Shown here piece by piece: positions 1 to 64,000 of a stretch of DNA of 64,000 bases. The stretch comes from Miltoncostaea marina (GTDB lineage Bacteria > Actinomycetota > Thermoleophilia > Miltoncostaeales > Miltoncostaeaceae). The stretch is from positions 434,001 through 498,000 of the forward strand of contig NZ_CP064655.1 of NCBI RefSeq assembly GCF_018141525.1, given 5' to 3'. A model generated the notes under the pieces. The model was not told where the DNA came from. It saw only the letters and a list, made by a program, of their open reading frames with translations, and did not search any database. The translations under genes and the position numbers were made by a program. How positions within the stretch are numbered: position 1 is the stretch's first letter; each line of letters begins with the position of its first letter.

Positions 1-1138
1 CGCCGACCGCCGCCGCGACGACGTCGTAGAGCACCCCCTCGAAGGTGAACATCTCCACGAGGTGGCCGCGGCGCGTGCCGACCGCCCGCGCGATGCCGAG
101 CTCGGCCCGCCGCTCGGCGGCCAGCATCACGAAGATGAGGAAGATCAGCAGCACGCCGGCCGCGATCGAGAACGAGCCGAAGGTGGTGAAGAAGGCGAGG
201 AACGCGCTGCCGGCCTCGTCGGCGGCCTCGATCGCGTCCCGCTTGACGGTCTCCACGCGCAGGCCCAGCCGGTCGGCGACCGGCCCCAGCCGGGCGACCA
301 CCTCGTCGGTCAGCTCGGCGCCCTCGACGTCGTCGCCGCGGTTCGACACGAGCACGTGGTTGATCCGGCCGGGGCGGCCCAGCAGCCGCTGCGCCGCCGG
401 CAGGCCCATCAGCACCGCGCCCTCGTCGGCGCCCGTGCCGTCGTACGCGACCACGGCCCGCACGCGCACGAGCGCGGCCCGTCCGCCGGCCATCACGCGC
501 AGCGGATCGCCGGCGCGGGCCCCCAGGTCGTCGGCCGCGTCGGCCGTCAGGTACGCCTCGCCGGCGCGGAGGTCGGCGAGCGAGACCTCGCCGCCGCCCT
601 CCCGGAGGATGGGGCCGAACCCGCCGAGCCGCGACGGGTCGCTCGCGAAGAGCCCGACGCGCGGCTCGTTCTGGCGCGTGCGCGGCGCCGCGACCGCGAC
701 CCGCTGCACGATCGCGGGCGCCACCCCGTCGACGAGCGGCGACCCGCCGACGGCGCGCCGCACCTCGTCGGCGGCGGCCGCGTCGATCCACCCGGAGCGG
801 ACCGTCCCGGCGGCCTCCTCGAGCCCCGGGTCGACGCCGGCCCCCTGCGCGGAGACGCGCTCGTCGACCGACCCCAATGCGCCGATCGCGGTGGTGCGGA
901 TCGTGTGGCTCATCGTGTCGCCGGTGGCGAGCGCCGCCGTGATGATGGTCGTGCCGAGCATCAGGCCCGACACGATCAGCGCCGTGCGGGCGCGGCGCCG
1001 CCCCACGTTGCGGGCTCCCAGGCGCAGCAGCACGCGGTTGCGGAGCGCCAGCGTCGCGAGCACGCCGACGGCCACGGCCAGCGAGAGCGCCAGCATCACC
1101 GCCAGCGTGCCCATCGGGATGCCGAAGAGCTCGCGCAC
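1..1138 (-). CDS. FtsX/MacB-type ABC transporter permease (3' part outside window)
   Basis: Inner-membrane permease of an ABC exporter or lipoprotein-release type system. The minus strand is open from a GTG at 1138 to the window edge (379 codons). It begins with a hydrophobic helix (about residues 8-27), then a basic loop with the GARNVGRRRARTALIVSG pattern typical of FtsX N-termini, then another membrane helix, a long extracytoplasmic region, and a further membrane helix near residue 330 just before the edge. The GTG has a GAGG-like ribosome site a few bases upstream and lies 11 bases after the stop of the small monooxygenase gene, so it is the third gene of a three-gene operon with the ATPase. 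Family assignment comes from layout and helix pattern. Substrate unknown. Confidence 0.85.
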   Translation of the reverse strand, partial: MRELFGIPMGTLAVMLALSLAVAVGVLATLALRNRVLLRLGARNVGRRRARTALIVSGLMLGTTIITAALATGDTMSHTIRTTAIGALGSVDERVSAQGAGVDPGLEEAAGTVRSGWIDAAAADEVRRAVGGSPLVDGVAPAIVQRVAVAAPRTRQNEPRVGLFASDPSRLGGFGPILREGGGEVSLADLRAGEAYLTADAADDLGARAGDPLRVMAGGRAALVRVRAVVAYDGTGADEGAVLMGLPAAQRLLGRPGRINHVLVSNRGDDVEGAELTDEVVARLGPVADRLGLRVETVKRDAIEAADEAGSAFLAFFTTFGSFSIAAGVLLIFLIFVMLAAERRAELGIARAVGTRRGHLVEMFTFEGVLYDVVAAAVG

Positions 1139-1148
1139 GGTCCCGGCC

Positions 1149-1466
1149 TCAGCCCGCGGGGACGCCCGGGCGATCCTCCACCACGACCTCGTAGGTCGTG
1201 CGCCCCGGCGGCGAGCGGAAGAGGGTCACGAACTGGTCGACCTGCGCCTCGTAGAAGCCGGTCGCCAGCCCGGCGTCGGCCGAGGCCTCGTCCTCCCAGA
1301 GGGTCATCACGAGCGCGGCGCCCTCGGGCGTGGCGAGCGCGTACAGCCCGCGGTAGCCCGGCTGCTCGCGCAGCGCGGGCAGGACGCGCTCGCGGACGCG
1401 GGCCACCGCCCGGTCGACGCCGGTCCGCAGCGTGTCGATCTCGGCCAGCGTGACGCGCGCGATCAT
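1149..1466 (-). CDS. ABM (antibiotic biosynthesis monooxygenase)-like small protein
   Basis: 105-residue protein with the ferredoxin-like ABM/heme-degrading-monooxygenase pattern: an N-terminal strand ([11 protein letters not shown]), a helix ending in [16 protein letters not shown], a strand [16 protein letters not shown], and a C-terminal strand ([10 protein letters not shown]). Such proteins are usually cofactor-poor oxygenases or dimeric binding proteins. The ATG at 1466 overlaps the stop codon of the upstream ABC ATPase (ATGA), so translation is probably coupled, and the permease follows 11 bases later. An ABM protein between the ATPase and permease of an exporter suggests handling of a quinone-like or redox-active compound. 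That role is inference. Confidence 0.75.
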
Positions 1467-2212
1467 CGCGGCACCTCCTCCAGGCGCTCCTCGTCGATGA
1501 TCCGGCCGTCGCTCATCCGGACCAGGCGGTCGGTCCTGCGGCCCACGGCGATGTCGTGCGTCACGACCAGGAACGAGATGCCGCGCTCGCGGTTGAGCGC
1601 CCGCATGAGCGAGGTGATCTCCTGCGCGCTCTCGGAGTCGAGGTCGCCGGTGGGCTCGTCCGCCCAGACGATCGCCGGCTCGTTGACCAGCGCCCGCGCG
1701 ATCGTCACCCGCTGGCGCTGGCCGCCCGAGAGCTCGTCGGGGCGGTGGGCCGCCCACCCGGCGAGGCCGACCATCTCGAGCGCCGCGACCGCCCGCCGCC
1801 GCGCCTCGCGGGCGGGGACGCGGGAGACCAGCAGCGGCAGCTCGACGTTCTCCACCGAGGTCAGCACCGGCATCAGGTTGTAGAGCTGGAAGACGAAGCC
1901 CATGCGCCGGGCCCGGTAGTCGGTGCGGTCGCCGTCCGACATCGCGGCGAGGGGCGTGCCCTCGATCAGGACCTCGCCCGCGTCGATCCGGTCGAGGCCG
2001 GACAGGCAGTTGAGCAGCGTCGTCTTGCCGCAGCCCGAGGGGCCCATGATCGCCACCATCTCCCCGCGGCCGACGGTCAGGTCGACCGAGCGCAGCGCCT
2101 CCACCCGGACGCTGCCGGTGTCGTAGGTGCGCACCACGCCGCGCGCCTCCACGATGGCGCCGCCGGTCGCGTCCCGCGCCTGCGGGGGTCGCGTCTCGAT
2201 GGCGGTCCGCAT
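1463..2212 (-). CDS. ABC transporter ATP-binding protein (LolD/MacB type)
   Basis: 249-residue ATPase that powers the FtsX-like permease encoded two genes downstream. Visible motifs in order: Walker [10 protein letters not shown] near residue 58, a Q-loop region ([13 protein letters not shown]), the signature LSGGQRQRV near 161, Walker B with [13 protein letters not shown], and the H-loop VVTHD. The spacing and the [10 protein letters not shown] text fit the LolD/MacB exporter subfamily. The ATG at 2212 has a strong GAGGAGGGG ribosome site. The stop overlaps the next start by four bases. This is the first gene of the three-gene minus-strand operon; the 5' side is a divergent gap of about 300 bases shared with the YbhN-like gene, where no clear promoter was recognised. 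Confidence 0.95.
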
Positions 2213-2515
2213 GCCGGCCCCTCCTCTCGTCCGCGGTACGGGTCGACCGTCCCGCCGGGGCGCGCGGGCGGCATCCGGCCGCTCCGGGTGGCCGGGCGCG
2301 GGGAATCCCGGCGGCGGACGCGGGCATCCCGCGCGGCGGGCCGACGGGCAGGAGCGCCCGGCCCGCGCGTCGTAGGCTCCCCGGGCGGGCGGAGACGGCC
2401 CGGCGAGGCCACGGGAGGAGCTGCGACGCAGGGACCGGGTTCAGCGGGCGACGAGCCGCGCGCGCAGGCCCCCGCCGAACGCCGTCACGCCCGTCCGCGC
2501 GTCGACCGGCGCCAG

Positions 2516-3565
2516 GTGGTGATCGGCGTCGCCGCCGCCGCGATCCTCGGCTTCGGCACGCTCACGCTCGTCGGCCGGGTCGCCGACTTCGGTCGCATCG
2601 AGGAGGCGTGGGACCGGGCCGAGCTCGGCTGGCTCGCGCTGTGCCCGGCCGGGCTGGTGCTCGCCTACGCCGGCTACGTGGCCGGCTACCGCGACATGGC
2701 CCGGGCCGACCGCGGCCCCGTGCTCGCGCCGGGGGTGACCATGCGCGTGGTGGCCGTGGGCTTCGGCGCCGTGGCCCTCGGCTCGGGGCCGGGCGGCCTG
2801 GCGGTCGACTTCTGGGCCCTGCGCCGCGCCGGCGCCGGCCTGCACGAGGCCGCCCGGCGGGTGCTGGGCTTCAACACGCTGGAGTGGGCGATCCTTGGCG
2901 TCGGGGCCGCGCTCGCGGGCGCCCTTGCGCTGTCCGGCCTGGCCGGCGACGTGCCGACGGCCATGGCGGCGACCTGGCTGGCCGTCGTGCCGCTCTGCGT
3001 GGCGCTGGGCATGCTCGTCAGCTCGCCGCGGGCGGCGGCGCGGCTGTCGCGGGTCGACCCCGCCCGGCGCCGCCACGGCCTCCACGGCGTGGCGCTGCGC
3101 CGGCCCGGCACCTGGCTGCCCTGGGTCGCCGACAAGCTGCGGGTCGCGTTCGCCGACTCGGTCGGCGGGCTGGTGCTGGTGCGCCACGTCGTGCGCCGCC
3201 CGGTCCGCTACCGCTGGGGCATCGCCGGCTTCGGCCTCTACTGGCTGGGCCAGCTCACGATCGTGCAGGGCGCGATCCTCGCCTTCGAGGAGCACCTCAA
3301 CCCGGTCGCCCTCGTGCTCGCCTTCGCGACCGGCTACGCCGCGACCGCGCTGCCGCTGCCCGGCGGCGGGGCCGGCGGGGTCGAGGCGTCGATGGCCTTC
3401 GCGCTGCACGCGACCGGGGTGAGCCTCGAGGCGGCGGTCCTCGCCGTCTTCACGTTCCGGGTGGTGAGCTTCTGGGTGCCGATCGTCCCAGCGATGTTCG
3501 TCGCCACGTCGATCCCGCGGCTGCACGAGGAGCTGCTGCCGGCCACGCCGCGCCAGTCCTGGTGA
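2516..3565 (+). CDS. YbhN/LPG-synthase-TM family integral membrane protein
   Basis: Polytopic membrane protein of the UPF0104/lysylphosphatidylglycerol-synthase transmembrane (YbhN) family, which includes flippase-like proteins. About eight hydrophobic segments are visible, starting with VVIGVAAAAILGFGTLTLVG. The family-typical glycine-rich LPLPGGGAGGVEASMAFAL lies near residues 280-298, followed by FTFRVVSFWVPIV. The start is uncertain: the GTG at 2516 opens directly onto the first membrane helix but has no clear ribosome site. The reading frame stays open upstream with only low-complexity basic residues, and a GTG at 2288 is another option. A second family member lies at 43.7-44.8 kb. Substrate unknown. 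Confidence 0.85.
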   Translation: MVIGVAAAAILGFGTLTLVGRVADFGRIEEAWDRAELGWLALCPAGLVLAYAGYVAGYRDMARADRGPVLAPGVTMRVVAVGFGAVALGSGPGGLAVDFWALRRAGAGLHEAARRVLGFNTLEWAILGVGAALAGALALSGLAGDVPTAMAATWLAVVPLCVALGMLVSSPRAAARLSRVDPARRRHGLHGVALRRPGTWLPWVADKLRVAFADSVGGLVLVRHVVRRPVRYRWGIAGFGLYWLGQLTIVQGAILAFEEHLNPVALVLAFATGYAATALPLPGGGAGGVEASMAFALHATGVSLEAAVLAVFTFRVVSFWVPIVPAMFVATSIPRLHEELLPATPRQSW

Positions 3566-3575
3566 GGCGGCCCGC

Positions 3576-4316
3576 TCAGCCCACCAGCGCGGCCAGGTCG
3601 GGCGCGACGACGTCCGGCGACGGCTCGACCCGCGGCACCTCCTCCGCGGCCGTCACGCCGCTCAGCACCAGGGCGAAGCGGGCGCCGAGGGCGCGGGCGA
3701 GCGCCCCGTCGGTCGAGGGCCGGTCGCCGACCACCGTGGCGACCGGCCCGACGCGCTCGGCCACGAGGGCCCGCATGGGCCGGTGCGGCTTGCCCGCCAC
3801 CTCGGGCTCGGCGCCCGCGGCGTAGGCGACCGCGGCCAGCAGCGACCCGGCGCCCGGCAGCAGGCCGTCGGGGGTCGGGTAGGTGGCGTCCTCGTTCGTG
3901 CCCACCAGCCGGGCGCCCGCGCGGACCGCGTCGGCCGCCCGCGCCAGGCGGGCGAAGTCGAACTCGCGGTGCCAGCCCACCACCACGACGTGCGCGGGCC
4001 CCTCCTCCACGAGGCGGGCGCCCCGCGCGGCCAGCGCCTCGCGCACCCCGGCGCCGGCGCACGGCAGCACGACCGAGCCCGGGGCGACGAGCGTCGCGGC
4101 GGCCTGGGCGGAGGTCAGCAGGTCATCCCGCTCGCAGGGCACGCCGAACGACGCGAGCTTGGCGAGCTGCTCGCCGACCGTCGCCCCCGCGTTGTTGGTC
4201 AGGAACACCACCCGCACGCCCCGGCCCCGCAGCCGCGCCACGGCGGCGGCCGCGCCGGCGATCGGCGCCGTGCCGCGCCAGAGGACGCCGTCCAGGTCGA
4301 GGGCCCAGGTCGCCAC
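3576..4316 (-). CDS. HAD-IIA family (NagD-like) phosphatase
   Basis: 246-residue hydrolase of the NagD/4-nitrophenylphosphatase HAD subfamily, probably a cytoplasmic sugar- or glycerol-phosphate phosphatase. Motif I DLDGVLWRG is at residues 7-15 with both catalytic aspartates. Motif II FLTNNAG lies near residue 40, a C2 cap follows, then the conserved GKPHRPM lysine region and motif III VVGDRPSTDGALARALG. The GTG at 4316 has GGGAGA about eight bases upstream; a longer reading frame upstream is only low-complexity shadow. The gene is convergent with the YbhN gene, with 10 bases between their stops. The motif III region has DRPSTD where many homologues have DRxDTD. Confidence 0.9.
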   Translation of the reverse strand: MATWALDLDGVLWRGTAPIAGAAAAVARLRGRGVRVVFLTNNAGATVGEQLAKLASFGVPCERDDLLTSAQAAATLVAPGSVVLPCAGAGVREALAARGARLVEEGPAHVVVVGWHREFDFARLARAADAVRAGARLVGTNEDATYPTPDGLLPGAGSLLAAVAYAAGAEPEVAGKPHRPMRALVAERVGPVATVVGDRPSTDGALARALGARFALVLSGVTAAEEVPRVEPSPDVVAPDLAALVG

Positions 4317-4419
4317 CGCCGAAGTCTCCCACCGGGCGGGCTCGCCCGCGCCGGGCCGGGCGGCGAGGATGGGAGGGACGGCGGCGGGTGGTCCGCCGCG
4401 GCGACGGGGGAGGCGACGC

Positions 4420-4854
4420 ATGCCGGCACGGAGCCCGCGGGAGACCGCGCTCGCGTACATGGAGGCCTGGAACGCGCACGACGCCGGCGCCTGCGCGGCG
4501 TGCTTCGCCGAGGACGGCGTGCGCGAGGGGCGCATCCTCGCCCGGGCCACCGCCGGCGGCGCGCGCTTCCCGCGCTTCGTCGGCCGCCCGGCCATCCGGG
4601 AGCGCATCGCCGGCTACATGGAGGCCGTGCCCGACCTGCGGGTCGAGGTGCTGCGCGTCGGCGAGGGGCCGGAGGACACCGCCTGGCTCGAGTGGCGCCT
4701 GACGGGCACCCACGAGCGGGACTGGGGCGCGTGGACCGCGCGCGGCGAGCGCGTCGACGTGCCGGCGGTGTCGGTCTACCGGGTGCGCGACGGGCTCATC
4801 GCGGAGGAGGCCGAGTACATCGATCCCGCGGTGATGATGACCCCGCCCGGCTGA
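4420..4854 (+). CDS. SnoaL/NTF2-like protein (polyketide-cyclase type)
   Basis: 144-residue protein with the NTF2-like cone fold pattern: ALAYMEAWNAHDAGACAACFAEDGV at the N-terminus, the helix GRPAIRERIAGYMEAVPDLRV, and strands ending in SVYRVRDGLIAEEAEYID. Members are small cyclases, ester hydrolases or isomerases that act on hydrophobic substrates, or simple binding proteins; the substrate cannot be read here. The ATG at 4420 follows a GGGGGAGG ribosome site. A similar gene lies at 11538. It stands alone between a minus-strand phosphatase and an unrelated plus-strand gene. Confidence 0.85.
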   Translation: MPARSPRETALAYMEAWNAHDAGACAACFAEDGVREGRILARATAGGARFPRFVGRPAIRERIAGYMEAVPDLRVEVLRVGEGPEDTAWLEWRLTGTHERDWGAWTARGERVDVPAVSVYRVRDGLIAEEAEYIDPAVMMTPPG

Positions 4855-4942
4855 CGCGGGTTTCCCCGCAGGCGCGCACCGCGCCGTCGCGGTCGCGCCG
4901 GGGCGGTCCCGGGGCCATGCTCGGGTCGACGAGGAGGAGACC

Positions 4943-5488
4943 ATGTGGGCGACGGTTGAGGGGACGGAGGGGCGGACGCGCCGGGCGGAGCCCGCGCGGC
5001 CCGGGCTGGCGGGGCTGGCGGCGGCGCTCGCCGACCGCGAGCGCGCCGCGCTGCTCGCGCCGGCCGGCGAGGCGGGCGAACGGCTGCGCGAGGAGGCCGC
5101 CGGCGCGCGGCTGCTGCTGGAGGCCGCCGCGGGCGCGGCGCTGTCGGCGGGCGCGTCCGTCTGGGACCTGCGCGCCGCGGTGATGGCGTCGTCGGACGCG
5201 CGCGGGCGCATGGGGGCCTCCGGCGCGGTCGCCGTGGCGTGCGCCCGGCTGGCCGACGTCGAGGACCTCATGCTCGACGAGGGGGGCGCGCTGGGCGGGG
5301 AGGTCCCGGCGGCCCGCACCGCCGAGCTGGCGCACGTGCTCGGGCGCGAGCGCGCGAAGCTGTTCGCGGCCGTGCGGGCCGCCCTGGTGCGCGGCGTGCC
5401 GCCGTCGGCGATCCTCGAGACCGCCGCGGCCGCGGGCCTCGACCTGGAGGAGGGCGACCTGGCGCTGGCCTTCGAGCGGCACCGGTAG
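4943..5488 (+). CDS. Uncharacterised alanine/arginine-rich helical protein
   Basis: 181-residue protein that I do not recognise. It is almost entirely helical and rich in alanine, glutamate and arginine, with segments such as GLAAALADRERAALLAPAG and ARTAELAHVLGRERAKLFAA. No signal peptide, membrane segment or metal motif is visible. The C-terminus has a repeated small helix-turn pattern (GVPPSAILETAAAAGLDLEEG) that could be a helix-turn-helix. The ATG at 4943 has a GAGGAGGAG ribosome site, and codon positions show the strong GC3 bias of real genes here. It precedes the GT4 gene by 56 bases, so the two may share a transcript. Confidence 0.65.
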   Translation: MWATVEGTEGRTRRAEPARPGLAGLAAALADRERAALLAPAGEAGERLREEAAGARLLLEAAAGAALSAGASVWDLRAAVMASSDARGRMGASGAVAVACARLADVEDLMLDEGGALGGEVPAARTAELAHVLGRERAKLFAAVRAALVRGVPPSAILETAAAAGLDLEEGDLALAFERHR

Positions 5489-5544
5489 CACCCGGCCCCG
5501 GGCGGCTGGCCCTCGCCGGGCCGCCCGGGGGATGATCGGCCCAG

Positions 5545-6657
5545 ATGCGCATCGCGCTCGTCTGCCCGTACTCCTGGACGTCCCCGGGGGGCGTGCAGAG
5601 CCACGTGCGCGGCCTGGCGCGCGCGCTGACCGACGCCGGCCTGGCGGTGCGGGTCGTGGCGCCGGCCGACGGGCCCGTGGAGCCCGGGCTCGTGCGGGCG
5701 GTCGGCCGCACTGTGCCGGTGCGCGACAACGGCTCCGTGGTGCCGGTGGCCCTCGCGCCCGCTGCGGTGCGGCGCACCGCGCGGGCCGTCCGCGACGGCG
5801 GCTTCGACGTGGTCCACGTGCACGAGCCGGTCATCCCGGCGGTCGGCCTGACGGCCGTGCTCGCCGCCGGCGACGCGGCGCTGGTCGGCACGTTCCACCG
5901 CTACGCGGAGCGCCCGGGCTGGTACCGGGTCTTCGGCGCCCTCTGCCGCGCCGTCCTGGGCCGCCTGGACGCGCGCGTGGCCGTCTCCGAGGCCGCGCGG
6001 CGGCACGTGGCCGCCACCTGCCCCGGCGAGTACCTGGTGATCCCGAACGGCATCGACGCCGGCGCCCAGCCGCGCGGCCGGCGCGACGACGACGGCCGCG
6101 CGGGGAGGCTCGTGTTCGTGGGCCGGCCGGACGCCCGCAAGGGGCTCGGCGTGCTGCTGGACGCGTTCGCCCGCCTGCCGGGCCGCCCGACCCTCGACCT
6201 GGTGGGCGTCGAGGCGGCCGCGGTGCCGGCGCGGGCGCTCGACGGCGCGCGCGGCCGGGTGCGGGCCCACGGGGTGGTGAGCGACGCCCGCCGCGACGCC
6301 CTCCTGCGCCGGGCCGACGTGCTCTGCCTGCCCGCGCTCTCGGGCGAGAGCTTCGGCATCGTCGCGGCCGAGGCGATGGCGGCGGGGCTGCCGGTGGTCG
6401 CCACGCGGGTCGGCGGCCTGCCGGAGCTGGTGCGCCCCGGCACCGGGGCCCTGGTGCCGCCCGGCGACCCGGCCGCGACCGCCGCGGCGATCCAGCGCCT
6501 GCTGAGCCGCCCCGAGGACCGCCTGCGCGCCGGGCGGGCCGCGCGCAGGCGGGCGCTCGAGCTCGACTGGTCGCGCGTGGCGGCCCGCCTGCTCGACGTG
6601 TACGCCGAGGCGCTCGCGCGGCGAATGGCCCGGGCCGCCGGCGCCCGGCCCGGCTGA
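5545..6657 (+). CDS. GT4 family glycosyltransferase (PimA-like)
   Basis: 370-residue retaining GT-B glycosyltransferase that transfers a nucleotide-activated sugar, probably at the inner face of the membrane. The N-terminal domain starts with RIALVCPYSWTSPGGVQSHV, typical of PimA and related phosphatidylinositol mannosyltransferases. VVHVHEPVIPAVG lies near residue 95, and the linker has VSEAARRHVAATCPG. The C-terminal nucleotide-sugar site shows LVFVGRPDARKGLGVLL and the acid-base ESFGIVAAEAMAAGLPVV. The ATG at 5545 opens the fold. It closely resembles the glycosyltransferase half of the fusion at 41.8-43.7 kb, so the two may act in the same glycolipid pathway. Confidence 0.9.
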   Translation: MRIALVCPYSWTSPGGVQSHVRGLARALTDAGLAVRVVAPADGPVEPGLVRAVGRTVPVRDNGSVVPVALAPAAVRRTARAVRDGGFDVVHVHEPVIPAVGLTAVLAAGDAALVGTFHRYAERPGWYRVFGALCRAVLGRLDARVAVSEAARRHVAATCPGEYLVIPNGIDAGAQPRGRRDDDGRAGRLVFVGRPDARKGLGVLLDAFARLPGRPTLDLVGVEAAAVPARALDGARGRVRAHGVVSDARRDALLRRADVLCLPALSGESFGIVAAEAMAAGLPVVATRVGGLPELVRPGTGALVPPGDPAATAAAIQRLLSRPEDRLRAGRAARRRALELDWSRVAARLLDVYAEALARRMARAAGARPG

Positions 6658-6710
6658 TCCACGGGGCGCGCCGGCGGCCCGCCCGCCCGGTGGGGTAGCG
6701 TCGGTCGCCG

Positions 6711-7298
6711 GTGGATCCTGCGACGGCCATCGGGAGCGTCTTCGCGGCGGTGGGGCTGTCCGGCGCCGCCGGGCTCAACGCCTACCTGCCGCTGCTCGCG
6801 GGCGCCCTGCTGGAGCGCCTCGGCGTCGTGGAGCTCGGGGAGCCGTTCGGCGCCCTGTCCTCCGACGCGGGGATCGCCGTGCTGGCGGCGCTGCTGGCGG
6901 CCGACGTCGTGGCCGACAAGGTCCCCGGGGTCGACCACCTGCTCCACGTGGCCGGGGCGGTGATCCACCCGGTCGCGGGCGCGCTCCTCTTCGTCGGCGG
7001 CACGGGCCCCGAGACCGGCATCCCGGCCGCCGTGGCGGCGATCCTCGGCGCGGCCACGGCCGAGACGGTGCACGGCGGGCGCGCGGCGCTGCGCCCGGCC
7101 TCGACCGCGACCACCGCCGGCGTGGGCAACCCGGTGCTCTCGCTGGCCGAGGACCTGGGCTCGCTCGCGCTCACCGTGCTGGCGTTCGCCGCGCCGCTCG
7201 TCGCGCTGCTGGTCGTGCTGGCCCTGCTGGCGGCCGCGATCGGCGGCGTCCGCCGGCTGGTCGGGGCGGCGGCGCGGAGGCCACGCGGGCGCGGGTGA
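6711..7298 (+). CDS. DUF4126 membrane protein
   Basis: 195-residue integral membrane protein of family DUF4126. The GTG start at 6711 leads straight into GSVFAAVGLSGAAGLNAYLPLL, the family's conserved first helix. DKVPGVDHLLHVAGAVIHPVAGAL follows in the middle, and STATTAGVGNPVLSLAEDLGS before the last helices. Four to five membrane segments are visible, ending in a basic tail. Function unknown for the family. It lies 53 bases behind the glycosyltransferase, so co-transcription is possible but not shown. Confidence 0.85.
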   Translation: MDPATAIGSVFAAVGLSGAAGLNAYLPLLAGALLERLGVVELGEPFGALSSDAGIAVLAALLAADVVADKVPGVDHLLHVAGAVIHPVAGALLFVGGTGPETGIPAAVAAILGAATAETVHGGRAALRPASTATTAGVGNPVLSLAEDLGSLALTVLAFAAPLVALLVVLALLAAAIGGVRRLVGAAARRPRGRG

Positions 7299-7373
7299 CG
7301 CCCCGTGCCGGGTGGCCGCCGCGCGCCGGCCGCGGTCGCCACCGGCGTATCGTGGTGACGACGAGGGGGCCAC

Positions 7374-8969
7374 ATGGACGCCGACGTCCTCGGGACGGCT
7401 CATGAGGCATACGGGCGACGCGCGTGGGCGCTCGCGCACGAGCTCCTCGGGCGGGCCGACGCCGTCGCGCCGCTCGGCGCCGATGACCTCGAGCGGCTGG
7501 CCGTCGCGGCCTACATGCTCGGCCGGGACGACGAGCAGATCGACGCGCTCGCGCGTGCCCATCGCGCCCACCTCCGCGGCGGCCGGCGCGCGGGCGCCGT
7601 GCGCGCCGCGTTCTGGCTGGCCGTCCACCTGACCATCAGGGGGGAGGCCGCCCGGGCCACGGGATGGCTGCGCCGGGCGCGCCGGCTGATGGCCCAGGAG
7701 GCGGGCGACTGCCCGGAGCGGGGCTACCTGGCCTCGGCGGACGCGCTGCGGTGCATGGCGTCAGGGGACTGGGCGGGCACCCGCCTCGCGGCGAGCCGCG
7801 CCGTCGAGGCCGGGCAGCGGTTCGGCGACCCGGACCTGGTCGCGCTCGGGCTCGCGGACCTCGGACGGGCGCTGGTCGAGGAGGGCTCCGTCGTCGACGG
7901 CCTCGAGGCGCTCGACGAGGCGATGGTGGCGGCCACGGCGGGCGAGCTGACGCCGGTCGCCACGGGCTTCGTCTACTGCGGCGTGATCGAGGGCTGCCAC
8001 GCGGCGTTCGATCTGGCGCGCGCCGGCGAGTGGACCGCCGCGCTGGCGGGCTGGTGCGCCCAGCAGCCGGATCTCGTCCCCTTCACGGGCACCTGCCTGT
8101 TGCACCGCGCCGAGATCCTGCAGGTGCGCGGCGCGTGGGACGAGGCCCTGGCCGAGGCGGGCACGGCGGCCCGCCGCTTCGCGGAGCGCCGGGATCGGCG
8201 CGCCGCCGGCGAGGCGTGGTACCGGTGCGGCGAGGTCCTCCGCGCACGGGGGGACGTGCCGGGCGCCGAGCGCGCGTTCCGGCAGGCCAGCCGGCACGGG
8301 CGCGAGCCGCAGCCGGGCCTGGCGTTGCTGCGGCTCGACCAGGGGCGCGCCGACGTCGCATGGGCGGCCGTCCGGGGGGCGCTCGACGCGGCCGGCGGCT
8401 GGGTCGAGCGCGCGCGCCTGCTCCCGGCGTACGTCGACATCGCGCTCGCGGCGGGCGACCTCGACGCGGCGTCGGCGGCGAGCGACGAGCTCGGGGAGAT
8501 CGCCGCGCGCAACGGGCGGACCATGCTGCGCGCGGCGGCCGAGCAGGCGCGCGGCGCCGTGGAGCTGGCCGGGGGGCGCGCCCGCGAGGCCGCCGCGCGA
8601 CTGCGGCGGGCCGCGCAGATGTGGCTCGACCTCGCGGCGCCCTACGAGGCGGCCCGCGCCCGGATGCTCGTGGCGGCGGCGTGCAGGGCCACGGGCGACA
8701 CGGAGACGGCGACGCTGGAGGACGCCGCCGCGCGGGAGGAGCTCGCCCGGCTGGGCGCCGTGGCCGGGCGCGAGCGGCACGGCCTGACGCCGCGCGAGCT
8801 CCAGGTGCTGCGCCGGCTCGCCACCGGCGAGAGCAACACGGCGATCGCCGCGCGGCTCGGGGTGAGTCGGCGGACCGTCGACCGCCACGTGAGCAACCTC
8901 TACGCGAAGCTCCGCGTCTCGTCGCGCGCGGCGGCGACGGCCTACGCCTACGAGCACGAGCTCGTCTGA
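7374..8969 (+). CDS. LuxR-family transcriptional regulator with TPR-like N-terminal region
   Basis: 531-residue regulator. Residues 1-450 are a superhelix of alanine-rich TPR-like repeats (for example AWDEALAEAGTAARRFAERRD and GEAWYRCGEVLRARG). The C-terminal 65 residues are a GerE/LuxR DNA-binding domain with LTPRELQVLRRLATGESNTAIAARLGVSRRTVDRHVSNLYAKL readable in pieces: LTPRELQVL, SNTAIAARLGVSRRTVDRH, SNLYAKLRV. There is no LAL-type ATPase, so it is a short TPR-LuxR form. The ATG at 7374 has a GAGGGGG ribosome site. A perfect palindrome begins at its stop codon, and the flavoenzyme gene downstream is a likely target or partner. Confidence 0.9.
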   Translation: MDADVLGTAHEAYGRRAWALAHELLGRADAVAPLGADDLERLAVAAYMLGRDDEQIDALARAHRAHLRGGRRAGAVRAAFWLAVHLTIRGEAARATGWLRRARRLMAQEAGDCPERGYLASADALRCMASGDWAGTRLAASRAVEAGQRFGDPDLVALGLADLGRALVEEGSVVDGLEALDEAMVAATAGELTPVATGFVYCGVIEGCHAAFDLARAGEWTAALAGWCAQQPDLVPFTGTCLLHRAEILQVRGAWDEALAEAGTAARRFAERRDRRAAGEAWYRCGEVLRARGDVPGAERAFRQASRHGREPQPGLALLRLDQGRADVAWAAVRGALDAAGGWVERARLLPAYVDIALAAGDLDAASAASDELGEIAARNGRTMLRAAAEQARGAVELAGGRAREAAARLRRAAQMWLDLAAPYEAARARMLVAAACRATGDTETATLEDAAAREELARLGAVAGRERHGLTPRELQVLRRLATGESNTAIAARLGVSRRTVDRHVSNLYAKLRVSSRAAATAYAYEHELV

Positions 8970-9004
8970 CCCCGGCGTGGGTCATCCGACCCACGCCGGG
9001 GTCA
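8967..9004 (+). terminator. Perfect 17-bp inverted repeat at the luxR stop codon
   Basis: Arms 8967-8983 and 8988-9004 are perfectly complementary around a four-base loop (ATCC). The TGA stop of the LuxR gene is the first three bases of the left arm. There is no T-tract, which is common for GC-rich actinobacterial terminators. Its length and perfection also allow an operator role for the downstream gene at 9088. Confidence 0.7.
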
Positions 9005-9087
9005 CGCCGGTCTGGGTGCGTTCGCCGAAGCGGCCGGGGGGGTCGGCGGGGCAGGCTCGCCGCAGTATCCGAGCGGAGGGGGCCGAG

Positions 9088-10251
9088 GTGACCACCGTCG
9101 ACAGGAAGACGAGGACGCAGGCGGACGTGCTGGCGGAGGTGCGGCGCCTGGCGCCGGCGATCGGACGGCGGGCCGGCGAGGTGGAGGCGGGTCGCCGCGT
9201 GCCCCGCGACCTGCTCGACGGCCTCGCCGCCGCGGGGGTGTTCCGCCTGCTCCGCCCGGCCGGACACGGCGGCCTCGCCGCCGACCTGCCGGGCGCGCTG
9301 CGCGTCTACGAGGAGCTCGCCCGCGCCGACGCGTCGGTCGGCTGGATCGCCGCGCTCGGGTCGGCGTCGTGGCGCGACCTCGCCGGGCTGCCGCGCACCG
9401 GCTTCGACGAGCTGTTCGCCGGCGCACCGGACGCGATCACCGCCGGCGTCTTCAGCCCCACCGGGGCCATCGGCCCGGCGGACGGCGGGTATCGGGTCAG
9501 CGGCCGCTGGAGCTTCGCGAGCGGCTGCGAGCACGCCGACTGGGTCTACGGGAACTGCGTCGAGGGCGTCCGCGACGGCGTCCCGCGACTCCGCATCGCG
9601 GTCTTCGACCCCCGCGACGTCGTGGTGGAGGACACGTGGCGGGCGTCCGGCCTCTGCGGCACCGCCAGCCACCACTTCCACGTGGACGACGTGTTCGTGC
9701 CGTCCGAGCGGACGCTCGACCCGATGGGCGACGCACCGTCGGTGGACGCGCCGGTCGTCCGCGTGCCGCCACCGGCGCTGTTCGCGCTCGCCATCGCGAG
9801 CGTCGCCATCGGGTGCGCGCAGGGCGCCCTGGACGACATCCTCGCCCTGGCCGCGCACAAGGTGCCGCTGCTGCGCCACCGCCCGCTCGCGGCCGACCCG
9901 ACCTTCCAGCACGACCTGGCCGCCGCAGACACGGAGCTGGCCGCGGCCCGCGCGCTCGTCGGCGGATCGGCGGCCGTCGCCCAGGCGGCCGCCGACGCCC
10001 GCCGGGAGCCCACGCCGCGCGAGCGGGCGCGCGTCCGCGCGGCGGCCGCCTGGGCCGCGGCCCGCGCCGCGGACGTGACCCGCTGCGCGTACCGGGCCGG
10101 CGGCGGCGGCGCCGTCCTCGCGGCCTCCCCCCTCCAGCGGCGCCTGCGCGACGTCGACGCCATGGGCCAGCACTTCCTGGTGCGGCGCGACACGATGACG
10201 ACCGCCGGCGCCCTGCTGGCCGGCGAGGACGTCGACGTGATGGTCTTCTGA
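9088..10251 (+). CDS. Acyl-CoA-dehydrogenase-fold flavin monooxygenase (HsaA/HpaB-like)
   Basis: 387-residue flavoprotein with the acyl-CoA dehydrogenase fold, most like the two-component aromatic hydroxylases (HsaA, group D). The N-terminal helices include RVPRDLLDGLAAAGVFRLLRP and LARADASVGWIAALGSAS. The middle domain has GYRVSGRWSFASGCEHADWV, the flavin/substrate sheet of these enzymes, and GTASHHFHVDDVFVPSERT. The C-terminal helical domain ends with AMGQHFLVRRDTMTTAG. The GTG at 9088 is chosen because GGAGGGGG lies just upstream and the fold starts shortly after; the frame remains open upstream through the palindrome. No separate flavin reductase gene is adjacent. Substrate unknown. Confidence 0.8.
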   Translation: MTTVDRKTRTQADVLAEVRRLAPAIGRRAGEVEAGRRVPRDLLDGLAAAGVFRLLRPAGHGGLAADLPGALRVYEELARADASVGWIAALGSASWRDLAGLPRTGFDELFAGAPDAITAGVFSPTGAIGPADGGYRVSGRWSFASGCEHADWVYGNCVEGVRDGVPRLRIAVFDPRDVVVEDTWRASGLCGTASHHFHVDDVFVPSERTLDPMGDAPSVDAPVVRVPPPALFALAIASVAIGCAQGALDDILALAAHKVPLLRHRPLAADPTFQHDLAAADTELAAARALVGGSAAVAQAAADARREPTPRERARVRAAAAWAAARAADVTRCAYRAGGGGAVLAASPLQRRLRDVDAMGQHFLVRRDTMTTAGALLAGEDVDVMVF

Positions 10252-10285
10252 CCGCGGCGGGGGCGGCCGCCGGCCGTCGCCGCGG
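10252..10285 (+). terminator. GC-rich hairpin after the flavoenzyme gene
   Basis: Arms CCGCGGCG (10252-10259) and CGCCGCGG (10278-10285) enclose a further GGCC...GGCC pairing. It starts right after the stop codon, with no T-tract. Probable transcription terminator. Confidence 0.5.
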
Positions 10286-10327
10286 GCCCGCTCGGGGTCC
10301 ATCGGCGCGGTGTGGGAGGATCGCGCG

Positions 10328-10789
10328 GTGAGCCTCTACGAGCTCCTCGTGATCGTGCACGTCCTCGCCGCGGCGCTCTGGATCGGCGGCGGCGTGATGA
10401 TGACGCTGCTCGCCGGCCGGGCCTGGGCCTCGCGCGACGACGAGCGGGTGGTCGAGCTCAGCCGGATGGGCGACTTCGTCGGCACGCGGATGTTCGCGCC
10501 CGCGACGCTGCTGCTGCTCGGCGCCGGCGTCTGGGCGGTCGCCGAGGGTTCCTGGGACTGGGGCGACGCCTGGGTGTCGATCGGCTTCGCGGGCTGGCTC
10601 GCGGGCGTCCTGATCGCGATGGCCTGGCACAACACCGAGGGGCGGCGCATCCGCGACGCCGTGGGCGACGGCGGCGCCGCCGGCCCCCGCGCCCGCCGGG
10701 TCGCGACGATCGGCATGGCCGTCGGGCTGTTCGAGATCGCCGTGCTGGTGGTGGTCGTGTGGGCGATGGTGGCCAAGCCGGGCATCTGA
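10328..10789 (+). CDS. DUF2269-type integral membrane protein
   Basis: 153-residue protein with four hydrophobic segments. The first, YELLVIVHVLAAALWIGGGV, has the histidine and glycine pattern of DUF2269 and related heme/copper-associated membrane proteins. The GTG at 10328 is preferred to the one at 10310 because GGGAGGA lies between them at proper distance. The last 31 bases overlap the start of the methyltransferase gene, suggesting coupled translation. Function of the family is unknown. Confidence 0.75.
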   Translation: MSLYELLVIVHVLAAALWIGGGVMMTLLAGRAWASRDDERVVELSRMGDFVGTRMFAPATLLLLGAGVWAVAEGSWDWGDAWVSIGFAGWLAGVLIAMAWHNTEGRRIRDAVGDGGAAGPRARRVATIGMAVGLFEIAVLVVVVWAMVAKPGI

Positions 10790-11424
10790 CCGGCGACCCG
10801 GGGCCGGACCGCGGCGGCGGGCACCGGCTCTTCGCCGCGCTCTACGACCGCCTCGGGGCGCGCGCCGAGCGCGCGTGGCTCGGCGACCGGCGCCGCGAGC
10901 TGCTGGCGGCCGCGGAGGGCGTCGTCGTGGAGGTCGGCGCCGGGACGGGCGCCAACCTGCCGCACTACCGCGGCGTCGCGCGCGTGCTGGCCCTCGAGCC
11001 CGACCCGGCGATGCGCCGCCGCCTGCGCCGGAGGGCCCTGGCGGCGCCGGTGCCGGTCGAGGTCGGCGACGCCCCCGCCGAGCGGCTGCCGCTGGGCGAC
11101 GCCACGGCCGACACCGTCGTCTGCACGCTCGTGCTCTGCTCGGTCGCCGACCCCGACCGGGCGCTCGCCGAGGCGCGCCGGGTGCTCCGCCCCGGCGGCC
11201 GCCTGCTGTTCATCGAGCACGTGCGCGGCGAGGGGCGGCGCGCCCGCCGTCAGGACCGCCTCACGCCGGTCTGGCGGAGGCTCGGCGCCGGGTGCCACCT
11301 CAACCGCGACACCGTCGCGGCGATCGGGCGGGCGGGGTTCCGCATCGAGGCGCTCGCCGTGCACGACGACGACGTCCCCGGCCCGGCGATCAGCCGGCCG
11401 ATGGTGATCGGCCGGGCGGTCTGA
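10759..11424 (+). CDS. Class I SAM-dependent methyltransferase
   Basis: About 221 residues. The fold starts at LFAALYDRLGARAERAWLGD. Motif I is VVVEVGAGTGANLPHY, the acidic residue after strand 2 is in VLALEPD, and the motif IV region is ADTVVCTLVLCSVADPDRAL, followed by RVLRPGGRLLFIEHV. This arrangement matches methyltransferases related to UbiE and METTL7. The GTG at 10759 is the only start before the domain; it overlaps the DUF2269 gene by 31 bases. The C-terminal HLNRDTVAAIGRAGFRIE is the usual substrate-side helix. Substrate cannot be inferred. Confidence 0.85.
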   Translation: MGDGGQAGHLTGDPGPDRGGGHRLFAALYDRLGARAERAWLGDRRRELLAAAEGVVVEVGAGTGANLPHYRGVARVLALEPDPAMRRRLRRRALAAPVPVEVGDAPAERLPLGDATADTVVCTLVLCSVADPDRALAEARRVLRPGGRLLFIEHVRGEGRRARRQDRLTPVWRRLGAGCHLNRDTVAAIGRAGFRIEALAVHDDDVPGPAISRPMVIGRAV

Positions 11425-11537
11425 GGGATTTCCCCGATGCAGCGGGCGCGCCCCGGGCGGTTCGGTCGACGGCGGAGGCGCCGGGCGGACCCCCGCCGCC
11501 GCCTCCGACCGGCGCGACGACCCGAACGGAGACCACC

Positions 11538-11972
11538 ATGGCCGTGACCACCGACCTGACCGCCATCGCCATGCGCTACGCGGACGAGGTCTGGAACGCG
11601 CAGGACCTCGACGCGGCGGACGACCTCTTCACCCCCGACCACGTCTACCACGACACCCTCCTGCCCGACCTGCCGAGGGGGCCCGAGGGCGTGCGCGAGC
11701 GGCGCCGGGTCTACCTCGGGGCGATGCCCGACGCCAGGGTGACGGTCCACCGGATCGTGGCCGACGGTGAGCTCGTCGCCGCCGACTGGACCTACGGCGG
11801 CACCAACACCGGCGAGATCATGGGGATGCCGGCCACCGGCGCGGCGGCCACCATCACCGGGTCGCACTTCTTCCGCTTCGAGGGCCGGCGGATCGCCGAG
11901 ACCTGGACCTACCCGGACACCCTCGGGCTGCTCCAGCAGCTCGGGCTCGTCACGATCGGCCCGGCCGGATAG
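11538..11972 (+). CDS. SnoaL-like ester cyclase family protein
   Basis: 144-residue NTF2-like protein: RYADEVWNAQDLDAADDLFTPDHVYHD at the N-terminus, GVRERRRVYLGAMPDARVTVHR in the middle, and HFFRFEGRRIAETWTYPDTLGLLQQLG at the end. The last stretch is characteristic of the SnoaL ester-cyclase group. The ATG at 11538 has only a weak GGAG-like site about ten bases upstream. It stands alone between the methyltransferase and DUF305 genes. It probably modifies or binds a small hydrophobic molecule. Confidence 0.85.
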   Translation: MAVTTDLTAIAMRYADEVWNAQDLDAADDLFTPDHVYHDTLLPDLPRGPEGVRERRRVYLGAMPDARVTVHRIVADGELVAADWTYGGTNTGEIMGMPATGAAATITGSHFFRFEGRRIAETWTYPDTLGLLQQLGLVTIGPAG

Positions 11973-12131
11973 CCCTCGCCGCGCCTGGGCGCCTCATCCC
12001 GCCCGGCGGGCACGGGCGCGGTGGGGCGCCCCGCGGAGGACGCGCCGCCGTCCGGCGCCGGCTCGTGCGCCGGCGGGTCGCCGCCGCCCCCGACGGGTAC
12101 CGGGGGCGGAGACGGCGAGCGAGGAGGACGC

Positions 12132-12758
12132 ATGATGCGCCCGGCGGACGAGGGGCACGGCGGCGGCGGGGCGACCGGCGGCCGGGACGGCGGCGGCGAC
12201 GACGATCAGCAGGACCGGACGGAGCGCTGGAGGCCCTACCTGCGCTTCGGGGCGATGATCCTCACCTCGATCGTGGTCATGTACTGGGTGATGTTCGTCG
12301 GCTCGTGGGAGCTCTCCCACGTGCGCTTCAGCCAGAGCCGCGTGTTCATGGCGCTCACCATGGGCGGGGCCATGGGCCTGGTGATGCTCGCCTGGATGCG
12401 CGGTATGTACCGCGACGTGACGGGCAACGTCGCCGTCGTCGCCGGCAGCCTGGTGCTGCTCGGTGGCGGCATCGCCCTGGACCGCAGCCAGGCGACGGTG
12501 GGCGACGTCTCGTTCATGCGGGCGATGATCCCGCACCACTCGCTCGCGATCACCAGGTCCGAGCGGTTCCGCAACGACGACCTGCGCGTCTGCGAGCTCG
12601 CGGTGGGCATCAGCGAGGCGCAGCGCCGTGAGATCCGCGAGATGGACTGGCTGATCGGCGACATCCGCCGCAACGGCCCGGCGACGACCGCGGCCGAGGC
12701 CCAGCGCCGCGCGGTCCCGGAGTTCCGGGTGGCCGCCGACCGGGTGTGCGCCGACTGA
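12132..12758 (+). CDS. DUF305 family membrane protein
   Basis: 208-residue protein. A glycine- and aspartate-rich N-terminus precedes three membrane helices (FGAMILTSIVVMYWVMFVG, then FMALTMGGAMGLVMLAW, then VAVVAGSLVLLGGG). The C-terminal DUF305 half carries the diagnostic MRAMIPHHSLAITRSER. DUF305 proteins are histidine/methionine-rich extracytoplasmic proteins often linked to copper. This copy keeps only the first of the two usual metal motifs. The ATG at 12132 has GAGGAGGA upstream. Two more DUF305 genes lie at 35354 and 48805. Confidence 0.9.
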   Translation: MMRPADEGHGGGGATGGRDGGGDDDQQDRTERWRPYLRFGAMILTSIVVMYWVMFVGSWELSHVRFSQSRVFMALTMGGAMGLVMLAWMRGMYRDVTGNVAVVAGSLVLLGGGIALDRSQATVGDVSFMRAMIPHHSLAITRSERFRNDDLRVCELAVGISEAQRREIREMDWLIGDIRRNGPATTAAEAQRRAVPEFRVAADRVCAD

Positions 12759-12810
12759 GACCGCTGCGCCACCGCCCGGCGACGACCGCGGCCGTGGCGG
12801 GCGGGGGCGC

Positions 12811-13476
12811 CTAGCGCTGCTCCGGCCGGCCCTCGATGTCGGCCCGGGTGACCCGGACGCGCACGAGGCCGTCGGCCCAGCCGATGCCGGCGACCTCGTC
12901 GACGGGCACCCGCACCGTCCGCCCCGGGAGGAGGTCGCGCGTGTCGACGACCATGGCCGTCACGGTCCAGTCGCCGTCGTCGATGAGGATGTCCTCCACG
13001 TGGCCGACCTCGTCGTCGTCGGCCCGCACGTGGTATCCGCGCACCTCGTGCGCGCTGCGCAGGTGGGGGTCGCCGGCGTCGGGCCCGCCGGCCGCGGCGT
13101 CGGCGACCGGCGGGGGCACGGGGAACGCGCCGGCGCCGGGAAGGCCCCAGGCAAGCGGCTGGGCCCAGTAGGGCGCGTAGCCGAGGAACTCGTGCAGGTC
13201 GGCCTCCCAGCGCCGGGAGACGGGTTCGTCGGACGACAGCGCAGGGCTGCCCTCGACCTGCTCGCGCGTCAGCCGTACCCGCACGGGGTCGCCGGTCGAT
13301 GCCACCGACGTCGGCGGCAGCAGGACCTGGCGCCCCGGGAGCCAGGTCCCCGTGTCGACGTGCACGTAGCGGACCGTCCAGCGGTCATCGTCGAAGAGCA
13401 CGTCGCGCAGGGTGCCGATCGCGCCGTCCGTGGCCTCGATCGCGCGCCCGCGCAGGTCGGCGGTGCTCGCGATCAC
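12811..13476 (-). CDS. Tandem PRC-barrel domain protein
   Basis: 221-residue cytoplasmic protein with two PRC-barrel domains. The first covers about residues 3-75 (LRGRAIEATDGAIGTLRDVLFDDDRWTVRYV) and the second about 140-215 (EVRGYHVRADDDEVGHVEDILIDDGDWTV). They are joined by a proline/alanine-rich linker. PRC barrels bind other proteins or RNA and occur in stress-related actinobacterial proteins. The ATG at 13476 overlaps the stop of a small upstream gene (ATGA). Confidence 0.9.
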   Translation of the reverse strand: MIASTADLRGRAIEATDGAIGTLRDVLFDDDRWTVRYVHVDTGTWLPGRQVLLPPTSVASTGDPVRVRLTREQVEGSPALSSDEPVSRRWEADLHEFLGYAPYWAQPLAWGLPGAGAFPVPPPVADAAAGGPDAGDPHLRSAHEVRGYHVRADDDEVGHVEDILIDDGDWTVTAMVVDTRDLLPGRTVRVPVDEVAGIGWADGLVRVRVTRADIEGRPEQR

Positions 13477-13700
13477 CGGTCCCCCTCGCGCCCCCGCCGC
13501 CCTCCGCCGCCCTCCGGCGCGGCCGCCGCCCCGCCGCCCCCGCCGACGTCCTCGCCCGCCTCGCGGAGCTGCTCGCGCATCGCCTCGTCGAGGCCGGTCC
13601 CGCCGCCCCCGCTGTCGGCGCTGCCGCCGGTGCGCTGCGCCTGCCCTTCGTCCCGCTCGTCACGCTCGTCGCGCGCCGGACGTCCCGTGGTGTCCATCAC
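13473..13700 (-). CDS. Small hydrophilic disordered protein
   Basis: 75 residues, probably disordered: charged start (GRPARDERDERDEGQAQRTG), one short helix (LDEAMREQLREAGEDV) and glycine-rich tails. No known family recognised. Support comes from context: a GAGGAGG ribosome site upstream of the GTG/ATG pair at 13700/13697, and a four-base stop-start overlap with the PRC-barrel gene. A partner of the PRC-barrel protein is an inference. Confidence 0.55.
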   Translation of the reverse strand: MMDTTGRPARDERDERDEGQAQRTGGSADSGGGGTGLDEAMREQLREAGEDVGGGGGAAAAPEGGGGRRGREGDR

Positions 13701-13828
13701 GCCTCCTCGTCACGCCGCCGTGCCGGGGGGATACCGCCCGGCCGCCTGCCCCGAACGGCGGGCGTTCCGCGGCGACGCCGCCGCGCGCGGCGGCCGCCGG
13801 GCCGCCCCGGCGCGCAGCCCGGGCGGCC

Positions 13829-14070
13829 TCAGAGGCCGCGGTCCTGCTCGATCACGCGCTCGCGGCCGCGCGGCGTGGTCTCGGCGCGCTCGACCGTGCG
13901 ACTGCGCCGGAAGGCGCCGCTCGTCGGCAGGCCGATCACGGCGACGACCGCGCCGATCACGATCAGGATGAGACCGATGACGTCGGGGTCCGCGCCCTCG
14001 ACCCCGCGCGTGACGCCCACCGCAGGATCGCGCCCACCGCGACCAGGAAGAGCCCGAAGCCGACCGACAC
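13829..14070 (-). pseudogene. DUF6458-like small membrane protein, frameshifted
   Basis: The N-terminus (VSVGFGLFLVAVGAILRWA, from GTG 14070 with a good GGAGG site) and the C-terminus (GVTRGVEGADPDVIGLILIVIGAVVAVIG) form one DUF6458-type protein, but they lie in different frames. They meet near 14020. Restoring a second copy of CGGTGGG there would give GAILRWAVGVTRGVEG, so a 7-bp deletion between short direct repeats, or an assembly error, is likely. A 63-residue product from an internal GTG at 14020 would lack its first helix. Confidence 0.7.
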
Positions 14071-14260
14071 GTTCCGCCTCCGTGACGAGTTCGCCGACGG
14101 GGCGGGATGCCGTCCCGCCCGAGGCGGTCGCGCCCGGCGGCGCTCCGCCTCACGCCACGCGATGGCCGAGTCGGGGCCCGTCCGGACGGAGGGGCGCCGG
14201 CGACCGCCGATGCCGTGCCGGCGCGCCGGACTGCGGCGCGGCGGTGCGGGGCGGCCGGGA

Positions 14261-14303
14261 TGGGCCGTGTCGGGATCGAACCGACGACCTTGGGATTAAA
14301 AGC
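14261..14303 (-). tRNA. tRNA-Lys(TTT) 3' half, probable attachment site remnant
   Basis: Read on the minus strand this is exactly tRNA positions 32-73: anticodon loop CTTTTAA, 3' anticodon stem TCCCA, variable loop AGGTC, T-stem GTCGG with loop TTCGATC and CCGAC, acceptor ACGGCCC and discriminator A. The 5' half (acceptor GGGCCGT, D-arm, 5' anticodon stem) is absent from the following bases. Breakage inside the anticodon loop is typical of tyrosine-integrase crossover sites. It marks the left edge of the plasmid-like element. Confidence 0.85.
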
Positions 14304-14412
14304 AGCCTCGGGTGTTCTCGGTCGGCCTCGGCTCGTCTCGGGAACTACGCTTCATGACGGCGTTCGCGTCGGTCTGCGGCGTCGCCTGTCTCGCGTCGCC
14401 TCGGCCGCTCTC

Positions 14413-14433
14413 GTTGTCACCCTGTTGTCACCC
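14413..14433 (+). repeat. Two tandem GTTGTCACCC repeats upstream of rep
   Basis: GTTGTCACCC occurs at 14413-14422 and again at 14424-14433, an 11-bp period, just before the Rep start at 14444. It could be an operator or iteron pair for the initiator. Confidence 0.5.
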
Positions 14434-14443
14434 CGGCGAGCCG

Positions 14444-15424
14444 ATGAATGCCGCACAGGCGCCGCCCAGGACGGGCGATCCGAGGCTTCGCGAGCTCCTC
14501 GAGCGGGGGCTCGCTCAGGCGCTCGAGCGCGAGGCGGTCACATCGGCGGACACAACAGAAGGTGTCTCGTCGGAGCAGCTGTCCAAGCCTGCTGCCCCCA
14601 GGTCACTCGGACTCGCCTCTGACAGGGCCTGCGTGGAGTCGAACCTGGCCCGCAAGGGTCTCTGGCGCTCGTCCGCCGGCGCCGGCGGAGAGCTGGTGCG
14701 CCTGCTCGACGCCACGGACCAGCTGGGCATGGTCCAGCGGATCGACGCGGGTCCGCCGCTCGGCGCGCTCGCCTTCGACGTGATCGTGTGGATCTGCTCG
14801 CGCTGGCGCGAGATCGGCTGCGCCGACGAGCGCCACGTGCCCTTCACCCTCGAGGCTTTAGCCGCCGACCTCGGCTGGCGAAAGGGCGGTGGCGCTGCCC
14901 TCGAACTCGCCGCCGTACTGGATGCGCTGCGCCAGGCGACCTTCCGCGCACGGGTCTACAACGCCTGTCTACAGGAAACGCGGATCGACACCTTCGGCCT
15001 CATCGACCGGTGGGAGCGCGGTGAGCCGTGCCGGTCGGGTCGGTCTGCCCGGCCTGGCTTTCTCGTCCTGGGCGATTGGCTTCACGACCAGCTCGCCCGC
15101 GATCACGTGACCTACGTCAGCTGGTCCGAGATGCGGGCGCTTCAGGGTGCCACCGCGCGGCGGCTGCTGGTCTATCTGGACGCCGAGCGCTTCACGGGCC
15201 GGCGGTGGTCCCGGCCTGTCGATCCGCCGCTTCTGGCGACGCTCGGGATCACGGCGGCTCAACCACACCACCAGCGGGCCACGTTGCGCCGTGCCGCCAG
15301 CGAGATCACAGGCGCGCCAAATCGCTACGGGCTCGTCGGCATCGAGCCGGGGCGACGCCGCGGCGAGCACCGACTCGTTGCCGAGCGACGGTTGCCGACC
15401 ATGGCGATGAAGCGGGGCGGATGA
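14444..15424 (+). CDS. Plasmid replication initiator-like protein (RepA/TrfA type)
   Basis: 326 residues. The core resembles winged-helix plasmid initiators: GALAFDVIVWICSRWREIGC, a helix with FTLEALAADLGWRKGGG, then VLDALRQATFRARVYNA and RIDTFGLIDRWERG. A second winged half starts at FLVLGDWLHDQLARDHVTYVSWSEMRAL. The C-terminus is basic (GIEPGRRRGEHRLVAERR), fitting DNA contact. The ATG at 14444 follows two tandem 11-bp repeats, and the gene is followed by an iteron- and palindrome-rich region, which supports a replication role. The exact Rep family is not certain. The frame stays open upstream into the tRNA remnant, but nothing there looks coding. Confidence 0.65.
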   Translation: MNAAQAPPRTGDPRLRELLERGLAQALEREAVTSADTTEGVSSEQLSKPAAPRSLGLASDRACVESNLARKGLWRSSAGAGGELVRLLDATDQLGMVQRIDAGPPLGALAFDVIVWICSRWREIGCADERHVPFTLEALAADLGWRKGGGAALELAAVLDALRQATFRARVYNACLQETRIDTFGLIDRWERGEPCRSGRSARPGFLVLGDWLHDQLARDHVTYVSWSEMRALQGATARRLLVYLDAERFTGRRWSRPVDPPLLATLGITAAQPHHQRATLRRAASEITGAPNRYGLVGIEPGRRRGEHRLVAERRLPTMAMKRGG

Positions 15425-15614
15425 CGCGATGGAGCGGGGGAGTCGGCGCGATGACAACGCACGCAATTCACGCTTGCGGGGGCGGCGCAGTCGCTGCGAT
15501 GCGGCAGGGCAGATCGTGCGGCCGAGCCGGGCGGTCCATGCGATGCGACCGGGGCAGGGAGGGCGATGCGCCACGCCGGGAATCGCCTGCAATCGCGAGA
15601 GGAGCCGATGGAGC

Positions 15615-15647
15615 AGTCCGTGATAAGTCCGGGATCAGTCCGGCGCC
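15615..15647 (+). repeat. Three 11-bp iteron-like repeats (AGTCCG...)
   Basis: AGTCCG occurs at 15615, 15626 and 15637, exactly 11 bp apart, as AGTCCGTGATA, AGTCCGGGATC and AGTCCGGCGCC. One helical turn of spacing places all copies on the same DNA face, as in initiator-binding iterons. Confidence 0.6.
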
Positions 15648-15680
15648 GATGCGCGTTCTCGCCGAAAGGCGCTCGTGGCG

Positions 15681-15767
15681 TCCCAGGCCGCTACCCTCGC
15701 GAGTCCGGGCGCTCCGCGCCCGAGGCGACAACGGATGTTGTCGCCTCGCGAGGGTAGCGGCCTGGGA
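15681..15767. repeat. Nested inverted repeat: 23-bp stem enclosing two hairpins (cloverleaf)
   Basis: Arms 15681-15703 and 15745-15767 are perfectly complementary over 23 bases. The 41 bases between them contain a GGGCGC/GCGCCC hairpin (15707-15712 with 15716-15721) and an 11-bp perfect hairpin (15722-15732 with 15737-15747, loop GGAT) that shares three bases with the outer right arm. It could extrude as a cruciform or fold as single-stranded DNA: an origin, a single-strand recombination site, or a regulatory RNA. Confidence 0.85.
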
Positions 15768-15868
15768 GGACGGATCGAACGAGAACCGCTTCATGAAGCC
15801 GTTCTGCTCTCCGGAACGCGTCGAAAAGAATAACTACGACGCAACGCGTCAGTGATACGTTTCGGGCC

Positions 15869-17641
15869 GTGACGAACGCCCACACGCGCCGCCAGGCGGC
15901 CCTCAAGGCGATCGAGCAGGTGCGTGGCGGCACCCAAGCGGGCAGCGTCGAGACCGAGTCGATCGACTTCAAGGAAGAGGCTGGCAGCGTCGGTCGCGAC
16001 GGGGCCCGCCGCCCGATCGATGCCCGGGACGAAGGTGCGGCGCGCGCGCTCGCCGAGGAGGCGGCGTGCCTGGCCAACTCGGATCAGGGAGGGGTCCTGA
16101 TCGTGGGGGTCGATGATCGCGCCGCGGGCGAGGCGGCGTTCGTCGGCGCATACCTCGACACAGCGTGGTTGCGACAGCGGATCTACGCCCTCACCACACC
16201 CGGTCTGGCGGTCGATGAGCCAGAGGAGGTGACGGTCGCGGGCGCCCGGGTCTACCTGGTGAACGTCGCTCCGGCGCTGGAGGAGATCCGCTGTCAGGGG
16301 AAGTTGCGTGCGCGTCTGGGTACCGACTGCGTCGAGCTCACCGGGGACCGCGCGCGCCAGTTCCTCGAGCGGCGGCGCAATTACGACTGGAGCTCAGCGC
16401 CGTCCGGGCTGCGCCTATCGGACGCCTCGCGAGAGGCGCTCTCCTCTGCCCGCCGGCACTTCCGCGACGAGCACGGGGCCGAGGCCCAGGGCGACCTCGC
16501 GGTCGTCCGTCGGCTCGGCGTGGCCATCGATGACGGCGATGATCCGGTCCTCAGCAGGGCGGGCGCCCTGCTGCTCTGCGTCTACGACGACGATGGCGGC
16601 GGACTCGATCTTCAGGTCAAAGTCGGAGAGGGCGCGCCTTCCCAGGCGCGACTCGAGCTGCGAGCCCCCCTCATCGTCGCCTTCGATCGCGCGTGGGCCG
16701 AGCTCGACCGCGTTCTGCCCGCGTCCGCCGAGATCGTCGGGGCCCAGCGCCGGCAGATTCGACCGCTTCCGATGACCGCCATCCGGGAGACGCTCGCCAA
16801 CGCGATCGCCCACCGCGACTATCGGCTCGTCCGCGGCGCGACGGTCATCCTGGCCCTTGGGGAGCCAACGCGCATCCTCAAGGTCACCTCGCCAGGGACA
16901 CTCCCGCCAGGCGTATCGGTCGATCGGTTGATCGCCACTCCGTCCCGACCGCGCAACCCGGCGCTCGCCGGCGCGCTGCGCGCTCTTGGCATCGGGGAGG
17001 GCGAGGGCATCGGGATCGACCGCATGTTCGGCGCGATGCTCCGCGAGGGGCATCCGCCGCCCGAGATCGACGAGGCCGCCGGCGACGTGTCGGTGCGGCT
17101 CTCCGGCGGCCGGTCGGACCCGGTGATCCTTGACCTCTACGACCGGATCTTCAGCCGCGATCCCGCGCTGCAGGAGGACGTGCGCACTCCGATCGCCGTG
17201 AGTCTGCTGCTTGCCGAGACACCGCTGCGCCCGGAGCGGGTGGCCGGGGTCGCCCAGTGCTCGACCGCGGAGGCGCTCGAGGCGCTCGAGGCACTGGAGC
17301 GGGCCGGCGTCATCACTCGCCTGACCAACCGGGCGCGCTCGTTCTCTCTTGCGCCAGACGTTCGCACCGAACTCGGTGCGAGGGTCGCCTATCAGCCGCG
17401 GCGAGCGATCGAGGAGCATTGGCAGCTTGTCCGGGCATACCTCGACTCGCGTCCGGTCATCGGGCGCGAGGACGCCGCGGAGCTGTTGCAGGTCAGCGCG
17501 GTGCGCGCATCGCAGGTACTGAGTGAATTGAGCCGGCGAGGCGACATCGAGCCGGTTGACCGCGCCAGGGGGCGAGGCGTCCGGTACCGACGTGCAGCCT
17601 CAGACGGCTCGGCCGCGCGGCAAGCCGCGGCTCCCAAGTGA
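15869..17641 (+). CDS. Schlafen-like AlbA_2 ATPase with RecG-type HATPase and winged-helix domains
   Basis: 590 residues. The N-terminal AlbA_2 (Slfn) domain has ESIDFKEEAG at residues 30-39 and ACLANSDQGGVLIVGVDDR near 70. A central HATPase_c_4 domain carries AIRETLANAIAHRDY with N311, H315, R316, D317 and Y318, then LKVTSPGTLPPG and the GIGEGEGIGIDRM ATP-lid. The C-terminal third holds two winged-helix segments. Such proteins act as DNA/RNA-binding regulators and in anti-phage systems. The GTG at 15869 has no ribosome site; a GATACG about ten bases upstream may be a -10 box giving a near-leaderless message. Its TGA overlaps the GTG of the next gene. It directly follows the palindrome region. 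Confidence 0.85.
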   Translation: MTNAHTRRQAALKAIEQVRGGTQAGSVETESIDFKEEAGSVGRDGARRPIDARDEGAARALAEEAACLANSDQGGVLIVGVDDRAAGEAAFVGAYLDTAWLRQRIYALTTPGLAVDEPEEVTVAGARVYLVNVAPALEEIRCQGKLRARLGTDCVELTGDRARQFLERRRNYDWSSAPSGLRLSDASREALSSARRHFRDEHGAEAQGDLAVVRRLGVAIDDGDDPVLSRAGALLLCVYDDDGGGLDLQVKVGEGAPSQARLELRAPLIVAFDRAWAELDRVLPASAEIVGAQRRQIRPLPMTAIRETLANAIAHRDYRLVRGATVILALGEPTRILKVTSPGTLPPGVSVDRLIATPSRPRNPALAGALRALGIGEGEGIGIDRMFGAMLREGHPPPEIDEAAGDVSVRLSGGRSDPVILDLYDRIFSRDPALQEDVRTPIAVSLLLAETPLRPERVAGVAQCSTAEALEALEALERAGVITRLTNRARSFSLAPDVRTELGARVAYQPRRAIEEHWQLVRAYLDSRPVIGREDAAELLQVSAVRASQVLSELSRRGDIEPVDRARGRGVRYRRAASDGSAARQAAAPK

Positions 17642-18439
17642 GAACCAACGGGAAGGCTGAGCTCGACGATCTCCTCGACTCAGCGCTGCGATCGACCGGA
17701 CCCGGATCCCGAACGGTCCGGCGGCTCATGTCCTCGCCGTCATCGTCGCGACCCTCGTGCGCTGCCGGCGGCTTGCGAAGGCCGCTCGCCTCCTTTTCGA
17801 TCACGATCTCCAACTCGAGGCGGAGATAGTCGTCCGCTCCCTCATGGAGACCGCTGTTGGCCTCGCCTGGATCGTCGGAGCCGACACTGAGATCCGGGCC
17901 GAACGCCTCCGGTTGAAGGATCTGCTTTCCCGCATCGATCTGGCGGAGCGAATCCAATCGCTCGAGACCGAAGCGTTTGATCGTGAGGGGGATACGCCGG
18001 CCGAGGCGCAGACCGAGGCCGTGCGCCTCGGCAGTGTCGAGACCGATGTCGGGGACCTGCTCAACACCATGCGCGAACAACGAGACCAGCTCCTCCAGCA
18101 GGGGCTCAAGCGGCCCCCCAATGTGAGGGCGATGGCAGAGGAAGCCGGCTACGGCGTCGGCTACCTCGACTTCGCGTTCAAGAGCGAGGGTCGGACCCAC
18201 TTTCGCATCCTGAGCCTTGAGCCGTTCCTTCTGGACCGGTCCGAGGGGGATGAGTGGCTCGTAGATGCTGCGGGTCCTCGGACGCAGCTGGACGACCCGC
18301 CCTACGAAACCGCGGCCCTGTGGCTGCTCGTGCGCTGAAGGAGGCGGCAGCGGCGTTCCCGACAAAGACGCTGCCATGGATTGAACGCATTGAGGAGATC
18401 GAGGCGCGTCTCCGGTCCGGTATCGACGACGCACGATGA
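17638..18439 (+). pseudogene. DUF5677-like protein split by two apparent frameshifts
   Basis: The GTG at 17638 overlaps the AlbA_2 stop (GTGA) and opens VRTNGKAELDDLLDSALRST. The main body, RIPNGPAAHVLAVIVATL followed by LLFDHDLQLEAEIVVRSLMETAVGLAWIV, is in another frame, entered near 17690-17710. It ends at a stop at 18338. A third frame resumes at once with ALKEAAAAFPTKTLPWIERI to 18439. The helical body with repeated acidic/arginine-bearing helices resembles DUF5677. A 582-base sub-gene from GTG 17757 could still be made. The indels are either sequencing errors or decay. Coupling to AlbA_2 suggests a joint function. Confidence 0.6.
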
Positions 18440-18464
18440 GCGAGGCCGGCAGCGAAGCCGAGCG

Positions 18465-19232
18465 CTACCTGCGGATGGCGTCCGCGACCTGGTCGGCGAT
18501 CTCCTCCACGGTGTAGTCGGACGTGCGCAGCGCCACCTTGTCGGCCAGCGACGGGCTGGCAGCCAGCACTTCGGACTTGGAGATGTTGTGCCAGAGGGGC
18601 AGGACCAGCTGGCGCCCGCCATGCATCTCGCGAGCAACCAGCCCGTTCAGTTCGTAGTTCGTCCAGTTCTTCGCGAAGAAGGCCTCCGACAAGACGACGA
18701 TGCCGAACCGGCTGCTCGCGATGCCCCGGTCGATGCTCTGGCGGAGGCTGGAGCCGAGCTTGAGTTCGAAGTCGTCGTACCAGACGTCGAGGTTGCGGGC
18801 GCGCAGAGCATCAGCCAGGGGACGGACGAGGCTGGCCTTGTCTTCTGTGGCATGTGAGATGAAAACGTCGTAGGCGGCTTCGAACCCCTCGCCGTGCGCG
18901 TCGTCGATCGCGTCGGCGATGGAGCCGAGCGCACCGCTGCGCGTGGTCCGTATGGGCGCTGGCTGCGGAGGAAGCACTTGAACGCCCCAGCGTCCGCGCC
19001 ACGGACGTCCGCCGTTCTCAACAACCACGTACCAGCGACCCGAGCGCGGAATCTCGAAGTTGACCGGCGAGCGTGTCGCCCGGCCTCCCTGAGCGCGCCC
19101 GCCCCGGCCAGCCTTGAACGCCGAAAAGGTGCTGGTGTCCATCAACCAGACGTTCGCCGCCTGGCCCGAAAGCGACACCGACGCGATGGCACCCCGTGGC
19201 TGCTGTCCGAGGTCTCTGTAGAGGAACTCCAC
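18465..19232 (-). CDS. DUF1883-TIR domain protein (putative NADase effector)
   Basis: 255 residues. The N-terminal DUF1883 domain covers about 1-95 (VEFLYRDLGQQPRGAIASV, then LSGQAANVWLMDTSTFSAFK and IPRSGRWYVVVENGG). A C-terminal TIR domain starts near residue 125 with YDVFISHATEDKASLVRPLA, then DVWYDDFELKLGSSLRQSID and SRFGIVVLSEAFFAKNWTNY, with the catalytic-type glutamate E194 in TNYELNGL. TIR domains of this class cleave NAD+ in defence and signalling. The GTG at 19232 is chosen because DUF1883 normally begins with M-x-F-L-x-R-D-L; the frame extends 21 codons upstream. It is convergent with the DUF5677-like gene. Confidence 0.85.
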   Translation of the reverse strand: MEFLYRDLGQQPRGAIASVSLSGQAANVWLMDTSTFSAFKAGRGGRAQGGRATRSPVNFEIPRSGRWYVVVENGGRPWRGRWGVQVLPPQPAPIRTTRSGALGSIADAIDDAHGEGFEAAYDVFISHATEDKASLVRPLADALRARNLDVWYDDFELKLGSSLRQSIDRGIASSRFGIVVLSEAFFAKNWTNYELNGLVAREMHGGRQLVLPLWHNISKSEVLAASPSLADKVALRTSDYTVEEIADQVADAIRR

Positions 19233-19414
19233 GACCCAACTATGGGGCACGGGCCGGACGCCAAATGCGCCGCTTTCCTCGGGAAGGGCCGGCACCGGCT
19301 GGGGCGGGCGGCGCTCGGTAGGACGTCGACACTCTGTCTCGTCTCCGGCGCCGAACCGTCACGCACCGAATCCTCGCCGGCGATCTCGAGCCCAGTCCGA
19401 TTACCGTACGAGCT

Positions 19415-19942
19415 ATGGCGAATGGAAGTTCAGCAGAAGAGACGACGCTGGCCGCGCTCGGCGTGCTGGCGCAGCGCGCCGCCGAGGCGAAGAGGTGGGA
19501 ACGGGGGGCGCTGGAGGAGCGCGCGGCGGCCGTGGTGGCGGCTGTGCGGGCCGGAGCCCGTCTCGAGGAGATCGCAACGGCCGCCGGGATAACGAGGGCG
19601 GCGACGTCGGTGATCGCGCGCAAGACGCTGGCTCCACGATCCGGGCGCGGCGGCCCCTACCGACGCCGTCGAGGGGTCGCGGCCTCCATCAGTGAGGTCG
19701 AGCAGGCGGCAGCGCGTGCCACGGCGGCGACGCGGAGCCGGCAACTGGCCATCGGCGACCGGGACACGGCGGTGCTCGGTGCCGCTGAAGCGGGCATCGC
19801 CGTCCGCTCCATCGCGCAGGCCATCGGTATGGACTCCAAGGTCGTCCACACCCTCATCCGGCGCCGTCGCGGCGAGGCCACGCAAGAACCCAGTGGCACG
19901 CTTGCATCGCCTGTGGCGAGTGGTGGAGCGATGACATCATAG
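19415..19942 (+). CDS. Small basic protein with two helix-turn-helix-like segments
   Basis: 175 residues. Two helix-turn-helix-like stretches are visible: RLEEIATAAGITRAATSVIARKTL at about 50-73 and VRSIAQAIGMDSKVVHTLIRRRRG near the C-terminus. They are separated by an alanine/arginine-rich helix. No named family recognised. It is likely a DNA-binding protein of the element, placed just upstream of the ssb-parB operon promoter and perhaps regulating it. The ATG at 19415 has only a weak GAGC site. Confidence 0.6.
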   Translation: MANGSSAEETTLAALGVLAQRAAEAKRWERGALEERAAAVVAAVRAGARLEEIATAAGITRAATSVIARKTLAPRSGRGGPYRRRRGVAASISEVEQAAARATAATRSRQLAIGDRDTAVLGAAEAGIAVRSIAQAIGMDSKVVHTLIRRRRGEATQEPSGTLASPVASGGAMTS

Positions 19943-19943
19943 A

Positions 19944-19973
19944 TTGACGAAAAAGCGCGCGGTCGTGTAGGGT
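19944..19973 (+). promoter_or_regulatory. Promoter-like boxes upstream of the ssb-parB operon
   Basis: TTGACG at 19944-19949 and TAGGGT at 19968-19973 are separated by 18 bases, a good match to a housekeeping sigma-factor promoter. Downstream is a leader with an imperfect hairpin (about 19991-20017, GCCCGG...CCGGGC), a GGGAGA ribosome site, a short peptide and then ssb. Confidence 0.55.
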
Positions 19974-20043
19974 CGGACCACAATCAAGAGGCCCGGCGGC
20001 GCTGCGAACGCCCCGGGCCGTGGCAACCGAAGGGAGACTTCGG

Positions 20044-20133
20044 ATGCGTTTCGACCGTACCAACGGGCGATCGGCTGCGCTCGCGCGCGCCGCTGCGACC
20101 GGCCGGGGAAGTGGGGCCACCGATGCCCGCTGA
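20044..20133 (+). CDS. 29-residue leader peptide overlapping ssb
   Basis: A short frame from ATG 20044, with GGGAGA about six bases upstream, encodes MRFDRTNGRSAALARAAATG and nine more residues (RGSGATDAR). Its TGA at 20131 lies inside the ssb gene, eight bases after the ssb start. The overlap suggests translational coupling. It is preceded by a hairpin-forming leader, so an attenuation role is possible but unproven. Confidence 0.45.
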   Translation: MRFDRTNGRSAALARAAATGRGSGATDAR

Positions 20134-20533
20134 CCTCAACACCGTCGGCCTGGTCGGCCGACTGACCCGCGACCCGGAGCTGCGCTACACCGCGGCCGGT
20201 GAGGCGGTCTGCGGCCTGCGCCTGGCCGTCTCGACCCGGACACGCGCCGACGAGGGCTGGGAGGACCGGCCGAACTTCTTCGATGTCTCGGTGTGGGGCA
20301 AGGGCGGCGAGGCCGCCGCTGAGCACCTCACCAAGGGGCGGCGCATCGGCGTCGCCGGGCGACTCACCTGGCGCGAGTGGACGACCGATGACGGCTCGCG
20401 TCGCGAGGCTGTCCAGATCGTCGCAGCGTCGATCCAGTACCTCGACGCGCCGCGCAAGGACGACGCCGCGCCGGAGCCGGTGGGTGCGCCCAACGGGAAG
20501 GGGGCCGCCAGTGGCGACGACATCCCCTTCTGA
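20123..20533 (+). CDS. ssb: Single-stranded DNA-binding protein
   Basis: 136-residue SSB. The OB-fold shows LNTVGLVGRLTRDPELRYTA near the start, then FFDVSVWGKGGEAAAEHLTKG, RIGVAGRLTWREW and VQIVAASIQYLD. The C-terminal tail is short and ends in the protein-recruiting tip DDIPF. It protects single strands during plasmid replication or conjugation. The ATG at 20123 starts the fold and overlaps the end of the leader peptide. The end overlaps the winged-helix gene by 23 bases. Confidence 0.95.
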   Translation: MPADLNTVGLVGRLTRDPELRYTAAGEAVCGLRLAVSTRTRADEGWEDRPNFFDVSVWGKGGEAAAEHLTKGRRIGVAGRLTWREWTTDDGSRREAVQIVAASIQYLDAPRKDDAAPEPVGAPNGKGAASGDDIPF

Positions 20534-21119
20534 GCGACCGCCGCTCGCCCTCGCACCGGAGCCGGCCTCCGACGAGCCGCCCCCGATCGATGAGGCCCAG
20601 GCCGACCGCCTCTACGCCGACACGATGGCGGCAGCCCGACGCGCCGCCCGCGTCGCCGCCGAGCTGGAGCGCGCCGCCCGCGCCGGTCACCCGGCCTGGC
20701 AGGCGGCCGCGACATCGGCCCGTCGGGCCGAGGCGAGCCTTCGCACGGCCGCCCAGGTGGTCCCGGACGTTCCGCCGGACGCGCCCGCCGACCCACGCCG
20801 GGCGACCGTGCTCGGCGACCTCACCATCGACCGGGCCAGGCGCGCCGCCTTCTGGACCGACACGCCGCTCGCCCTCACCCGCTTGGAGTTCGACCTGCTG
20901 GTCGCCCTGGCGGAGCGCCCCGGCGAGGTTCTCACCAAGGACGATCTGCTGCGGCGCGTGTGGGGCTACGCCGGACGGGCCCGCACCCGCACCGTCGACT
21001 CCCACGCGTCGCGCCTGCGCCGCAGCCTGCACGCCGCCGGGGCGCCCGGCGCGACGGTCGTGAACGTGTGGGGCATCGGCTACCGCCTCACGGTCACCGA
21101 CGACCCCGAGGCGGCATGA
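20511..21119 (+). CDS. OmpR/PhoB-type winged-helix protein without receiver domain
   Basis: 202 residues. A long alanine/arginine-rich helical N-terminus occupies 1-95. The Trans_reg_C domain occupies about 100-198 (ALTRLEFDLLVALAERPGEV, DDLLRRVWGYAGRARTRTV, HASRLRRSLHAAG, VVNVWGIGYRLTV). No receiver domain or phospho-aspartate is present, so DNA binding is not controlled by a typical histidine kinase. The GTG at 20511 lies inside the ssb 3' end after GGGAAGGGGG; the stop overlaps the next ATG (ATGA). Probably a regulator of element genes. Confidence 0.85.
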   Translation: MATTSPSERPPLALAPEPASDEPPPIDEAQADRLYADTMAAARRAARVAAELERAARAGHPAWQAAATSARRAEASLRTAAQVVPDVPPDAPADPRRATVLGDLTIDRARRAAFWTDTPLALTRLEFDLLVALAERPGEVLTKDDLLRRVWGYAGRARTRTVDSHASRLRRSLHAAGAPGATVVNVWGIGYRLTVTDDPEAA

Positions 21120-21418
21120 ACGGCGTCGACCACCAGGCCGCCGGCCTTCGCGCCACCGTCCGCGCCGCCATCGCGGCGGGCGGCCTCGAGGACACGGTGC
21201 GGGCGGTCCTCGAGCGGCGCTTCCCGGCCGAGGGGCCGGGCGCAAGCCTCGACGAGGCCGGGGCCGCCCTCGGGATGAGCCCGGCGATGGTCGCCCACAT
21301 CGAGTTCGCCGCGCTCTGCGCGATCGCCGCCGGGCGCTCCGGCAGAAGCGCGGCCATCCCGACGAGCAGCCGTGATCCGCATCCCGGGCGCTCGCACACC
21401 GAAGGAGGGGGAGCATGA
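21116..21418 (+). CDS. Small sigma70-region-4-like HTH protein
   Basis: 100 residues. The middle (GASLDEAGAALGMSPAMVAHIEFAALCAIAAG) resembles a sigma-factor region 4/HTH with LDEAGAALGMS as the first helix and turn. The tail is short and basic. It overlaps its neighbours on both sides by four bases (ATGA at 21116 and at 21415), so it is part of the ssb-parB operon. It probably regulates replication or partition. Confidence 0.6.
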   Translation: MNGVDHQAAGLRATVRAAIAAGGLEDTVRAVLERRFPAEGPGASLDEAGAALGMSPAMVAHIEFAALCAIAAGRSGRSAAIPTSSRDPHPGRSHTEGGGA

Positions 21419-22971
21419 CCAGCGACACCGCGCCGACGACCCTCGCGGTGCTGCCCATCGACGCGATCAGCGTCCGCGAGGGCTGGAACCCGCGCAGCGG
21501 CGACGATGAGGTCGAGCACCAGGCGCTCACCGACTCGGTGCGCGCGCAGGGCATCCTGCAGCCGCTCTTGATCGAGCGCACCGACGAGGGCGCGGTCCTG
21601 CTCGACGGGCACCGACGGCTCGCGGCCGCGCGTGCGGCCGGGATCTCCGACGTCCCGGTGATCGAGCGCAGCGGGGAGGACGGCGAGGCGCCCCAGCTCG
21701 CCGCCGCCCTCGCGGCCAACATGCGCCGCCGCGGCCTCGACCCGATCGAGGAGGCGCGCGCCTACGAGCGCGCCGCGAAGGCCGGGTGGCCGCAGCGGCG
21801 GATCGCCGAGGCGGTCGGCTGCTCGCCGCGTCACGTCTCCCAGCGGCTGCGCCTGCTGCGGTTGCCCGACGGCGTTCAGAAGGCGATCGGCGCAGGGGCG
21901 CTGCCGCTCTCGGTCGTGCCCACCGTCGAGACGATCGCCGCCGCCGCGCCCGCCGTCGCCGACGCCCTGGCCGCCGCCCTCGCCACCGGCACGATCACGG
22001 CGGCCGAGGTCAGCGACCATCCCGAGAGCGCGCTCGCCGAGCTCGCGCAGACCGTGAACGACGAGGGGTGCCCGAGGCTCGTCGCGGTTCCCGGCTACCA
22101 GGATCTCGGGGCGCTCGCGCTTCCCGCCGACCTCGCCGCGCGCGCCGAGGCGGCCGGAGTCCACGGCGTCAGCTTCTCCGCCGACGACATGGACGCTGCG
22201 CGTGCCTTCGGTTGCCTGATCGAGTTCACGAGCGGTGAGGATCGCTACTGGCACCGGGGCTTCGTGGCCGACGCCGCCTGGGTGGCGGACCGGGTTGGCC
22301 TGCACATCGAACGGGCCGAGGAGCGGACGCGCGAGGAGGCAGAGCGCAGCGCGACGATGAGCGCCGCGGACGGCCAGGAAGGCCCGGGCGACGCGGACCG
22401 CCCGAGCGAGTCGGAGGAGGAGCGGCGCCGCCGGGAGCGCCAGGAGGCCAAGGAGAACCGGCGCGCCGCCCACCTTGCCAACCTTGACCTCGGACGGCGG
22501 GCGCTGCTCGCCTACGAGGAGCCCGCCGAGATCACGATGCAGATGGCGAAGGCCGTTGTCCTTGTCGCCCTCCATCACCAGGCGCAGGACGCCGCCCAGG
22601 CGCTTCGCCTCACCCACGAGCGTCTGCAACGCACCGAGACGGTGACCACCAAGGCCGGGGCGACGCGCGAGCGGGTCCGGTACCCCGAGCGCCACGAGGC
22701 GGAGGCGGCGCTCGTGGAATGGATCGAGGGTGCGCGAACGCCGGCCCAGCTGATCGGGCGCGCGGTGCAGGCCCTGGTCGGGGCCTTCTACGCCGACCAG
22801 GAGGCCCTGCCGCAGTCCGAGCGGCGCCCGGCCGCCATGCCCGGCCGCTACGGCGGTGGGATCGCGGCCGGGCTCCCAACGGTGATGGACGGCCTCGCGC
22901 GTGAGGTGCTCCCCGAGCGCCTCGCGGCAGGCCTGCGCGAGTCCCCGGACGTCGAGGCGCTCGCCGCGTAG
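21415..22971 (+). CDS. parB: ParB/RepB/Spo0J-family partition protein
   Basis: 518 residues. The N-terminal CTPase/ParB domain shows LPIDAISVREGWNPRSGDD, ALTDSVRAQGILQPLLIER, VLLDGHRRLAAARAAG and LAANMRRRGLDPIEEARAY. The HTH is RRIAEAVGCSPRHVSQRLRLLRLP. A long C-terminal extension follows, including an acidic/arginine coiled region (EEERRRRERQEAKENRR), longer than chromosomal ParB. The GxxRxxA box sits in GHRRLAA. No parA gene is next to it, so partition may use a host or distant ATPase, or the protein may act in replication control. Last gene of the operon; a hairpin follows. Confidence 0.9.
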   Translation: MTSDTAPTTLAVLPIDAISVREGWNPRSGDDEVEHQALTDSVRAQGILQPLLIERTDEGAVLLDGHRRLAAARAAGISDVPVIERSGEDGEAPQLAAALAANMRRRGLDPIEEARAYERAAKAGWPQRRIAEAVGCSPRHVSQRLRLLRLPDGVQKAIGAGALPLSVVPTVETIAAAAPAVADALAAALATGTITAAEVSDHPESALAELAQTVNDEGCPRLVAVPGYQDLGALALPADLAARAEAAGVHGVSFSADDMDAARAFGCLIEFTSGEDRYWHRGFVADAAWVADRVGLHIERAEERTREEAERSATMSAADGQEGPGDADRPSESEEERRRRERQEAKENRRAAHLANLDLGRRALLAYEEPAEITMQMAKAVVLVALHHQAQDAAQALRLTHERLQRTETVTTKAGATRERVRYPERHEAEAALVEWIEGARTPAQLIGRAVQALVGAFYADQEALPQSERRPAAMPGRYGGGIAAGLPTVMDGLAREVLPERLAAGLRESPDVEALAA

Positions 22972-23068
22972 GACCCGCGACACCGACCGGGACGGGCGCG
23001 GCGCGGCTCAGCGGTCGCGCGCGACAGGCACCCGTCCCGGTCTGCGATCCGTGCGCCCTCGCCGGAAC

Positions 23069-23098
23069 GCCGCCGGACCTCTTGAGGGGTCCGGCGGC
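23069..23098 (+). terminator. 11-bp hairpin downstream of parB
   Basis: Arms GCCGCCGGACC (23069-23079) and GGTCCGGCGGC (23088-23098) pair perfectly around an eight-base loop. It lies 98 bases after the parB stop and has no T-tract. Terminator of the ssb-parB operon, or an oriT-type inverted repeat. Confidence 0.6.
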
Positions 23099-23282
23099 TG
23101 GCCCTGTCCGCCGCAGGATGCGGATACCGGCGCTCTGAGAGGACGCCCCGATCGGCGATTCGCCGCAAGCCCCCCTGGGCCGGACGAGGCGAGGCCCAGC
23201 CACCGAGAGGACGACTGCCCGCGGAGCGTCCCGACAGAGCCAGCGACCCGACCGGCGATCAGGAGCCGGGCACCCTTGCATC

Positions 23283-23288
23283 TATAAT
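23283..23288 (+). promoter_or_regulatory. Perfect TATAAT -10 box just before the relaxase start
   Basis: TATAAT stands out in a GC-rich setting. Transcription would begin near 23295, only about five bases before the GTG at 23300, which has no ribosome site. This points to a leaderless or near-leaderless mRNA. No good -35 box is present at the usual spacing. Confidence 0.5.
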
Positions 23289-23299
23289 GCGATCCGACG

Positions 23300-25909
23300 G
23301 TGTTGACGATACGAGCTGCCAAGGGAGCCGACTACTACGAGCGCGCCGAGTTCGCGCGCGACGACTACTACGCCGAGCGCGGGCAGGTGCGCGGGACGTG
23401 GGAGGGACGCGGCGCCGAAGCGCTCGGCCTCACCGACGCACCGGGGGACGGCGCGCTGGGCGCGCTCCTCGAGGGACGCGATCCCGCGAGCGGCGAGGAC
23501 CTGCCCGGGCGGCGCAACCGCCGCGGAGGCAACGTCGCCTTCGATCTGACGTTCGCCGCCCCCAAGGGGCTGAGCGTGCTCGCCGCGGTCGGCGACGAGG
23601 CCGTGCGGGCGGCCATCCTCTCCGCGTACGCCGAGGGGGTGCGCGCGGCGCTCGACTACCTCGAGCGGCGAGCCTGCTTCGTGCGGCGCGGCCACAACGG
23701 CGTGAGGGTCCTTCGCGCTGAGGGTTTCGTGGGCGCCATGTACCTGCACGAGATGGCCCGCTCCGGCGATCCGCACCTGCACGCGCACCTGGTGCTCGCC
23801 AACCGGGTGCGCGGCGAGGACGGCCGCTGGACCGCCCCGGACATGAGGCCGGTGTTCGCCGAGGCCAAGACCGCAGGCTTCATCGCCGAGGCGGTGGCCC
23901 GCGCGCGCCTCAGCGAGACGCTCGGCCTTGAGTGGGAGCAGACCGCCAACGGCTCGATTGACCTCGTGGCGATGCCCGCGTCGGTGCGCGAGCACTTCTC
24001 GTCCCGCCACGCGGAGATCGTCGAGCTGGCACACGCGCGCGGCTACACCGGGGCGTCGGCGATCGAGGCGATCCAACGTGAGACCCGCGACCGCAAGCGC
24101 GTCGTCTCCCGTGAACGGGCGGCGGCCGAGTGGCGCGCGCGGGCGGCCGAGCACGGGTTCGGTGCCCGCGAGGTGGCGCGGGCGACCGGCGCGGCGCGGT
24201 CGCGCTCGCGGACGGCGTACGTCGAGGGTCTGCGCGAATGCCGGCGCCGGATGGAGAGCCCCGCCGGGCTCACCCAACGGGCGTCATCGTTCACCCGCCG
24301 CGAGGTGATCCAGGATCTCGCCGACGCCCACCCAGAGGGCATCGGCGCGCACGCCCTCGAGCGCCTCGCCGACGACTTCCTCGCGGCACGCTGTGTGCCC
24401 CTCGCGCCGGCGGGTGCGGCGCCTGGGCGCGGTTACGAGGAGGCGCGCTACACGACCCCCGACATGCTCGACGTCGAGACCCGGCTGATCGACACGGCGT
24501 GCGCGGCGCCGATCGACCCACGGCTGGCGAGTCCCCTTCAGGTCGAGCGTGCGATCGGCGCCAGGCGCTCGCTCGGCGATGACCAGGCGGCAGCCGTCCG
24601 CCATCTGTGCTCCGGCGAGGCGCGCACGCGGCTGATGGAGGCGCGTGCGGGCTCGGGAAAGACGTTCGCCCTGGAGGCGGTGCGGGAGGCCTATGAGTCG
24701 TCGGGCGTCGCGGTGGTGGGAACCGCCTGGCAGGCCCAGGCGGCCGAGGTGCTGCAGCGCGACGCCGGCATCGCCTCCGAGACGACGGCGCTCATCCTGG
24801 AGCGCGCAGCGCGCGGCCAGGACGCGATTCCCGGGGGCGCGGTCGTCGTCTGTGACGAGGCCTCCACCATGCCGACGCGCGCCCTCGAGCGACTCGTCCA
24901 GGTGGTCGCTTCGCGCGGTGGCCGACTGATCCTCGTTGGCGACAGGGCGCAGCTGCCACCGGTCGACGCCGGCGGCGGCTTCGCCGCCCTCTGCGACCGG
25001 CTCGGCTCGGTCGAGCTCACCGAGAACCGTCGCCAGCGCACCGAGCTGCAAAGAGCCGTGGCCGAGCGGCTCGCCGAGGGGCGCGCCGGCGATGCGATCT
25101 CGCTCCTCGCGGAAAACGGCCGCCTGCGGACGTTCGAGGACGGCGCCGACGCCCGGCGCGCCCTGATCCGCTCCTGGGCGCAGACATCGCTTGCGGATCC
25201 CGCTGACGCCGTGATCCTCGCCCACGACCGACGCGAGGTGCGTCTGCTGAACGAGATGGCCCGGGCCGAGCTCGACCGCGCCGGACGGCTGTCGGACCGC
25301 CGCCTCGTGGCGGAGGGGCGGGAGTGGGCGATCGGCGATCGCCTGCTCTGCCGGCGCAACGACTACCGGCTCGACGTGCGCAACGGCACCCGCGGCGTCG
25401 TCGTCGGACTCGACGAGAACGAGCGGGCGCTCACGCTCTGGACCGACGATGGGCGCGAGGTCGTCCTTCCCGCCGTCTACCTGCGTCACGCCGAGCGTGG
25501 ATACGCGATGACCGGACACGTCAGCCAGGGCACGACCGTGGACCGCACCTACCTGCTCGCGACGCCCGAGAGGGGCGGCACGGAATGGGCGTACGTCGCG
25601 GGCTCACGCCAGCGGATCGATCTCGAGGTCTACGCGATCCACCCAGACCCCGAGACCCTCGCTGTCGCCCTTGAGCGCGCGTGGTCGCGGACGCAGGCGA
25701 AGGGACTCGCAATCGACATCGTCGCAGCGGGCGATCGCGGTATCGAGGAAACGGAGTCGGCCAGAGGACTCACCCACGGTCCGTCCGCGGGGTCGAAGCC
25801 GGATGTCAGTGCAGGACGAGCGTTGTCCGATCCGGATCTACGGTTGGCCGAGTCGCCCCGGCCGCACCCGCCGCCCGTGCCTGAGCGTGGGCTTGGTCGG
25901 GATCTCTAA
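23300..25909 (+). CDS. MobF (TrwC-type) conjugative relaxase-helicase
   Basis: 869 residues. The N-terminal TrwC relaxase domain starts LTIRAAKGADYYERAEF, with the catalytic tyrosine candidates Y12/Y13 and Y23/Y24. It has the three-histidine metal site in GDPHLHAHLVLANRV near residues 155-169. A RecD/TraA-like helicase follows, with Walker A ARAGSGKTFALEAV near 450, Walker B VVVCDEASTMPTRAL near 513, a GDRAQLPPV motif, and motif VI-like GHVSQGTTVDRTYLLA near 740. It nicks oriT and unwinds the transferred strand. The GTG at 23300 and TTG at 23303 are both possible starts. No coupling protein or secretion genes are present, so the element is probably mobilised with help. Confidence 0.92.
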   Translation: MLTIRAAKGADYYERAEFARDDYYAERGQVRGTWEGRGAEALGLTDAPGDGALGALLEGRDPASGEDLPGRRNRRGGNVAFDLTFAAPKGLSVLAAVGDEAVRAAILSAYAEGVRAALDYLERRACFVRRGHNGVRVLRAEGFVGAMYLHEMARSGDPHLHAHLVLANRVRGEDGRWTAPDMRPVFAEAKTAGFIAEAVARARLSETLGLEWEQTANGSIDLVAMPASVREHFSSRHAEIVELAHARGYTGASAIEAIQRETRDRKRVVSRERAAAEWRARAAEHGFGAREVARATGAARSRSRTAYVEGLRECRRRMESPAGLTQRASSFTRREVIQDLADAHPEGIGAHALERLADDFLAARCVPLAPAGAAPGRGYEEARYTTPDMLDVETRLIDTACAAPIDPRLASPLQVERAIGARRSLGDDQAAAVRHLCSGEARTRLMEARAGSGKTFALEAVREAYESSGVAVVGTAWQAQAAEVLQRDAGIASETTALILERAARGQDAIPGGAVVVCDEASTMPTRALERLVQVVASRGGRLILVGDRAQLPPVDAGGGFAALCDRLGSVELTENRRQRTELQRAVAERLAEGRAGDAISLLAENGRLRTFEDGADARRALIRSWAQTSLADPADAVILAHDRREVRLLNEMARAELDRAGRLSDRRLVAEGREWAIGDRLLCRRNDYRLDVRNGTRGVVVGLDENERALTLWTDDGREVVLPAVYLRHAERGYAMTGHVSQGTTVDRTYLLATPERGGTEWAYVAGSRQRIDLEVYAIHPDPETLAVALERAWSRTQAKGLAIDIVAAGDRGIEETESARGLTHGPSAGSKPDVSAGRALSDPDLRLAESPRPHPPPVPERGLGRDL

Positions 25910-26032
25910 GCACTCGCCCGAGCGAAGAGGCCGGTCCGATCACGAGCTGTGCCCCAGCACGTTTCGCGCATCACGACAGTGTCGCGAGCTGTCTGGTGGA
26001 GGACCCGGACCTCAGTCTGCGAGGATCATCCC

Positions 26033-26713
26033 ATGGAGCAGTCGGAGCTCGGTTCGGCAGTCGCTCGCCTGGCTGCGTTCCTCGCCCACGGCCCGCTGAC
26101 CGCCACCATCGCCGAGTTGGAGCATCAACTGGTCGGACTGGACGCCGCCGGCGTCACCGCCGCATCGAATGCCAAGGGTGTCGACGGCGACCTGCTTCGA
26201 TCGGCGCTCATCGCGAGGAGCGAGCTCGGACGGGTGAGCGACCTCATTCACGCTGCGGCGATCGTCGTCTTGCTGCCTCGCCTGCTCGGCGAGGACGAGG
26301 TCGTCACGAACCGACCCTCCCTCGCCGCGGGCAACGACCCCACTCGCCCCTTCGATCTCGAGACCAATTTGAGGGTGGCTGAGTTCAAGCTCTCGCAGTG
26401 GGCGGGGGCGGACGCGATGAGAAAGCGGCAAGTGTTCAAGGACTTGGTGCACTTGGCTGCGGACAGATCCGGGCGACGTCCAGAGCTCTTCGTCGTCGGA
26501 CAGGCGCCAATCGACTTCCTCCGACGGTCCAGATCCAATGCCGCGTGGGCGCTTGACCGCTTCCCCGCGACGCGCCAGTTCTTCGTCGAGCACTTCGGTC
26601 CGCTGGAGGTTCGGATCGCCGACTTCACCGCCGGCCCGGCGGCGCATGTGAAGATCATGGACCTCAACGCCTCGATTCCCGAGATCGGGACGGGGACCAG
26701 CAAGACTGATTGA
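26033..26713 (+). CDS. Putative PD-(D/E)XK-like nuclease, unknown family
   Basis: 226 residues; I do not recognise a named family. The N-terminal half is helical (LAAFLAHGPLTATIAELEHQ). The core FDLETNLRVAEFKLSQW gives D108, E117 and K119, the D...ExK spacing of PD-(D/E)XK nucleases, followed by a strand LFVVGQAPIDFLRR that could be the next core strand. The ATG at 26033 starts the helix and lies 124 bases after the relaxase. The PIN gene follows 75 bases later, and both are probably cargo of the element. The nuclease call rests only on this motif and predicted order. Confidence 0.5.
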   Translation: MEQSELGSAVARLAAFLAHGPLTATIAELEHQLVGLDAAGVTAASNAKGVDGDLLRSALIARSELGRVSDLIHAAAIVVLLPRLLGEDEVVTNRPSLAAGNDPTRPFDLETNLRVAEFKLSQWAGADAMRKRQVFKDLVHLAADRSGRRPELFVVGQAPIDFLRRSRSNAAWALDRFPATRQFFVEHFGPLEVRIADFTAGPAAHVKIMDLNASIPEIGTGTSKTD

Positions 26714-26788
26714 CGGCGACGACCCGAAGCCGTCGGCGGGCGGGGCTGCGATCGATCCGTCGTATTCTGGAGTCATCATGGGTGCCGG

Positions 26789-28081
26789 ATGACGGCACCA
26801 CCTTGGAATCGAGCGCCCGGCGCCGCCGGGGAACTCGAGCGGCTCGCGGGTGACCTGGACCGCGCGCTGCGGCACGTCCTCTCAAGGGCGACGATCGAGG
26901 ACCGCTACACGAACAGCCCCGGCGACCCGGTGGTGTTCATATCGCCGGACCCCTGGGTGTGGGTCTTCGGTCCCGACGCGCTACCGGCTCGGCGGACCGC
27001 GCGACGCCTCCTCGATCGGTGGCTCGAGCTCGGTCAGCGCGTCCTTCGAGCCGCGGCGCCCGAGACCGAAGAGGAGTTCTGCGAGCGTGCCGGGGCGCTG
27101 CGATCGCCCCTCGATCTTTCGGAAGCGGCGGAAGGCCCCGGAGCGCGGGAGCTGGACAAGGCTGCGGGCTACGTCCTTGGGGCGCTCGCCGAGCAGCGCG
27201 CTCTCGTGCGACGCGTCCTCGGCTCAGAGCTGGAGCCCGGATCGTCCGAGCTCTGGCTGATCCCCGACACCAACGCGCTCTACCGGAATCCTTCGCTGGA
27301 GAAGTGGGCGAACGACCAGCCCGCGACGCTCGTTCTGATCCCCCAGGTCGTACGGGAGCTGGCCGCTCACAAGCAGCACCATCCGGTCGAGGAGGTGCGC
27401 CGGAAAGCCCAAGGGCTGCTTCGTCGCTTCGGCGAGTTCGAGCGACGAGGAGACACGTCGGCCGGCGTGCCGGTCGCCGGGCGGCTCCGATTCATGGAGA
27501 TCGCCGTCGACGCGAACGTCCGCGAGTCGCTGTCATGGCTTCGCCCGGAACACGCCGACGACCAGATCTTGGCGAGCGTGCTCGAGCTGCAGTGGGCGTA
27601 CCCCGCGAAGTCCATCACCCTCGTCACCGAGGATCGCGGGCTCCGCACCAAGGCACGGCAGGCGGCGGTGACCACCAGCCCTGCGCCACCGCCCCCAACG
27701 GTGGCGGTGAAGTCGCGCGGGAGTCGGAGACGTCGGGGCGCCGTGATCCGGGTGAAGTCGGCCAAGCTGGTCGCCCAGGACCGGCCCGCAGCCCCGTTCT
27801 TCGAGCGGAACGCCCCGACGAGCGTCCTCGTCGTGGAGGTGGTGAACGGCGGCGACGAGACCGCCTTCGACGTCCGAGGGGCTCTTCTTCGACGACACGC
27901 CGGAGGTGCGTGGACCTATTTCGGGAGCCTGGACATCCCCGTTCTCGAGGCCAACGGCACGCTCGAGCTTCGCTTCCCCGAAAGCGGACCGCAGCGGCCA
28001 ACAGTTGTCCGTCCACGGGACGTTGTGATCGAGGAAGGCATGTGGACCGACCGCGACGGGGTCGAGCACGTCATCGATTAG
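26789..28081 (+). CDS. PIN-domain ribonuclease-like protein
   Basis: 430 residues. A helical N-terminus (1-150) precedes a PIN domain with the four expected acidic residues: D160 in LIPDTNALYRNP, E190 in VVRELAAHK, D257/D258 in HADDQILASV, and D282 in TEDRGLRTKA. The C-terminal part (310-430) is a separate beta-rich module (SVLVVEVVNGGDETAFDVRG). PIN domains cut RNA in toxins, decay factors and defence proteins. The domain looks more like PINc/PhoH-associated PIN than small VapC toxins, and there is no small antitoxin next to it. ATG 26789. Confidence 0.75.
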   Translation: MTAPPWNRAPGAAGELERLAGDLDRALRHVLSRATIEDRYTNSPGDPVVFISPDPWVWVFGPDALPARRTARRLLDRWLELGQRVLRAAAPETEEEFCERAGALRSPLDLSEAAEGPGARELDKAAGYVLGALAEQRALVRRVLGSELEPGSSELWLIPDTNALYRNPSLEKWANDQPATLVLIPQVVRELAAHKQHHPVEEVRRKAQGLLRRFGEFERRGDTSAGVPVAGRLRFMEIAVDANVRESLSWLRPEHADDQILASVLELQWAYPAKSITLVTEDRGLRTKARQAAVTTSPAPPPPTVAVKSRGSRRRRGAVIRVKSAKLVAQDRPAAPFFERNAPTSVLVVEVVNGGDETAFDVRGALLRRHAGGAWTYFGSLDIPVLEANGTLELRFPESGPQRPTVVRPRDVVIEEGMWTDRDGVEHVID

Positions 28082-28425
28082 TTCGATGCCGGTCCGTTGT
28101 CCCAGGGCGACCCGGGTCGGGCGGCTACGACAGACCGCGCGCGATCGCGACGGAGAAGTCCGCCTTCGCGGAGTCCGAGTAGGGGCAGCACAGCCGCGAG
28201 CTGCTGCGGCGCTGGTTACGCGACCTCGCGAAGTACGACATCCTGGCCGCGTGAGGCCAACGAGGCTCGGGAGGGTCCGTGAGGGGCAGTCGCGAAGACG
28301 CGACCCGGCTCACCCGGGGGGCCGCGGACGGCTCGATGCCTGTCCGTCGCGGACCTCGACGACCCGATCGAAGTGCTCCGCGTCAGCCTCGAAGTGGAGC
28401 CTCAGCCGAGGGTGAAGGCCCGAAG
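28082..28425. other. Gene-poor gap with a coding remnant
   Basis: No intact gene. At about 28129-28254 there is coding-like text RAIATEKSAFAESE, an in-frame TAG at 28180, then SRELLRRWLRDLAKYDILAA and a TGA at 28252. This looks like the decayed end of an unknown gene. The element's right border may lie here, but no tRNA or att repeat was seen. Confidence 0.4.
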
Positions 28426-28704
28426 TCATCGGCCCACCGCACTCCGGACGATGACCAAGGCGTCCTCGACGCGCCTGCGCCGATCAGCGGGCGAGCCGTC
28501 GTCGTCGAAGGCGCGACGCACCTCGTCGAGCACGAGCCGCATTCTGAGCTCGTCGAGCAGCCGCTGTGCCATGGCGATCGCGTCGACTATTTCCAGATGA
28601 CCGCGGCTCTCCTCCAGCAGACGTCGCGGCCGCAGGGTGGCCCGTTCGACCGAACCGAGCAGAGGCGCCGAGGCGCGGCTGGGCGGTGTGCGCACGGTGC
28701 CCAT
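28426..28704 (-). CDS. Small helical hypothetical protein
   Basis: 92 residues, no family recognised. The body is helical and charged: RRLLEESRGHLEIVDAIAMA followed by QRLLDELRMRLVLDEVRRAF, ending in a basic helix. The ATG at 28704 is 11 bases after the stop of the membrane protein gene, with weak GGGG ribosome-site character, so it is probably the second gene of a pair. Codon positions look coding, but this is a modest call. Confidence 0.45.
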   Translation of the reverse strand: MGTVRTPPSRASAPLLGSVERATLRPRRLLEESRGHLEIVDAIAMAQRLLDELRMRLVLDEVRRAFDDDGSPADRRRRVEDALVIVRSAVGR

Positions 28705-28714
28705 CCGGGCCCCG

Positions 28715-29179
28715 CTAGTGGTGCTCCGCGTGGTCCCCGGCCGGGACGTCCGAGGGCCGCCCGGCCGGCGTCGCAGCGGGGCTTGCCGGCTGCTCGATCG
28801 GTGTGCCAGCGGTGTCGCCACCGCGGATCGCCGGACCGATCACCTGGCTGGACACCAGAAACGCGGCGGCGAAGATGACCAGCGCGATGGCCGGCGCCCT
28901 CCACGAGTCGAAGCGCTTCTTCAGCCGCAGCAGGAAGGGTACCGAGAGCAGCAGCCCGAGTCCGCCGAACAGCGCGGTGCCCGCCGTACCGGCCAGTAGC
29001 GCTGCGCCGGCCAGCGGGCCGACGTGGTGCAGTACATGGGGAGCAATTCCGGAGACGGCACCGACCAGACCGGTGACCCAGGCCGCGAGGCGACGGCGAA
29101 GCCCGCGGATGACCCGCAGGCGTCGAAGGTCTTCCGGCGAGACCGCTGCGGGGGGAATCGGGTGCGAAAGCATGTCCAT
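28715..29179 (-). CDS. Small integral membrane protein with His-rich tail
   Basis: 154 residues. The basic cytoplasmic start (VSPEDLRRLRVIRGLRRR) is followed by three membrane helices: AAWVTGLVGAVSGIAPHVLH, GAALLAGTAGTALFGGLGLLL and APAIALVIFAAAFLVSSQVIG. A proline-rich C-terminus ends in AGDHAEHH, a possible metal-binding tail. Function unknown; the histidines in the loop (PHVLHHVG) and tail suggest metal handling. ATG 29179. Confidence 0.65.
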   Translation of the reverse strand: MDMLSHPIPPAAVSPEDLRRLRVIRGLRRRLAAWVTGLVGAVSGIAPHVLHHVGPLAGAALLAGTAGTALFGGLGLLLSVPFLLRLKKRFDSWRAPAIALVIFAAAFLVSSQVIGPAIRGGDTAGTPIEQPASPAATPAGRPSDVPAGDHAEHH

Positions 29180-29445
29180 GACGTCATGGTCGGACGCAGC
29201 CGGGGACCGTTCGTCAGCGCGCGCACTGACGCGAGGTGCGGATTACTACGACGACGACGGCCGCCGTCATGTTCCCGTCACATCGGGGGGGGGCGACGTC
29301 CGGGCTAACGTAGGCACTCCTCGGCGTCGTCGGCGCCCATCGTGCCCGACGAGGCGGGTTCGTCCGCGAAGCCGTCGAGCGGGTCCCAGGAGCGGGTGTG
29401 ATCCATGGCACGCAGTGAGCCGGGGCAGGGCTTCCCGGGGGGGCG

Positions 29446-29682
29446 ATGAGGACTGATGCCCTGGCGGCCCTCGAGGTCGTCGGGCTCGAGAAGGTCTACG
29501 ACGACGGGACGATCGCGCTGCGGGGGATCGACCTGCGCGTCCCGGCCGGGGCCTTCTACGGCCTGCTGGGCCCGAACGGCTCCGGCAAGAGCACGCTCAT
29601 CGGGATGACCACCGGCCTCGTGCGCGCGCCGGCGAGGCGGATCGTCGTCTTCGGTCACGACGCCGTCGCCGAGGCGCAACCG
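29446..29682 (+). pseudogene. Truncated ABC transporter ATPase (5' fragment)
   Basis: Starts like a complete daunorubicin/NatA-type ATPase: LEVVGLEKVYDDGTIALRGIDL, Walker A LLGPNGSGKSTLIGMTTGLV, and RIVVFGHDAVAEAQ. The similarity stops at about residue 79, before the Q-loop, signature and Walker B. The sequence then runs into the tail of the minus-strand TetR gene. A deletion or rearrangement at about 29680 is the simplest explanation. Confidence 0.8.
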
Positions 29683-29708
29683 CCCACGTGTTCGCTGCGC
29701 GATCCGGC

Positions 29709-30305
29709 TCAAGAAGTCGACGTTCGCCCGCGGCGTGTTCCCGCTCGGCGGCGCACTGCTTCCAGCGTCAGACGAAGCAGGCGCTTGACGGCCGCCGCCG
29801 TCGGTAACTCCGCGGCGCCGGCCATCGCGTGGACGCAGAAGGCGGCCAGCTCCCGGGCGGGAACATCGTCACGCAGTAGGCCGCCGCGGACGCCGTCGTC
29901 GACGGCGCCGGTCACGAGCTCCAGCAGGTGGGCCCTCGCCCGCGCAACGTGCTCGTCGGCGTGCAGCACCGGCACCCGGCCCGGAGGGTTCTCGCGCACG
30001 ATCCGCCCATAGGTGGCCAGGAGCGCCTCGAGCGCCTCCCCTCCTGAGCCGTGGCGTGCGCGGACTGCCTCGAGCTCGTCCAGGTGCGCCCCCACCTGCC
30101 GCCGGTGCCAGGCGGTCAGCACCGCCTCCAGGCTCGGGAAGTACTTGTAGAGCGTCGCGCGCGCGATGCCGGCGGCCTCCGCGATCTGGGACATCGTGAC
30201 CGACAGCGGCCCCTGTTCGGCGACGAGGCGGCCGGTGGCATCGAGCACCGCCTCGACGACCTCCAGCCGGTGGGCTGCGATGGAGTCGGACCACAGGCGC
30301 GGCAT
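29709..30305 (-). CDS. TetR-family transcriptional regulator
   Basis: 198 residues. The N-terminal HTH shows RLEVVEAVLDATGRLVAEQG, MSQIAEAAGIARATLYKYF and LEAVLTAWHRR. The C-terminal ligand/dimer domain is helical (LLATYGRIVRENPPGRVPVL, ELVTGAVDDGVRGGLLRDDV). The ATG at 30305 starts the fold; the frame is open further upstream without coding character. It is divergent from a small membrane-protein pair. A 13-bp palindrome in the shared promoter region is the likely operator. Confidence 0.9.
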   Translation of the reverse strand: MPRLWSDSIAAHRLEVVEAVLDATGRLVAEQGPLSVTMSQIAEAAGIARATLYKYFPSLEAVLTAWHRRQVGAHLDELEAVRARHGSGGEALEALLATYGRIVRENPPGRVPVLHADEHVARARAHLLELVTGAVDDGVRGGLLRDDVPARELAAFCVHAMAGAAELPTAAAVKRLLRLTLEAVRRRAGTRRGRTSTS

Positions 30306-30342
30306 GTCGCCATCGTACCTCTCGGCCACGACAGAGCGTCCA

Positions 30343-30371
30343 TTGTCATAGACACTGTGTCTCGATAGCGT
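30343..30371 (+). promoter_or_regulatory. Promoter with TetR-type operator in the spacer
   Basis: TTGTCA (30343-30348) and TAGCGT (30366-30371) have 17-base spacing and face the gene at 30403. The spacer contains the perfect palindrome AGACACTGTGTCT (30350-30362). A repressor bound there would block RNA polymerase, so it is the probable target of the adjacent TetR regulator. Confidence 0.6.
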
Positions 30372-30402
30372 GCGTCGTCCCGTCCCCGAAGGGGAGCAGT
30401 CC

Positions 30403-30561
30403 ATGGCCCGCCCTCCCATCGACGCCGACCGTGACGAGCGCGCGACGCCGCAAGCCCCTCCTCCGCGGTGGGTGCGGATCTGGTGGGCGCTGGTGGTGCT
30501 CGTCGTCGTGATCGTCGTGATCGTCCACGCGCTCGGCGGCGGCCTCGGCGGACACGGCTGA
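30403..30561 (+). CDS. Small single-pass membrane protein
   Basis: 52 residues. A charged N-terminus (RPPIDADRDERATPQAPPP) precedes one strong helix (WVRIWWALVVLVVVIVVIVH) and a glycine/histidine tail (ALGGGLGGHG). The ATG at 30403 has GGGGAG upstream. It lies under the TetR-type promoter and six bases before the next gene, so the two form an operon. Function unknown. Confidence 0.65.
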   Translation: MARPPIDADRDERATPQAPPPRWVRIWWALVVLVVVIVVIVHALGGGLGGHG

Positions 30562-30566
30562 ATCCG

Positions 30567-31082
30567 ATGCCGCCGCTCGTGCGCAAGACCACCCTCACCG
30601 CGCACGTCGTCTCCTCGGTCGGCTGGCTCGGGTCCGTGATCGCCTTCCTGGTGCTGGCGGCGCTGGGGTTCGGCGGCGGCGACCCGCGTACCGTGAGCAC
30701 CGTCTACGTCTCGCTCGATCCGCTCGCGAGCTTCGCGGTGCTGCCGCTGGGGATCGCCGCCCTCCTGACGGGCGTGCTCCAGGCCCTGGGCACGCCATGG
30801 GGGCTGATCCGCCACCACTGGGTACTCGCCAAGCTCGTTCTCACGGCGGTCGCCACGGGCCTGCTGGTGCTCCATCTCGACCCGATCAGGGATGCGGCCG
30901 AGATCGCCCGCTCGCCGTCGGCGTCGCCCACGGATCTCGGCGAGCTCCGAGGGCAGCTCGTGGTGTACGCCTCGGCGGCGCTTGTCGCGCTCACCGCCGC
31001 GACGGCGCTGTCCGTCTTCAAGCCCGCCGGGCGGACCCGGTGGGGACGGCGACGCGAGCAGGCGGGCCACCGCCGAGCTTGA
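30567..31082 (+). CDS. Four-helix membrane protein (DUF2269-like)
   Basis: 171 residues with four hydrophobic segments: LTAHVVSSVGWLGSVIAFLV, PLASFAVLPLGIAALLTGVL, HWVLAKLVLTAVATGLLVLH and LVVYASAALVALTAATALSV. The first helix has a histidine followed by SVGWLG, as in DUF2269-type and heme-like membrane proteins. Second gene of the TetR-controlled pair. Substrate or partner unknown. Confidence 0.65.
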   Translation: MPPLVRKTTLTAHVVSSVGWLGSVIAFLVLAALGFGGGDPRTVSTVYVSLDPLASFAVLPLGIAALLTGVLQALGTPWGLIRHHWVLAKLVLTAVATGLLVLHLDPIRDAAEIARSPSASPTDLGELRGQLVVYASAALVALTAATALSVFKPAGRTRWGRRREQAGHRRA

Positions 31083-31137
31083 CGAGAAGCGCCGACTGCG
31101 CCCGGGCCCCACATCGCACGAGTGAGGCGTTCCGACC

Positions 31138-32304
31138 TCAGGGCCTGACCGCTCCCTGGTAGTCCGAGCGGCCGGCGAGGCTCGACACCTTCACCACGTC
31201 GCCGGTCTGGGGTGCGTTCACGTACTGGCCGCCGCCGATGTAGATGCCCATGTGGCCGAGGTCGGGGCGGAAGAAGACCAGGTCGCCGGGCGCGAGCTGC
31301 CCCGACGGCACGCGCGGGAAGGCGCTCCAGATCGCGCCCGTGAAGTGCGGGACGCTCTTGCCGATCTGGCCGTACGCCCACGAGGCGAGGCCGCTGCAGT
31401 CGAAGCCCTGCGACGGCGACGCGCCGCCCCATACGTACGGGACACCCAGCTGGGTCATCGCGATCTGCGCGGCGCGGGCGTTGCCCGACCCGCTCGGCGC
31501 GGGCGCGGCGGGCCGCTCCGGCTCCCCCGACGGCGCGGCGGCGGGGGCGGAGACGGGCGGCTCCGAGGGCTCGGAGGCCGCCGCCGGCGCCGGCGACGAC
31601 CGCTCGACCTCGCCCGCCGGCGTGGTCTGCGCCGCCTGGCGGCGGCGCGCGATCGCCGCCTGAACCGCCGCCTCCCGGGCACGGCGGCGCTCCTCCGCGG
31701 CGATCAGTCCGCGGAGCTCCTCGCTGGCGCCCTCGAGGACGGCCTGGCGCTCCGCGAGCAGCTGCTCGATCCGGGCCTTCTCGCGCTCGCGGCCCTCGAG
31801 CGCCTGCGCCGCCGATTGACGGTCCTCCTCGAGCCGCTCGCGCAGCTGCACGAGACGGGCCTTCTGCTCGCGCAGGCCGCCCACCACCCGCCCGTCCTGC
31901 TGTGCCACGCGGTCGAGCATGTCCAGCTGATCGACCACCGCGGTGACGCTCCCGCTGGCGACGAGCACCTCGATGAGGCTCGGCTCCGGGTTGGCATAGA
32001 GGCTGCGCAGGCGCTTGGAGAGCGCCGCCCGAGAGGCGGCGAGGCGCTTTGTGGTGGCGGCGGTCTGCGCCTGGTTGTCCGCGATCCGGGCGTTCACCTG
32101 GCCGAGCTGCCAGCGGGCGCCGTTGTACGCCTCGGCCGCGAGCTCGACCTGCACGCCGTATGCGTCGAGCTGGGCCTGGAGCTGCGCCACCTGGGCGCGC
32201 TTGGCCTCGATCGCGGCCGGTTCCGTGCTGGCGATGCCGGGGCCGAAGACCAGTGCCGCCGCGGCGACGAGAACCGTCAGGTGGGTGATCCGGGGACGCG
32301 CGAT
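31138..32304 (-). CDS. NlpC/P60 peptidoglycan endopeptidase, probable AUC start
   Basis: 388 residues with the proposed start. A signal peptide (RPRITHLTVLVAAAALVFG) is followed by a long coiled coil (about 25-230), an alanine/proline linker, and a C-terminal NlpC/P60 domain with Cys in GFDCSGLASWAYGQ and His in LGHMGIYIGGG. It is secreted and cuts stem peptides, like RipA. The first ATG/GTG/TTG in frame, GTG 32190, would remove the signal peptide. An ATC codon at 32304 lies seven bases after a perfect GGAGG, so AUC initiation is proposed. The next M23 gene has a similar coiled-coil layout. Confidence 0.85.
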   Translation of the reverse strand: MARPRITHLTVLVAAAALVFGPGIASTEPAAIEAKRAQVAQLQAQLDAYGVQVELAAEAYNGARWQLGQVNARIADNQAQTAATTKRLAASRAALSKRLRSLYANPEPSLIEVLVASGSVTAVVDQLDMLDRVAQQDGRVVGGLREQKARLVQLRERLEEDRQSAAQALEGREREKARIEQLLAERQAVLEGASEELRGLIAAEERRRAREAAVQAAIARRRQAAQTTPAGEVERSSPAPAAASEPSEPPVSAPAAAPSGEPERPAAPAPSGSGNARAAQIAMTQLGVPYVWGGASPSQGFDCSGLASWAYGQIGKSVPHFTGAIWSAFPRVPSGQLAPGDLVFFRPDLGHMGIYIGGGQYVNAPQTGDVVKVSSLAGRSDYQGAVRP

Positions 32305-32400
32305 GGAGCGGCCTCCGTCGGGGCGGGCGGGGCGAAGTGATGACCGTACCCGGCGAATGTGACAGAGCTGTGACGGGCGCGTGCCGTTGAAAGGCGCCTA

Positions 32401-33663
32401 CTAGAGGTACCCCATCGGGTCGACGGCCGCGCCGTTCACACGGATCTCGAAGTGCGAGTGGACGCCCGTCGAGTTTCCCGTCGTGCCCATGCCCGCGATC
32501 ACCGCGCCCTGGCTGACGCGCTGGCCCACCGAGACGGCGATGCTCGAATTGTGCGCGTAGGCAGTGCTCATACCGCTCCCGTGGTCGATGACGACGAGGT
32601 TGCCGTAGCCCCCGCTCCAGCCGGCCACGATCACCGTCCCGGACGCCGAGGCGACGATCGGGGCTCCCGATCCGGCGGCGATGTCGATGCCCTCGTGCAT
32701 ACGGCCCCACCGGGGGCCGAACGTGGACGTCAGCGTCCCGCGCGCGGGCCAGATGAACCCGCTCGATGACGGCGCCGCCGTGGAGGGTGCGGCGGCCGGG
32801 GCGGAGGCCGGGGCGGAGGCCGGGGCGGAGGTTCCGCTCGATGGCGCCTGCGCGGCGCGGATGGTCGCGGCCAGCCGCGCCGACCGCGCCTGGAGGCCGC
32901 GCGCCTCTTCCTCGAGCTCCCGCCGGCTGCCGGCCGCGCGCCCGAGCAGCGCCCGACGCCCGGTGAGGGTCCGCTCCAGTAGCGCCCGGCGCTGCTCGAT
33001 CTCCGTGCGGGCCGCGCGCGCCTCGGCGGCAGCGACCGCAACGCGGGCCTCCGAACGTGCGACCTCCTGCCGGGTGGTGGTGATCTGGTCCCGCCTGCGG
33101 CGCGTCTCGTCGGCGAAGCGCGAGATCGACTCGGCGAGCGCGGCATCTCGTGTAGCGATCCCCTCGAGCAGGTCCACGGTCTGGATCGCCGACGCGAGGC
33201 TTCCCGACTCGATGAGGACCAGGATGGGATCGGGCGTTCCTCGGACGTATATCTCCCGCAGCCGGCGTGCCAGCACAGCCTGGCGCTCTGCCAGTTCCGC
33301 GCGCGCCTCCGCCAGCCGCGCGCGCTCCACCGCGAGCCGTTCATCGAGCACCGCGAGCCGCTCTCGCAGCGCGGACATTTCAGCATCCAGGCTGGCGGAC
33401 CGCTCGCGCAGCGGGACGAGCCGGGCCTGGAGGCTCCGGATCGTCGCGCCGTACCGTTCGACGTCCGCCGTGAGGACCTGCTCCCGTTCACGCGCGGCCC
33501 GCAGCTGGCCCTCCGTACGCTGGAGCTGCTCGTCCAGCGACTGGGCGCCGAGAGGGGGCGTCGCGAGGAGGGCCGCTGCCGCGGTGGCTGCAACCGCCGC
33601 GGCGGTTGCGCGGTGCCGAGGCCTCCTCAGCGGCCCCAACCACCGTTGAGCGTTCTGAGCCAC
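32401..33663 (-). CDS. Secreted coiled-coil M23 metallopeptidase (EnvC/NlpD-like)
   Basis: 420 residues. N-terminal signal (ATAAAVAATAAAALLATPPLG), coiled coil about 45-265, then a short low-complexity linker with three in-frame 12-bp repeats (32794-32829). The C-terminal M23 domain has HEGIDIAAGSGAPIV and HSHFEIRVNG with the zinc ligands, so it should be an active or amidase-activating peptidase. Extracytoplasmic. GTG at 33663. It lies directly upstream of the NlpC/P60 gene on the same strand, suggesting a joint role in wall cleavage at division. Confidence 0.9.
   Translation of the reverse strand: MAQNAQRWLGPLRRPRHRATAAAVAATAAAALLATPPLGAQSLDEQLQRTEGQLRAAREREQVLTADVERYGATIRSLQARLVPLRERSASLDAEMSALRERLAVLDERLAVERARLAEARAELAERQAVLARRLREIYVRGTPDPILVLIESGSLASAIQTVDLLEGIATRDAALAESISRFADETRRRRDQITTTRQEVARSEARVAVAAAEARAARTEIEQRRALLERTLTGRRALLGRAAGSRRELEEEARGLQARSARLAATIRAAQAPSSGTSAPASAPASAPAAAPSTAAPSSSGFIWPARGTLTSTFGPRWGRMHEGIDIAAGSGAPIVASASGTVIVAGWSGGYGNLVVIDHGSGMSTAYAHNSSIAVSVGQRVSQGAVIAGMGTTGNSTGVHSHFEIRVNGAAVDPMGYL
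32794..32829 (-). repeat. Three 12-bp tandem repeats inside the M23 gene
   Basis: GGCCGGGGCGGA is repeated three times exactly, in frame. On the coding strand it gives the alanine/serine/proline linker between coiled coil and peptidase. Repeat number may vary between strains. Confidence 0.8.
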
Positions 33664-33790
33664 GGCAGCGCATCACGCGCTGACACCGGCCGCACGCGGC
33701 GCGGGCCACTCGGACCCGCCCCCGGCGACACTCGTTCCTCGCCGGTGTCCGCCGATTCTCGGGAGCGCGGGCTGCTGCCGTATCGGGTCA

Positions 33791-34228
33791 CTATCGCGTC
33801 ATGCCGGTTACGAGGCGGCGCGCGAGCGCGTCCTGTGGCGCGACACCGCGCTCCGTCACGACGAAGCCGGCGGTGCCGCCTTGCCCTGAAGGCAGTAGGC
33901 GGACCCTGGCGGTGACCATGTGAGCACCCCCGGTGGGATTCGGAACGGCGCTCCATTCAACGTCGAGCCTCTGGCCGCGCCGCGCCGCCCCCCGTTCGAG
34001 GTCACCGAGTCCGGGGGCGGCGGCGCGCTCCGCCTGCTCGATCGCCGCTGAGCCGCCCGCGCTGTCGGCGAGGATGAGCGAGGTCATCGCCCAGGCGGCC
34101 AGGGCGAGGACCACCACTGAGACCGCGACGATCACCCACACCCGCCGCCGCCGCCCGTCGGAGGCCGCCATCCCCGCTGCTGGCGCGGGCCGGTCCGTCG
34201 CGTTCCCCGTCGGGTCTTCAGGGCTCAT
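33791..34228 (-). CDS. Membrane-anchored hypothetical protein
   Basis: 145 residues. A hydrophilic start, one membrane helix (VWVIVAVSVVVLALAAWAMT) and an extracytoplasmic domain of about 85 residues with VEWSAVPNPTGGAHMVTARV and TAGFVVTERGVAPQDALARR. No family recognised. The ATG at 34228 is directly next to the stop of the M23/PG-binding gene, so the two form an operon. A role in wall metabolism is inference. Confidence 0.65.
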   Translation of the reverse strand: MSPEDPTGNATDRPAPAAGMAASDGRRRRVWVIVAVSVVVLALAAWAMTSLILADSAGGSAAIEQAERAAAPGLGDLERGAARRGQRLDVEWSAVPNPTGGAHMVTARVRLLPSGQGGTAGFVVTERGVAPQDALARRLVTGMTR

Positions 34229-35068
34229 CTAGGCGCGGTCGGGGTCGACAGCGACGAGGTCGCGGTAGGGGTTCATCGGTGTCCAGCCGTCGCGGATCTC
34301 GAAGTGCAGATGGGGCGCGCCGTATCGGGCGTCGCCGCTGTTGCCCACGGTCCCGACGACCTGGCCGGCGCTGACCGAGGTCCCGACCTCGAGGCCCGCC
34401 GCGATCGTCTGCATATGGGCGTAGTAGTACTGCAGGCCGTCGGAGCGTCGGAGCCAGAGGTAGATCCCGCCGAGCCCGGTCTCGACGCGCGACAACTTCG
34501 AGACGACGGCGTCGTCCGCGGCGACCAGCGGCGTGTGGCGGTCGGCCATGATGTCGGTGCCCTCGTGCGAGCCCTGCGAGCGCGGCGCACCCCAGGTATC
34601 GGAGTACGAGTACTCGCCCTGGACCGGGAAGACCTTGAGCCGGCCGGTCGTGCGCCCGGCGCGGATGACGGCGCGCGGCGCAGAGGCGACCCCGCGTACG
34701 CGTAAGCCCACGCGGCGCAGCAGGCGGGCGTCCGCCACGCCGCTCGCCCGCAGGCCGAGGCGCCGCTGGAGCGTCTGGACGGCGCGCCGGGTCAGCGGGC
34801 CGAAGGCGCCGTCGACCGCGACCCGGATCCCCCGGCGACGAAGCTCGCGCTGGAGGTCGCGCACCCCCGGACCCCGCGACCCGAGCCGCAGGGCCGACTG
34901 CGCGGACGGTGGGGCCGTCCGGTGCATCGGGACGGCGGCCTGCCGCGACGACTTCGGCGCCGGCGGGATCTCGATCGCGCGGTCGGCGGCGTTCGCCACC
35001 GATGGGACAGCCGCAACGACCGCGACGGCGGTCAGCCAGCGGCGGACGACGCGGGCGGACTTCGGCAT
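34229..35068 (-). CDS. M23 metallopeptidase with peptidoglycan-binding domain
   Basis: 279 residues. Signal peptide (RWLTAVAVVAAVPSVANA), then a PG_binding_1 domain (LGSRGPGVRDLQRELRRRG, DGAFGPLTRRAVQTLQRRLG). The C-terminal M23 domain has SHEGTDIMADRHTPLV and HLHFEIRDGW, complete for zinc. Exported wall hydrolase. The ATG at 35068 gives a normal signal peptide; the frame remains open upstream. Adjacent to the membrane-anchored protein gene. Confidence 0.9.
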   Translation of the reverse strand: MPKSARVVRRWLTAVAVVAAVPSVANAADRAIEIPPAPKSSRQAAVPMHRTAPPSAQSALRLGSRGPGVRDLQRELRRRGIRVAVDGAFGPLTRRAVQTLQRRLGLRASGVADARLLRRVGLRVRGVASAPRAVIRAGRTTGRLKVFPVQGEYSYSDTWGAPRSQGSHEGTDIMADRHTPLVAADDAVVSKLSRVETGLGGIYLWLRRSDGLQYYYAHMQTIAAGLEVGTSVSAGQVVGTVGNSGDARYGAPHLHFEIRDGWTPMNPYRDLVAVDPDRA

Positions 35069-35353
35069 GGAACTCGATCGCTCCGTGGTGGCACTCCTCT
35101 CCGCCCGGCGGCGCCGCAGGGCGCCGAGGGCTCCTCGCTCGCCGGGTGGGCAGGCCCGGACTACGCCGGCGAGGCTACGCAAGGCGGCGCGCCGCGCCAA
35201 CCGTCTATAGGCCCGCCCGTCATCGCGTCGTCACAAGTCGGCGCGGGCCCGTACGTATGACGGTCCTGTTTACGCCGGGCTCGCTCGGGCGTTTCCGGCT
35301 GGCGCGCGGGGGTACGGCCCGACGCGCCGACGACATGCGACCGGAGGAACATC

Positions 35354-35950
35354 GTGAGCAGATCGATCAAGCCCGGAGCGGCCATGGCGGCGGTGCTGGT
35401 CGCCGTTCTGGCGGCGGGGATCGCCGTCGCCGGGCCGTCAGGAGCGCACGGCGACGACAAGGCGGAGTGGCGGGCAAAGGGCGACGGGGCGGCCGTGACC
35501 GCCACTGACGCCCGGTGGGCCGCGATGATGATCCCCCACCACCTCGACGGCATCGCCTTCGCGCGGATGGCCCAGGAGAAGGCGCTCACGCCGGGCGTTC
35601 GGGAGGTCGCCGCCCAATCCGAGGCGGATCAGCGGGCCGAGCTGCCCTACTTGCGGAAGGTCGCTGCGGCCCGGGGGCTCGAACCCATGCCGCCGGAGGA
35701 GCCGCTCATGCGCTTCAACGAGCAGCAGATGGCGACGCTCAAGTCGCTCACGGGCACGGCGTTCGACCGGTACTGGCTTGACGTCTTCAGCGCGCACCAC
35801 ATGTCCGCGATCATGATGACCGATGTCGCCATGGCGGCGACGAAGAACGGGCTCGTGCGCCGGCTCGAGCACCGTATCCACTCCGGTCAGCTCCGTCAGG
35901 TGGACGCCATGAACGACCTGCGGGTGCGAGTGCCGGTTCCGGCGCAGTAA
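35354..35950 (+). CDS. DUF305 family exported protein
   Basis: 198 residues. Signal peptide (AAMAAVLVAVLAAGIAVAG), then a DUF305 domain with both metal motifs: AAMMIPHHLDGIAFARM near residue 56 and DVFSAHHMSAIMMTDVA near 145. These histidine/methionine-rich proteins are linked to copper and oxidative stress. The GTG at 35354 has GGAGGAAC upstream. Stands alone; a strong hairpin follows. Close to the cytochrome c maturation gene ccmF. Confidence 0.9.
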   Translation: MSRSIKPGAAMAAVLVAVLAAGIAVAGPSGAHGDDKAEWRAKGDGAAVTATDARWAAMMIPHHLDGIAFARMAQEKALTPGVREVAAQSEADQRAELPYLRKVAAARGLEPMPPEEPLMRFNEQQMATLKSLTGTAFDRYWLDVFSAHHMSAIMMTDVAMAATKNGLVRRLEHRIHSGQLRQVDAMNDLRVRVPVPAQ

Positions 35951-35968
35951 GGCGGCATGCCGAAGCAT

Positions 35969-36002
35969 CCGCCCCTCCGGTGCCGTGCCACCGGAGGGGC
36001 GG
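35969..36002 (+). terminator. 14-bp perfect hairpin after DUF305
   Basis: Arms 35969-35982 and 35989-36002 pair perfectly around a six-base loop (CCGTGC). It starts 18 bases after the stop codon and has no T-tract. Likely terminator insulating ccmF from DUF305. Confidence 0.75.
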
Positions 36003-36125
36003 CGCGGCTCGGTGCGCCGATTGCCTGTGACCGGCTGAACGGGTTCGTCACAGCGGTGTGAGAGCGTCCGGACGAGGCCTGCCGTGCGACCCACGGCTGG
36101 CGGGACGAGCCCGGAAGGAGAAGTG

Positions 36126-38116
<1,991 letters not shown>

Positions 38117-38120
<4 letters not shown>

Positions 38121-38914
38121 CCATCGGCCTGGCGCCGACCTTCGACATCGGACCGCTCACGCTCGCCTGGCACGGGCTCATGACGGCCATCGGGCTCCTG
38201 GTCGGCATCGGCGTCGCGGACCGGCTGGCGCGCGCCCGAGGGACCGACCCCGACGCCGTCATGGGTATGGCGATCACCGCGGCCATCACGGGGCTCGTCG
38301 GTGCCCGGCTCTACTACCTCGCACAGGAAGACCCCGCACGGCTGATCACGCCCTGGCGTGATCCATCGACGGGCTTTGCGTTCTACGGGACGGTCATCGC
38401 CGCGCTGCCCGCTGTGGGGATCTACCTTCGGGTCACCGGGCGACCGGTGCTCCCCAACCTCGACGTGCTCGCGCTGGCCTTCCCGATCGGCATGGCCATC
38501 GGCCGCGTGGGGGACCTACTGAACGGCGAGCATTTCGGACCTCGCACCGATCTCCCCTGGGGTGTCACCTACACCGACGAGCGGGCGCACGTACCGGACA
38601 CCGGCGTCGCCTACCACTCCGGGGCACTCTACGAGATCGCGTTCGTTGCGGTCCTCTCCGTTGCCATGCTGCTCGTCCACCGGCGACTACGTCGCCCGGG
38701 CGACGCGCTGTGGCTCGTCCTCGGGGCGTACAGCATCGGCCGCTTGATCGTCTTCTTCTGGGTCCGCGACGTGGACGTCGTGGCGCTCGGTCTCAGGCAA
38801 GCGCAGTGGACGAGCCTCGTGCTCATAGTCATCGCGGTCGCCGGCTGGGCGAGCACGCGCCTCATCGCGGGTGGCGGAAGCCGCCGGGACGCGCAGCCCG
38901 CCGGCTCAGCGTGA
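38117..38914 (+). CDS. lgt: Prolipoprotein diacylglyceryl transferase (Lgt family)
   Basis: 265 residues. Seven-helix membrane enzyme of the Lgt family, which attaches diacylglycerol to lipoprotein cysteines. Conserved text: AWHGLMTAIGLLVGIGVADR, the arginine/tyrosine region GARLYYLAQEDP, AFPIGMAIGRVGDLLNGEHFG, and AYHSGALYEIAFVA. The signature GRxGNxxNGE is present as GRVGDLLNGE with D for N. Overlaps ccmF and the following acyltransferase gene by four bases each. The gene could be a divergent Lgt paralogue; check for another copy in the genome. Confidence 0.85.
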
Positions 38915-39741
38915 CGGCCCGCGCTGCGCTCGGCGCAACGGCGCGAAGGCAGTCCGTCAATGCGTCGCCCTCCCGGGTCGGCCGCTTCTGGGAGATCGAT
39001 GTGGCGCGCACCATCGCGCTGGCGATGATGGTCACCTACCACGCGGTCTACGACATCGACATGCTGTCGCCCGGCCTCGGCCCGGATCCTTTCCTGGGTG
39101 GATGGGGGGCGCTCCCCGAGGCGACGGCGTCGCTCTTCCTGCTGGTCGCGGGCGCTTCCCTTGCGGTTTCGGACGCCCGCATGCGCGCGCGCGGCGACGG
39201 ATCGCTGGCTCGGCTGCGACGACATCTGCGTCGCGCAGCGGTGATCATGGCCGCCGCTGTGGTCGTGTCGGGGGCGACCGCAGTGGCGTTCGATGACCGT
39301 TATGTCCGCTTCGGCATCCTCCACGCGATCGCCGCCGGCACGGTTGTGGCCGCCCTGACGGTCCGCTTGGGATTCCTCAACGCGCCCATCGGCGTGGCGG
39401 TCCTCGTCGGGGCGCTCACCCTCCCCGAAGCGGGAGAAGGTTCGGCCTGGCTGCTCCCACTGGGTGTTGTGCCCGCGGGCTTCAGCAGCGTGGACTACTG
39501 GCCCCTCGTCCCGTGGCTCGGTCCATTGCTGGTCGGCGTGGCGCTCGGGCGCCTCCTCTATCCGGGAGGCGGCCGCGGCCGGCTCATCGGCCGGCTCGAC
39601 GGTGCCGGCGCCCGGGCGGGCGCTCTCACCGTACCCGCGCGGCACTCGCTCACCATCTACCTCGTTCACCAGCTCGTGCTCGTGCCACTCGTTTGGGCCA
39701 TCCTTCTCGTGTCGGGAGCCGAGGTCTGGTCGCCGGCATGA
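38911..39741 (+). CDS. DUF1624/heparan-alpha-glucosaminide acetyltransferase-like membrane protein
   Basis: 276 residues. Multi-pass membrane protein of the DUF1624 group: RFWEIDVARTIALAMMVTYH near the start, with the conserved aspartate and histidine, then RYVRFGILHAIAAGTVV, LGPLLVGVALGRLLYP and HSLTIYLVHQLVLVP. The family is related to acyltransferases that move acyl groups across membranes. GTG 38911 overlaps the lgt stop. It precedes PBP2 by ten bases, in a run of envelope genes. Confidence 0.8.
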   Translation: MTARAALGATARRQSVNASPSRVGRFWEIDVARTIALAMMVTYHAVYDIDMLSPGLGPDPFLGGWGALPEATASLFLLVAGASLAVSDARMRARGDGSLARLRRHLRRAAVIMAAAVVVSGATAVAFDDRYVRFGILHAIAAGTVVAALTVRLGFLNAPIGVAVLVGALTLPEAGEGSAWLLPLGVVPAGFSSVDYWPLVPWLGPLLVGVALGRLLYPGGGRGRLIGRLDGAGARAGALTVPARHSLTIYLVHQLVLVPLVWAILLVSGAEVWSPA

Positions 39742-39751
39742 GGTTCGCGCG

Positions 39752-41668
39752 ATGACGATCTCCACCCGCCGGCCCGATCGAGCGCGCCGCCCGGCCCGCC
39801 CGGTCCTGAGGCGCGACTCCGCGGTCCGCGTGGCGATGCTCGGCGGGGTCGCCTTCGCCGCGCTGGCGGTCCTCCTGGTGCGGCTCTGGTTCCTCCAGGT
39901 GATCTCCCAGGAGCGCTATGCGGAGCTCGCCGACGCCAACCGGCTGCGCACCGTGCGTCAGGAGGCGCCACGCGGCGCGATCGTGGACCGCGAGGGACGG
40001 ACGCTCGTCACTCATCGCACGGGGATGAGCGTTGTGGCGCGGGCGGCCGAGTTCGAGGACGGGCGCCGTTGGGGGGTCGTCCGCCGACTCGCCCGCGCGC
40101 TCGGCGTTCCGGCGCAGCCCCTCATCAAGGAGATCCGAGCGAAGGCGGGCACGCCGCTCGCAACCGTCATGCTCGCCGAGGATATCGACGACACGACGAT
40201 GCGGTATCTCTCGGAGCGTCGTCGTGACTTCCCGGGCATCGACCTCGCGGAGACGTACCCTCGCGAGTACGTCGCGGGCACGTCGCTCGCGCACGTCCTC
40301 GGCTATACGGGCCCGATCACCGCGGAGACGCTGGACGAATACCGGGCGCGGGGGTACCTCGGCGATGAGACCGTGGGGGTCAGCGGCCTCGAGGCGCAGT
40401 ACGAGGAGTACCTCGCCGGCACGCCGGGTGAGACCGTCGTGGAGGTCGATGCCTTCGGCGAACCGCGCGGCCGCGGTGCCGTCTCCGTGACGGCACCGCG
40501 CCGCGGGAACACCCTCGAGCTCGCGATCGACCTGCCGACCCAACGGGCGCTCGGCCGGGCGCTCGCGGAGCGCGTCGCCGCCAGCGGCAGCGAGGGCGGC
40601 GCGGCGGGCGTCGCGCTCGACCCGCGCACGGGCGAGGTGCTCGCGATCGCCTCCTATCCGTCGTACCGCCCGGAGGTCTTCTCCGGACGGCGGCCTGGCG
40701 GGGTCGAGCGCCTGCTGTCGGACCCTCGTCGGCCGCTCCTCAACCGCGCGGTGGGCGGGCTCTACCCCGCGGCCTCCACGTTCAAGGTCATCACCGCTGC
40801 CGCCGCGATGCGACGCGGCTTCCTGCACCCTGACGACATCCTCGCGTCGCCCGGCGAGCTGGAGCTCTACGGGCTGCTGTTCCGCGGCTTCGAGAGCCGG
40901 AGCTGGGGAGCCGTGGACGTGCGACGAGCCCTCGAGGTCTCGAGCGACACGTTCTTCTACCAGCTGGGCGACCGGTTCTACCGCGACATGCCGCGAGCCG
41001 CGCTCCAGGACGAGGCGCGACGGTTCGGGCTCGGAAGGCCGACTGGGATCGATCTGCCCGGCGGAGACGAGGCCGGGGTGGTGCCCGACCTGGAATGGAA
41101 GCGCACCGCGTTCCAGGACAGTCCGGACCCACTCGACCGCACGTGGAAACCGGGCGACTCCATCAACATGTCCACCGGTCAGGGGAACCTCCTCGTGACG
41201 CCGCTGCAGATGGCCGTCGCCTACGCGGCGATTGCGAACGGCGGGCGCGTCGTCACACCGATGCTCGGCCGCCGCGTGAAGGATCCGGCCGGCCGCGTCG
41301 TGCAGCGTCTGAGCGCCGCCGGGGGCGAGCGATCGGTCGGTATGGCGCCGGAGACGCTCCAGGCGCTGCGCGACGGCCTGCTCCAGGCCGCGAACGGTCA
41401 CGACGGGACGTCGACCGCGGTGTTCGGCGGTCTCCCGGATCGCGTGCGCGTCGCCGGGAAGACGGGCACGGCCGAGAACGAGACGGGGGTCGACCACTCC
41501 TGGTACGTGGGTTTCGCGCCCGCGGCCGCGCCGCGCGTCGTCGTGGCCGTCGTCGTTGAGCAGGGCGGTCAGGGCGCCAACGCGGCCGCTCCGGCGGTCT
41601 GCTGGACGATGGCGGCGTACCTGAAGTTCGAGGCCGGGGCGTGCGGCGGGGGTGCGAGCGCCAACTGA
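39752..41668 (+). CDS. Penicillin-binding protein 2 (transpeptidase)
   Basis: 638 residues. One N-terminal membrane helix (AMLGGVAFAALAVLLVRLWF), a PBP dimerisation domain (APRGAIVDREGRTLV), then a transpeptidase domain. The active-site SxxK is S342-T-F-K345 in AASTFKVITA, the second motif is SSDTF (SxD in place of the usual SxN), and KTG is K570 in AGKTGTAENE. A class B PBP of the MrdA type, cross-linking peptidoglycan, probably in elongation. The ATG at 39752 lies ten bases after the previous stop, so it belongs to the ccmF-lgt run. Confidence 0.92.
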   Translation: MTISTRRPDRARRPARPVLRRDSAVRVAMLGGVAFAALAVLLVRLWFLQVISQERYAELADANRLRTVRQEAPRGAIVDREGRTLVTHRTGMSVVARAAEFEDGRRWGVVRRLARALGVPAQPLIKEIRAKAGTPLATVMLAEDIDDTTMRYLSERRRDFPGIDLAETYPREYVAGTSLAHVLGYTGPITAETLDEYRARGYLGDETVGVSGLEAQYEEYLAGTPGETVVEVDAFGEPRGRGAVSVTAPRRGNTLELAIDLPTQRALGRALAERVAASGSEGGAAGVALDPRTGEVLAIASYPSYRPEVFSGRRPGGVERLLSDPRRPLLNRAVGGLYPAASTFKVITAAAAMRRGFLHPDDILASPGELELYGLLFRGFESRSWGAVDVRRALEVSSDTFFYQLGDRFYRDMPRAALQDEARRFGLGRPTGIDLPGGDEAGVVPDLEWKRTAFQDSPDPLDRTWKPGDSINMSTGQGNLLVTPLQMAVAYAAIANGGRVVTPMLGRRVKDPAGRVVQRLSAAGGERSVGMAPETLQALRDGLLQAANGHDGTSTAVFGGLPDRVRVAGKTGTAENETGVDHSWYVGFAPAAAPRVVVAVVVEQGGQGANAAAPAVCWTMAAYLKFEAGACGGGASAN

Positions 41669-41751
41669 TCGGCGGACCATCGCCGCCCGGTTGCACGCAT
41701 CGCGACGCTCGAGCCGGCGTCGCGCATCGATCCCGCGACGCATGCGGTGGC

Positions 41752-43701
41752 TCAGCGCTCCGTCGGGACCGCTCCAGTCGAATCCTCGCCCAAGGCGACC
41801 GCGGCATCGGGTGAGCCGATGCCTGCAACGCGTTGGACCGCGGCGACCGGGTTGTCGGCGAGTGCACGCAGATACTCGCGCTCGACTCGGGCGGCCACGA
41901 GGTTCCACGCGAACGGCGCGGCGGCGGTCCGCCCGGCAGCGCCGAGCCGTTCACGCAGCGCCGCGTCGGAGAGGAGGTCGGCGAGCGCGTCCGCGAGCGC
42001 ATCGGGGTCGCCGGGCGGTACGAGTCGGCCGCACCCTGGGGTCAAGACGTCCTGGTAGCCGGGGATGGCGGAGGCGACGACCGGAATGCCCTCAGCCATC
42101 GCTTCGGCGACGACGATGCCGAAGCTCTCGCCCCGCAGTGCGGGCGCGCAGAGCACGTCGGCGCGCCGGAGCAGCAGCCGCCGCTCGCCGTCGGGGAGCC
42201 GGCCGTGAGCGGTGATTCGGCCCGCCCCATCTGCGGCCGGGCACGCGCGCAGAAGCTCGTGCCGGTCCACCCCGATCAGGTCGAGGCGGACGCCCTCCGG
42301 AAGCCGGCCGAAGGCGGCCAGCAACACGTGCAGCCCCTTGCGAGGTTCGGGGCGCCCGACGAAGAGTATCCGCCGCTCGGCGCCGCCGGGCGCGATTCGG
42401 ATTGGGGGCTCCTCGGCGCCCGGCCAGACGCCGTTCGGGATCACGGCGTCGATACGCGACACGTGGCTCGCGCAGACGCTCGCCGGCCGTGATACCGCGA
42501 TGCGCGTCGTGAGACGGCGCAGCCGCCACCGAAAGAACGGCGCCAGGAGCCGGTAGTGGAGCGCCGTGTCGCTGTACATGTGGAAGGTCGCCACGAGGGG
42601 CGCACCCCGCCAGCGGAGGACGCTCGATGAGACCGCCGGGACGAGCGGCTCATGGACGTGCACGACGTCGTAGCCGCCCGACTCGAGAGCCCGGCGCGTA
42701 CGGCGCGCAGTCACCGGACCGAGCGCGATGCGCGCGATGGAGCCGTTGGCGCGCACCGGCACCGCCGCGCCGAGGAGGGTCACGCCGCGCTGCGCCCCGG
42801 TCGACGCCCCCGCCGCCAGCACGTCGACGGAGTGGCCGCGCGCACGGAGGGCCTCCGCGAGGCCGGCGACGTGCGTGCGGACACCGCCCGGGCGCGCCCA
42901 ATCGTACGGACAGATCAGCGCGATCCTGAGTGCAGCCGCGGGCGGCGTATGACGTTCCGGGCGCGGCGCGACGGCGCGGTCGCCGGCGCCTACACGGCCC
43001 GGGTGCAGGAGCAGCGCCATCGCGTATCCCGCGACCACAGCAACGACGCCGAGCACGACGTCGAGCACGAAATGGTTGCCCGTCGCGATGACCACGAGCG
43101 CGATCAACGGTCCCCACGCCAAGCCTGCCAAGCGGATCCACGCGCGATCCGTGGACGCCGCGACGGCCGCTCCGACGGCGAAGGCGAAGCCCGCGTGGAG
43201 GCTCGGCACGGCGGCAACCGGATTGTAGAAGGCCGTCACGAGCGGGGAGTCGAGCGCGAACGGCGTCTGCGAGCTCACGGTGTCGAGCACCCCCATGTCC
43301 GCCAGACGGGGCGGCGCAGTCGGGAAGAGGGCATAGACCGGCAGCGCGATCACCCAGGTCGCGAGCACGGTGGTCCGGAGCCGTGGGTACAGCGCCGGCC
43401 GCCGGCGATAGACCCATGCGAGCGCGGCCGGCACGACCGCGAACTGGGCGACCAGGTAGAGCTGGTTCAGCATCCACATGACGGGGTGCCCGAGCAGGTG
43501 TTCTTGGACCGCCTGCTCCATCCCGATCCCGAGCCGCGCCTGCAGCTCGACGATGGAGCGCGCGTTTTCGACCGCCGTCCCGAGGGGAGCGGTCGTGGCG
43601 CCGCGGGCGAGCGAGTACGCGAGGTAGGCGGCGACGAAGAGCAGTGCCTCACGCCGCCACGAGAGGATCCCCGGCGGCCGTCGCACGGCCAGGGCGCTCA
43701 T
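41752..43701 (-). CDS. PAP2-GT4 fusion: membrane phosphotransferase plus PimA-like glycosyltransferase
   Basis: 649 residues. The N-terminal 1-255 is a six-helix PAP2 domain with VPSLHAGFAFAVG and GNHFVLDVVLGVVA, the PSxH and H...D motifs seen in inositol-phosphoceramide-synthase-like phosphatases. The C-terminal 265-640 is a GT4 enzyme (LRIALICPYDWARPGGVRTH, YDVVHVHEPLVPAV, ILFVGRPEPRKGLHVLL, ESFGIVVAEAMAEGIPVV). No ATG/GTG start and no ribosome site lies at the junction, so this looks like a true fusion. It overlaps the upstream flippase-like gene by four bases. Probable glycolipid synthesis: the PAP2 half makes or processes the lipid head group that the GT half glycosylates. Confidence 0.85.
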   Translation of the reverse strand: MSALAVRRPPGILSWRREALLFVAAYLAYSLARGATTAPLGTAVENARSIVELQARLGIGMEQAVQEHLLGHPVMWMLNQLYLVAQFAVVPAALAWVYRRRPALYPRLRTTVLATWVIALPVYALFPTAPPRLADMGVLDTVSSQTPFALDSPLVTAFYNPVAAVPSLHAGFAFAVGAAVAASTDRAWIRLAGLAWGPLIALVVIATGNHFVLDVVLGVVAVVAGYAMALLLHPGRVGAGDRAVAPRPERHTPPAAALRIALICPYDWARPGGVRTHVAGLAEALRARGHSVDVLAAGASTGAQRGVTLLGAAVPVRANGSIARIALGPVTARRTRRALESGGYDVVHVHEPLVPAVSSSVLRWRGAPLVATFHMYSDTALHYRLLAPFFRWRLRRLTTRIAVSRPASVCASHVSRIDAVIPNGVWPGAEEPPIRIAPGGAERRILFVGRPEPRKGLHVLLAAFGRLPEGVRLDLIGVDRHELLRACPAADGAGRITAHGRLPDGERRLLLRRADVLCAPALRGESFGIVVAEAMAEGIPVVASAIPGYQDVLTPGCGRLVPPGDPDALADALADLLSDAALRERLGAAGRTAAAPFAWNLVAARVEREYLRALADNPVAAVQRVAGIGSPDAAVALGEDSTGAVPTER

Positions 43702-44762
43702 CCGGCTCCACCGAGCGGTCGGCGAAGGTTGCGCGCGGCCGCGTAGAGGCGCCCGAGGTCCTCGCCCTGGCGGGCGAGGGTCAGCGCACCGACGAGCGCG
43801 ACGGGGCCGGACTGGACCAGCTGCAGGATTACACCGACAGCCACCGCCGTGGCGGGGGGCACGCCATAGGAGGCGACGAGCGGCAGCGCGGCGGCGGCCT
43901 GGAACACGCCGACGTTCCCCGGCAGCAGCGGGACCGTCTGCGCGACGCTGACGCTTACGAGCACGAGCGCCGCGGCCTCCCAGCCCCCCGCAATGTCGAA
44001 CGCCCGCAGGACGGCGTACACGCCGCCCCCCTGCGCGATCCAGCCGCCGAAGCTCGCGGCCAGGAGCGGGACGAGGACGTCCCGCCGGCGGAGCGAGCGG
44101 TGGCCGAGGGCGACGGACGCCCAGACTCGCCGCACGGTTTGAGCCGCGCGAGCGACCAAGCCGCGTGCCGCGCCCCCTGTCCGCGTGCGGAACCGGAACG
44201 CAGCGGCGAGCACGAGCAGCCACATCGCTGCGAGGGCGACGACGACGAGCCAGACGCCGATGGGCAGCGGCAGCAGCAGCCCGACGCCGGCGACCAGCAT
44301 GACCCACGCCGCCGTGGATACGAGCGTCTCGGTCACCGCGGAGCCGACCACCGCCGCCAGCTGCGCGGACCCGCCGTCGCTGGTCAGCCGGGCGTGGACC
44401 ATGGCCACCCTGGCCGCCTCCCCGACACGGCCCACGAGCACGGTGTTGAGCAGCGCGCCGACCGTCACGGGCGTCATCACGCTGCCGAGGGGCACCGGGC
44501 GGTCGCCGAGCGCGGGCGCCAGGGTGCTTCTCCAGGCGACCGCCTTCATCGGAAGCGTCGCCAGGTGCAGCATCGCTGCGGTCAGCAGGAGGAGCCACGC
44601 GTGCACGCTCTCCAGCGAGGCGAGCGTCTCCCACTCCAGCCGCCACAGCGCCGCCGCGACGACGGCGAGCGCGAGCACGGCGGCGACGAGCCTTGATGCC
44701 GTGGGTGCGGCGGCTCGCATGGCGTGGCCGGGCGGCCCGCCGCGGGCGTTCCGACGCGGCAT
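43698..44762 (-). CDS. LPG-synthase-TM/UPF0104 family membrane protein (flippase-like)
   Basis: About 354 residues from the chosen start. Eight or more hydrophobic segments. Family text TPVTVGALLNTVLVGRVGEA, AAVVGSAVTETLVSTAAWVM and VAQTVPLLPGNVGVFQAAAA. Members are related to lysylphosphatidylglycerol synthase flippase domains. Start uncertain: ATG at 44837, 44762 or 44720; none has a good ribosome site. Overlap with the PAP2-GT4 gene (ATGA) makes an operon, fitting export of the lipid that the fusion makes. Confidence 0.8.
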   Translation of the reverse strand: MPRRNARGGPPGHAMRAAAPTASRLVAAVLALAVVAAALWRLEWETLASLESVHAWLLLLTAAMLHLATLPMKAVAWRSTLAPALGDRPVPLGSVMTPVTVGALLNTVLVGRVGEAARVAMVHARLTSDGGSAQLAAVVGSAVTETLVSTAAWVMLVAGVGLLLPLPIGVWLVVVALAAMWLLVLAAAFRFRTRTGGAARGLVARAAQTVRRVWASVALGHRSLRRRDVLVPLLAASFGGWIAQGGGVYAVLRAFDIAGGWEAAALVLVSVSVAQTVPLLPGNVGVFQAAAALPLVASYGVPPATAVAVGVILQLVQSGPVALVGALTLARQGEDLGRLYAAARNLRRPLGGAG

Positions 44763-44929
44763 GGACCACACGTGTCGTCGCGTCCGCGCGTCGCTCCACC
44801 GGGGGGCCTGCGTCACCGTCCGGACGCTACCCCCCATTCCCTCGTATGAGGCCCGTCATCGCCCCGGACGGCCGTTTTTCGACGCCTGGCGTCATAGGCC
44901 CGTCACGATCCTGCTCTAGACAATGCGCC

Positions 44930-45703
44930 ATGACGACTCGACCGCCCGCTCCGCCTCCCGCCACGCCGACCGCGGCCGGGCCGCTGCGCGCTTCGACCCG
45001 GCGGCATACCGGAGCCGCCGGGCAGCGACGCCGCTGGTCGCGCCGTGCGCGCTCGTGGAACGACGGCGTTGCGGCGAACGCCGGCCTGACGGCCGTCATC
45101 GATGCGGTGGTGACGTCGGTGGCCGCCCGCCCCGGGATGCGTGTCCTCGACATGGGCTGCGGCTCGGGCCAAGTCACGATTCCGCTCGCGCGTGCGGGTG
45201 CCGAGGTGATCGCCGTCGATGTCAGCCCGGCGATGATCCGCCTCCTCCGCGAGAACGCCGCGCGTGAGGCGCTGACCAACATCCGCCCCGTCGTGGACGC
45301 GCTCGAAAACCTCCGTCTTCCCGCGGCCTCGCTGGACGCGGTCGTCTCGAATTACGCCCTGCACCACCTCGCGGACGACGACAAGCGCCGGCTCCTCCGC
45401 GCGGCCACCGTCTGGTTGCGTCCGGGCGGTCATCTCATCATCGGGGACCTAATGCTGGGCCGGGGGGGCAGCGCGCATGACCGTGCAGTGATCCGCGGGA
45501 AGATCGCGGCGCTGGGGCGGCGTGGGCCCGGGGGATGGTGGCGTATCGCGAAGAACTCCTGGAGGTTCATGGCCCGCACGTGCGAGCGCCCGCTGCCGCT
45601 GTCGGCGTGGGCGCAGCTTCTGGAGGAGACCGGCTTCGCGGACGTGTCGGGCCGGTCGGTGGTCGCGGAAGCCGGCCTGGTCCGCGGCAGCCGCCCGGCC
45701 TAG
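44930..45703 (+). CDS. Class I SAM-dependent methyltransferase
   Basis: 257 residues. A basic, proline/arginine-rich leader (1-45) precedes the fold. Motif I VLDMGCGSGQVTIPLARAG, acidic VIAVDVSPAMIRLLREN, and motif IV LDAVVSNYALHHLADDDKRR are all present, and GGHLIIGDLMLGRGG is the next strand. Substrate unknown; the C-terminal region (SWRFMARTCERPLPLSAWAQ) is less usual. ATG 44930. Divergent from the flippase/PAP2-GT4 operon and seven bases before the next gene. Confidence 0.85.
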   Translation: MTTRPPAPPPATPTAAGPLRASTRRHTGAAGQRRRWSRRARSWNDGVAANAGLTAVIDAVVTSVAARPGMRVLDMGCGSGQVTIPLARAGAEVIAVDVSPAMIRLLRENAAREALTNIRPVVDALENLRLPAASLDAVVSNYALHHLADDDKRRLLRAATVWLRPGGHLIIGDLMLGRGGSAHDRAVIRGKIAALGRRGPGGWWRIAKNSWRFMARTCERPLPLSAWAQLLEETGFADVSGRSVVAEAGLVRGSRPA

Positions 45704-45710
45704 AGCCCTC

Positions 45711-46688
45711 GTGCGCCGACGCCGCTCGATGCGCCGACGCGCCGTCGCGGCGGTCGCCCTCGTCGCCCTGGCGGCGTTCCTGGTCCGCGGGGTCATCGAC
45801 GCGCTGAGCAGCGCCTCGGATCCGCCGTACGTATCCCCGAGCGGCCCGGTGGTTGAGATCCTGGTCGGTCGTGAACGGACCCAACGAGTCGATCTGACCT
45901 CGGCGATGCGCGATGGCGTGCCGGATCTCGTACGTGCGCGCGCGCTGCTCGCGGAGAAGGTGCCGCGGCGGTGGGTCGTGAGGACGGGGCGAGCGACCGT
46001 GATCTACCGGCTCGACACCCGGCTCGCGCTGCGCGCCGTCCGGGCTCGAGGTGACCGGTCCTCGATCCGCGTCGCTGCGCGGCCGGTCGCCTCCACAGTC
46101 GCAGCGCCCGTCGTCGCGCAGGCGCTGCGCAACAACTGCGAATCGGCTGCGCTGGAGGTCCTACTCGCCACCGTCGGCCGTCGCGCCCCCCAACTGCAGC
46201 TCCAGGCGGCGCTTCCGGTGAGCGGCGCACCCGACCCCGTGGGGTACGGGCCGTCGCGGGTGTGGGGCGATCCCGAGCTGGGCTACGTGGGGCGTCCAGA
46301 CGGTGGCGGCACGGCGGGCGGCTTCGGTGTGTTCCAGGCTCCCGTTATGCGGGTCGCGGAGGGTCTTGGGGCGCGACTCGACGACCTCAGCGGCCGTACG
46401 TCGGGGGAGATCGTGGCCCGCGTGCGGTCCGGTACGGCGGTGATGGTCTGGATCGGGCTCTCCGACGGTCCGTACGGCGAGTGGCGCTCGCCGGCCGGGC
46501 GGCGCGTGCGCGTCAACTTCGGGGAGCACACCGTCGTCCTCAACGGCGTCACGAGGGACGGCCGCCTGCGGGTCGTGAACGTCCTACGGGGTACGCGCGA
46601 GCTCTGGACGAGATCCGATTTCGAGGTCATGTGGAATCGGCTTGGTCGGCGGGCGATCGGCGCACCTGTCGACCCGGCGCGCGCGTAG
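45711..46688 (+). CDS. C39-type cysteine peptidase-like exported protein
   Basis: 325 residues. A basic start and signal/anchor helix (AVAAVALVALAAFLVRG) precede an N-terminal domain of about 100 residues. The C-terminal Peptidase_C39_2-like part has the cysteine in NNCESAALEVLLATVG, GDPELGYVGRPDGGG, and the histidine in FGEHTVVLNGVTRDG. A similar group of proteins is common in actinobacteria; the substrate is unknown. GTG 45711 or ATG 45729. The 3' end overlaps the convergent histidine-kinase gene by 62 bases. Confidence 0.75.
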   Translation: MRRRRSMRRRAVAAVALVALAAFLVRGVIDALSSASDPPYVSPSGPVVEILVGRERTQRVDLTSAMRDGVPDLVRARALLAEKVPRRWVVRTGRATVIYRLDTRLALRAVRARGDRSSIRVAARPVASTVAAPVVAQALRNNCESAALEVLLATVGRRAPQLQLQAALPVSGAPDPVGYGPSRVWGDPELGYVGRPDGGGTAGGFGVFQAPVMRVAEGLGARLDDLSGRTSGEIVARVRSGTAVMVWIGLSDGPYGEWRSPAGRRVRVNFGEHTVVLNGVTRDGRLRVVNVLRGTRELWTRSDFEVMWNRLGRRAIGAPVDPARA

Positions 46689-48075
46689 CCGCCCGCCCCT
46701 GTGCCCTGTCGCGCGCCGATCCTCCGGCCGCGGGCGGGCCGCCCGGCGCGGGGAGCGAGAGGACGAACGACGAGCCGCCGCCCGTCGTCTCGACCCCGAG
46801 GTCGCCGCCTTGTGCAACCGCCAGCCCTCGGGCGATGGTGAGCCCGAGCCCCGCGCCGCCGCTCCGGTCGCCGGCGTGCGCGCCGCGATAGAAGCGGTCG
46901 AAGAGCCGGACGCCTTCGTCGGCGGCGAAGCCGGGCCCGTCGTCGCGAACTCGCACGACAGCCCTATCGGCCTCGCGCCCGGTGGACATCCGGACGCAGC
47001 CGCCGTCGGGAGCGTACTTCAGGGCGTTGCTCAAGAGGTTGGTGATGATCTGGACGACGGCGTCCCGGTCGGCGACGGCGGCCGTCGGCGGCACGTCGAG
47101 CTCGAGCCCGAGGCCCCGGATCTCGAAGGCGGCGGCGAGCGCGCCGTGAGCCTCACGGGCGAGCGCATCGAGGGAGACGATCTCAGGATGGAGCGTCGGC
47201 GGGTGTGCCTCCGACTCGGCGAGGCGCTCGATCTGGCCGATCAGCCTGCTGAGGCGGAGCGTCTCGATATGAAGCGTTGCGAGCCCGGCTTCGTCGAACG
47301 GCATTACGCCGTCCTGCATGGCCTCGATGCGGCTCTGCAGCAGCATGAGCGGGGTCCGCAACTCGTGAGAGAGGTCTTGAGCCAACTGCCGGCGCGCTCG
47401 CTGCTGGCGATCGAGGTCCTCGGCGAGATGGCTGAGCGACTCGCCCAGCTCCCGCACCTCGCGGGAACCCGACGGCGGCAGGGGCGGCGGCCGGCGTCCG
47501 CTGCCGAGGGCGCGGGCCGCCTCCGAGAGGCGCTGCAGCGGGCGGGAGAGTCTCCCTGCCACGAAAAGTCCGGCGATGATCGCCACGATTCCGGCGACCC
47601 CGGCGGCGACAAGGTGCGCCCGATCGAGCTCACGCCGAAGTGCGTCGTCGGCCGGCATGTTGCCCCGGGGGCCGAGAGCGTACATCTCGAGCGACGCGAC
47701 GTCGGAACCGTCCGGTCCGCGAACGGGCAGCCGCGCGACCCGCCGGAAGGTGGCGCCGTCGCTCTCCAGCTTGGTCGTGTCGAGGAGCACGCGTGCCCCG
47801 GCGAGGAGGCGGTAGTCGTACCCGGTCAGGATGAGTTCGTGGGCGAGGAGGTCGAGGCTTCGCTCCGCCCATCGGCCGGACCGTCCGTACGCAGCCTCCG
47901 CGAGCGCGACGGAGCTCTCGCCCGCCTCGTCCGTCCGCTGCGCGAGATACGAGTCGAAACGCTCGTGGAGACCGAAGCTCGTCAGCAGCGCTGCGACGAG
48001 CGTCGTCAGCGCCGCGATCCCGACGAACGCCGCGACGAGTCGGGCTCGCAACCCGAACCCGGCCGCCCGGCTCAT
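46627..48075 (-). CDS. Sensor histidine kinase
   Basis: 482 residues. Membrane helix (VAAFVGIAALTTLVAALLTS), extracytoplasmic sensor about 35-150, second helix (LVAAGVAGIVAIIAGLFVAG), HAMP, then HisKA with the phosphorylated histidine in DLSHELRTPLMLLQS. The HATPase has the N-box in QIITNLLSNALKYAPDGG, G1 DDGPGFAADEG and G2 GGAGLGLTIARG. ATG 48075 overlaps the response regulator stop. The C-terminal tail (about 25 residues) is basic and overlaps the C39 gene. Confidence 0.93.
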   Translation of the reverse strand: MSRAAGFGLRARLVAAFVGIAALTTLVAALLTSFGLHERFDSYLAQRTDEAGESSVALAEAAYGRSGRWAERSLDLLAHELILTGYDYRLLAGARVLLDTTKLESDGATFRRVARLPVRGPDGSDVASLEMYALGPRGNMPADDALRRELDRAHLVAAGVAGIVAIIAGLFVAGRLSRPLQRLSEAARALGSGRRPPPLPPSGSREVRELGESLSHLAEDLDRQQRARRQLAQDLSHELRTPLMLLQSRIEAMQDGVMPFDEAGLATLHIETLRLSRLIGQIERLAESEAHPPTLHPEIVSLDALAREAHGALAAAFEIRGLGLELDVPPTAAVADRDAVVQIITNLLSNALKYAPDGGCVRMSTGREADRAVVRVRDDGPGFAADEGVRLFDRFYRGAHAGDRSGGAGLGLTIARGLAVAQGGDLGVETTGGGSSFVLSLPAPGGPPAAGGSARDRAQGRAATRAPGRQVRRSPADQADST

Positions 48076-48800
48076 CCCTGCTCGTCGAGGCGGTAGCCCA
48101 CGCCGTAGACGGTCGTCACGTATTCCGCTGCTCCCGGCACCGCCTCGTCCAGCTTCTTGCGCATGCGCATCACGTGGACGTCGATCGTCCGCTCGAAGCC
48201 GTCGACGTCCGGCCCCTGCAGCGTCTGCAGCAGCTCGAAGCGCGAGAACACGCGCCGCGGCTGGCGGGCGAGGGTGGCCAGCAGGCGGAACTCGGTGGCG
48301 GTCAGCGGGACCGTAGTGCCGGCGAGACGTGCCTCATGGGCCGCAAGGTCGAGCTCGAGCCGGCCGCCGTCGATCACGAGCAGATCCATGGGCGGCTGCT
48401 CCGAACCGGGCGCTCGGCGCAGGATCGCCCGCGCGCGCGCGACGAGTTCCCTGGGCGAGAATGGCTTGACCAGGTAGTCGTCCGCGCCCAGCGCGAGGCC
48501 ACGCAGGCGGTCGGCCTCCGCCGCCTTCGCGGTCAGCATCATGATCGGGACGGCCGTATGGCGTCGCAGTCGGACGCAGACCTCCTCGCCCGGGATGTCC
48601 GGGAGCTTGAGGTCGAGGACGATCAGGTCGGGCGGCTGTGTGGCGACGGACTCCAGGGCCCGCTGACCGGTCATGGCCGTCCGGACGCGGAAGCCGTCGC
48701 GGCGCAGGTAGGCGGACGCCACTTCGATGATGCCCGGCTCGTCGTCGACCACGAGCACCGAGCGGCTCGCGGGTGGAGCCGCCGGTCCTCGTGTCGTCAT
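48072..48800 (-). CDS. OmpR-family response regulator
   Basis: 242 residues. Receiver domain: VLVVDDEPGIIEVASAYLR, phospho-aspartate in LIVLDLKLPDIPG, and K in LVKPFSPREL. C-terminal winged helix: VPLTATEFRLLATLARQPRR and RTIDVHVMRMRKKLDEAV. ATG 48800 lies five bases after the DUF305 stop, and its own stop overlaps the kinase. Together they form a DUF305-response regulator-kinase operon, suggesting metal or envelope-stress sensing. Confidence 0.95.
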   Translation of the reverse strand: MTTRGPAAPPASRSVLVVDDEPGIIEVASAYLRRDGFRVRTAMTGQRALESVATQPPDLIVLDLKLPDIPGEEVCVRLRRHTAVPIMMLTAKAAEADRLRGLALGADDYLVKPFSPRELVARARAILRRAPGSEQPPMDLLVIDGGRLELDLAAHEARLAGTTVPLTATEFRLLATLARQPRRVFSRFELLQTLQGPDVDGFERTIDVHVMRMRKKLDEAVPGAAEYVTTVYGVGYRLDEQG

Positions 48801-48804
48801 GGCC

Positions 48805-49431
48805 TCAGCCCTCGGGGAACCACTCGTCGCGCCACTCCTGCATCTGGCCGATCTCGGCGGCCTGAGCGCTGATGATGTCATCCGCGACCGTGCGGACCTC
48901 GTCGCGCGGAGAGCCCTGCAGGACCTGCTCGGCCATGGTGATCGCGCTTGCATGGTGGGGGATCATCGCCTCGAGGAACGCGGCATCGAACTCGGCGCCC
49001 GTCGCCGTCTCAAGGTCCCCCATGTCCATCGCCGCGTGCGGTCCCGTCTCGCTCGGCGTGAGCTCCTCGCCGAACCACTCGCGGTGCCACGCGCGCATCT
49101 GCGCGATCTCCCGCTCCTGCGCGGAGACGATCTCCTGCGCGACCCTGCGGATCTCGGGCCGCTGGCTCTTCTCCAGCGCCATGTTCGCCATCGCGACGGC
49201 GGACTCGTGGTGCGGCACCATCTGCTCGAGGAACGACCGCTCGTCCAGACCCGACTCGCCGTCCTCGGACATGTCGGTCCCCATGTCCATGTCCATCCCC
49301 GTGTCCATGTCGGACATGGCGGCGTCGTCTCCGTGGTCGCCGCCGGCCCAAATGGCCGCGCCGATACCGACGCCGCCGGCGATCGCGACCACAGCCACCA
49401 CCGCCAAGATCGCCCAGAAGCGATTCGTCAC
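48805..49431 (-). CDS. DUF305 family protein with two metal motifs
   Basis: 208 residues. One N-terminal membrane helix (FWAILAVVAVVAIAGGVGIG), a methionine/aspartate-rich linker (SDMDTGMDMDMGTDMSEDG), then two DUF305 repeats, FLEQMVPHHESAVAMANMAL and FLEAMIPHHASAITMAEQVL. The methionine-rich linker and paired histidines fit Cu(I)/Cu(II) binding outside the membrane. It is the first gene of the operon with the two-component system, a natural reporter or sensor partner. ATG 49431. Confidence 0.93.
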   Translation of the reverse strand: MTNRFWAILAVVAVVAIAGGVGIGAAIWAGGDHGDDAAMSDMDTGMDMDMGTDMSEDGESGLDERSFLEQMVPHHESAVAMANMALEKSQRPEIRRVAQEIVSAQEREIAQMRAWHREWFGEELTPSETGPHAAMDMGDLETATGAEFDAAFLEAMIPHHASAITMAEQVLQGSPRDEVRTVADDIISAQAAEIGQMQEWRDEWFPEG

Positions 49432-49834
49432 CGAGGCCTCCTCATACCCGTGTCATTGTTGATGGGTATCACGGCCGTGTATCGGAACGATGACGATCGC
49501 CGGCGGTCGCGGCGGCTAGCACGGGCGCTCGCCGGCCGCGTGCCGTGCGGCAGGGCGGCGATGCAGGGCGAGCGATGACGAACTGATGACGAGCGACCGC
49601 GCCGGGCTTGCACGGCGGCGTGCCGGGTGACACGGTCCGCACGCATGGAACCAGGCGTCCACGTGGCGATCAGGTGGGAGCGGGAAACGGCTGGGCCGCA
49701 GGCGCGCGTCTGCGCGTCGCCTCGTAAGCAGGCCGATCTGACGATCCGGCCCGAGCCCGGTTGACGCGCCGTCCGCCGGGTTGCTCGCCGGATCGCTGCG
49801 GCGGGCGGCAGATCCCCGAGGGAACCACGGGCCG

Positions 49835-51220
49835 GTGACCAACGCGGTCCAGATCGCCGCAGCGCTCTTCCTGGTGCTGCTGAACGGCTTCTTCGTCGCC
49901 GCCGAGTTCTCGCTCGCCCGCGCGCGGATGACCCGTCTCGACCAGCTGGCCGACGCCGGCCGGCGCGGGGCCGTGCTCGCGCGCGAGCAGGTCCGGCACA
50001 TCGACCGCTACCTCGCCGCCTGCCAGCTGGGCATCACGCTCGCCAGCCTGGGCCTCGGCTGGCTGGGCGAGCCGGCGTTCGCGCAGCTCTTCAAGCCCGC
50101 GTTCGAGGCCGTCGGCTTCGGCGCGGGCTCCTCGACCGCGACGGCCGTGGTGCTCGCCTTCATCATCATCACGGTGCTGCACGTGGTGGTCGGCGAGCTC
50201 GCGCCGAAGTCGGTGGCGATCCAGCGCGCCGAGGCGACGGCCCTCAGCATCTCCCGCCCGCTCGAGTGGTTCCGGATCGTCTTCTCGCCGTTCATCGTGC
50301 TGATGAACGGCGCCGGCAACGCCCTCGTGCGGCTCCTGGGCGTGCAACCGGCGACCGAGAGCGAGCTCGCCTCCTCCCCGGAGGACCTCCAGATCCTGAT
50401 CGCGCAGAGTGAGGAGGGCGGCGCGATCGAGCCGGAGGAGGCGGACATGCTGGAGGGCGTCTTCGGCCTCCAGGAGACGCTGACCCGCGACATCATGACC
50501 CCGCGCCCGGAGGTGATGACCCTCGACGCGGGCTCGCCCGTCCGGTCGGCCCTCACCGAGGCCCTCGCCACCCGCCACAGCCGCTTCCCCGTGCTGAACG
50601 GCGACGGCGTCCGCGGCGTCGTGCACCTGAGCCAGCTCGCCCGCGGCCTGCTGGAGCACGGCGAGCAGGTGCCGGTCTCCCAGCTCTGCGGCGCGGCCAT
50701 GTTCGTGCCGGAGACCCAGCCGGTCGACGACCTGCTGCGCCAGATGCAGAGCCGCCGCGCGTCCCTCGCCGTCGTGCTCGACGAGTACGGCGACTTCGCC
50801 GGCGTCGTGACCATCGAGGACGTGATCGAGGAGATCGTCGGCGAGATCGACGACGAGCGCGACCGCGCGCCGGCGGTCGACCACCGCCCGGACGGCCGGC
50901 TGATGGTGCGCGGTCACGTCCCGCTCGAGGACCTCGCCGACCACGGCGTGGAGCTCGTCGACGAGACCGTCACCTCGGTCGGCGGCCTCGTGTTCACGAA
51001 GCTCGGGCGGCTGCCGCGGACCGGCGACAGCGTGACCGCCGACGGCTGGCAGCTCACCGTGGAGGCGACCCGCGGCACCCGCGTCGTCCTCGTCGCGATC
51101 GAGGGGGCGGGTGAGGCCGCCACTGAGTCGCGCCGCCCCGGCCGGCAGCACGTGGCTCTGGGCGGGGGGCATGCGGGGCCGCCGCAAGACTCCGCCTCCG
51201 GTGGGATCGCGATACCGTGA
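49835..51220 (+). CDS. CorC/HlyC-family membrane protein (CNNM, DUF21-CBS)
   Basis: 461 residues. The DUF21 membrane domain ([57 protein letters not shown]) precedes two CBS domains ([16 protein letters not shown] and the following repeat). A CorC_HlyC transporter-associated domain ([20 protein letters not shown]) comes after them. Probably an Mg2+/Co2+ efflux-type protein. GTG 49835 has a GAGGGA site. The stop overlaps the thioredoxin gene (GTGA). Confidence 0.92.
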
Positions 51221-51840
51221 CGGCCGACTTGATTGATGACGAGCGGGAGCGGCGTACCCGCTCAGTGCGGCGATACGTCGCCGGCACGGTCGCCTTGCTC
51301 GCCGTCGCGGCGTTTGTGGCGCTTCTCGTCCTCGGATTGACCGCCCGAGGCGTCGACCGCAGCATCGACAGCGCGATCGCCCGGGGAGAGCTCGAGGAGG
51401 CCCCCGGGTTCACGCTCCCGGTGCTGGCGAACGGCGAAGCCCTCGGAAAGCGCGAGGGCGACGACCTGTCCCTGTCGGAGCTGCGTGGCCGTCCGGTGAT
51501 CCTGAACTTCTGGGCATCGTGGTGCGACCCGTGCCGACGCGAGGCGGCGATTCTCGAGGACGCCTGGCGCGCCGGCCGGGCGAGGGGAGCCGTCGTTCTC
51601 GGGGTGGACGTGCAGGACCTCACGGGGAACGCTCGCGACTTCATTGAGAGGTTCAAGCAGACGTACCCCCACGTGCGCGACAAGGGCGAGGGCACGTACC
51701 GCCGCTATGGGCTCACCGGTCTTCCCGAGACGTACTTCCTCGACCGCGCCGGGCGGGTCCGCGCCCACTGGGTCGGTGAGATCGACGCCGACCAGATTGC
51801 CGACGGGCTCGACCTGATCCTCTCGCCGCCGAGCCGGTGA
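51217..51840 (+). CDS. Membrane-anchored thioredoxin-like protein (ResA/TlpA)
   Basis: 207 residues. N-terminal anchor (VAGTVALLAVAAFVALLVLG), then a thioredoxin fold with the redox motif C103-D-P-C106 in FWASWCDPCRREAA, and cis-proline in LTGLPETYFLDRAG. Extracytoplasmic disulfide reductase for apocytochrome c. GTG 51217 and the stop overlap the genes on both sides. The CcdA gene that follows supplies electrons to it. Confidence 0.92.
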   Translation: MTADLIDDERERRTRSVRRYVAGTVALLAVAAFVALLVLGLTARGVDRSIDSAIARGELEEAPGFTLPVLANGEALGKREGDDLSLSELRGRPVILNFWASWCDPCRREAAILEDAWRAGRARGAVVLGVDVQDLTGNARDFIERFKQTYPHVRDKGEGTYRRYGLTGLPETYFLDRAGRVRAHWVGEIDADQIADGLDLILSPPSR

Positions 51841-52556
51841 CCGAGCTCGGCGTCACCGCGTTCGCTGTGGCGATGGCCGGCGGCCTGCTGTCCTTCCTCT
51901 CGCCCTGCGTGCTCGCGTTGGTACCCGGCTACCTGGCCTTCGTGTCGGGCGTGTCGGCCGACCGCATCGGAGGCGAGCGGCGCGCCGTCGTGATCCCCAC
52001 GCTGGCGTTCATCCTCGGCTTCGCCGCCGTCTTCACCCTCCTCGGCGCCGGCGTGGGAGGGGTGGGCGCGGTGCTGAAGGAGGAGCGGCGCACGCTGGAA
52101 ATCGTCGGCGGCGTCCTGCTGCTCGCGCTCGGGCTACTCATCCTCCTGGGCCCACGACTCGGGCTCGCCCAGCGCGAGTGGCGGCCGCTCGCATGGGCGC
52201 GCGGCCGCGGCGGCCGGGCGGGCGGCGGGGCGCTCACCGGGGTCGTCTTCGCGATCGGCTGGACGCCGTGCATCGGGCCGATCCTCGGCGCCATCCTCAC
52301 CTTCGCCGGTACCGGGCAGAGCCCCGCAGGCGGCGCCGCCCTGCTGCTCGCGTACTCGGCGGGCCTCGGCGTCCCCTTCCTGGCGACGAGCCTGGCGTTC
52401 GACCGGTCACTGGGCGTCTTCCGCCGGGTGCGCCGGGCCGGCGCGGTGATGGCGACGGCCTCCGGGGCGGGCGTCGCGGCGATGGGCGTGCTCGTGGCGA
52501 GCGGGCAGCTGGCCGCGATCACCCGCGAGCTCGCGCGCTTCAATCAGTTCGGCTAG
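51837..52556 (+). CDS. ccdA: CcdA/DsbD-like membrane thiol transporter
   Basis: 239 residues with six hydrophobic segments. Paired cysteines: SFLSPCVLALVPGYLAFVSG in helix 1 and FAIGWTPCIGPILGAILTFA in helix 4, the CcdA signature. It carries reducing equivalents from cytoplasmic thioredoxin to the ResA-like protein for cytochrome c maturation. GTG 51837 overlaps the thioredoxin stop. A short TGCCC/GGGCA repeat lies 30 bases after the stop. Confidence 0.95.
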   Translation: MTELGVTAFAVAMAGGLLSFLSPCVLALVPGYLAFVSGVSADRIGGERRAVVIPTLAFILGFAAVFTLLGAGVGGVGAVLKEERRTLEIVGGVLLLALGLLILLGPRLGLAQREWRPLAWARGRGGRAGGGALTGVVFAIGWTPCIGPILGAILTFAGTGQSPAGGAALLLAYSAGLGVPFLATSLAFDRSLGVFRRVRRAGAVMATASGAGVAAMGVLVASGQLAAITRELARFNQFG

Positions 52557-52757
52557 GGCGAGGCCGCCGGCTGGCGACAAACGACTGAATTGCCCTCATT
52601 CGGGCACTCACATGGAGCGATCCCGAGCCCGACAGGTACGGTGGATGAGGGCCAGCAGGAACGCAACCAGGCGAGAGGCCGGAGTGTTCGAGGAGCGTCA
52701 ACAGTGACGATCGCGAACGCATCCCGCTGCCGATGCCAACGAGCCGAGGAGGACGCC

Positions 52758-54917
52758 GTGACAGGCGATGACGCCCACCACGCCGGTCATGCAGAGGACG
52801 GGGGTCACGAGGGCGCGCGCCATCAGGCGGGCGGGGTGGCCGTAGCGGATCGCAGCGGGCACGGCCGCTCGGAGGGTGCCGACGACTCCGGTCACGGCGG
52901 GCACGGAAAGCACGCAGGTCATGACGTGGCGATGTTCCGTCGCAGGTTCTGGTGGAGCCTGCTGCTCAGCATCCCGGTCGTCTTCACCAGCCACATGGTC
53001 ATGGACTGGTTCGGCTACGAGTGGGACTTCGCCGGCATCGACCTGATCGGCCCGGTGCTCGGCTCGGTGATCTTCTGGTGGGGCGGCTGGCCCTTCCTCG
53101 AGGGCGGCTGGCGCGAGGCCAAGGAGCGCCAGCCAGGGATGATGCTGCTGATCGCCATGGCGATCAGCGTCGCGTACATCGCCTCCATGGCCACCTCGCT
53201 GGACCTGTTCGACCTCGACTTCTGGTGGGAGCTGGCCCTGCTGGTCACGATCATGCTGCTGGGGCACTGGCAGGAGATGAAGGCGCTCGGCCAGGCCCAG
53301 GACGCGCTCGCCGCGCTCGCCGCCATGCTGCCCGACGAGGCCGAGCGGATCGGCCCGGACGGCGAGGTAGAGACCGTCGCCCTCGACCAGCTCCGCGTCG
53401 GCGACGTCGTCCTGGTGCGCAGCGGAGCCCGCGTGCCCGCCGACGGCGAAATCGTCGACGGCGCCGCGGAGCTCGACGAGTCGATGATCACCGGCGAGTC
53501 CAAGCCGGTCGCCAAGGCGGCCGGCGACCGGGTGGTCGCCGGGACGGTCTCGACCGATTCGGCGATCCGCGTGCGCGTCGAGGCGATCGGCGAGGAAACC
53601 ACGCTCGCCGGCATCCAGCGGCTGGTGGCGCAGGCCCAGGAGTCCAAGTCCCGCGCCCAGGTGCTGGCCGACCGCGCCGCCGCGCTGCTGTTCTACGTCG
53701 CCATGGCCGCCGCGGTGATCGCCGCCGTCGTGTGGCTGGCGGTCGGCGACGCCGACGACGCGGTCGTGCGGGTGGTCACCGTGCTCGTGATCTCGTGCCC
53801 CCACGCGCTCGGCCTGGCGATCCCGTTGACGACCTCGATCTCCTCGGCGCGCGCGGCGAGCAACGGCATCCTGGTGAAGGACCGCCTCGCGCTCGAGCAG
53901 AGCCGCACGGTGGACGCCATCCTGTTCGACAAGACCGGAACCCTGACGAAGGGCGAGCACCTCGTCGTCGGCGTCGCCGGCGCCGGCATCGATGAGGACG
54001 AGGTGCTGCGCCTGGCGGGCGGTGTCGAGTCCGACAGCGAGCACCCGCTCGCCCGCGCGATCGTCGACGCCGCTCGCGAGCGCGGCCCGGTAGCGGCGGC
54101 CGCGGAGTTCCGCTCGATCACCGGCCGCGGGGTCGAGGCCGACATCGACGGCGTCCCGTATGCCGTGGGTGGGCCCGCCCTGCTGCGCGAGCGCTCCCTG
54201 GACGAACCGGCGGAGCTCGACGCGTGGTCGCAGGGCTGGAAGGACCGGGGGGCGGCGGTGCTGTACCTCGTGCGCGGCCGCGACATCATCGGGGGGCTCG
54301 CGCTCGAGGACGAGGTCCGCCCCGAGGCGCGGGCCGCGGTCGCCGAACTCCAGGCGATGGGGCGCCGGGTCGTCATGATCACCGGGGACGCCCGCCAGGT
54401 GGCCGACGCGGTCGGCGCCGACCTGGGCCTGGACGAGGTGTTCGCGGAAGTGCTGCCGGAGGACAAGGCCGCCAAGGTCGCCGAACTCCAGGCCCGGGGG
54501 CTGAGCGTCGCGATGGTGGGCGACGGCGTCAACGACGCGCCGGCACTGGCGAGCGCCGATGTGGGCATCGCGATCGGCGCCGGTACCGACGTCGCGATCG
54601 AGTCCGCCGGCCTGATCCTCGGGAGCTCAGACCCGCGCGCGGTGGTGAGCGCCATCAGGCTCTCCGCGGCCGCGTACCGCAAGAGCCTCCAGAACCTGTG
54701 GTGGGCGGCCGGGTACAACATCGTGGCGATCCCGATCGCCGCCGGCGCCCTCGAGTGGGCCGGCGTCTCGATGCCCCCCGCCGTCGCGGCGATCCTGATG
54801 AGCGTCTCGACGATCGTCGTCGCCCTGAACGCCCAGCTCCTTCGCCGCGTCGATCTGCGACCCGCGCCGATCGAAGACGCCCCCCCGGCGCGGCCGGAGC
54901 CCGTGCCGGCGACGTGA
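52758..54917 (+). CDS. CopB-type heavy-metal P1B-ATPase
   Basis: 719 residues. A histidine-rich N-terminus (GDDAHHAGHAEDGGHEGARH, then HGGHGKHAGHD) replaces the usual cysteine-type MBD. Then come membrane helices, the actuator domain (VPADGEIVDGAAELDESMITGES), the membrane metal motif C347-P348-H349 in SCPHALGLAIPL, the phosphorylated D391 in FDKTGTL, and the HP and GDGVNDAPAL motifs. CPH is the P1B-3 (CopB) type, exporting copper or silver. The GTG at 52758 has GAGGAGGA and starts just before the histidine-rich part; the frame is open 56 codons upstream. Confidence 0.93.
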   Translation: MTGDDAHHAGHAEDGGHEGARHQAGGVAVADRSGHGRSEGADDSGHGGHGKHAGHDVAMFRRRFWWSLLLSIPVVFTSHMVMDWFGYEWDFAGIDLIGPVLGSVIFWWGGWPFLEGGWREAKERQPGMMLLIAMAISVAYIASMATSLDLFDLDFWWELALLVTIMLLGHWQEMKALGQAQDALAALAAMLPDEAERIGPDGEVETVALDQLRVGDVVLVRSGARVPADGEIVDGAAELDESMITGESKPVAKAAGDRVVAGTVSTDSAIRVRVEAIGEETTLAGIQRLVAQAQESKSRAQVLADRAAALLFYVAMAAAVIAAVVWLAVGDADDAVVRVVTVLVISCPHALGLAIPLTTSISSARAASNGILVKDRLALEQSRTVDAILFDKTGTLTKGEHLVVGVAGAGIDEDEVLRLAGGVESDSEHPLARAIVDAARERGPVAAAAEFRSITGRGVEADIDGVPYAVGGPALLRERSLDEPAELDAWSQGWKDRGAAVLYLVRGRDIIGGLALEDEVRPEARAAVAELQAMGRRVVMITGDARQVADAVGADLGLDEVFAEVLPEDKAAKVAELQARGLSVAMVGDGVNDAPALASADVGIAIGAGTDVAIESAGLILGSSDPRAVVSAIRLSAAAYRKSLQNLWWAAGYNIVAIPIAAGALEWAGVSMPPAVAAILMSVSTIVVALNAQLLRRVDLRPAPIEDAPPARPEPVPAT

Positions 54918-55012
54918 CCCGGGCAGGCATGCCCGCCCGCGCGGCACGCCCGCCCGTCGCCTCGGTCGTCCACGCCCGAGGCGAACGGGCGGCGGCTCCG
55001 GGGCGCTGCGGC

Positions 55013-58000
55013 TCAGAGCGGGAGCTCGAGCGTCTCGCCGGCGGGAAGTAGCCACCACCTGCCGGCGAGACCGGCCTCGAGCTCAAGGGCGGTGGCGCTG
55101 GGCGCGGCCGTGAGCCGGAGCCGGCTGCGGTCGAGCGACACGCGGACGCGGTGGCCTCGGTGGTGGATCTGGAACTGCACGTGGCGCAGGCCGTCCGGGA
55201 GCCGGGGGGCGAAGCCGATGCGGTTGCCGTGGAGCGTCATGCCTGCGAATGAGCGCGTCACGATGTCGATCGTTCCGGCCATCGCGCCGAGGTGGATGCC
55301 CTCAGCGGTGGTGCCCCCCTGGGTGTCGTCGAGGTCGGCCACGAGCGCATCGCGGAACAGATCCCACGCTCGCGATTGGTCGAACCGCGCCAACACGGAC
55401 GCGTGCACGACCCGGCTGAGTGTGGAGCCGTGTGCTGTGCGCGCCAGGTAGTAGTCAACGGTCCGCTGCAGCGCCTTGCGGGTGACTGCATAGCCGAGAC
55501 GATCGAGTTGAGCCATGAGCTGTTCGGGCCCCAGCAGGTAGATCAGCATCAGCACATCCGCCTGCTTCGCCAACTTGTAGCGGTTGGTCATGTCGCCCTC
55601 GGCTTCGAGGATGAGATCCAGGCGGCCGATGTTCCCGTACCTGGTCCGGTAGCTGGCCCAGTCGAACTCCTCGAGTCGTTCGTAGCCCTCGAACTGGCTG
55701 ATCACGCCGTCCTCGTGGATGGGCACCGCGAGCCGTCGGCTGAGGCCGTCCCATGTCGCCGTCTCGGCGGGCGCGATCGCGAGCCGGCCGACGAACTCCT
55801 CCGCCGCGTGACCGGAGAGCATCGCGAGCGTGTCGAGGGCGCGCTCGCAGACCCAGGCGGTGAGCACGTTGGTGTACGCGTTGTCTCGTAGGCCGCTCCC
55901 CGGCGTCGCCGGGTAGCCATCGTGGTACTCGTCGGGGCCCATCACGCCTTCGATATGGAAACGGCCGTCGCCACTGTCGTAGCGGGCGAGCGACGCGAAC
56001 AGGCGGGCCACCTCGATGATCAGCTCACCGCCCCGTTCGGCGAGCCAGGCGACGTCGTCGGTCGCCTGGAAGTGCTGCCACGCGTTGTACGCGACGGCGA
56101 GCCCGACGTGCCGCTGGCGTCGTGAATTGTCGGGCATCCACCGCTCCGAACGCAGGTTGAACAGCTGCTCCGGTGTCTCCTCCCGGCCGTCGCTGCCGCT
56201 CTGCCAGGGGAACATGGCTCCTGCCAGCGCCAGGCGGCGCGCCGCACGCCGGGCGGCCGGCAGCCGTCGCCACCGGTATTCGATCAGGGCGCGGGCGACC
56301 TCGGGGAGATGCGCGCCGACCACGGGCAGCACGAACAGCTCATCCCAGAAGACGTGACCCCGGTACCCCTCACCGTGGAGCCCGCGGGCGGGCACGCCGG
56401 CGTCGAGGCCGGCGGTGTGAGGCGAGAGCGTCGTCAGGAGGTGGTACAGGTGCAGGTTGAGCGTCAGTTGCACGTCGTGCTCGGCGTCGAGCGTGATGCC
56501 GAATCGCTCCCACAGCCGCTTCCACGCCCGCTCGTGCCCCGGTAGCAGCGCCGCCAGGCCACCGTCGATGTCGCCGAGCGCCGAGAGGGCTCCCGCGGCC
56601 GGTCCGGCGATCGCTGCGTCGCGCGAGGTCACGATGGCGACCGTCTTGTCGACCACCATCGGCTCGCCGTCGGCGAGGTTCACGCTGCACTCCTGAGCGA
56701 AGCGGAGGTCATCTTCCTCCGCGATCGTCCTGTCCGTCGCGCCGCTGATCGTTGTGCGCACGGCGGTGGCGATCCGCACGCGGCTCTGGGACGTCTCCGC
56801 CTCCACGATCAGCGTGTCCGGGCCCGCCGTCCGGCCGGAGACGCCGGTCAGATGTCGATCGGCGAGGGCGGCGTACTCGGCGACGTTCGAGTTCGCCACG
56901 CCGGCGTCCACCCCGGAGCGGACCGTGACGGTGCCGGTCCAGCCGTCGGCGGCCAACGTCGTCTCGAGCGCCGCCACGTGCGGGCGGTCCATTGACACCA
57001 GTCGCCGTTGAGTCAGCTGAAGGCGGCGCCCGGCCTCGTCGGTGAGGACCCCGGTCCGGGTCAGGAGGCCGCGGCGCATGTCCAGCTCGCGGCGCTCCGC
57101 GACGAGAGCGAGAGCGCCACTCGACCACCAGCCGCCATCACCGAGCCGCACATCGAGATACAGCCAGTCGGGCGCGTTGACGAGATGCTCGTCCTCGACC
57201 TGGCGGCCGGCCACCGTGCTCGTCAGCCGGTTGTAGACGCCGGCGAGGTAGGTGCCGGGGTAGTGGACGTCGTCGGCGAAGCGTTCCGGAGCCGCGCCGC
57301 GGGTCCCGAGGTAGCCGTTGCCGACCGTCGTCAGGGCCTCGCGGTGGCCCTCGTGGGCGGGATCGAGGCCGGCGTACGCGAGCACCCAGGGGTCGGTGCG
57401 CAGCAACCCCAAGTCGAGCAGGGCGACGTCGTTGACGACGACATCGGCTCCCGCCGCCTCGAGCGCGTCGCGCTGACCGTCGCGGTCGATGCCGACCACG
57501 AGCCCGAACCGGCCGGCATCCGCGGCCGTCACGCCGGAGGTCGAGTCCTCGATGACGGCCACGCGGGACGGCTCGACGCCCAGACGGCGTGCCGCCTCGA
57601 GGAACATGGCCGGGACCGGCTTGCCGGCCAGACCGAGGTCGGCCGCCGTGGTTCCGTCGATCACTACGTCGAACAGATCGCGGACCTCGGCCGCGGAGAG
57701 CAACCGGTCGGCGTCCCGGCTCGCGGTCACGAGCCCGGCCGGCACGCCGCCGGCGCGAAGCCGCCGGATGAGGTCGACCGTGCCCGAAAACACACGGACG
57801 CCGTGCTCGGCGAGCCGCTCGAGGAACAGCTCGTTCTCGCGGGCGGCCAGACCGTGCACCGTCCAGGCGCCGGGAGGATCGGCGGGCTCGCCCAGCGGCA
57901 TCCGGGCGCCACGCGCCGCTAGGAAGGCCGCGACACCGTCCTCGAGCGAGCGGCCGTCGATGTAACGCCGGTAGTCCTCGCGGGGATCGAAGGGTGTCCG

Positions 58001-58213
58001 CGACGCGGCCTGGGCGCGTGGGTCGTCCAGAACCGCGTTGAACACGGCGGCCCAAGCCGCCGCATGGGTCGCCGCGGTGCCAGTGACCACGCCGTCCATG
58101 TCGAAGATGACGGCGCCGTACGGCGGAACGGCGCCGGTCGGCCGGACCGTTTCGACGTGACGCGGCATATCGGGCGCCGGACGCCCGGGTGGCGAAGTTC
58201 CGTGGAGGGGCAC
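55013..58213 (-). CDS. HAD (beta-phosphoglucomutase-like)-GH65 fusion, disaccharide phosphorylase
   Basis: 1066 residues. The N-terminal HAD domain (about 20-245) has [31 protein letters not shown] and [20 protein letters not shown]. The GH65 domain (about 270-1060) has [36 protein letters not shown], and the catalytic glutamate in [20 protein letters not shown]65 phosphorylases split maltose- or trehalose-type disaccharides with phosphate to glucose 1-phosphate, and the HAD half would convert it to glucose 6-phosphate. GTG 58213 or ATG 58168 is the start. It follows the phosphoketolase gene by 14 bases. Confidence 0.92.
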
Positions 58214-58227
58214 GCGAAGAATCGTCC

Positions 58228-60668
58228 CTAGACCGGCTCCTCGAGGGGCTCATTCCGCCCGAGCAGCTGGGGACCTCGTGCCGGCGTCCACTGCCAGTCC
58301 CGGATTTCCGGGAGGTCCTCGCCGTGGACGCGGATGAACTGGCGGTGCTCGATGAGCCTGTTCTTGAGCGCTTCGCGGGCGTGCGCGGCCCGGCCGTGCA
58401 GGCGTGGGACCTCTCGAGCACGGCGATGGCGAGGTTGAACCGGTCGATGCGGTTGAGGACGCACATGTCGAAGGGCGTCGTGGTGGTGCCCTCCTCCACG
58501 TAGCCGCGGACGTGCAGGTTGGCGTGGTTGGTCCGCCGGTAGGTGAGGCGGTGGATCAGCCACGGGTAGCCGTGGTAGGCGAATAGGATGGGCCTGTCGG
58601 TGGTGAACAGGGCGTCGAACTCCCGGTCGGACAAGCCATGGGGATGCTCGCGGTCGTCTTGCAGGCGCATCAGGTCGACGACGTTCACGATCCGGATGCG
58701 CAGGTCGGGCAACCAGCCCCGGAGGAGCTCGGCGGCGGCGAGGGTCTCCATCGTCGGCACGTCGCCGGCGCACGCCATGACGATGTCGGGCTCGACGCCG
58801 GCGTCCGTGCTCGCCCACTCCCAGATTCCGATGCCCTTCGTGCAGTGAACTACGGCGTCGTCGATGTCGAGGTACTGCAGCTGGGGCTGCTTGCCCGCCA
58901 CCACGACGTTGACGTATTGGCGGCTGCGCAGGCAGTGATCGACCACCGACAGCAGCGTGTTGGCGTCCGGCGGCAGGTAGACACGGATGACCTCGGCCTT
59001 CTTGTTGACGACGTGGTCGATGAACCCGGGGTCCTGATGGGAGAAGCCGTTGTGATCCTGGCGCCACACGTGCGAGGTCAGCAGGTAGTTGAGCGACGGA
59101 ATCGGTCGGCGCCACTCGATGTCGTTGGTCACCTTCAGCCACTTGGCGTGCTGGTTGAACATCGAGTCGACGATGTGGATGAAGGCTTCGTAGCTCGAGA
59201 AGAGCCCATGCCGGCCGGTGAGCAGGTAGCCCTCGAGCCAGCCCTGACAAAGGTGCTCGGACAGGATCTCCATCACCCGCCCGTCGGGGCTGAGGTGGTC
59301 GTCCGACTCGACGGCTGCGGCGTTCCAGGTCCGATCCGTGACATCGAGGACGGCGCCGAGCCGGTTCGAGTTGTTCTCGTCCGGGGCGAACATCCGGAAG
59401 GCCGTCATGTTCTCCGCCATGACTTCTCGGAGAAACGTGCCGAGCACCCGCGTCGACTCCACCGCCCCGGCGCCAGGCGCCTCGACGGCGACCGCGTGGT
59501 CCTTGAAGTCGGGCAGGCGCAGGTCCCGCAGCACCCGGCCGCCGTTCGCGTGGGGATTGGCGCTCATGCGCCGCTCGCCGGCTGGGTGCAGGTCACGGAT
59601 GGCCGGCACGGGGGCGCCCGTCTCGTCGAAGAGCTCCTCGGGGCGGTAGCTGCGCAGCCACCCCTCCAGCACCTTGCGGTGGCCCTCGTCGGCGCGCGCG
59701 TCGGCGAACGGCACCTGGTGTGATCGCCAGGAGCCCTCGACCGGGTGGCCATCGACCTCGGCGGGCCCGGTCCAGCCCTTCGGTGACCGCAGCACCAGCA
59801 TCGGCCAGCGGGGCCGCCCGCTGACGCCGCCGGCTCGCGCGCGGCGCTGGATGTCGGCGATCTCGTCCAGGCAGCGGTCGAGCGCGGCGGCGAAATCGCG
59901 GTGCATCTGGTCCGGATCGTCGCCCTCCACGTAGCGGGGCGTGTGGCCGAACCCGCGAAGCAACCCGTCCAGCTCGTCGGCTTCTATGCGCGCGAGCACC
60001 GTCGGGCTGGCGATCTTGTAGCCGTTGAGGTGCAGGATCGGAAGAACGGCGCCGTCGCGACGGGGATCGACGAACTTCGTCGAGTGCCAGCTCGCGGCGA
60101 GCGGGCCGGTCTCGGCTTCGCCATCGCCCACCACCGCAGCGACGATCAGGTCGGGGTTGTCGAACGCCGCGCCGTAGGCGTGGGCCAAGGAGTAGCCGAG
60201 CTCGCCGCCCTCGTGGATCGATCCGGGCGTCTCCGGGGCGACGTGGCTGGGGATGCCGCCCGGAAAGGAGAACTGGGTGAACAGCCGGCGCATCCCGCCC
60301 TCGTCCTGTGGGACGTCGGCGTACACCTCGCTGTAGGTCCCCTCCAGCCACGCCGCCGCCACGGGGCCGGGTCCGCCGTGACCGGGCCCCATCACGTACA
60401 TCATGTCCAGGTCGCGCGCCATGATCGCGCGGTTGAGATGCGCGTAGATGAAGTTCAGTCCAGGCGTCGTGCCCCAGTGGCCGAGCAGTCGCGGCTTGAC
60501 GTGCTCGGGCATCAGCGGCGCACGCAGCAGCGGGTTGTCCATGAGGTAGATCTGCCCGACGGACAGGTAGTTCGCCGCCCGCCACCACGCGTCGATGGTG
60601 TCCAGCTCCTCACCGCTCAGGGACTGCGGCGTATCACGGGCTACTGTGGGGCGCTGGTCGTGATCCAT
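58228..60668 (-). pseudogene. xfp: Phosphoketolase (XFP) with a C-terminal frameshift
   Basis: Thiamine-diphosphate enzyme splitting xylulose-5-P or fructose-6-P to acetyl phosphate. Full-length family text up to residue about 750: [77 protein letters not shown]. After [15 protein letters not shown] the frame is wrong, while the correct ending ([37 protein letters not shown]) lies one frame away. One missing G near 58,405-58,415 explains it. As sequenced the frame runs on into the GH65 gene to 57138. ATG 60668 with AAAGG upstream. Confidence 0.88.
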
Positions 60669-61560
60669 GGCCAACCTTTCGCTCGCGGAGTGGGCGCGAT
60701 CAGGAGTTGCGCCCAGGAGGGGCGATGCCGACGAAGCATGACGGCGGACCGGGTGGTCCGCACGGTGACCGCGTGATGCCGCTCAGTGCGTTCGGCGATG
60801 CGACCGCTGTCTTGGCGTGTCCACGCATCGAGATCCCCTAGCCTCGGCGATGCTGCCGCGCGTGGCTACCTCGGCGCACGATCGCGCGGTGGCCGCCGGC
60901 CGGCTCGGCGGGCCGGCGCGAACGCCGCCAAGCGGCATCGCTGCGATCCGACCCCGTCGTCCGCGACGGCAACCGTGCGTGAGCGTTCACCGTGCTCACC
61001 ATGTCGGACGGCCGGACTGGATCAAGGGCGAGTCGCGTCGTGCTTCACGACTTCGAAACGAGGACTGTGGACCCGCCTGATTGAGCGGCCGGCACTCGGC
61101 ATCGACGCCGCAGCAGCCGCCGCCTTCAACGCCTCGCCGTCGAGGCCGTAGCGAGCGGCCGCCAGCTCGAGGAGTCCGTCGAGGTCATCGCCAAGATGGA
61201 GGACCTCGATGCTGACGCCACGTCCGCCGTGACGGACGAGGCAAGACTGAGGCGCAGCCTAGCGATCGACCGCGAGGAACCGGCCGGGGCGCCTGCCTCC
61301 GTCTCGTACGCAGGTTGCTCGAGGCGGAAGGCATACCCGGTCATGCGGAAGAATCCCGTCACTTGCGCCGGCCAAGCCCGGTATGGTGGCCAGTTGGCCG
61401 ACGGCCTCGTCGTGGCCGTGGCGGACGCGTAAACCTGAACGTGGGATTCGGCCCACTCGGCCGCAACCCCCCGCCGTGGTGTGGTCGTTCTGCAGCACCA
61501 GCCGCACGGCCTCGCGAACTACCCGGTTGAGCTCGGCCGCGAGGCGCGCCCCATCTCGGA
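60669..61560. other. Gene-poor region between phosphoketolase and IS3 remnant
   Basis: About 890 bases without a convincing gene. Short coding-like text is visible at 61121-61290 on the plus strand (LQRLAVEAVASGRQLEESVE, then AKMEDLDADATSAVTDEARL). It has no good start upstream and could be a decayed gene. The rest shows no clear codon bias. The upstream region of the phosphoketolase gene has no recognised promoter. Confidence 0.4.
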
Positions 61561-61770
61561 CTCCTTCCTGAGCTCGGCATCTCGCCGAAGGCGCTCGGCA
61601 GCCGGGTGCGGGCCGAGCGGGCGGGGATTCGCCCGCGAGGCGGCGCCGGGAGCGCTCGTCGAGCCGAGCGAGGAGCTGCGCGGCTGCGCAAGGAGAACCA
61701 CGAGCTGAAGCTCGAGCGCGAGATCCTGCGAGAGGCCGCCGCCTATTTCGCGCGGAAGACGACCCGGTGA
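61561..61770 (+). pseudogene. IS3 OrfA C-terminal fragment
   Basis: 69 residues: helix-turn-helix end (LLPELGISPKALGSRVRAERAG) and the leucine-zipper part LRKENHELKLEREILREAAAYF, ending ARKTTR and a stop at 61768. The upstream half of OrfA is not recognisable in this frame. OrfA recognises the IS ends. Confidence 0.75.
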
Positions 61771-61995
61771 GCCGCTTCCGGTTCGTCGCGGACCACCGCG
61801 CCGCCCACTGCGTCAAGCGACTGTGCCGGACCGCCGGCTGCTCGCGCGCGGGCTGCTACGACCGGGCCCGCCGGCCGCACTCGGCCCATGCCCGTCGCCA
61901 TCATGAGCTGTCGGCGCTGATCGACCAGGTACACGAGCGCTCCCGCCGCACCTACGGCGCGCCGCGGATCCACGCCGAGCTGCGGCGGCTCGGCG
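61561..61995 (+). mobile_element. IS3-family insertion sequence remnant
   Basis: Two adjacent fragments, an OrfA end and an OrfB start, keep the IS3 layout with a GTGA overlap at 61767. The DDE catalytic part, the OrfA start and terminal repeats are missing, so it is not active. Confidence 0.8.
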
Positions 61996-62054
61996 CCCCA
62001 CCTCGGTACTGCTGGGCCAGCGCAGGGACTACTGCTCCAGACGCACGCCGCTGA
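61767..62054 (+). pseudogene. IS3 OrfB N-terminal fragment
   Basis: GTG 61767 overlaps the OrfA stop. RFRFVADHRAAHCVKRLCRT, SRAGCYDRARRPHSAHARRH and HERSRRTYGAPRIHAELRRLG match the HTH_21 start of IS3 transposases. Similarity ends near 61990; the integrase DDE domain is absent. Confidence 0.8.
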
Positions 62055-62392
62055 AGGGCCTGCCGTCGGACTTCACGTCCATGCGCCGACAGGTGGCGGC
62101 GTCGCGCTTGACCGAGTGCCCGCTTGACGTCCGGTCTGCGACCGGCCGCGGACGACGCTGATGCGGCAGCCGTACCCGGCTGGGCATTCCTAGACATCTC
62201 CATCACCTCGTTCCTGCAATGGAAGTCCCTGCTACCACGAGGGTTCCGTAACCTCACTGCAGTGCGGAGGTCGGACGGAGCGCGTTCGCGCGAGCGGGAA
62301 CCGAGCCAGCAAGGCCCCGAGGCCGACCGGCCCGGTTGGTAGCCTGAGGCCCCACCTGCTGGGAGGACCCCTGGCGACTACCGGACCTGCCT
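61996..62392. other. Gap between IS3 remnant and methyltransferase gene
   Basis: About 400 bases. No gene, tRNA or repeat recognised. GGGAGG at 62361-62366 precedes the next gene, but is 26 bases from its GTG. Confidence 0.4.
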
Positions 62393-64000
62393 GTGGCTGC
62401 TGAGTACAACACCGAGGAAGACGTCCGGGTCAAGTTCCTCGTGCCACTTCTTCAGGCCCGGGGCTACGACACTGCCTCCATCCGCTTTGAGCAGGCGATT
62501 GAGGTTCAGGAGGGTCGGAAGCGGAAGACCATTTTCGCGGATGCTGTGGTGTACGCCTCCTCGCAGCATGAGGCGCCGTTGGTCCTCTGCGAGACGAAAG
62601 CGCCCTCGGAGGCGCTGACGCGACGAGCCCGAGAGCAAGCCATCTCCTACGCTCGCCTCCTGCCGCGCATCGCGCCGCTCGTCGTATTGACGAACGGTCA
62701 CCAGGTTCAGGTCTTTCAGACGCTGAACAAGAACCGGCTCAGCGAGCTGCCCACCCGCGACCAGTTGACCGCTGACGTTGTCGATTTCGTCATCAGTCGA
62801 GAACTGCAAGAGGCGCTCAGGATCGAGGCTCGCCACGAGCTCTTCATCATTGACGACGTTCAGAGCTTCAAGACATTGCTTGGCCGCTGCCACAACGCCA
62901 TCAGGAACAACGAGGGATTCGACCCGGTCAAGGCCTTCGACGAAATGTCGAAGGTTCTCTTCTGCAAGTTGTACGAGGAAAAGAAGAACACGAACACCAA
63001 CCGGTTCCGGACCGCGGTATTCGACGACACCCTCGACCGTCTCGGCATCAACGTCGTCCGGCAGATATTTGAAGAGACCAAACGCGACCCAGCCTATGCC
63101 GGCCTGTTTCCCCCAGAGGTCGCCATCGACCTACAGGACCGCACCATCCGGAGCATCGTCGAGCTGTTCGAGGACTTCGACCTTTCACTGACGGCGTTCG
63201 ATGTCAAAGGCGAGGCGTTCGAGTACTTCCTTAGCGACACCTTCACGGGCGGCCTGGGGCAGTACTTCACGCCGCGGAACGTGGTCGAGTTCATGGTCGA
63301 TGCCATGAACCTGCGCATTGGCGAGCGCATCATTGACCCGTTCTGCGGCACCGGCGGATTTCTTATCTACGCGTTCGAGGTAGTCGGAGAGAAGATTCGC
63401 CTCCAAGAGTTCTCGGACGAAGAGAAGGCCCGCTGGCGTTTGGAGCTGTCGAATCGGTGCCTCTATGGGACCGATTGGCTGGAGCGAGCCTCGCAGGCCT
63501 GCAAGATGAACATGATGGTCCACGGCGACGGCAGTGCCGGCGTCTTTCGCCATGATGGGTTTGCCAACGTCGAGGACGTCATTACGGAAGACCAGTTCGA
63601 TGTCTGTCTGACGAATCCGCCGTTCGGTTCAGCGGAGACCTCTGGCGCCACACTCGGACGTTACGAGCTCGGCGGCGGGAGAGCGTCCCAGGACCGCATG
63701 GTCCTCGCTATTGAGCGCGTGCTTGACCTTGTGAAGGCCGACGGACGAGTGGCGATGGTCGTGGCGGATGGGCTTCTCGATAACGCATCAATGCGATACG
63801 TCCGCGAGCACCTGCGAACACGGGCGCGCATCCGTGGCGTCGTGAGCCTCAACGCCGAGACGTTCCAAGGCTACGGCGCCCGTGCCAAGACGAGCATTCT
63901 TTTCTTTGAGAAGAAGGGAGAGCACGACGGCGGCGCCCAGGGCCCAGTGTTCATGGCCATGGCCAATAACACGGGCTACGCCCCCAACGGAGCGGCGATT
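62393..64000 (+). CDS. N6-adenine DNA methyltransferase with HsdR-like N-terminal domain (3' part outside window)
   Basis: 536 codons visible, no stop. Residues 1-130 resemble the type I restriction R-subunit N-terminal nuclease-type domain (EEDVRVKFLVPLLQARGYD, then the ExK-like VLCETKAPSEALTRRARE). A HsdM-like helical region follows, then the N6-methyltransferase: GQYFTPRNVVEFMVDAMNL, motif I DPFCGTGGF starting at D315, and motif IV N408-P-P-F411. GTG 62393 starts the fold. Codon use is clearly less GC-rich than the flanking chromosome, and an IS3 remnant lies upstream, so it was probably acquired. It may belong to a type I-like restriction or related defence system continuing to the right. 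Confidence 0.85.
   Translation, partial: MAAEYNTEEDVRVKFLVPLLQARGYDTASIRFEQAIEVQEGRKRKTIFADAVVYASSQHEAPLVLCETKAPSEALTRRAREQAISYARLLPRIAPLVVLTNGHQVQVFQTLNKNRLSELPTRDQLTADVVDFVISRELQEALRIEARHELFIIDDVQSFKTLLGRCHNAIRNNEGFDPVKAFDEMSKVLFCKLYEEKKNTNTNRFRTAVFDDTLDRLGINVVRQIFEETKRDPAYAGLFPPEVAIDLQDRTIRSIVELFEDFDLSLTAFDVKGEAFEYFLSDTFTGGLGQYFTPRNVVEFMVDAMNLRIGERIIDPFCGTGGFLIYAFEVVGEKIRLQEFSDEEKARWRLELSNRCLYGTDWLERASQACKMNMMVHGDGSAGVFRHDGFANVEDVITEDQFDVCLTNPPFGSAETSGATLGRYELGGGRASQDRMVLAIERVLDLVKADGRVAMVVADGLLDNASMRYVREHLRTRARIRGVVSLNAETFQGYGARAKTSILFFEKKGEHDGGAQGPVFMAMANNTGYAPNGAAI

Follow-up and report, generated by a model that had tools for sequence, protein, structure and literature searches.

Between the stop codon of a Rep-like open reading frame (15424) and the GTG at which the following gene starts (15869), the chromosome of Miltoncostaea marina contains a gene-free interval, which raises the question whether this DNA is an origin of replication and, if so, to which replicon it belongs. 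The window analysed comprised 64,000 nucleotides, bases 434001-498000 of the chromosome, which is a single contig of 3.37 Mb; positions are those of the window unless stated otherwise (Table 1). The initial annotation had described a plasmid origin made up of AGTCCG iterons, CGATGCG copies, a cloverleaf, an imperfect palindrome and an AT-rich stretch next to a Rep-like gene. AGTCCG was found at 15615, 15626 and 15637, in 11-bp steps, and a fourth time at 15702 within the hairpin. The four CGATGCG copies were located at 15497, 15541, 15564 and 15647. Repeats of AACGCGTC at 15815 and 15843 enclosed the AT-richest patch of the region (55% AT at 15821-15860, 52% in the best 50-mer, local mean 30%). 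When the region was shuffled with its dinucleotides preserved, none of 2000 shuffles contained at least three AGTCCG, at least four CGATGCG or an 11-bp triple.

Table 1. Positions of the features in and around the interval (window coordinates).
Feature	Position	Strand	Evidence or remarks
tRNA-Lys(TTT) 3' half, att fragment at element end	14259-14302	-	100% match to complete tRNA-Lys gene, chromosome 2835825-2835900
Paired GTTGTCAC repeats, 11-bp spacing, likely integrase arm sites	14413-14432	+	GTGACAAC pair beside integrase at chromosome 2835972-2835991
rep, 326-aa replication initiator, divergent RPA (PF10134) relative	14444-15424	+	tblastn, PF10134 on homologues, hhalign
Iterons 1-2	15411-15434, 15433-15456	+	Matrix 4.0 and 8.3 bits; overlap rep stop codon
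Array gap, probable decayed iteron	15457-15480	+	48-bp step; 50-bp in L008; L027 keeps 24-bp repeat there
Iterons 3-6	15481-15504, 15503-15526, 15525-15548, 15548-15571	+	Matrix 9.2, 13.3, 16.5 and 7.7 bits; steps 22, 22, 23
Spacer, last iteron to triple	15572-15613		Fixed length, sequence poorly conserved
Triple CAGTCCG/AGTCCG/CAGTCCG, likely DNA unwinding element	15614-15642	+	Kept in five loci; locally least stable DNA
Perfect 23-bp inverted repeat with two inner hairpins (cloverleaf), terminator-like	15681-15767		Arms 15681-15703/15745-15767
Imperfect palindrome and AT-rich putative promoter/operator of AlbA_2 gene	15782-15868	+	Kept in L008, absent from loci without the gene
SLFN_AlbA_2/HATPase_c_4 protein, probable regulator, accessory to window/L008 branch	15869-17641	+	PF04326 1.5e-8, PF13749 2.4e-14
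SSB of the element	20111-20533	+	PF00436 2e-28; 89% identical in M. oceani element
ParB partition protein	21415-22971	+	PF02195/PF17762; TIGR00180 3.5e-26; 81% in M. oceani element
MobF (TrwC) relaxase-helicase	23300-25909	+	PF08751 7.8e-70; NF041492 above cut-off; 88.5% in M. oceani element

The Rep-like gene was confirmed as the neighbour of the interval. Its product matched the 'replication initiator protein A' of an M. oceani plasmid by tblastn (6e-17), and a relative matched plasmid RPA proteins, including those from Arsenophonus. PF10134 was found in 4 of 11 aligned members (best 1e-6), and hhalign of the Rep profile against the plasmid RPA profile gave 97% and 2.7e-10 over 155 columns. 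The window Rep itself had no match in Pfam or NCBIfam, PDB searches with its sequence or profile gave no real match, and no homologue was detected in viral contigs. Two winged-helix domains, as in RepE/TrfA, characterize the RPA family. An AF2 model built from two input sequences was poor (pLDDT 43.6; 47.4 for the C-terminal part alone); with this weak model the first 38 Foldseek matches were all RepE-type initiators, at E values of at least 0.068. By tblastn, the Pfam matches of homologues and profile comparison, the window Rep is a divergent relative of the RPA family. Its gene had a dN/dS of about 0.18 against L008 and is, by this ratio, under purifying selection. The profile of this ICE-type Rep matched only Miltoncostaeales: at E<=1e-30 it detected 5 of the order's 42 genomes, the weaker matches belonging to sister types, and at E<=1e-8 it detected no other order in a phylum sample of 396. 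A sister RPA clade, which includes the free M. oceani plasmid, carries different iteron arrays, upstream of rep.

Five loci were compared: the window, a MAG contig (L008), the M. oceani chromosome (L024) and two contigs of G134 (L026 and L027). Comparison with the relatives revealed an array that the first reading had overlooked. It consists of six copies of the unit ACCNGGGCAGTNNNTGCGAT, 22-24 bp long and all on the plus strand, spanning 15411-15571; it begins across the rep stop codon and includes three of the four CGATGCG copies (15497, 15541 and 15564) as the right ends of three iterons. The fourth copy falls outside the array and was rejected as an iteron. The AGTCCG units, previously taken for the iterons, do occur three times in 11-bp steps, but the true iterons are the 22-bp units and AGTCCG looks like part of an unwinding element. 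A matrix trained on eleven G134 units only was used to scan both strands of the 64 kb. It recovered all six window iterons, which made up four of the five best and six of the ten best matches, and found no second array elsewhere in the window. The core GCAGTNNNTGCGAT occurs once in the 3.37-Mb chromosome. The window iterons were the most degenerate of the five loci, with 4-16 bits versus 25-35 in G134, the training source of the matrix. No tandem iteron was found in viral contigs, and a plasmid collection gave only chance-level matches to iteron arrays. One match in Methylobacterium was discarded, as no rep gene lay beside it. A further apparent match of the region in the genome (L002) was likewise dismissed, since here the hairpin matches its own reverse complement.

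The spacing of the array was nearly constant. Relative to the triple, units started at -127/-105/-83/-60 in the window, L008 and L027 and at -126/-104/-82/-59 in L026; L024 had -126/-82/-59, the second unit (-105/-104) being missing. The distance from the last iteron core to the triple was 59-60 bp in all five loci, whereas the 42 bp preceding the triple shared only 31-50% identity. The remaining distances varied (upstream steps 22-60, hairpin offset 30-66) and served as an internal control for the fixed geometry. As the five loci share ancestry, they do not represent five independent events. Phased direct repeats were thus found beside their cognate rep and kept in relatives with a fixed geometry, and for this reason an iteron-type oriV is well supported. 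The absence of the iterons from relatives had been named as a result that would refute an origin; the check was made, and the origin reading withstood it.

The triple, CAGTCCG-AGTCCG-CAGTC, was common to the five loci, with CGTC as the last unit in L027. The best 40-mer at the triple had a duplex stability percentile of 3.3 in the window, 1.5 in L008, 6.4 in L024, 0.1 in L026 and 0.8 in L027, values that are slightly generous owing to the +-8-bp search. An adjacent region of low stability with short repeats, as in theta origins, was therefore present in five of five loci; with few stretches of any locus less stable, the triple is the likelier unwinding element, at an absolute AT content of only 38-48%. 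The unwinding elements of E. coli oriC and RK2 contain three and four 13-mers, respectively, and TrfA and RepE bind a single strand of the element (PMC4081077). By analogy with these repeats, the CAGTCCG triple is likely the unwinding element. No DnaA box was found in the five loci with <=1 mismatch to TTGTCCACA/TTATCCACA, more diverged boxes lying outside this threshold; the claim is therefore limited to a locus that works like an iteron-type theta origin. More speculative, and on balance doubtful, is the proposal that in the Miltoncostaeales ICE family an iteron initiator melts a GC-containing element, built of three 10-11-bp CAGTCCG repeats and kept at a constant distance of 60 bp, with neither DnaA boxes nor an AT-rich stretch, as a DnaA-independent mode of opening in high-GC hosts.

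The other parts of the interval behaved differently. The cloverleaf is present as described (RNA fold z = -9.8), and its outer stem persists in L008, where two pair changes are compensated and the loop is a different one (41 versus 23 nt). The cloverleaf, the imperfect palindrome (15782-15805) and the AT patch were confined to the window and L008, where they are followed by an AlbA_2/HATPase gene; L024, L026 and L027 had the iterons and the triple and lacked this gene after the origin. All three had been counted as parts of the origin. They exist as described, but they are missing from three of the five origins and accompany the downstream gene, so that the cloverleaf, with its unconserved loop, was rejected as a part of oriV and the AT patch as an unwinding element. 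In every locus the triple was followed by a GC hairpin, unrelated in sequence, which began 66 nt from the triple start in the window and L008 and about 30 nt from it in L024, L026 and L027. The simplest reading is therefore a terminator-like role behind rep, and the hairpin at 15681-15767 probably ends rep transcription. Scanning the window against Rfam and for tRNAs returned nothing. The AT patch ends in TACGTT, 7 nt before the GTG, and among homologues of the AlbA_2 protein, AT-rich palindromic promoters occur at the gene starts; the patch reads best as the promoter of the AlbA_2/HATPase gene.

The replicon was identified from the surroundings of rep. The tRNA-Lys fragment adjoins rep also in L008 and M. 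oceani, while rep lies beside tRNA-Arg and tRNA-Met fragments in L026 and L027 (anticodons read by eye), so that tRNA 3' fragments abut all five rep/ori units. Since rep stands beside the tRNA fragments of several elements, rep-oriV appears to be a module at the att end of an ICE family. Arm-like pairs analogous to GTTGTCAC precede rep in other elements. Short repeats of the NTCTCGG type, spaced about 10 bp apart, were also seen between the att core and rep (window 14300-14345, L008 1155-1200) and are possibly recombinase sites. L008 (JALHRF010000221.1) is labelled as a Bauldia sp. MAG and carries a Miltoncostaeales-type ICE end; it is probably mis-binned.

In M. oceani the element is intact, with tRNA-Lys and its fragment 47.8 kb apart and bracketing rep, SSB, ParB, TrwC relaxase, VirD4 and integrase. 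It thus has the integrase, relaxase, coupling protein, VirB4 and att sites of a T4SS-type ICE, the VirB4-like match being weak. The element carries SSB, ParB, MobF relaxase, VirD4/VirB4-like proteins and an integrase, and in M. marina it lies inside the single 3.37-Mb contig and not on a separate circular replicon. Its two att ends are not at one site: the tRNA-Lys fragment is at 448.3 kb of the chromosome and the intact tRNA-Lys with its integrase at 2835.8 kb, and the window copy is therefore a rearranged ICE. The left end, marked by the tRNA-Lys fragment, is coupled with a right end that carries a different integrase at tRNA-Ser (527.4 kb), and the partner of tRNA-Lys and its own integrase is a tRNA-Ser fragment at 2905.6 kb. 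Conjugation genes form a 7.47-kb inverted repeat, 93.6% identical, that links the two. An inversion of about 2.4 Mb between two ICEs through this repeat of about 7.5 kb would explain the exchanged ends, and the rearranged window element may no longer be able to excise. As judged from gene content and att sequences, the host replicon of the origin is a chromosomally integrated ICE at a tRNA, rearranged in this genome. The proposed plasmid origin therefore holds as an iteron-type oriV beside a Rep gene, but not as that of a plasmid.

The two chimeric ICEs with swapped tRNA-Lys/tRNA-Ser ends extend from 14259 to about 93300 in window numbering (448.3-527.5 kb) and over 2835.8-2905.6 kb. A DUF1883 plus TIR protein at 18465-19295 (minus strand; PADLOC candidate PDC-S66, 6e-69; ThsB-like TIR) is likely an ICE-borne defence gene. 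Genes resembling type I restriction-modification systems were noted by eye in both chimeras (window 62393-64849, chromosome 2899730-2904082). Metal-handling cargo includes P-type ATPases (window 52590-54917; by eye L006:1235-4225, L006:5196-7505 and L007:707-2689) and a cysteine-rich four-helix-like protein (L006:7570-8088, by eye).

Taken with the conserved geometry, these findings make it very probable that an integrative and conjugative element has its vegetative origin (oriV) at 15411-15642, where it would serve Rep-driven, plasmid-like replication after excision. In the proposed sequence of events, the integrase would excise the element at the tRNA-Lys att site and the RPA-type Rep would bind the phased 22-bp iterons. 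The fixed spacer of about 60 bp would bend, perhaps aided by an HU-like protein, and thereby allow Rep to contact the CAGTCCG triple as well, melt it and load the host replisome. The excised circle would then replicate as a low-copy theta plasmid, the copies of which would be partitioned by ParB.

The array might instead be a Rep-binding control locus, acting in incompatibility or handcuffing, or a once-functional origin that is decaying in the chromosome. The degeneracy of the window iterons, one of which is missing, would suit such a reading, as would the large inversion that separates the ends of the element and so blocks simple excision. An intact rep under purifying selection, the preserved 22/22/23/60 geometry and the lack of a second array within the window speak against it, however; we regard both variants as improbable. 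It is far harder to credit that the repeats serve recombination or transfer, as integrase/excisionase arm sites or as oriT. Although the att fragment is about 1.1 kb away from them and the ICE encodes a MobF relaxase, separate arm-like pairs are already present between att and rep, the relaxase is 8 kb distant, and iterons and triple stay behind rep across differing att sites (Lys, Arg and Met fragments).

Equally remote is the view that the entire interval serves the AlbA_2/HATPase gene as operator/promoter and that the Rep-like homology is incidental. It draws on the co-occurrence of hairpin, palindrome and AT patch with that gene, but for 15411-15642 it is contradicted by the three loci that have iterons and triple and no such gene after the origin. 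An operator/promoter is the favoured reading of 15782-15868 only, and the oriV assignment is retained for the array and the triple.

Among known systems, SGI1 is close in arrangement, being an integrated mobile element with its own rep and a proven iteron oriV directly downstream of it, which is active after excision (PMC7433901). SGI1 is a mobilizable island in trmE with RepA_C, four 17-bp iterons, a DnaA box and AT-rich regions (PMC7433901), whereas the window element has an RPA-like Rep, 22-bp iterons, a weak-duplex triple, self-transfer genes and a tRNA att site, and no DnaA box was found at <=1 mismatch. Plasmid pPDL2 of Sphingobium likewise combines a RepA having RPA and Rep-3 domains with iterons, an integrase and a tRNA-type attP, but it is a free mobilizable alphaproteobacterial plasmid with oriV upstream of repA, an AT-rich sequence and a DnaA box (PMC3516476); in the window the iterons are downstream of rep and differ in sequence. 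In RK2 oriV/TrfA and F oriS/RepE, too, initiator sites arranged as direct repeats occupy one side and a weak duplex with short repeats the other; their Reps bind both the direct and the unwinding repeats, and the looping model leaves space for HU (PMC4081077, PMC10797057). AT-rich unwinding elements with repeats of the 13-mer type, close to DnaA boxes, distinguish them from the window, which has three 10-11-bp GC-containing repeats. The geometry of 22-bp iterons, 60-bp spacer and triple, kept in five loci despite spacer divergence, would make the looping model testable in a GC-rich setting. The M. oceani plasmid NZ_CP064358.1 has an iteron array and a 31% identical Rep annotated as replication initiator protein A, but is a free 46.6-kb plasmid with iterons of the type GCGAGTCGNNTACCCCGG upstream of rep.

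AICEs, too, are integrating and self-replicating elements of Actinomycetota, but they use RepSA, RepAM or Prim-Pol proteins and FtsK-type transfer (PMC3218068); the window element, with its RPA-like Rep, TrwC relaxase and T4SS coupling protein, is not one of them. T4SS ICEs of Actinomycetota have generally been assumed to lack autonomous replication, and a survey with PF10134 and other initiator profiles gained just one extra ICE (Rep2) (PMC3218068). The present locus would add an RPA-type iteron replicon to these T4SS ICEs, supports a blurred boundary between ICEs and plasmids, and may offer a replicon for Miltoncostaeales vectors. Iteron origins in integrated elements are already known from SGI1 and pPDL2, and the module of the Miltoncostaeales ICEs is a variant of these.

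Follow-up and report, generated by a model that had tools for sequence, protein, structure and literature searches.

The perfect palindrome at positions 15681-15767 of the window (the whole 64-kb stretch of DNA that was analysed, part of a 3.37-Mb chromosome of genome G000) is best read as a hairpin that marks a boundary within an integrated iteron replicon, and not as a new kind of system. The explanation that we favor, with a probability of roughly 0.45, is that it acts as a U-tract-less terminator or insulator hairpin that separates the rep-oriV module from the gene after it, and that its arms are kept identical by template switching. The local order is attR, rep, iterons, AGTCCG repeats, palindrome, and a gene for an SLFN/AlbA_2 protein (Table 1), and the palindrome sits in the attR half of an element integrated at tRNA-Lys.

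Table 1. Features surrounding the palindrome (window coordinates).
Feature	Position	Strand	Basis
attR, 44-bp 3' half of tRNA-Lys(TTT)	14259..14302	-	matches the intact tRNA-Lys (G000:C1:2835826) at its 3' end with 100% identity
rep, iteron-type replication initiator, longest ORF	14312..15424	+	tblastn and structure model
oriV iterons, consensus GGGCAGTCnnTGCGATG, 22-bp pitch, at least five	15415..15568	+	same array 3' of rep in L057, L022, L024, L025
three AGTCCG repeats, 11-bp spacing, distal oriV	15615..15642	+	at least 2 copies kept in all four relatives
left arm of perfect palindrome	15681..15703	+	20/22 aligned bases same as L057
first inner hairpin, 7 bp, CGGGCGC/GCGCCCG	15706..15722	+	inside a 20-nt stretch missing in L057
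second inner hairpin, 12 bp, 4-nt loop	15721..15748	+	not conserved in L057
right arm of perfect palindrome	15745..15767	+	both differences from L057 compensate left-arm differences
promoter-like conserved block directly 5' of the AlbA_2 GTG	15820..15868	+	91.5% identical to L057
SLFN_AlbA_2 / HATPase_c_4 protein gene	15869..17641	+	Pfam; L057 protein 88.6% identical

The anatomy is as the initial annotation had described it. The two 23-nt arms (TCCCAGGCSGCTASCCTCGCGA) are 100% complementary, lie 41 nt apart, and enclose two further hairpins, the second of which can be counted as either 11 bp (15722-15747) or 12 bp. The three bases CTC (15745-15747) belong both to the 11-bp hairpin and to the outer right arm, and G15722 is used by both inner hairpins, so not all of these pairs can form simultaneously. 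The claim that such symmetry is strongly non-random also held up. Folded as DNA, the palindrome forms a three-way junction of -53.5 kcal/mol, compared with -26.3 +/- 2.5 kcal/mol for shuffled sequences (z = -11). The longest perfect stem (spacer <= 60) in Markov-1 simulations of 64 kb was 15 bp, and the number of stems >= 23 bp expected by chance in that length is about 5e-6; the window itself contains no other perfect stem longer than 17 bp. The palindrome has no Rfam family. The sequence GTTGTCGCC is present twice, in inverted orientation, in the second inner hairpin (15726-15745), possibly by chance.

The gene on the upstream side had been called a Rep gene, and our searches agree. Its product is 31% identical (tblastn) to the "replication initiator protein A" of Miltoncostaea oceani plasmid unnamed2, which matches Pfam RPA; the rep product itself has no Pfam match. 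A structure model of Rep (mean pLDDT 60, pTM 0.51) matches RctB and RepE54 with a Foldseek probability of 1.00 and E values of 2.5e-7 to 1e-3. Translation probably starts at 14441 or later within the longest ORF. The motif GTTGTCACCCT occurs twice just upstream of this likely start (14413-14433), possibly by chance. Iterons start at 15415, 15437, 15485, 15529, and 15552, with a degenerate one near 15507, and the iterons together with the AGTCCG repeats (15415-15642) are common to five Rep relatives. Lying directly after rep, they likely constitute oriV, as judged from their sequence and placement, and the combination of tandem iterons with a Rep whose modeled fold is of the winged-helix type is that of an iteron replicon. 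The Rep fold and the iteron array are shared with the RepE/RctB replicons (mini-F, Vibrio chromosome 2). The rep-oriV arrangement resembles that of SGI1, likewise an integrated element in which rep is immediately followed by an iteron oriV (PMC7433901); there, the iteron oriV directly 3' of rep was shown to be necessary for replication, and the published map also places a hairpin terminator downstream of rep (PMC7433901). SGI1 differs in being a Salmonella island that replicates, whereas replication here is putative, and in its Rep family, its hosts, its 17-bp iterons, and its hairpin, which is an ordinary short rho-independent terminator.

We compared the window with four relatives that all carry the same iteron array after rep, namely L057, L022 (from the congener G001), and L024 and L025 (both from G018). 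L057 was found in a scan for Rep relatives, and its contig is 79% DNA-identical to the window over the segment that begins with the tRNA fragment and ends with the AlbA_2 gene. (The contig, JALHRF010000221.1, is labeled Bauldia sp., an alphaproteobacterium, yet carries a Miltoncostaea-type tRNA-Lys element; it is probably misbinned, the alternative being a host jump.) At the equivalent place, L057 has a palindrome with perfect 22-bp arms and a 23-nt spacer. Twenty of the 22 stem pairs are identical, and at the remaining two, positions 9 and 14, C-G has changed to G-C on both arms. Neither inner hairpin is present: a 20-nt stretch that includes the first is missing from the spacer, and the second has no counterpart. 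A small palindrome at 15782-15805 of the window is not conserved in L057 either. The arms are thus 91% identical, whereas rep and the AlbA_2 gene have 62% identity at their third codon positions; a divergence of 2/22 against 38% has a P of about 0.003. No such palindrome was found in L022, L024, or L025, whose Rep proteins are 58-73% identical and which keep the same iterons and AGTCCG repeats; just past these repeats they have short GC-rich stems of 8-9 bp, each of which is weak when taken singly (2-3 of 60 shuffles were as good).

Since L057 has the stem but not the inner hairpins, the outer stem, as far as these alignments show, is constrained in its pairing and largely in its sequence too, and the cloverleaf is an elaboration of one element. 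Looking for the structure beside Rep-like genes therefore recovered the outer stem in one homologue, but neither the nested form in that sole known homologous palindrome nor any palindrome in the other three elements; the nested symmetry stressed in the initial annotation is present in the window only.

Downstream of the palindrome, the genes encode the SLFN_AlbA_2/HATPase_c_4 protein, a DUF5677 protein, a TIR-DUF1883 protein, a short product, SSB, a Trans_reg_C protein, ParB, and a MobF/TrwC relaxase (ending at 25909). The TIR protein with its DUF1883 domain (18465-19295, minus strand), which lies beside the DUF5677 and AlbA_2 genes, matches the PADLOC models PDC-S66 and ThsB, and is likely to be anti-phage cargo of the element. 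A tblastx search of the cargo and flanks returned GC-bias noise only. In the congener G001, the element is a single unit of ~48 kb that runs from a tRNA-Lys 3' half (C1:620807) to an intact tRNA-Lys (C1:668.7 kb). In the genome of the window, tRNA-Lys, a tyrosine integrase, and the genes that follow make up the second half of the element (L026), which is found at 2.836 Mb. The two halves (14259-25909 and G000:C1:2835826 onward) are about 2.4 Mb apart, and their orientation relative to each other is reversed. The element has thus been split; a single large inversion of the chromosome that broke within the element is the simplest explanation and a probable one, an assembly error being the alternative.

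If the palindrome marks the boundary of the rep-oriV module, a rep-sense transcript would run through the iterons, and the outer stem of the palindrome, 22-23 bp long, would give the RNA a hairpin of great stability. This hairpin may halt the transcript or protect its 3' end, either as an "I-shaped" terminator or, if the transcript is processed by Rho, as the hairpin at its end, and would shield the separately promoted AlbA_2 gene. The spacer would be free to vary, the cloverleaf being a recent elaboration of it, and selection on pairing, aided by template-switch correction, may hold the arms complementary. We infer transcription through the palindrome, termination, and template switching from the following. 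The outer stem has remained perfect in L057 through two paired C-G to G-C changes, although the length and the sequence of the spacer differ, and its arms have diverged far less than third codon positions. The palindrome lies between co-directional genes, and the conserved upstream block of the AlbA_2 gene itself lies past the hairpin (a scan of 15820-15868 for a sigma-70 consensus gave no match). The small stems past the AGTCCG repeats in the other three relatives point the same way. Elsewhere in the window, long perfect hairpins at 8967-9004 (17 bp) and 35969-36002 (14 bp) lie at or right after stop codons, also without a T-run, and are candidate U-tract-less terminators of this genome.

The initial annotation had set the structure apart from terminators. 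This is correct insofar as there is no T-run on either strand or side of the palindrome, in the window or in L057, as a canonical intrinsic terminator would have, and a terminator scan did not call it. The statement is nevertheless too strong, given that Actinobacteria use hairpin terminators that lack a U-tract. In Streptomyces clavuligerus, 353 of 535 structured transcript ends have no U-rich tract (PMC8269248), and I-shaped terminators have been described in mycobacteria (PMC12288462), where termination of this kind is itself disputed in work referenced therein. With the I-shaped terminators of GC-rich Actinobacteria, the palindrome shares a stable, GC-rich, perfect, intergenic stem and the absence of a T-run. 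It differs from them in its 22-23-bp stem, its 23-41-nt spacer, and its distance from the rep stop codon, which is about 257 nt (15424 to 15681) with oriV in between, and not about 50-80 nt. Most hairpin terminators lie <= 80 nt from the stop codon (PMC8355165), and the usual loops of 4-8 nt (PMC8269248) are far from the geometry seen here. Also speaking against a boundary hairpin are the conservation of the arm sequence and not of pairing alone, which is also compatible with protein binding, and the fact that the palindrome is known in only two sequences.

Protein binding is what a first alternative would invoke: the two arms, inverted relative to each other, would be bound by the AlbA_2 protein or by another regulator of the element and so form an operator that controls the downstream gene. 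Among the five elements, the palindrome is found exactly where the AlbA_2 gene is the first gene past oriV (the window and L057) and is absent otherwise (L022, L024, L025); the 91% conservation of the arms and a C-terminus of the AlbA_2 protein that looks winged-helix-like by eye would fit as well. With only two carriers, however, the palindrome goes with rep and AlbA_2 jointly, and a link to one cannot be told from a link to the other. Moreover, remoter AlbA_2 homologues (L048-L056, at most 54% identical) have no such palindrome upstream, the 18-nt difference in spacer length would change the helical phase of the two sites, and perfect covariation over 22 bp exceeds the needs of a dimer site. 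We regard an operator, in line with the regulator-binding structure that the initial annotation had also suggested, as unlikely, although it is one of the two main rivals. The other, no more probable in our estimate, is a structural role in oriV, in which the palindrome, as a cruciform or a single-strand hairpin, would aid opening, priming, or second-strand synthesis after transfer. It does come after the iteron and AGTCCG block in both carriers, and single-stranded forms are likely in an element that encodes SSB and a MobF relaxase; but it is missing beside the same Rep and iterons in the other three elements, as a required part should not be, and the best iteron-like match within it (9/15) is not above chance (shuffled mean 8.7). 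The suggestion of a replication origin accordingly stands for the neighborhood, with its iterons and AGTCCG repeats, and not for the palindrome. A narrower version, for which we would give somewhat poorer odds, has a branch of these elements acquire an extruded cruciform or single-strand hairpin at the edge of the iteron oriV; it might, for instance, serve to prime the second strand once conjugation has taken place, and the inner hairpins would be variable landing pads.

It is equally doubtful that the palindrome has no function, having been made by one template switch in an ancestor of the two carriers, with repeated switching keeping the arms perfect and reshaping the spacer. Template switching is a process that generates perfect stems and keeps them so, with double substitutions (PMC8794818), and paired C-G to G-C changes, which cannot go via a G-U intermediate, take it a single step (PMC8794818). 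As both paired changes are transversion pairs of this one-event type, the process may account for the persistence of perfect arms irrespective of function, and the inner hairpins resemble fresh palindromization. Against a functionless palindrome, the arms have diverged so little relative to third codon positions that they look constrained.

Several other identities were considered and set aside. The palindrome is single-copy in the genome and had no convincing homologue in the scans listed here, which argues against a mobile repeat or MITE: DNA similarity searches of 399 Thermoleophilia genomes gave short partial matches only, the arm pattern matched elsewhere only with 2 mismatches and at about the rate of a reversed-pattern control, viral contigs held no homologue, and plasmids and phages yielded chance-level matches only. 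A folded single-strand recombination site, as had been proposed, found no support: the only recombinase that we found, a tyrosine integrase encoded next to tRNA-Lys, has the tRNA 3' half as its att site, 1.4 kb from the palindrome. An attC-like site would have a stem interrupted by extrahelical bases and its own recombinase close by, whereas the stem is perfect and no fitting recombinase lies nearby. Like AAV-type terminal hairpins and integron attC sites, the palindrome has a stem that encloses further hairpins and could fold as a single strand; unlike them, it is not at the end of the element, has no matching recombinase or nickase context and no attC bulges, and its inner hairpins are unconserved. 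Inverted-repeat operators of the RepE type are located 5' of their gene. The palindrome lies downstream of rep and does not resemble the iterons, and we rejected a RepE-like operator. For oriT, a better candidate than the palindrome is the conserved hairpin region that immediately precedes the relaxase gene (window 23069-23098, L023 11268-11300). In both elements, the DNA directly 5' of that gene (window 22971-23300, L023 11140-11500) contains a strong hairpin, GCCGCCGGACC..GGTCCGGCGGC, as well as the highly conserved sequence CATCTATAATGCGATC; this region is a candidate oriT and promoter.

The palindrome is a striking one, placed at the boundary between a newly recognized iteron oriV and the variable cargo of a tRNA-Lys-integrated element in a poorly studied actinobacterial class, the Thermoleophilia. 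It offers a clean two-sequence case in which a long stem was kept perfect through paired transversions while its loop was remodeled. Should the palindrome prove to be a terminator, its length would be unusual for one that has no U-tract.

Follow-up and report, generated by a model that had tools for sequence, protein, structure and literature searches.

ORF1, a gene in the 64,000-nucleotide window of Miltoncostaea marina DNA analysed here (the whole stretch, to which all positions given without a contig name refer), would encode an undescribed defence nuclease of the PD-(D/E)XK type, carried as swappable cargo of a mobilizable element, a reading that we place at a probability of about 0.6. The parts of this reading differ in strength. 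It is very likely that the modelled ORF1 protein has the PD-(D/E)XK nuclease fold, a role in defence is likely, and the odds are even that its target is invader DNA.

Organization of the locus

ORF1 (P0001) occupies positions 26033 to 26713 of the plus strand and encodes a protein of 226 aa, probably a PD-(D/E)XK nuclease, whose family has no name as yet. It is followed on the same strand, after a gap of 75 bp, by ORF2 (P0002; positions 26789 to 28081), which encodes a PIN_4 protein of 430 aa. Both reading frames lie where the original prediction had placed them, and their third-position GC content (0.81 in ORF1 and 0.82 in ORF2, compared with 0.49 and 0.51 at the second position) follows a coding pattern. 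The start codon of ORF1 is the ATG at 26033, preceded by a GAGGA stretch resembling a Shine-Dalgarno sequence. The codons for the predicted metal-binding and catalytic residues D108 (26354–26356), E117 (26381–26383) and K119 (26387–26389) span positions 26354 to 26389 of the plus strand, and these residues are present as originally described.

Directly 5′ of ORF1 lies the gene for a MobF/TrwC relaxase-helicase (23300–25909, plus strand; Pfam TrwC, 7.8e-70), preceded on the same strand by genes for a ParB-like partition protein (21415–22971) and a single-strand binding protein (SSB; 20111–20533). A gene for a DUF1883-TIR protein (18465–19295, minus strand) is found at the other flank of this backbone from ORF1. 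A scan of positions 25800 to 28800 returned no promoter and a single terminator-like site, which falls within ORF2 and is at chance level. No tRNA genes were found within the window, nor any convincing direct repeats that could represent the ends of the element. Near its right edge, the frame at 29446–30012 has, by eye, an ABC transporter ATPase-like start (GPNGSGKST), beyond which the similarity is lost, and this gives it the look of a truncated gene.

Family and modelled fold of ORF1

No usable family match was obtained for ORF1 in Pfam, PADLOC, NCBIfam or PHROG; no protein listed among the PADLOC-DB 2.0.0 defence profiles matched it, and no match was found among PDB sequences. When ORF1 was used as a single-sequence query against genome contigs, no match was returned, unlike the result of an alignment query: a first alignment was built from plasmid matches and then used as the query, which yielded 53 relatives in bacterial genomes. 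In total, more than 60 relatives were found, in Actinomycetota and Alphaproteobacteria, some of them on conjugative or mobilizable plasmids and two in IMG/VR viral contigs, with none in phage records. The family is sporadic, being present in 3 of the 396 genomes of the phylum, and no description of it was found in the literature searched, whose coverage was incomplete.

The conserved D...(D/E)xK catalytic motif of the PD-(D/E)XK superfamily is present in ORF1, with D108 kept in 65 of 65 aligned sequences and E117 and K119 each in 64 of 65; R105, F107, D108, E110, R114, R130 and D137 are invariant over the same 65. The genome scan relied on a peptide pattern (R[DPE]FD[LV]E[TN][ND]xR) that spans D108 and E110, and E117 and K119 lie outside it; their conservation is therefore unbiased by the search, and the motif is not a chance occurrence. 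The exception is a relative on a Mycolicibacterium plasmid (L009:7983-8666), in which both E117 and K119 are lost (VVIANV) and which is possibly inactive, judging from its sequence. This relative is what favours the view that ORF1 might be a PD-(D/E)XK fold that is decaying or lacks catalysis and plays a structural part. However, the triad is kept in all other relatives, the window copy of ORF1 is intact, and dN/dS between close pairs of relatives is 0.06–0.24, a range that points to purifying selection, so that such a structural role is highly improbable.

An AlphaFold2 model of ORF1 built from 34 sequences reached a pLDDT of 92.7 and a pTM of 0.89, and in this model the motif is carried by two adjacent strands (residues 109–111 and 114–119), as in the PD-(D/E)XK core fold. 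Foldseek searches with the model against the PDB and viral models returned nothing significant. In a structural realignment, the best row was HindIII (Z 5.5 over 158 residues, rmsd 4.7), followed by Kpn2I, Can2, SfsA, EcoT38I, NgoMIV, YaeQ, LmuA, Cfr10I, Bse634I, SgrAI and Cap4, enzymes that adopt the PD-(D/E)XK fold. PD-(D/E)XK enzymes made up almost the whole of the top 30, and one row was clearly unrelated (MITD1). Every Z was low, 5.5 at best, and a Z below 8 could by itself reflect a common arrangement of structural elements; it is the consistency of the list, combined with the motif, that argues for the fold. On these grounds, the original assignment of ORF1 as a PD-(D/E)XK nuclease is supported by both the motif conservation and the modelled fold.

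Among known enzymes, the restriction endonucleases HindIII, Kpn2I, EcoT38I, NgoMIV and Cfr10I (Z 5.5–4.3) resemble ORF1 in placing D...ExK on adjacent strands, but they differ from it in the low Z values, an identity of 6–14% and the lack, as a rule, of an adjacent methyltransferase in the ORF1 family. A type II restriction-modification system was considered and rejected, given that a cognate methyltransferase is absent beside ORF1 and inconsistently present beside its relatives. Among the structural rows are also LmuA of Lamassu, Cap4 of CBASS and Can2 of type III CRISPR; in contrast to Cap4- or Can2-type effectors, ORF1 has no SAVED or CARF sensor. An assignment as the LmuA of a Lamassu system was likewise set aside, as no SMC gene occurs among the scanned window neighbours and SMC genes adjoin few relatives only.

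Genomic neighbourhoods of ORF1 relatives

Genes of DISARM, Lamassu, Gabija, AbiE, AbiH and AbiV occur around the relatives of ORF1. Two neighbour sets, of 116 and 108 predicted proteins, were scanned against PADLOC; their genes were called by a simple codon-composition rule, and the tallies are raw counts, so that they serve as descriptive support. Strong matches beside relatives included DrmA (1e-259), DrmD (E = 0), DpdE (3e-253) and LmuB (3e-145), as well as AbiEii (9e-95), AbiEi (1e-69), GajB (1e-68) and AbiH, whereas weak matches to generic ATPases and helicases were unspecific, a DrmD search being positive in 14 of 14 control genomes. SMC-like genes of the LmuB type, judged by sequence, adjoin three ORF1 relatives; in two loci (L024 and L026), an exonuclease-like gene precedes the SMC gene, and the ORF1 relative comes after a small third gene. 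In Haloechinothrix halophila, two ORF1 relatives (L019 and L020) are separated by about 12–13 kb, and a genome of the same class (G587:C11) has two divergent relatives (L086 and L087) at a distance of about 12 kb.

In Alphaproteobacteria (L004, L005, L006 and L041–L063), the ORF1 relative often overlaps the upstream gene by about 4 bp. These upstream genes belong to two families, both of which contain, by eye, a stretch resembling PD-(D/E)XK; for one of them, PDDEXK_5 was matched weakly (E 0.012). In addition, 3′ of the ORF1 relative there is often an AbiH, AbiV or other HEPN gene; among the alphaproteobacterial neighbour proteins, HEPN_AbiV was matched in nine and AbiH in four. Such operons are a candidate multi-gene system. 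None of the partner genes is conserved in both phyla, so that no core system emerges. Taken together with the TIR-SAVED gene found at the position of ORF1 in a sister element (see below), these defence-gene neighbourhoods make the defence link originally raised for ORF1 likely.

In many actinobacterial relatives (L003, L019–L022, L024, L026, L028, L030, L031, L033, L034, L037 and L038), the protein is fused at its N-terminus to a conserved region of about 80 aa (HWVEVxGxRxPPKQ...FTSHxALxQLRRLGF), for which nothing significant was found in Pfam or among PDB sequences. In Streptomyces, in some Mycolicibacterium and in the window, ORF1 or its relative is apparently unfused. No methyltransferase gene lies beside ORF1 in the window, and none is consistently adjacent to its relatives. 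The fused region and the inconstant methyltransferase would both fit a type IV-like, modification-dependent restriction enzyme whose fused actinobacterial N-terminal domain reads DNA, which would be a more specific form of the defence-nuclease reading. However, since the region lacks a significant match and the ORF1 of the window does not have it, this specific form is unlikely.

A mobile backbone with probably exchangeable cargo

The SSB, ParB and MobF genes form a conserved backbone (19457–25908, plus strand) that is common to four sister copies, so that five copies are known in the genus, the window included, with differing flanking genes. Three close relaxase copies were located in G477 (at 639, 220 and 3178 kb) and one in this genome (at 2885 kb), and the backbone copies correspond to G000:C1:2885385-2892544 (L124), G477:C1:628000-657000 (L122 and L123), L125 and L126. 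The flanking genes of the copies encode TIR-SAVED, TIR and a DISARM-like helicase, as well as, by eye, ThiF and a cytosine methylase with HNH. The originally suggested carriage of ORF1 and ORF2 on a mobile element is thus borne out by the backbone and its sister copies. No published description of this actinobacterial backbone was found in the literature searched, the coverage of which was incomplete.

The backbone DNA of the window is 83% identical to that of its closest sister, in G477, and the homology stops at the relaxase stop codon. Immediately past this stop codon, at the same position as ORF1 and on the opposite strand, G477 has a SAVED-TIR gene (SAVED, 642069–642581; TIR, 642906–643193; G477 positions). 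Therefore, ORF1 occupies a slot that is used for a CBASS-like effector in one sister. Farther out from the relaxase, G477 carries a second TIR gene and a DISARM-like helicase gene, and the second backbone copy of the M. marina genome has a SAVED gene at its other flank. Apart from the DUF1883-TIR gene of the window, this genome has no TIR_2 match, and all SAVED and TIR_2 matches in these two genomes fall within about 7 kb of a backbone copy. A recombinase-like gene adjoins the second element copy and has no counterpart in the window. With its MobF/ParB/SSB backbone and defence-like genes that differ from copy to copy, the element resembles mobilizable carriers of exchangeable defence cargo, its own boundaries, recombinase and transfer being putative.

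The position of ORF1 directly 3′ of the relaxase gene and the occurrence of relatives on conjugative or mobilizable plasmids could also indicate that ORF1 serves the element itself, in transfer, maintenance or exclusion of rival plasmids, rather than antiviral defence. However, ORF1 is missing from the four sister backbones, and most of the neighbours inspected or counted around its relatives are genes of other kinds than transfer, so that a role of this kind seems improbable.

ORF2 as a separate cargo

Residues 158–296 of ORF2 (27260–27676, plus strand) match Pfam PIN_4 at 5.5e-12, with 46.6 bits against a curated cut-off of 21.9, and the acidic set expected of a PIN_4 member (D160, E190, D257/D258 and D282) is contained in the motifs PDTNAL at 159, QVVREL at 186, HADDQIL at 255 and TEDRGL at 280. 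Beyond this domain, ORF2 has an extra N-terminal part, for which only a chance-level match was obtained, and a C-terminal module (27701–28078, plus strand) that has no match in the plasmid collection. The protein therefore agrees with its original description as a PIN protein with a full acidic set and an additional C-terminal module, and from its sequence it is probably an RNase. No PADLOC-DB 2.0.0 family matched it; in PHROG, it matched 2765 PhoH-like at 5e-6. It resembles PIN_4/PhoH2-type proteins in the PIN_4 match and the acidic set, but differs from them in the lack of a PhoH ATPase and in its unusual N- and C-terminal parts. A VapC-type toxin was considered and rejected, as ORF2 is 430 aa long and is preceded by the gene for the 226-aa nuclease-like ORF1 instead of a small antitoxin. 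A single-sequence structure model of ORF2 had a pLDDT of 35, too poor for use.

Searches of 249 genomes from the class and 396 from the phylum revealed no full-length relative of ORF2, and none of its relatives occurred in viral contigs. The closest, in G081, shares 34–37% identity over the PIN region only. In that genome (L100:4498-7252), the ORF2-like PIN gene comes after an ArdC-like gene, recognized by eye, and before an SSB gene, a context that resembles a plasmid leading region.

It had been proposed that ORF1 and ORF2 act together as a two-nuclease defence or anti-plasmid system, a view with which their common strand, their 75-bp spacing and the joint absence of both genes from the backbone of the sister elements (four of four copies) would agree. 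However, conserved co-occurrence of the two genes, the test named in the original prediction itself, was not found: ORFs in the flanks of about 64 ORF1 relatives include no ORF2 homologue, and this genome is the only one of 396 in the phylum to have both genes, so that their adjacency is seen only here. Additionally, the 249 genomes of the class lack a full-length ORF2 relative, and the nearest ORF2-like gene, in L100, adjoins an SSB gene and not an ORF1-like gene. A two-gene system is thus very unlikely, and the best reading is that ORF2 was acquired independently of ORF1, as a separate cargo.

Proposed mode of action of ORF1

For ORF1 as a defence nuclease, we infer the catalysis, DNA substrate, trigger and defence phenotype as follows. 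ORF1 would be an antiviral or anti-mobile-element defence gene that rides as exchangeable cargo just 3′ of the relaxase gene on the SSB-ParB-MobF element. Its product would comprise an N-terminal helical region (residues 3–84) and a C-terminal nuclease core (about 86–210), in which D108, E117 and K119 would bind Mg2+ and, once the protein is triggered, cleave incoming phage or plasmid DNA; alternatively, it might cleave host DNA, as in abortive infection. Because a methyltransferase is not consistently adjacent, control would probably be exerted through target recognition or activation and not through protective methylation. More tentatively, and at somewhat less than even odds, ORF1 may represent an undescribed, self-sufficient PD-(D/E)XK defence family, present in at least two phyla, that travels on small cargo-exchanging MobF elements and is modular, in the sense that it occurs alone, with an N-terminal fusion, or as part of overlapping operons that also contain AbiH/AbiV genes and a second gene of PD-(D/E)XK-like type.

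Implications

Both the PD-(D/E)XK nuclease fold and the setting in a defence island are already well known; relative to the libraries and the incomplete literature searched, what appears to be new is the ORF1 family and the transfer backbone. If the proposed reading is true, a nuclease family of more than 60 members, which none of Pfam, PADLOC, NCBIfam and PHROGs currently detects, would join the bacterial defence catalogue, and the five backbone copies within one genus, each with different cargo, would offer a ready comparison for the study of defence-gene swapping.
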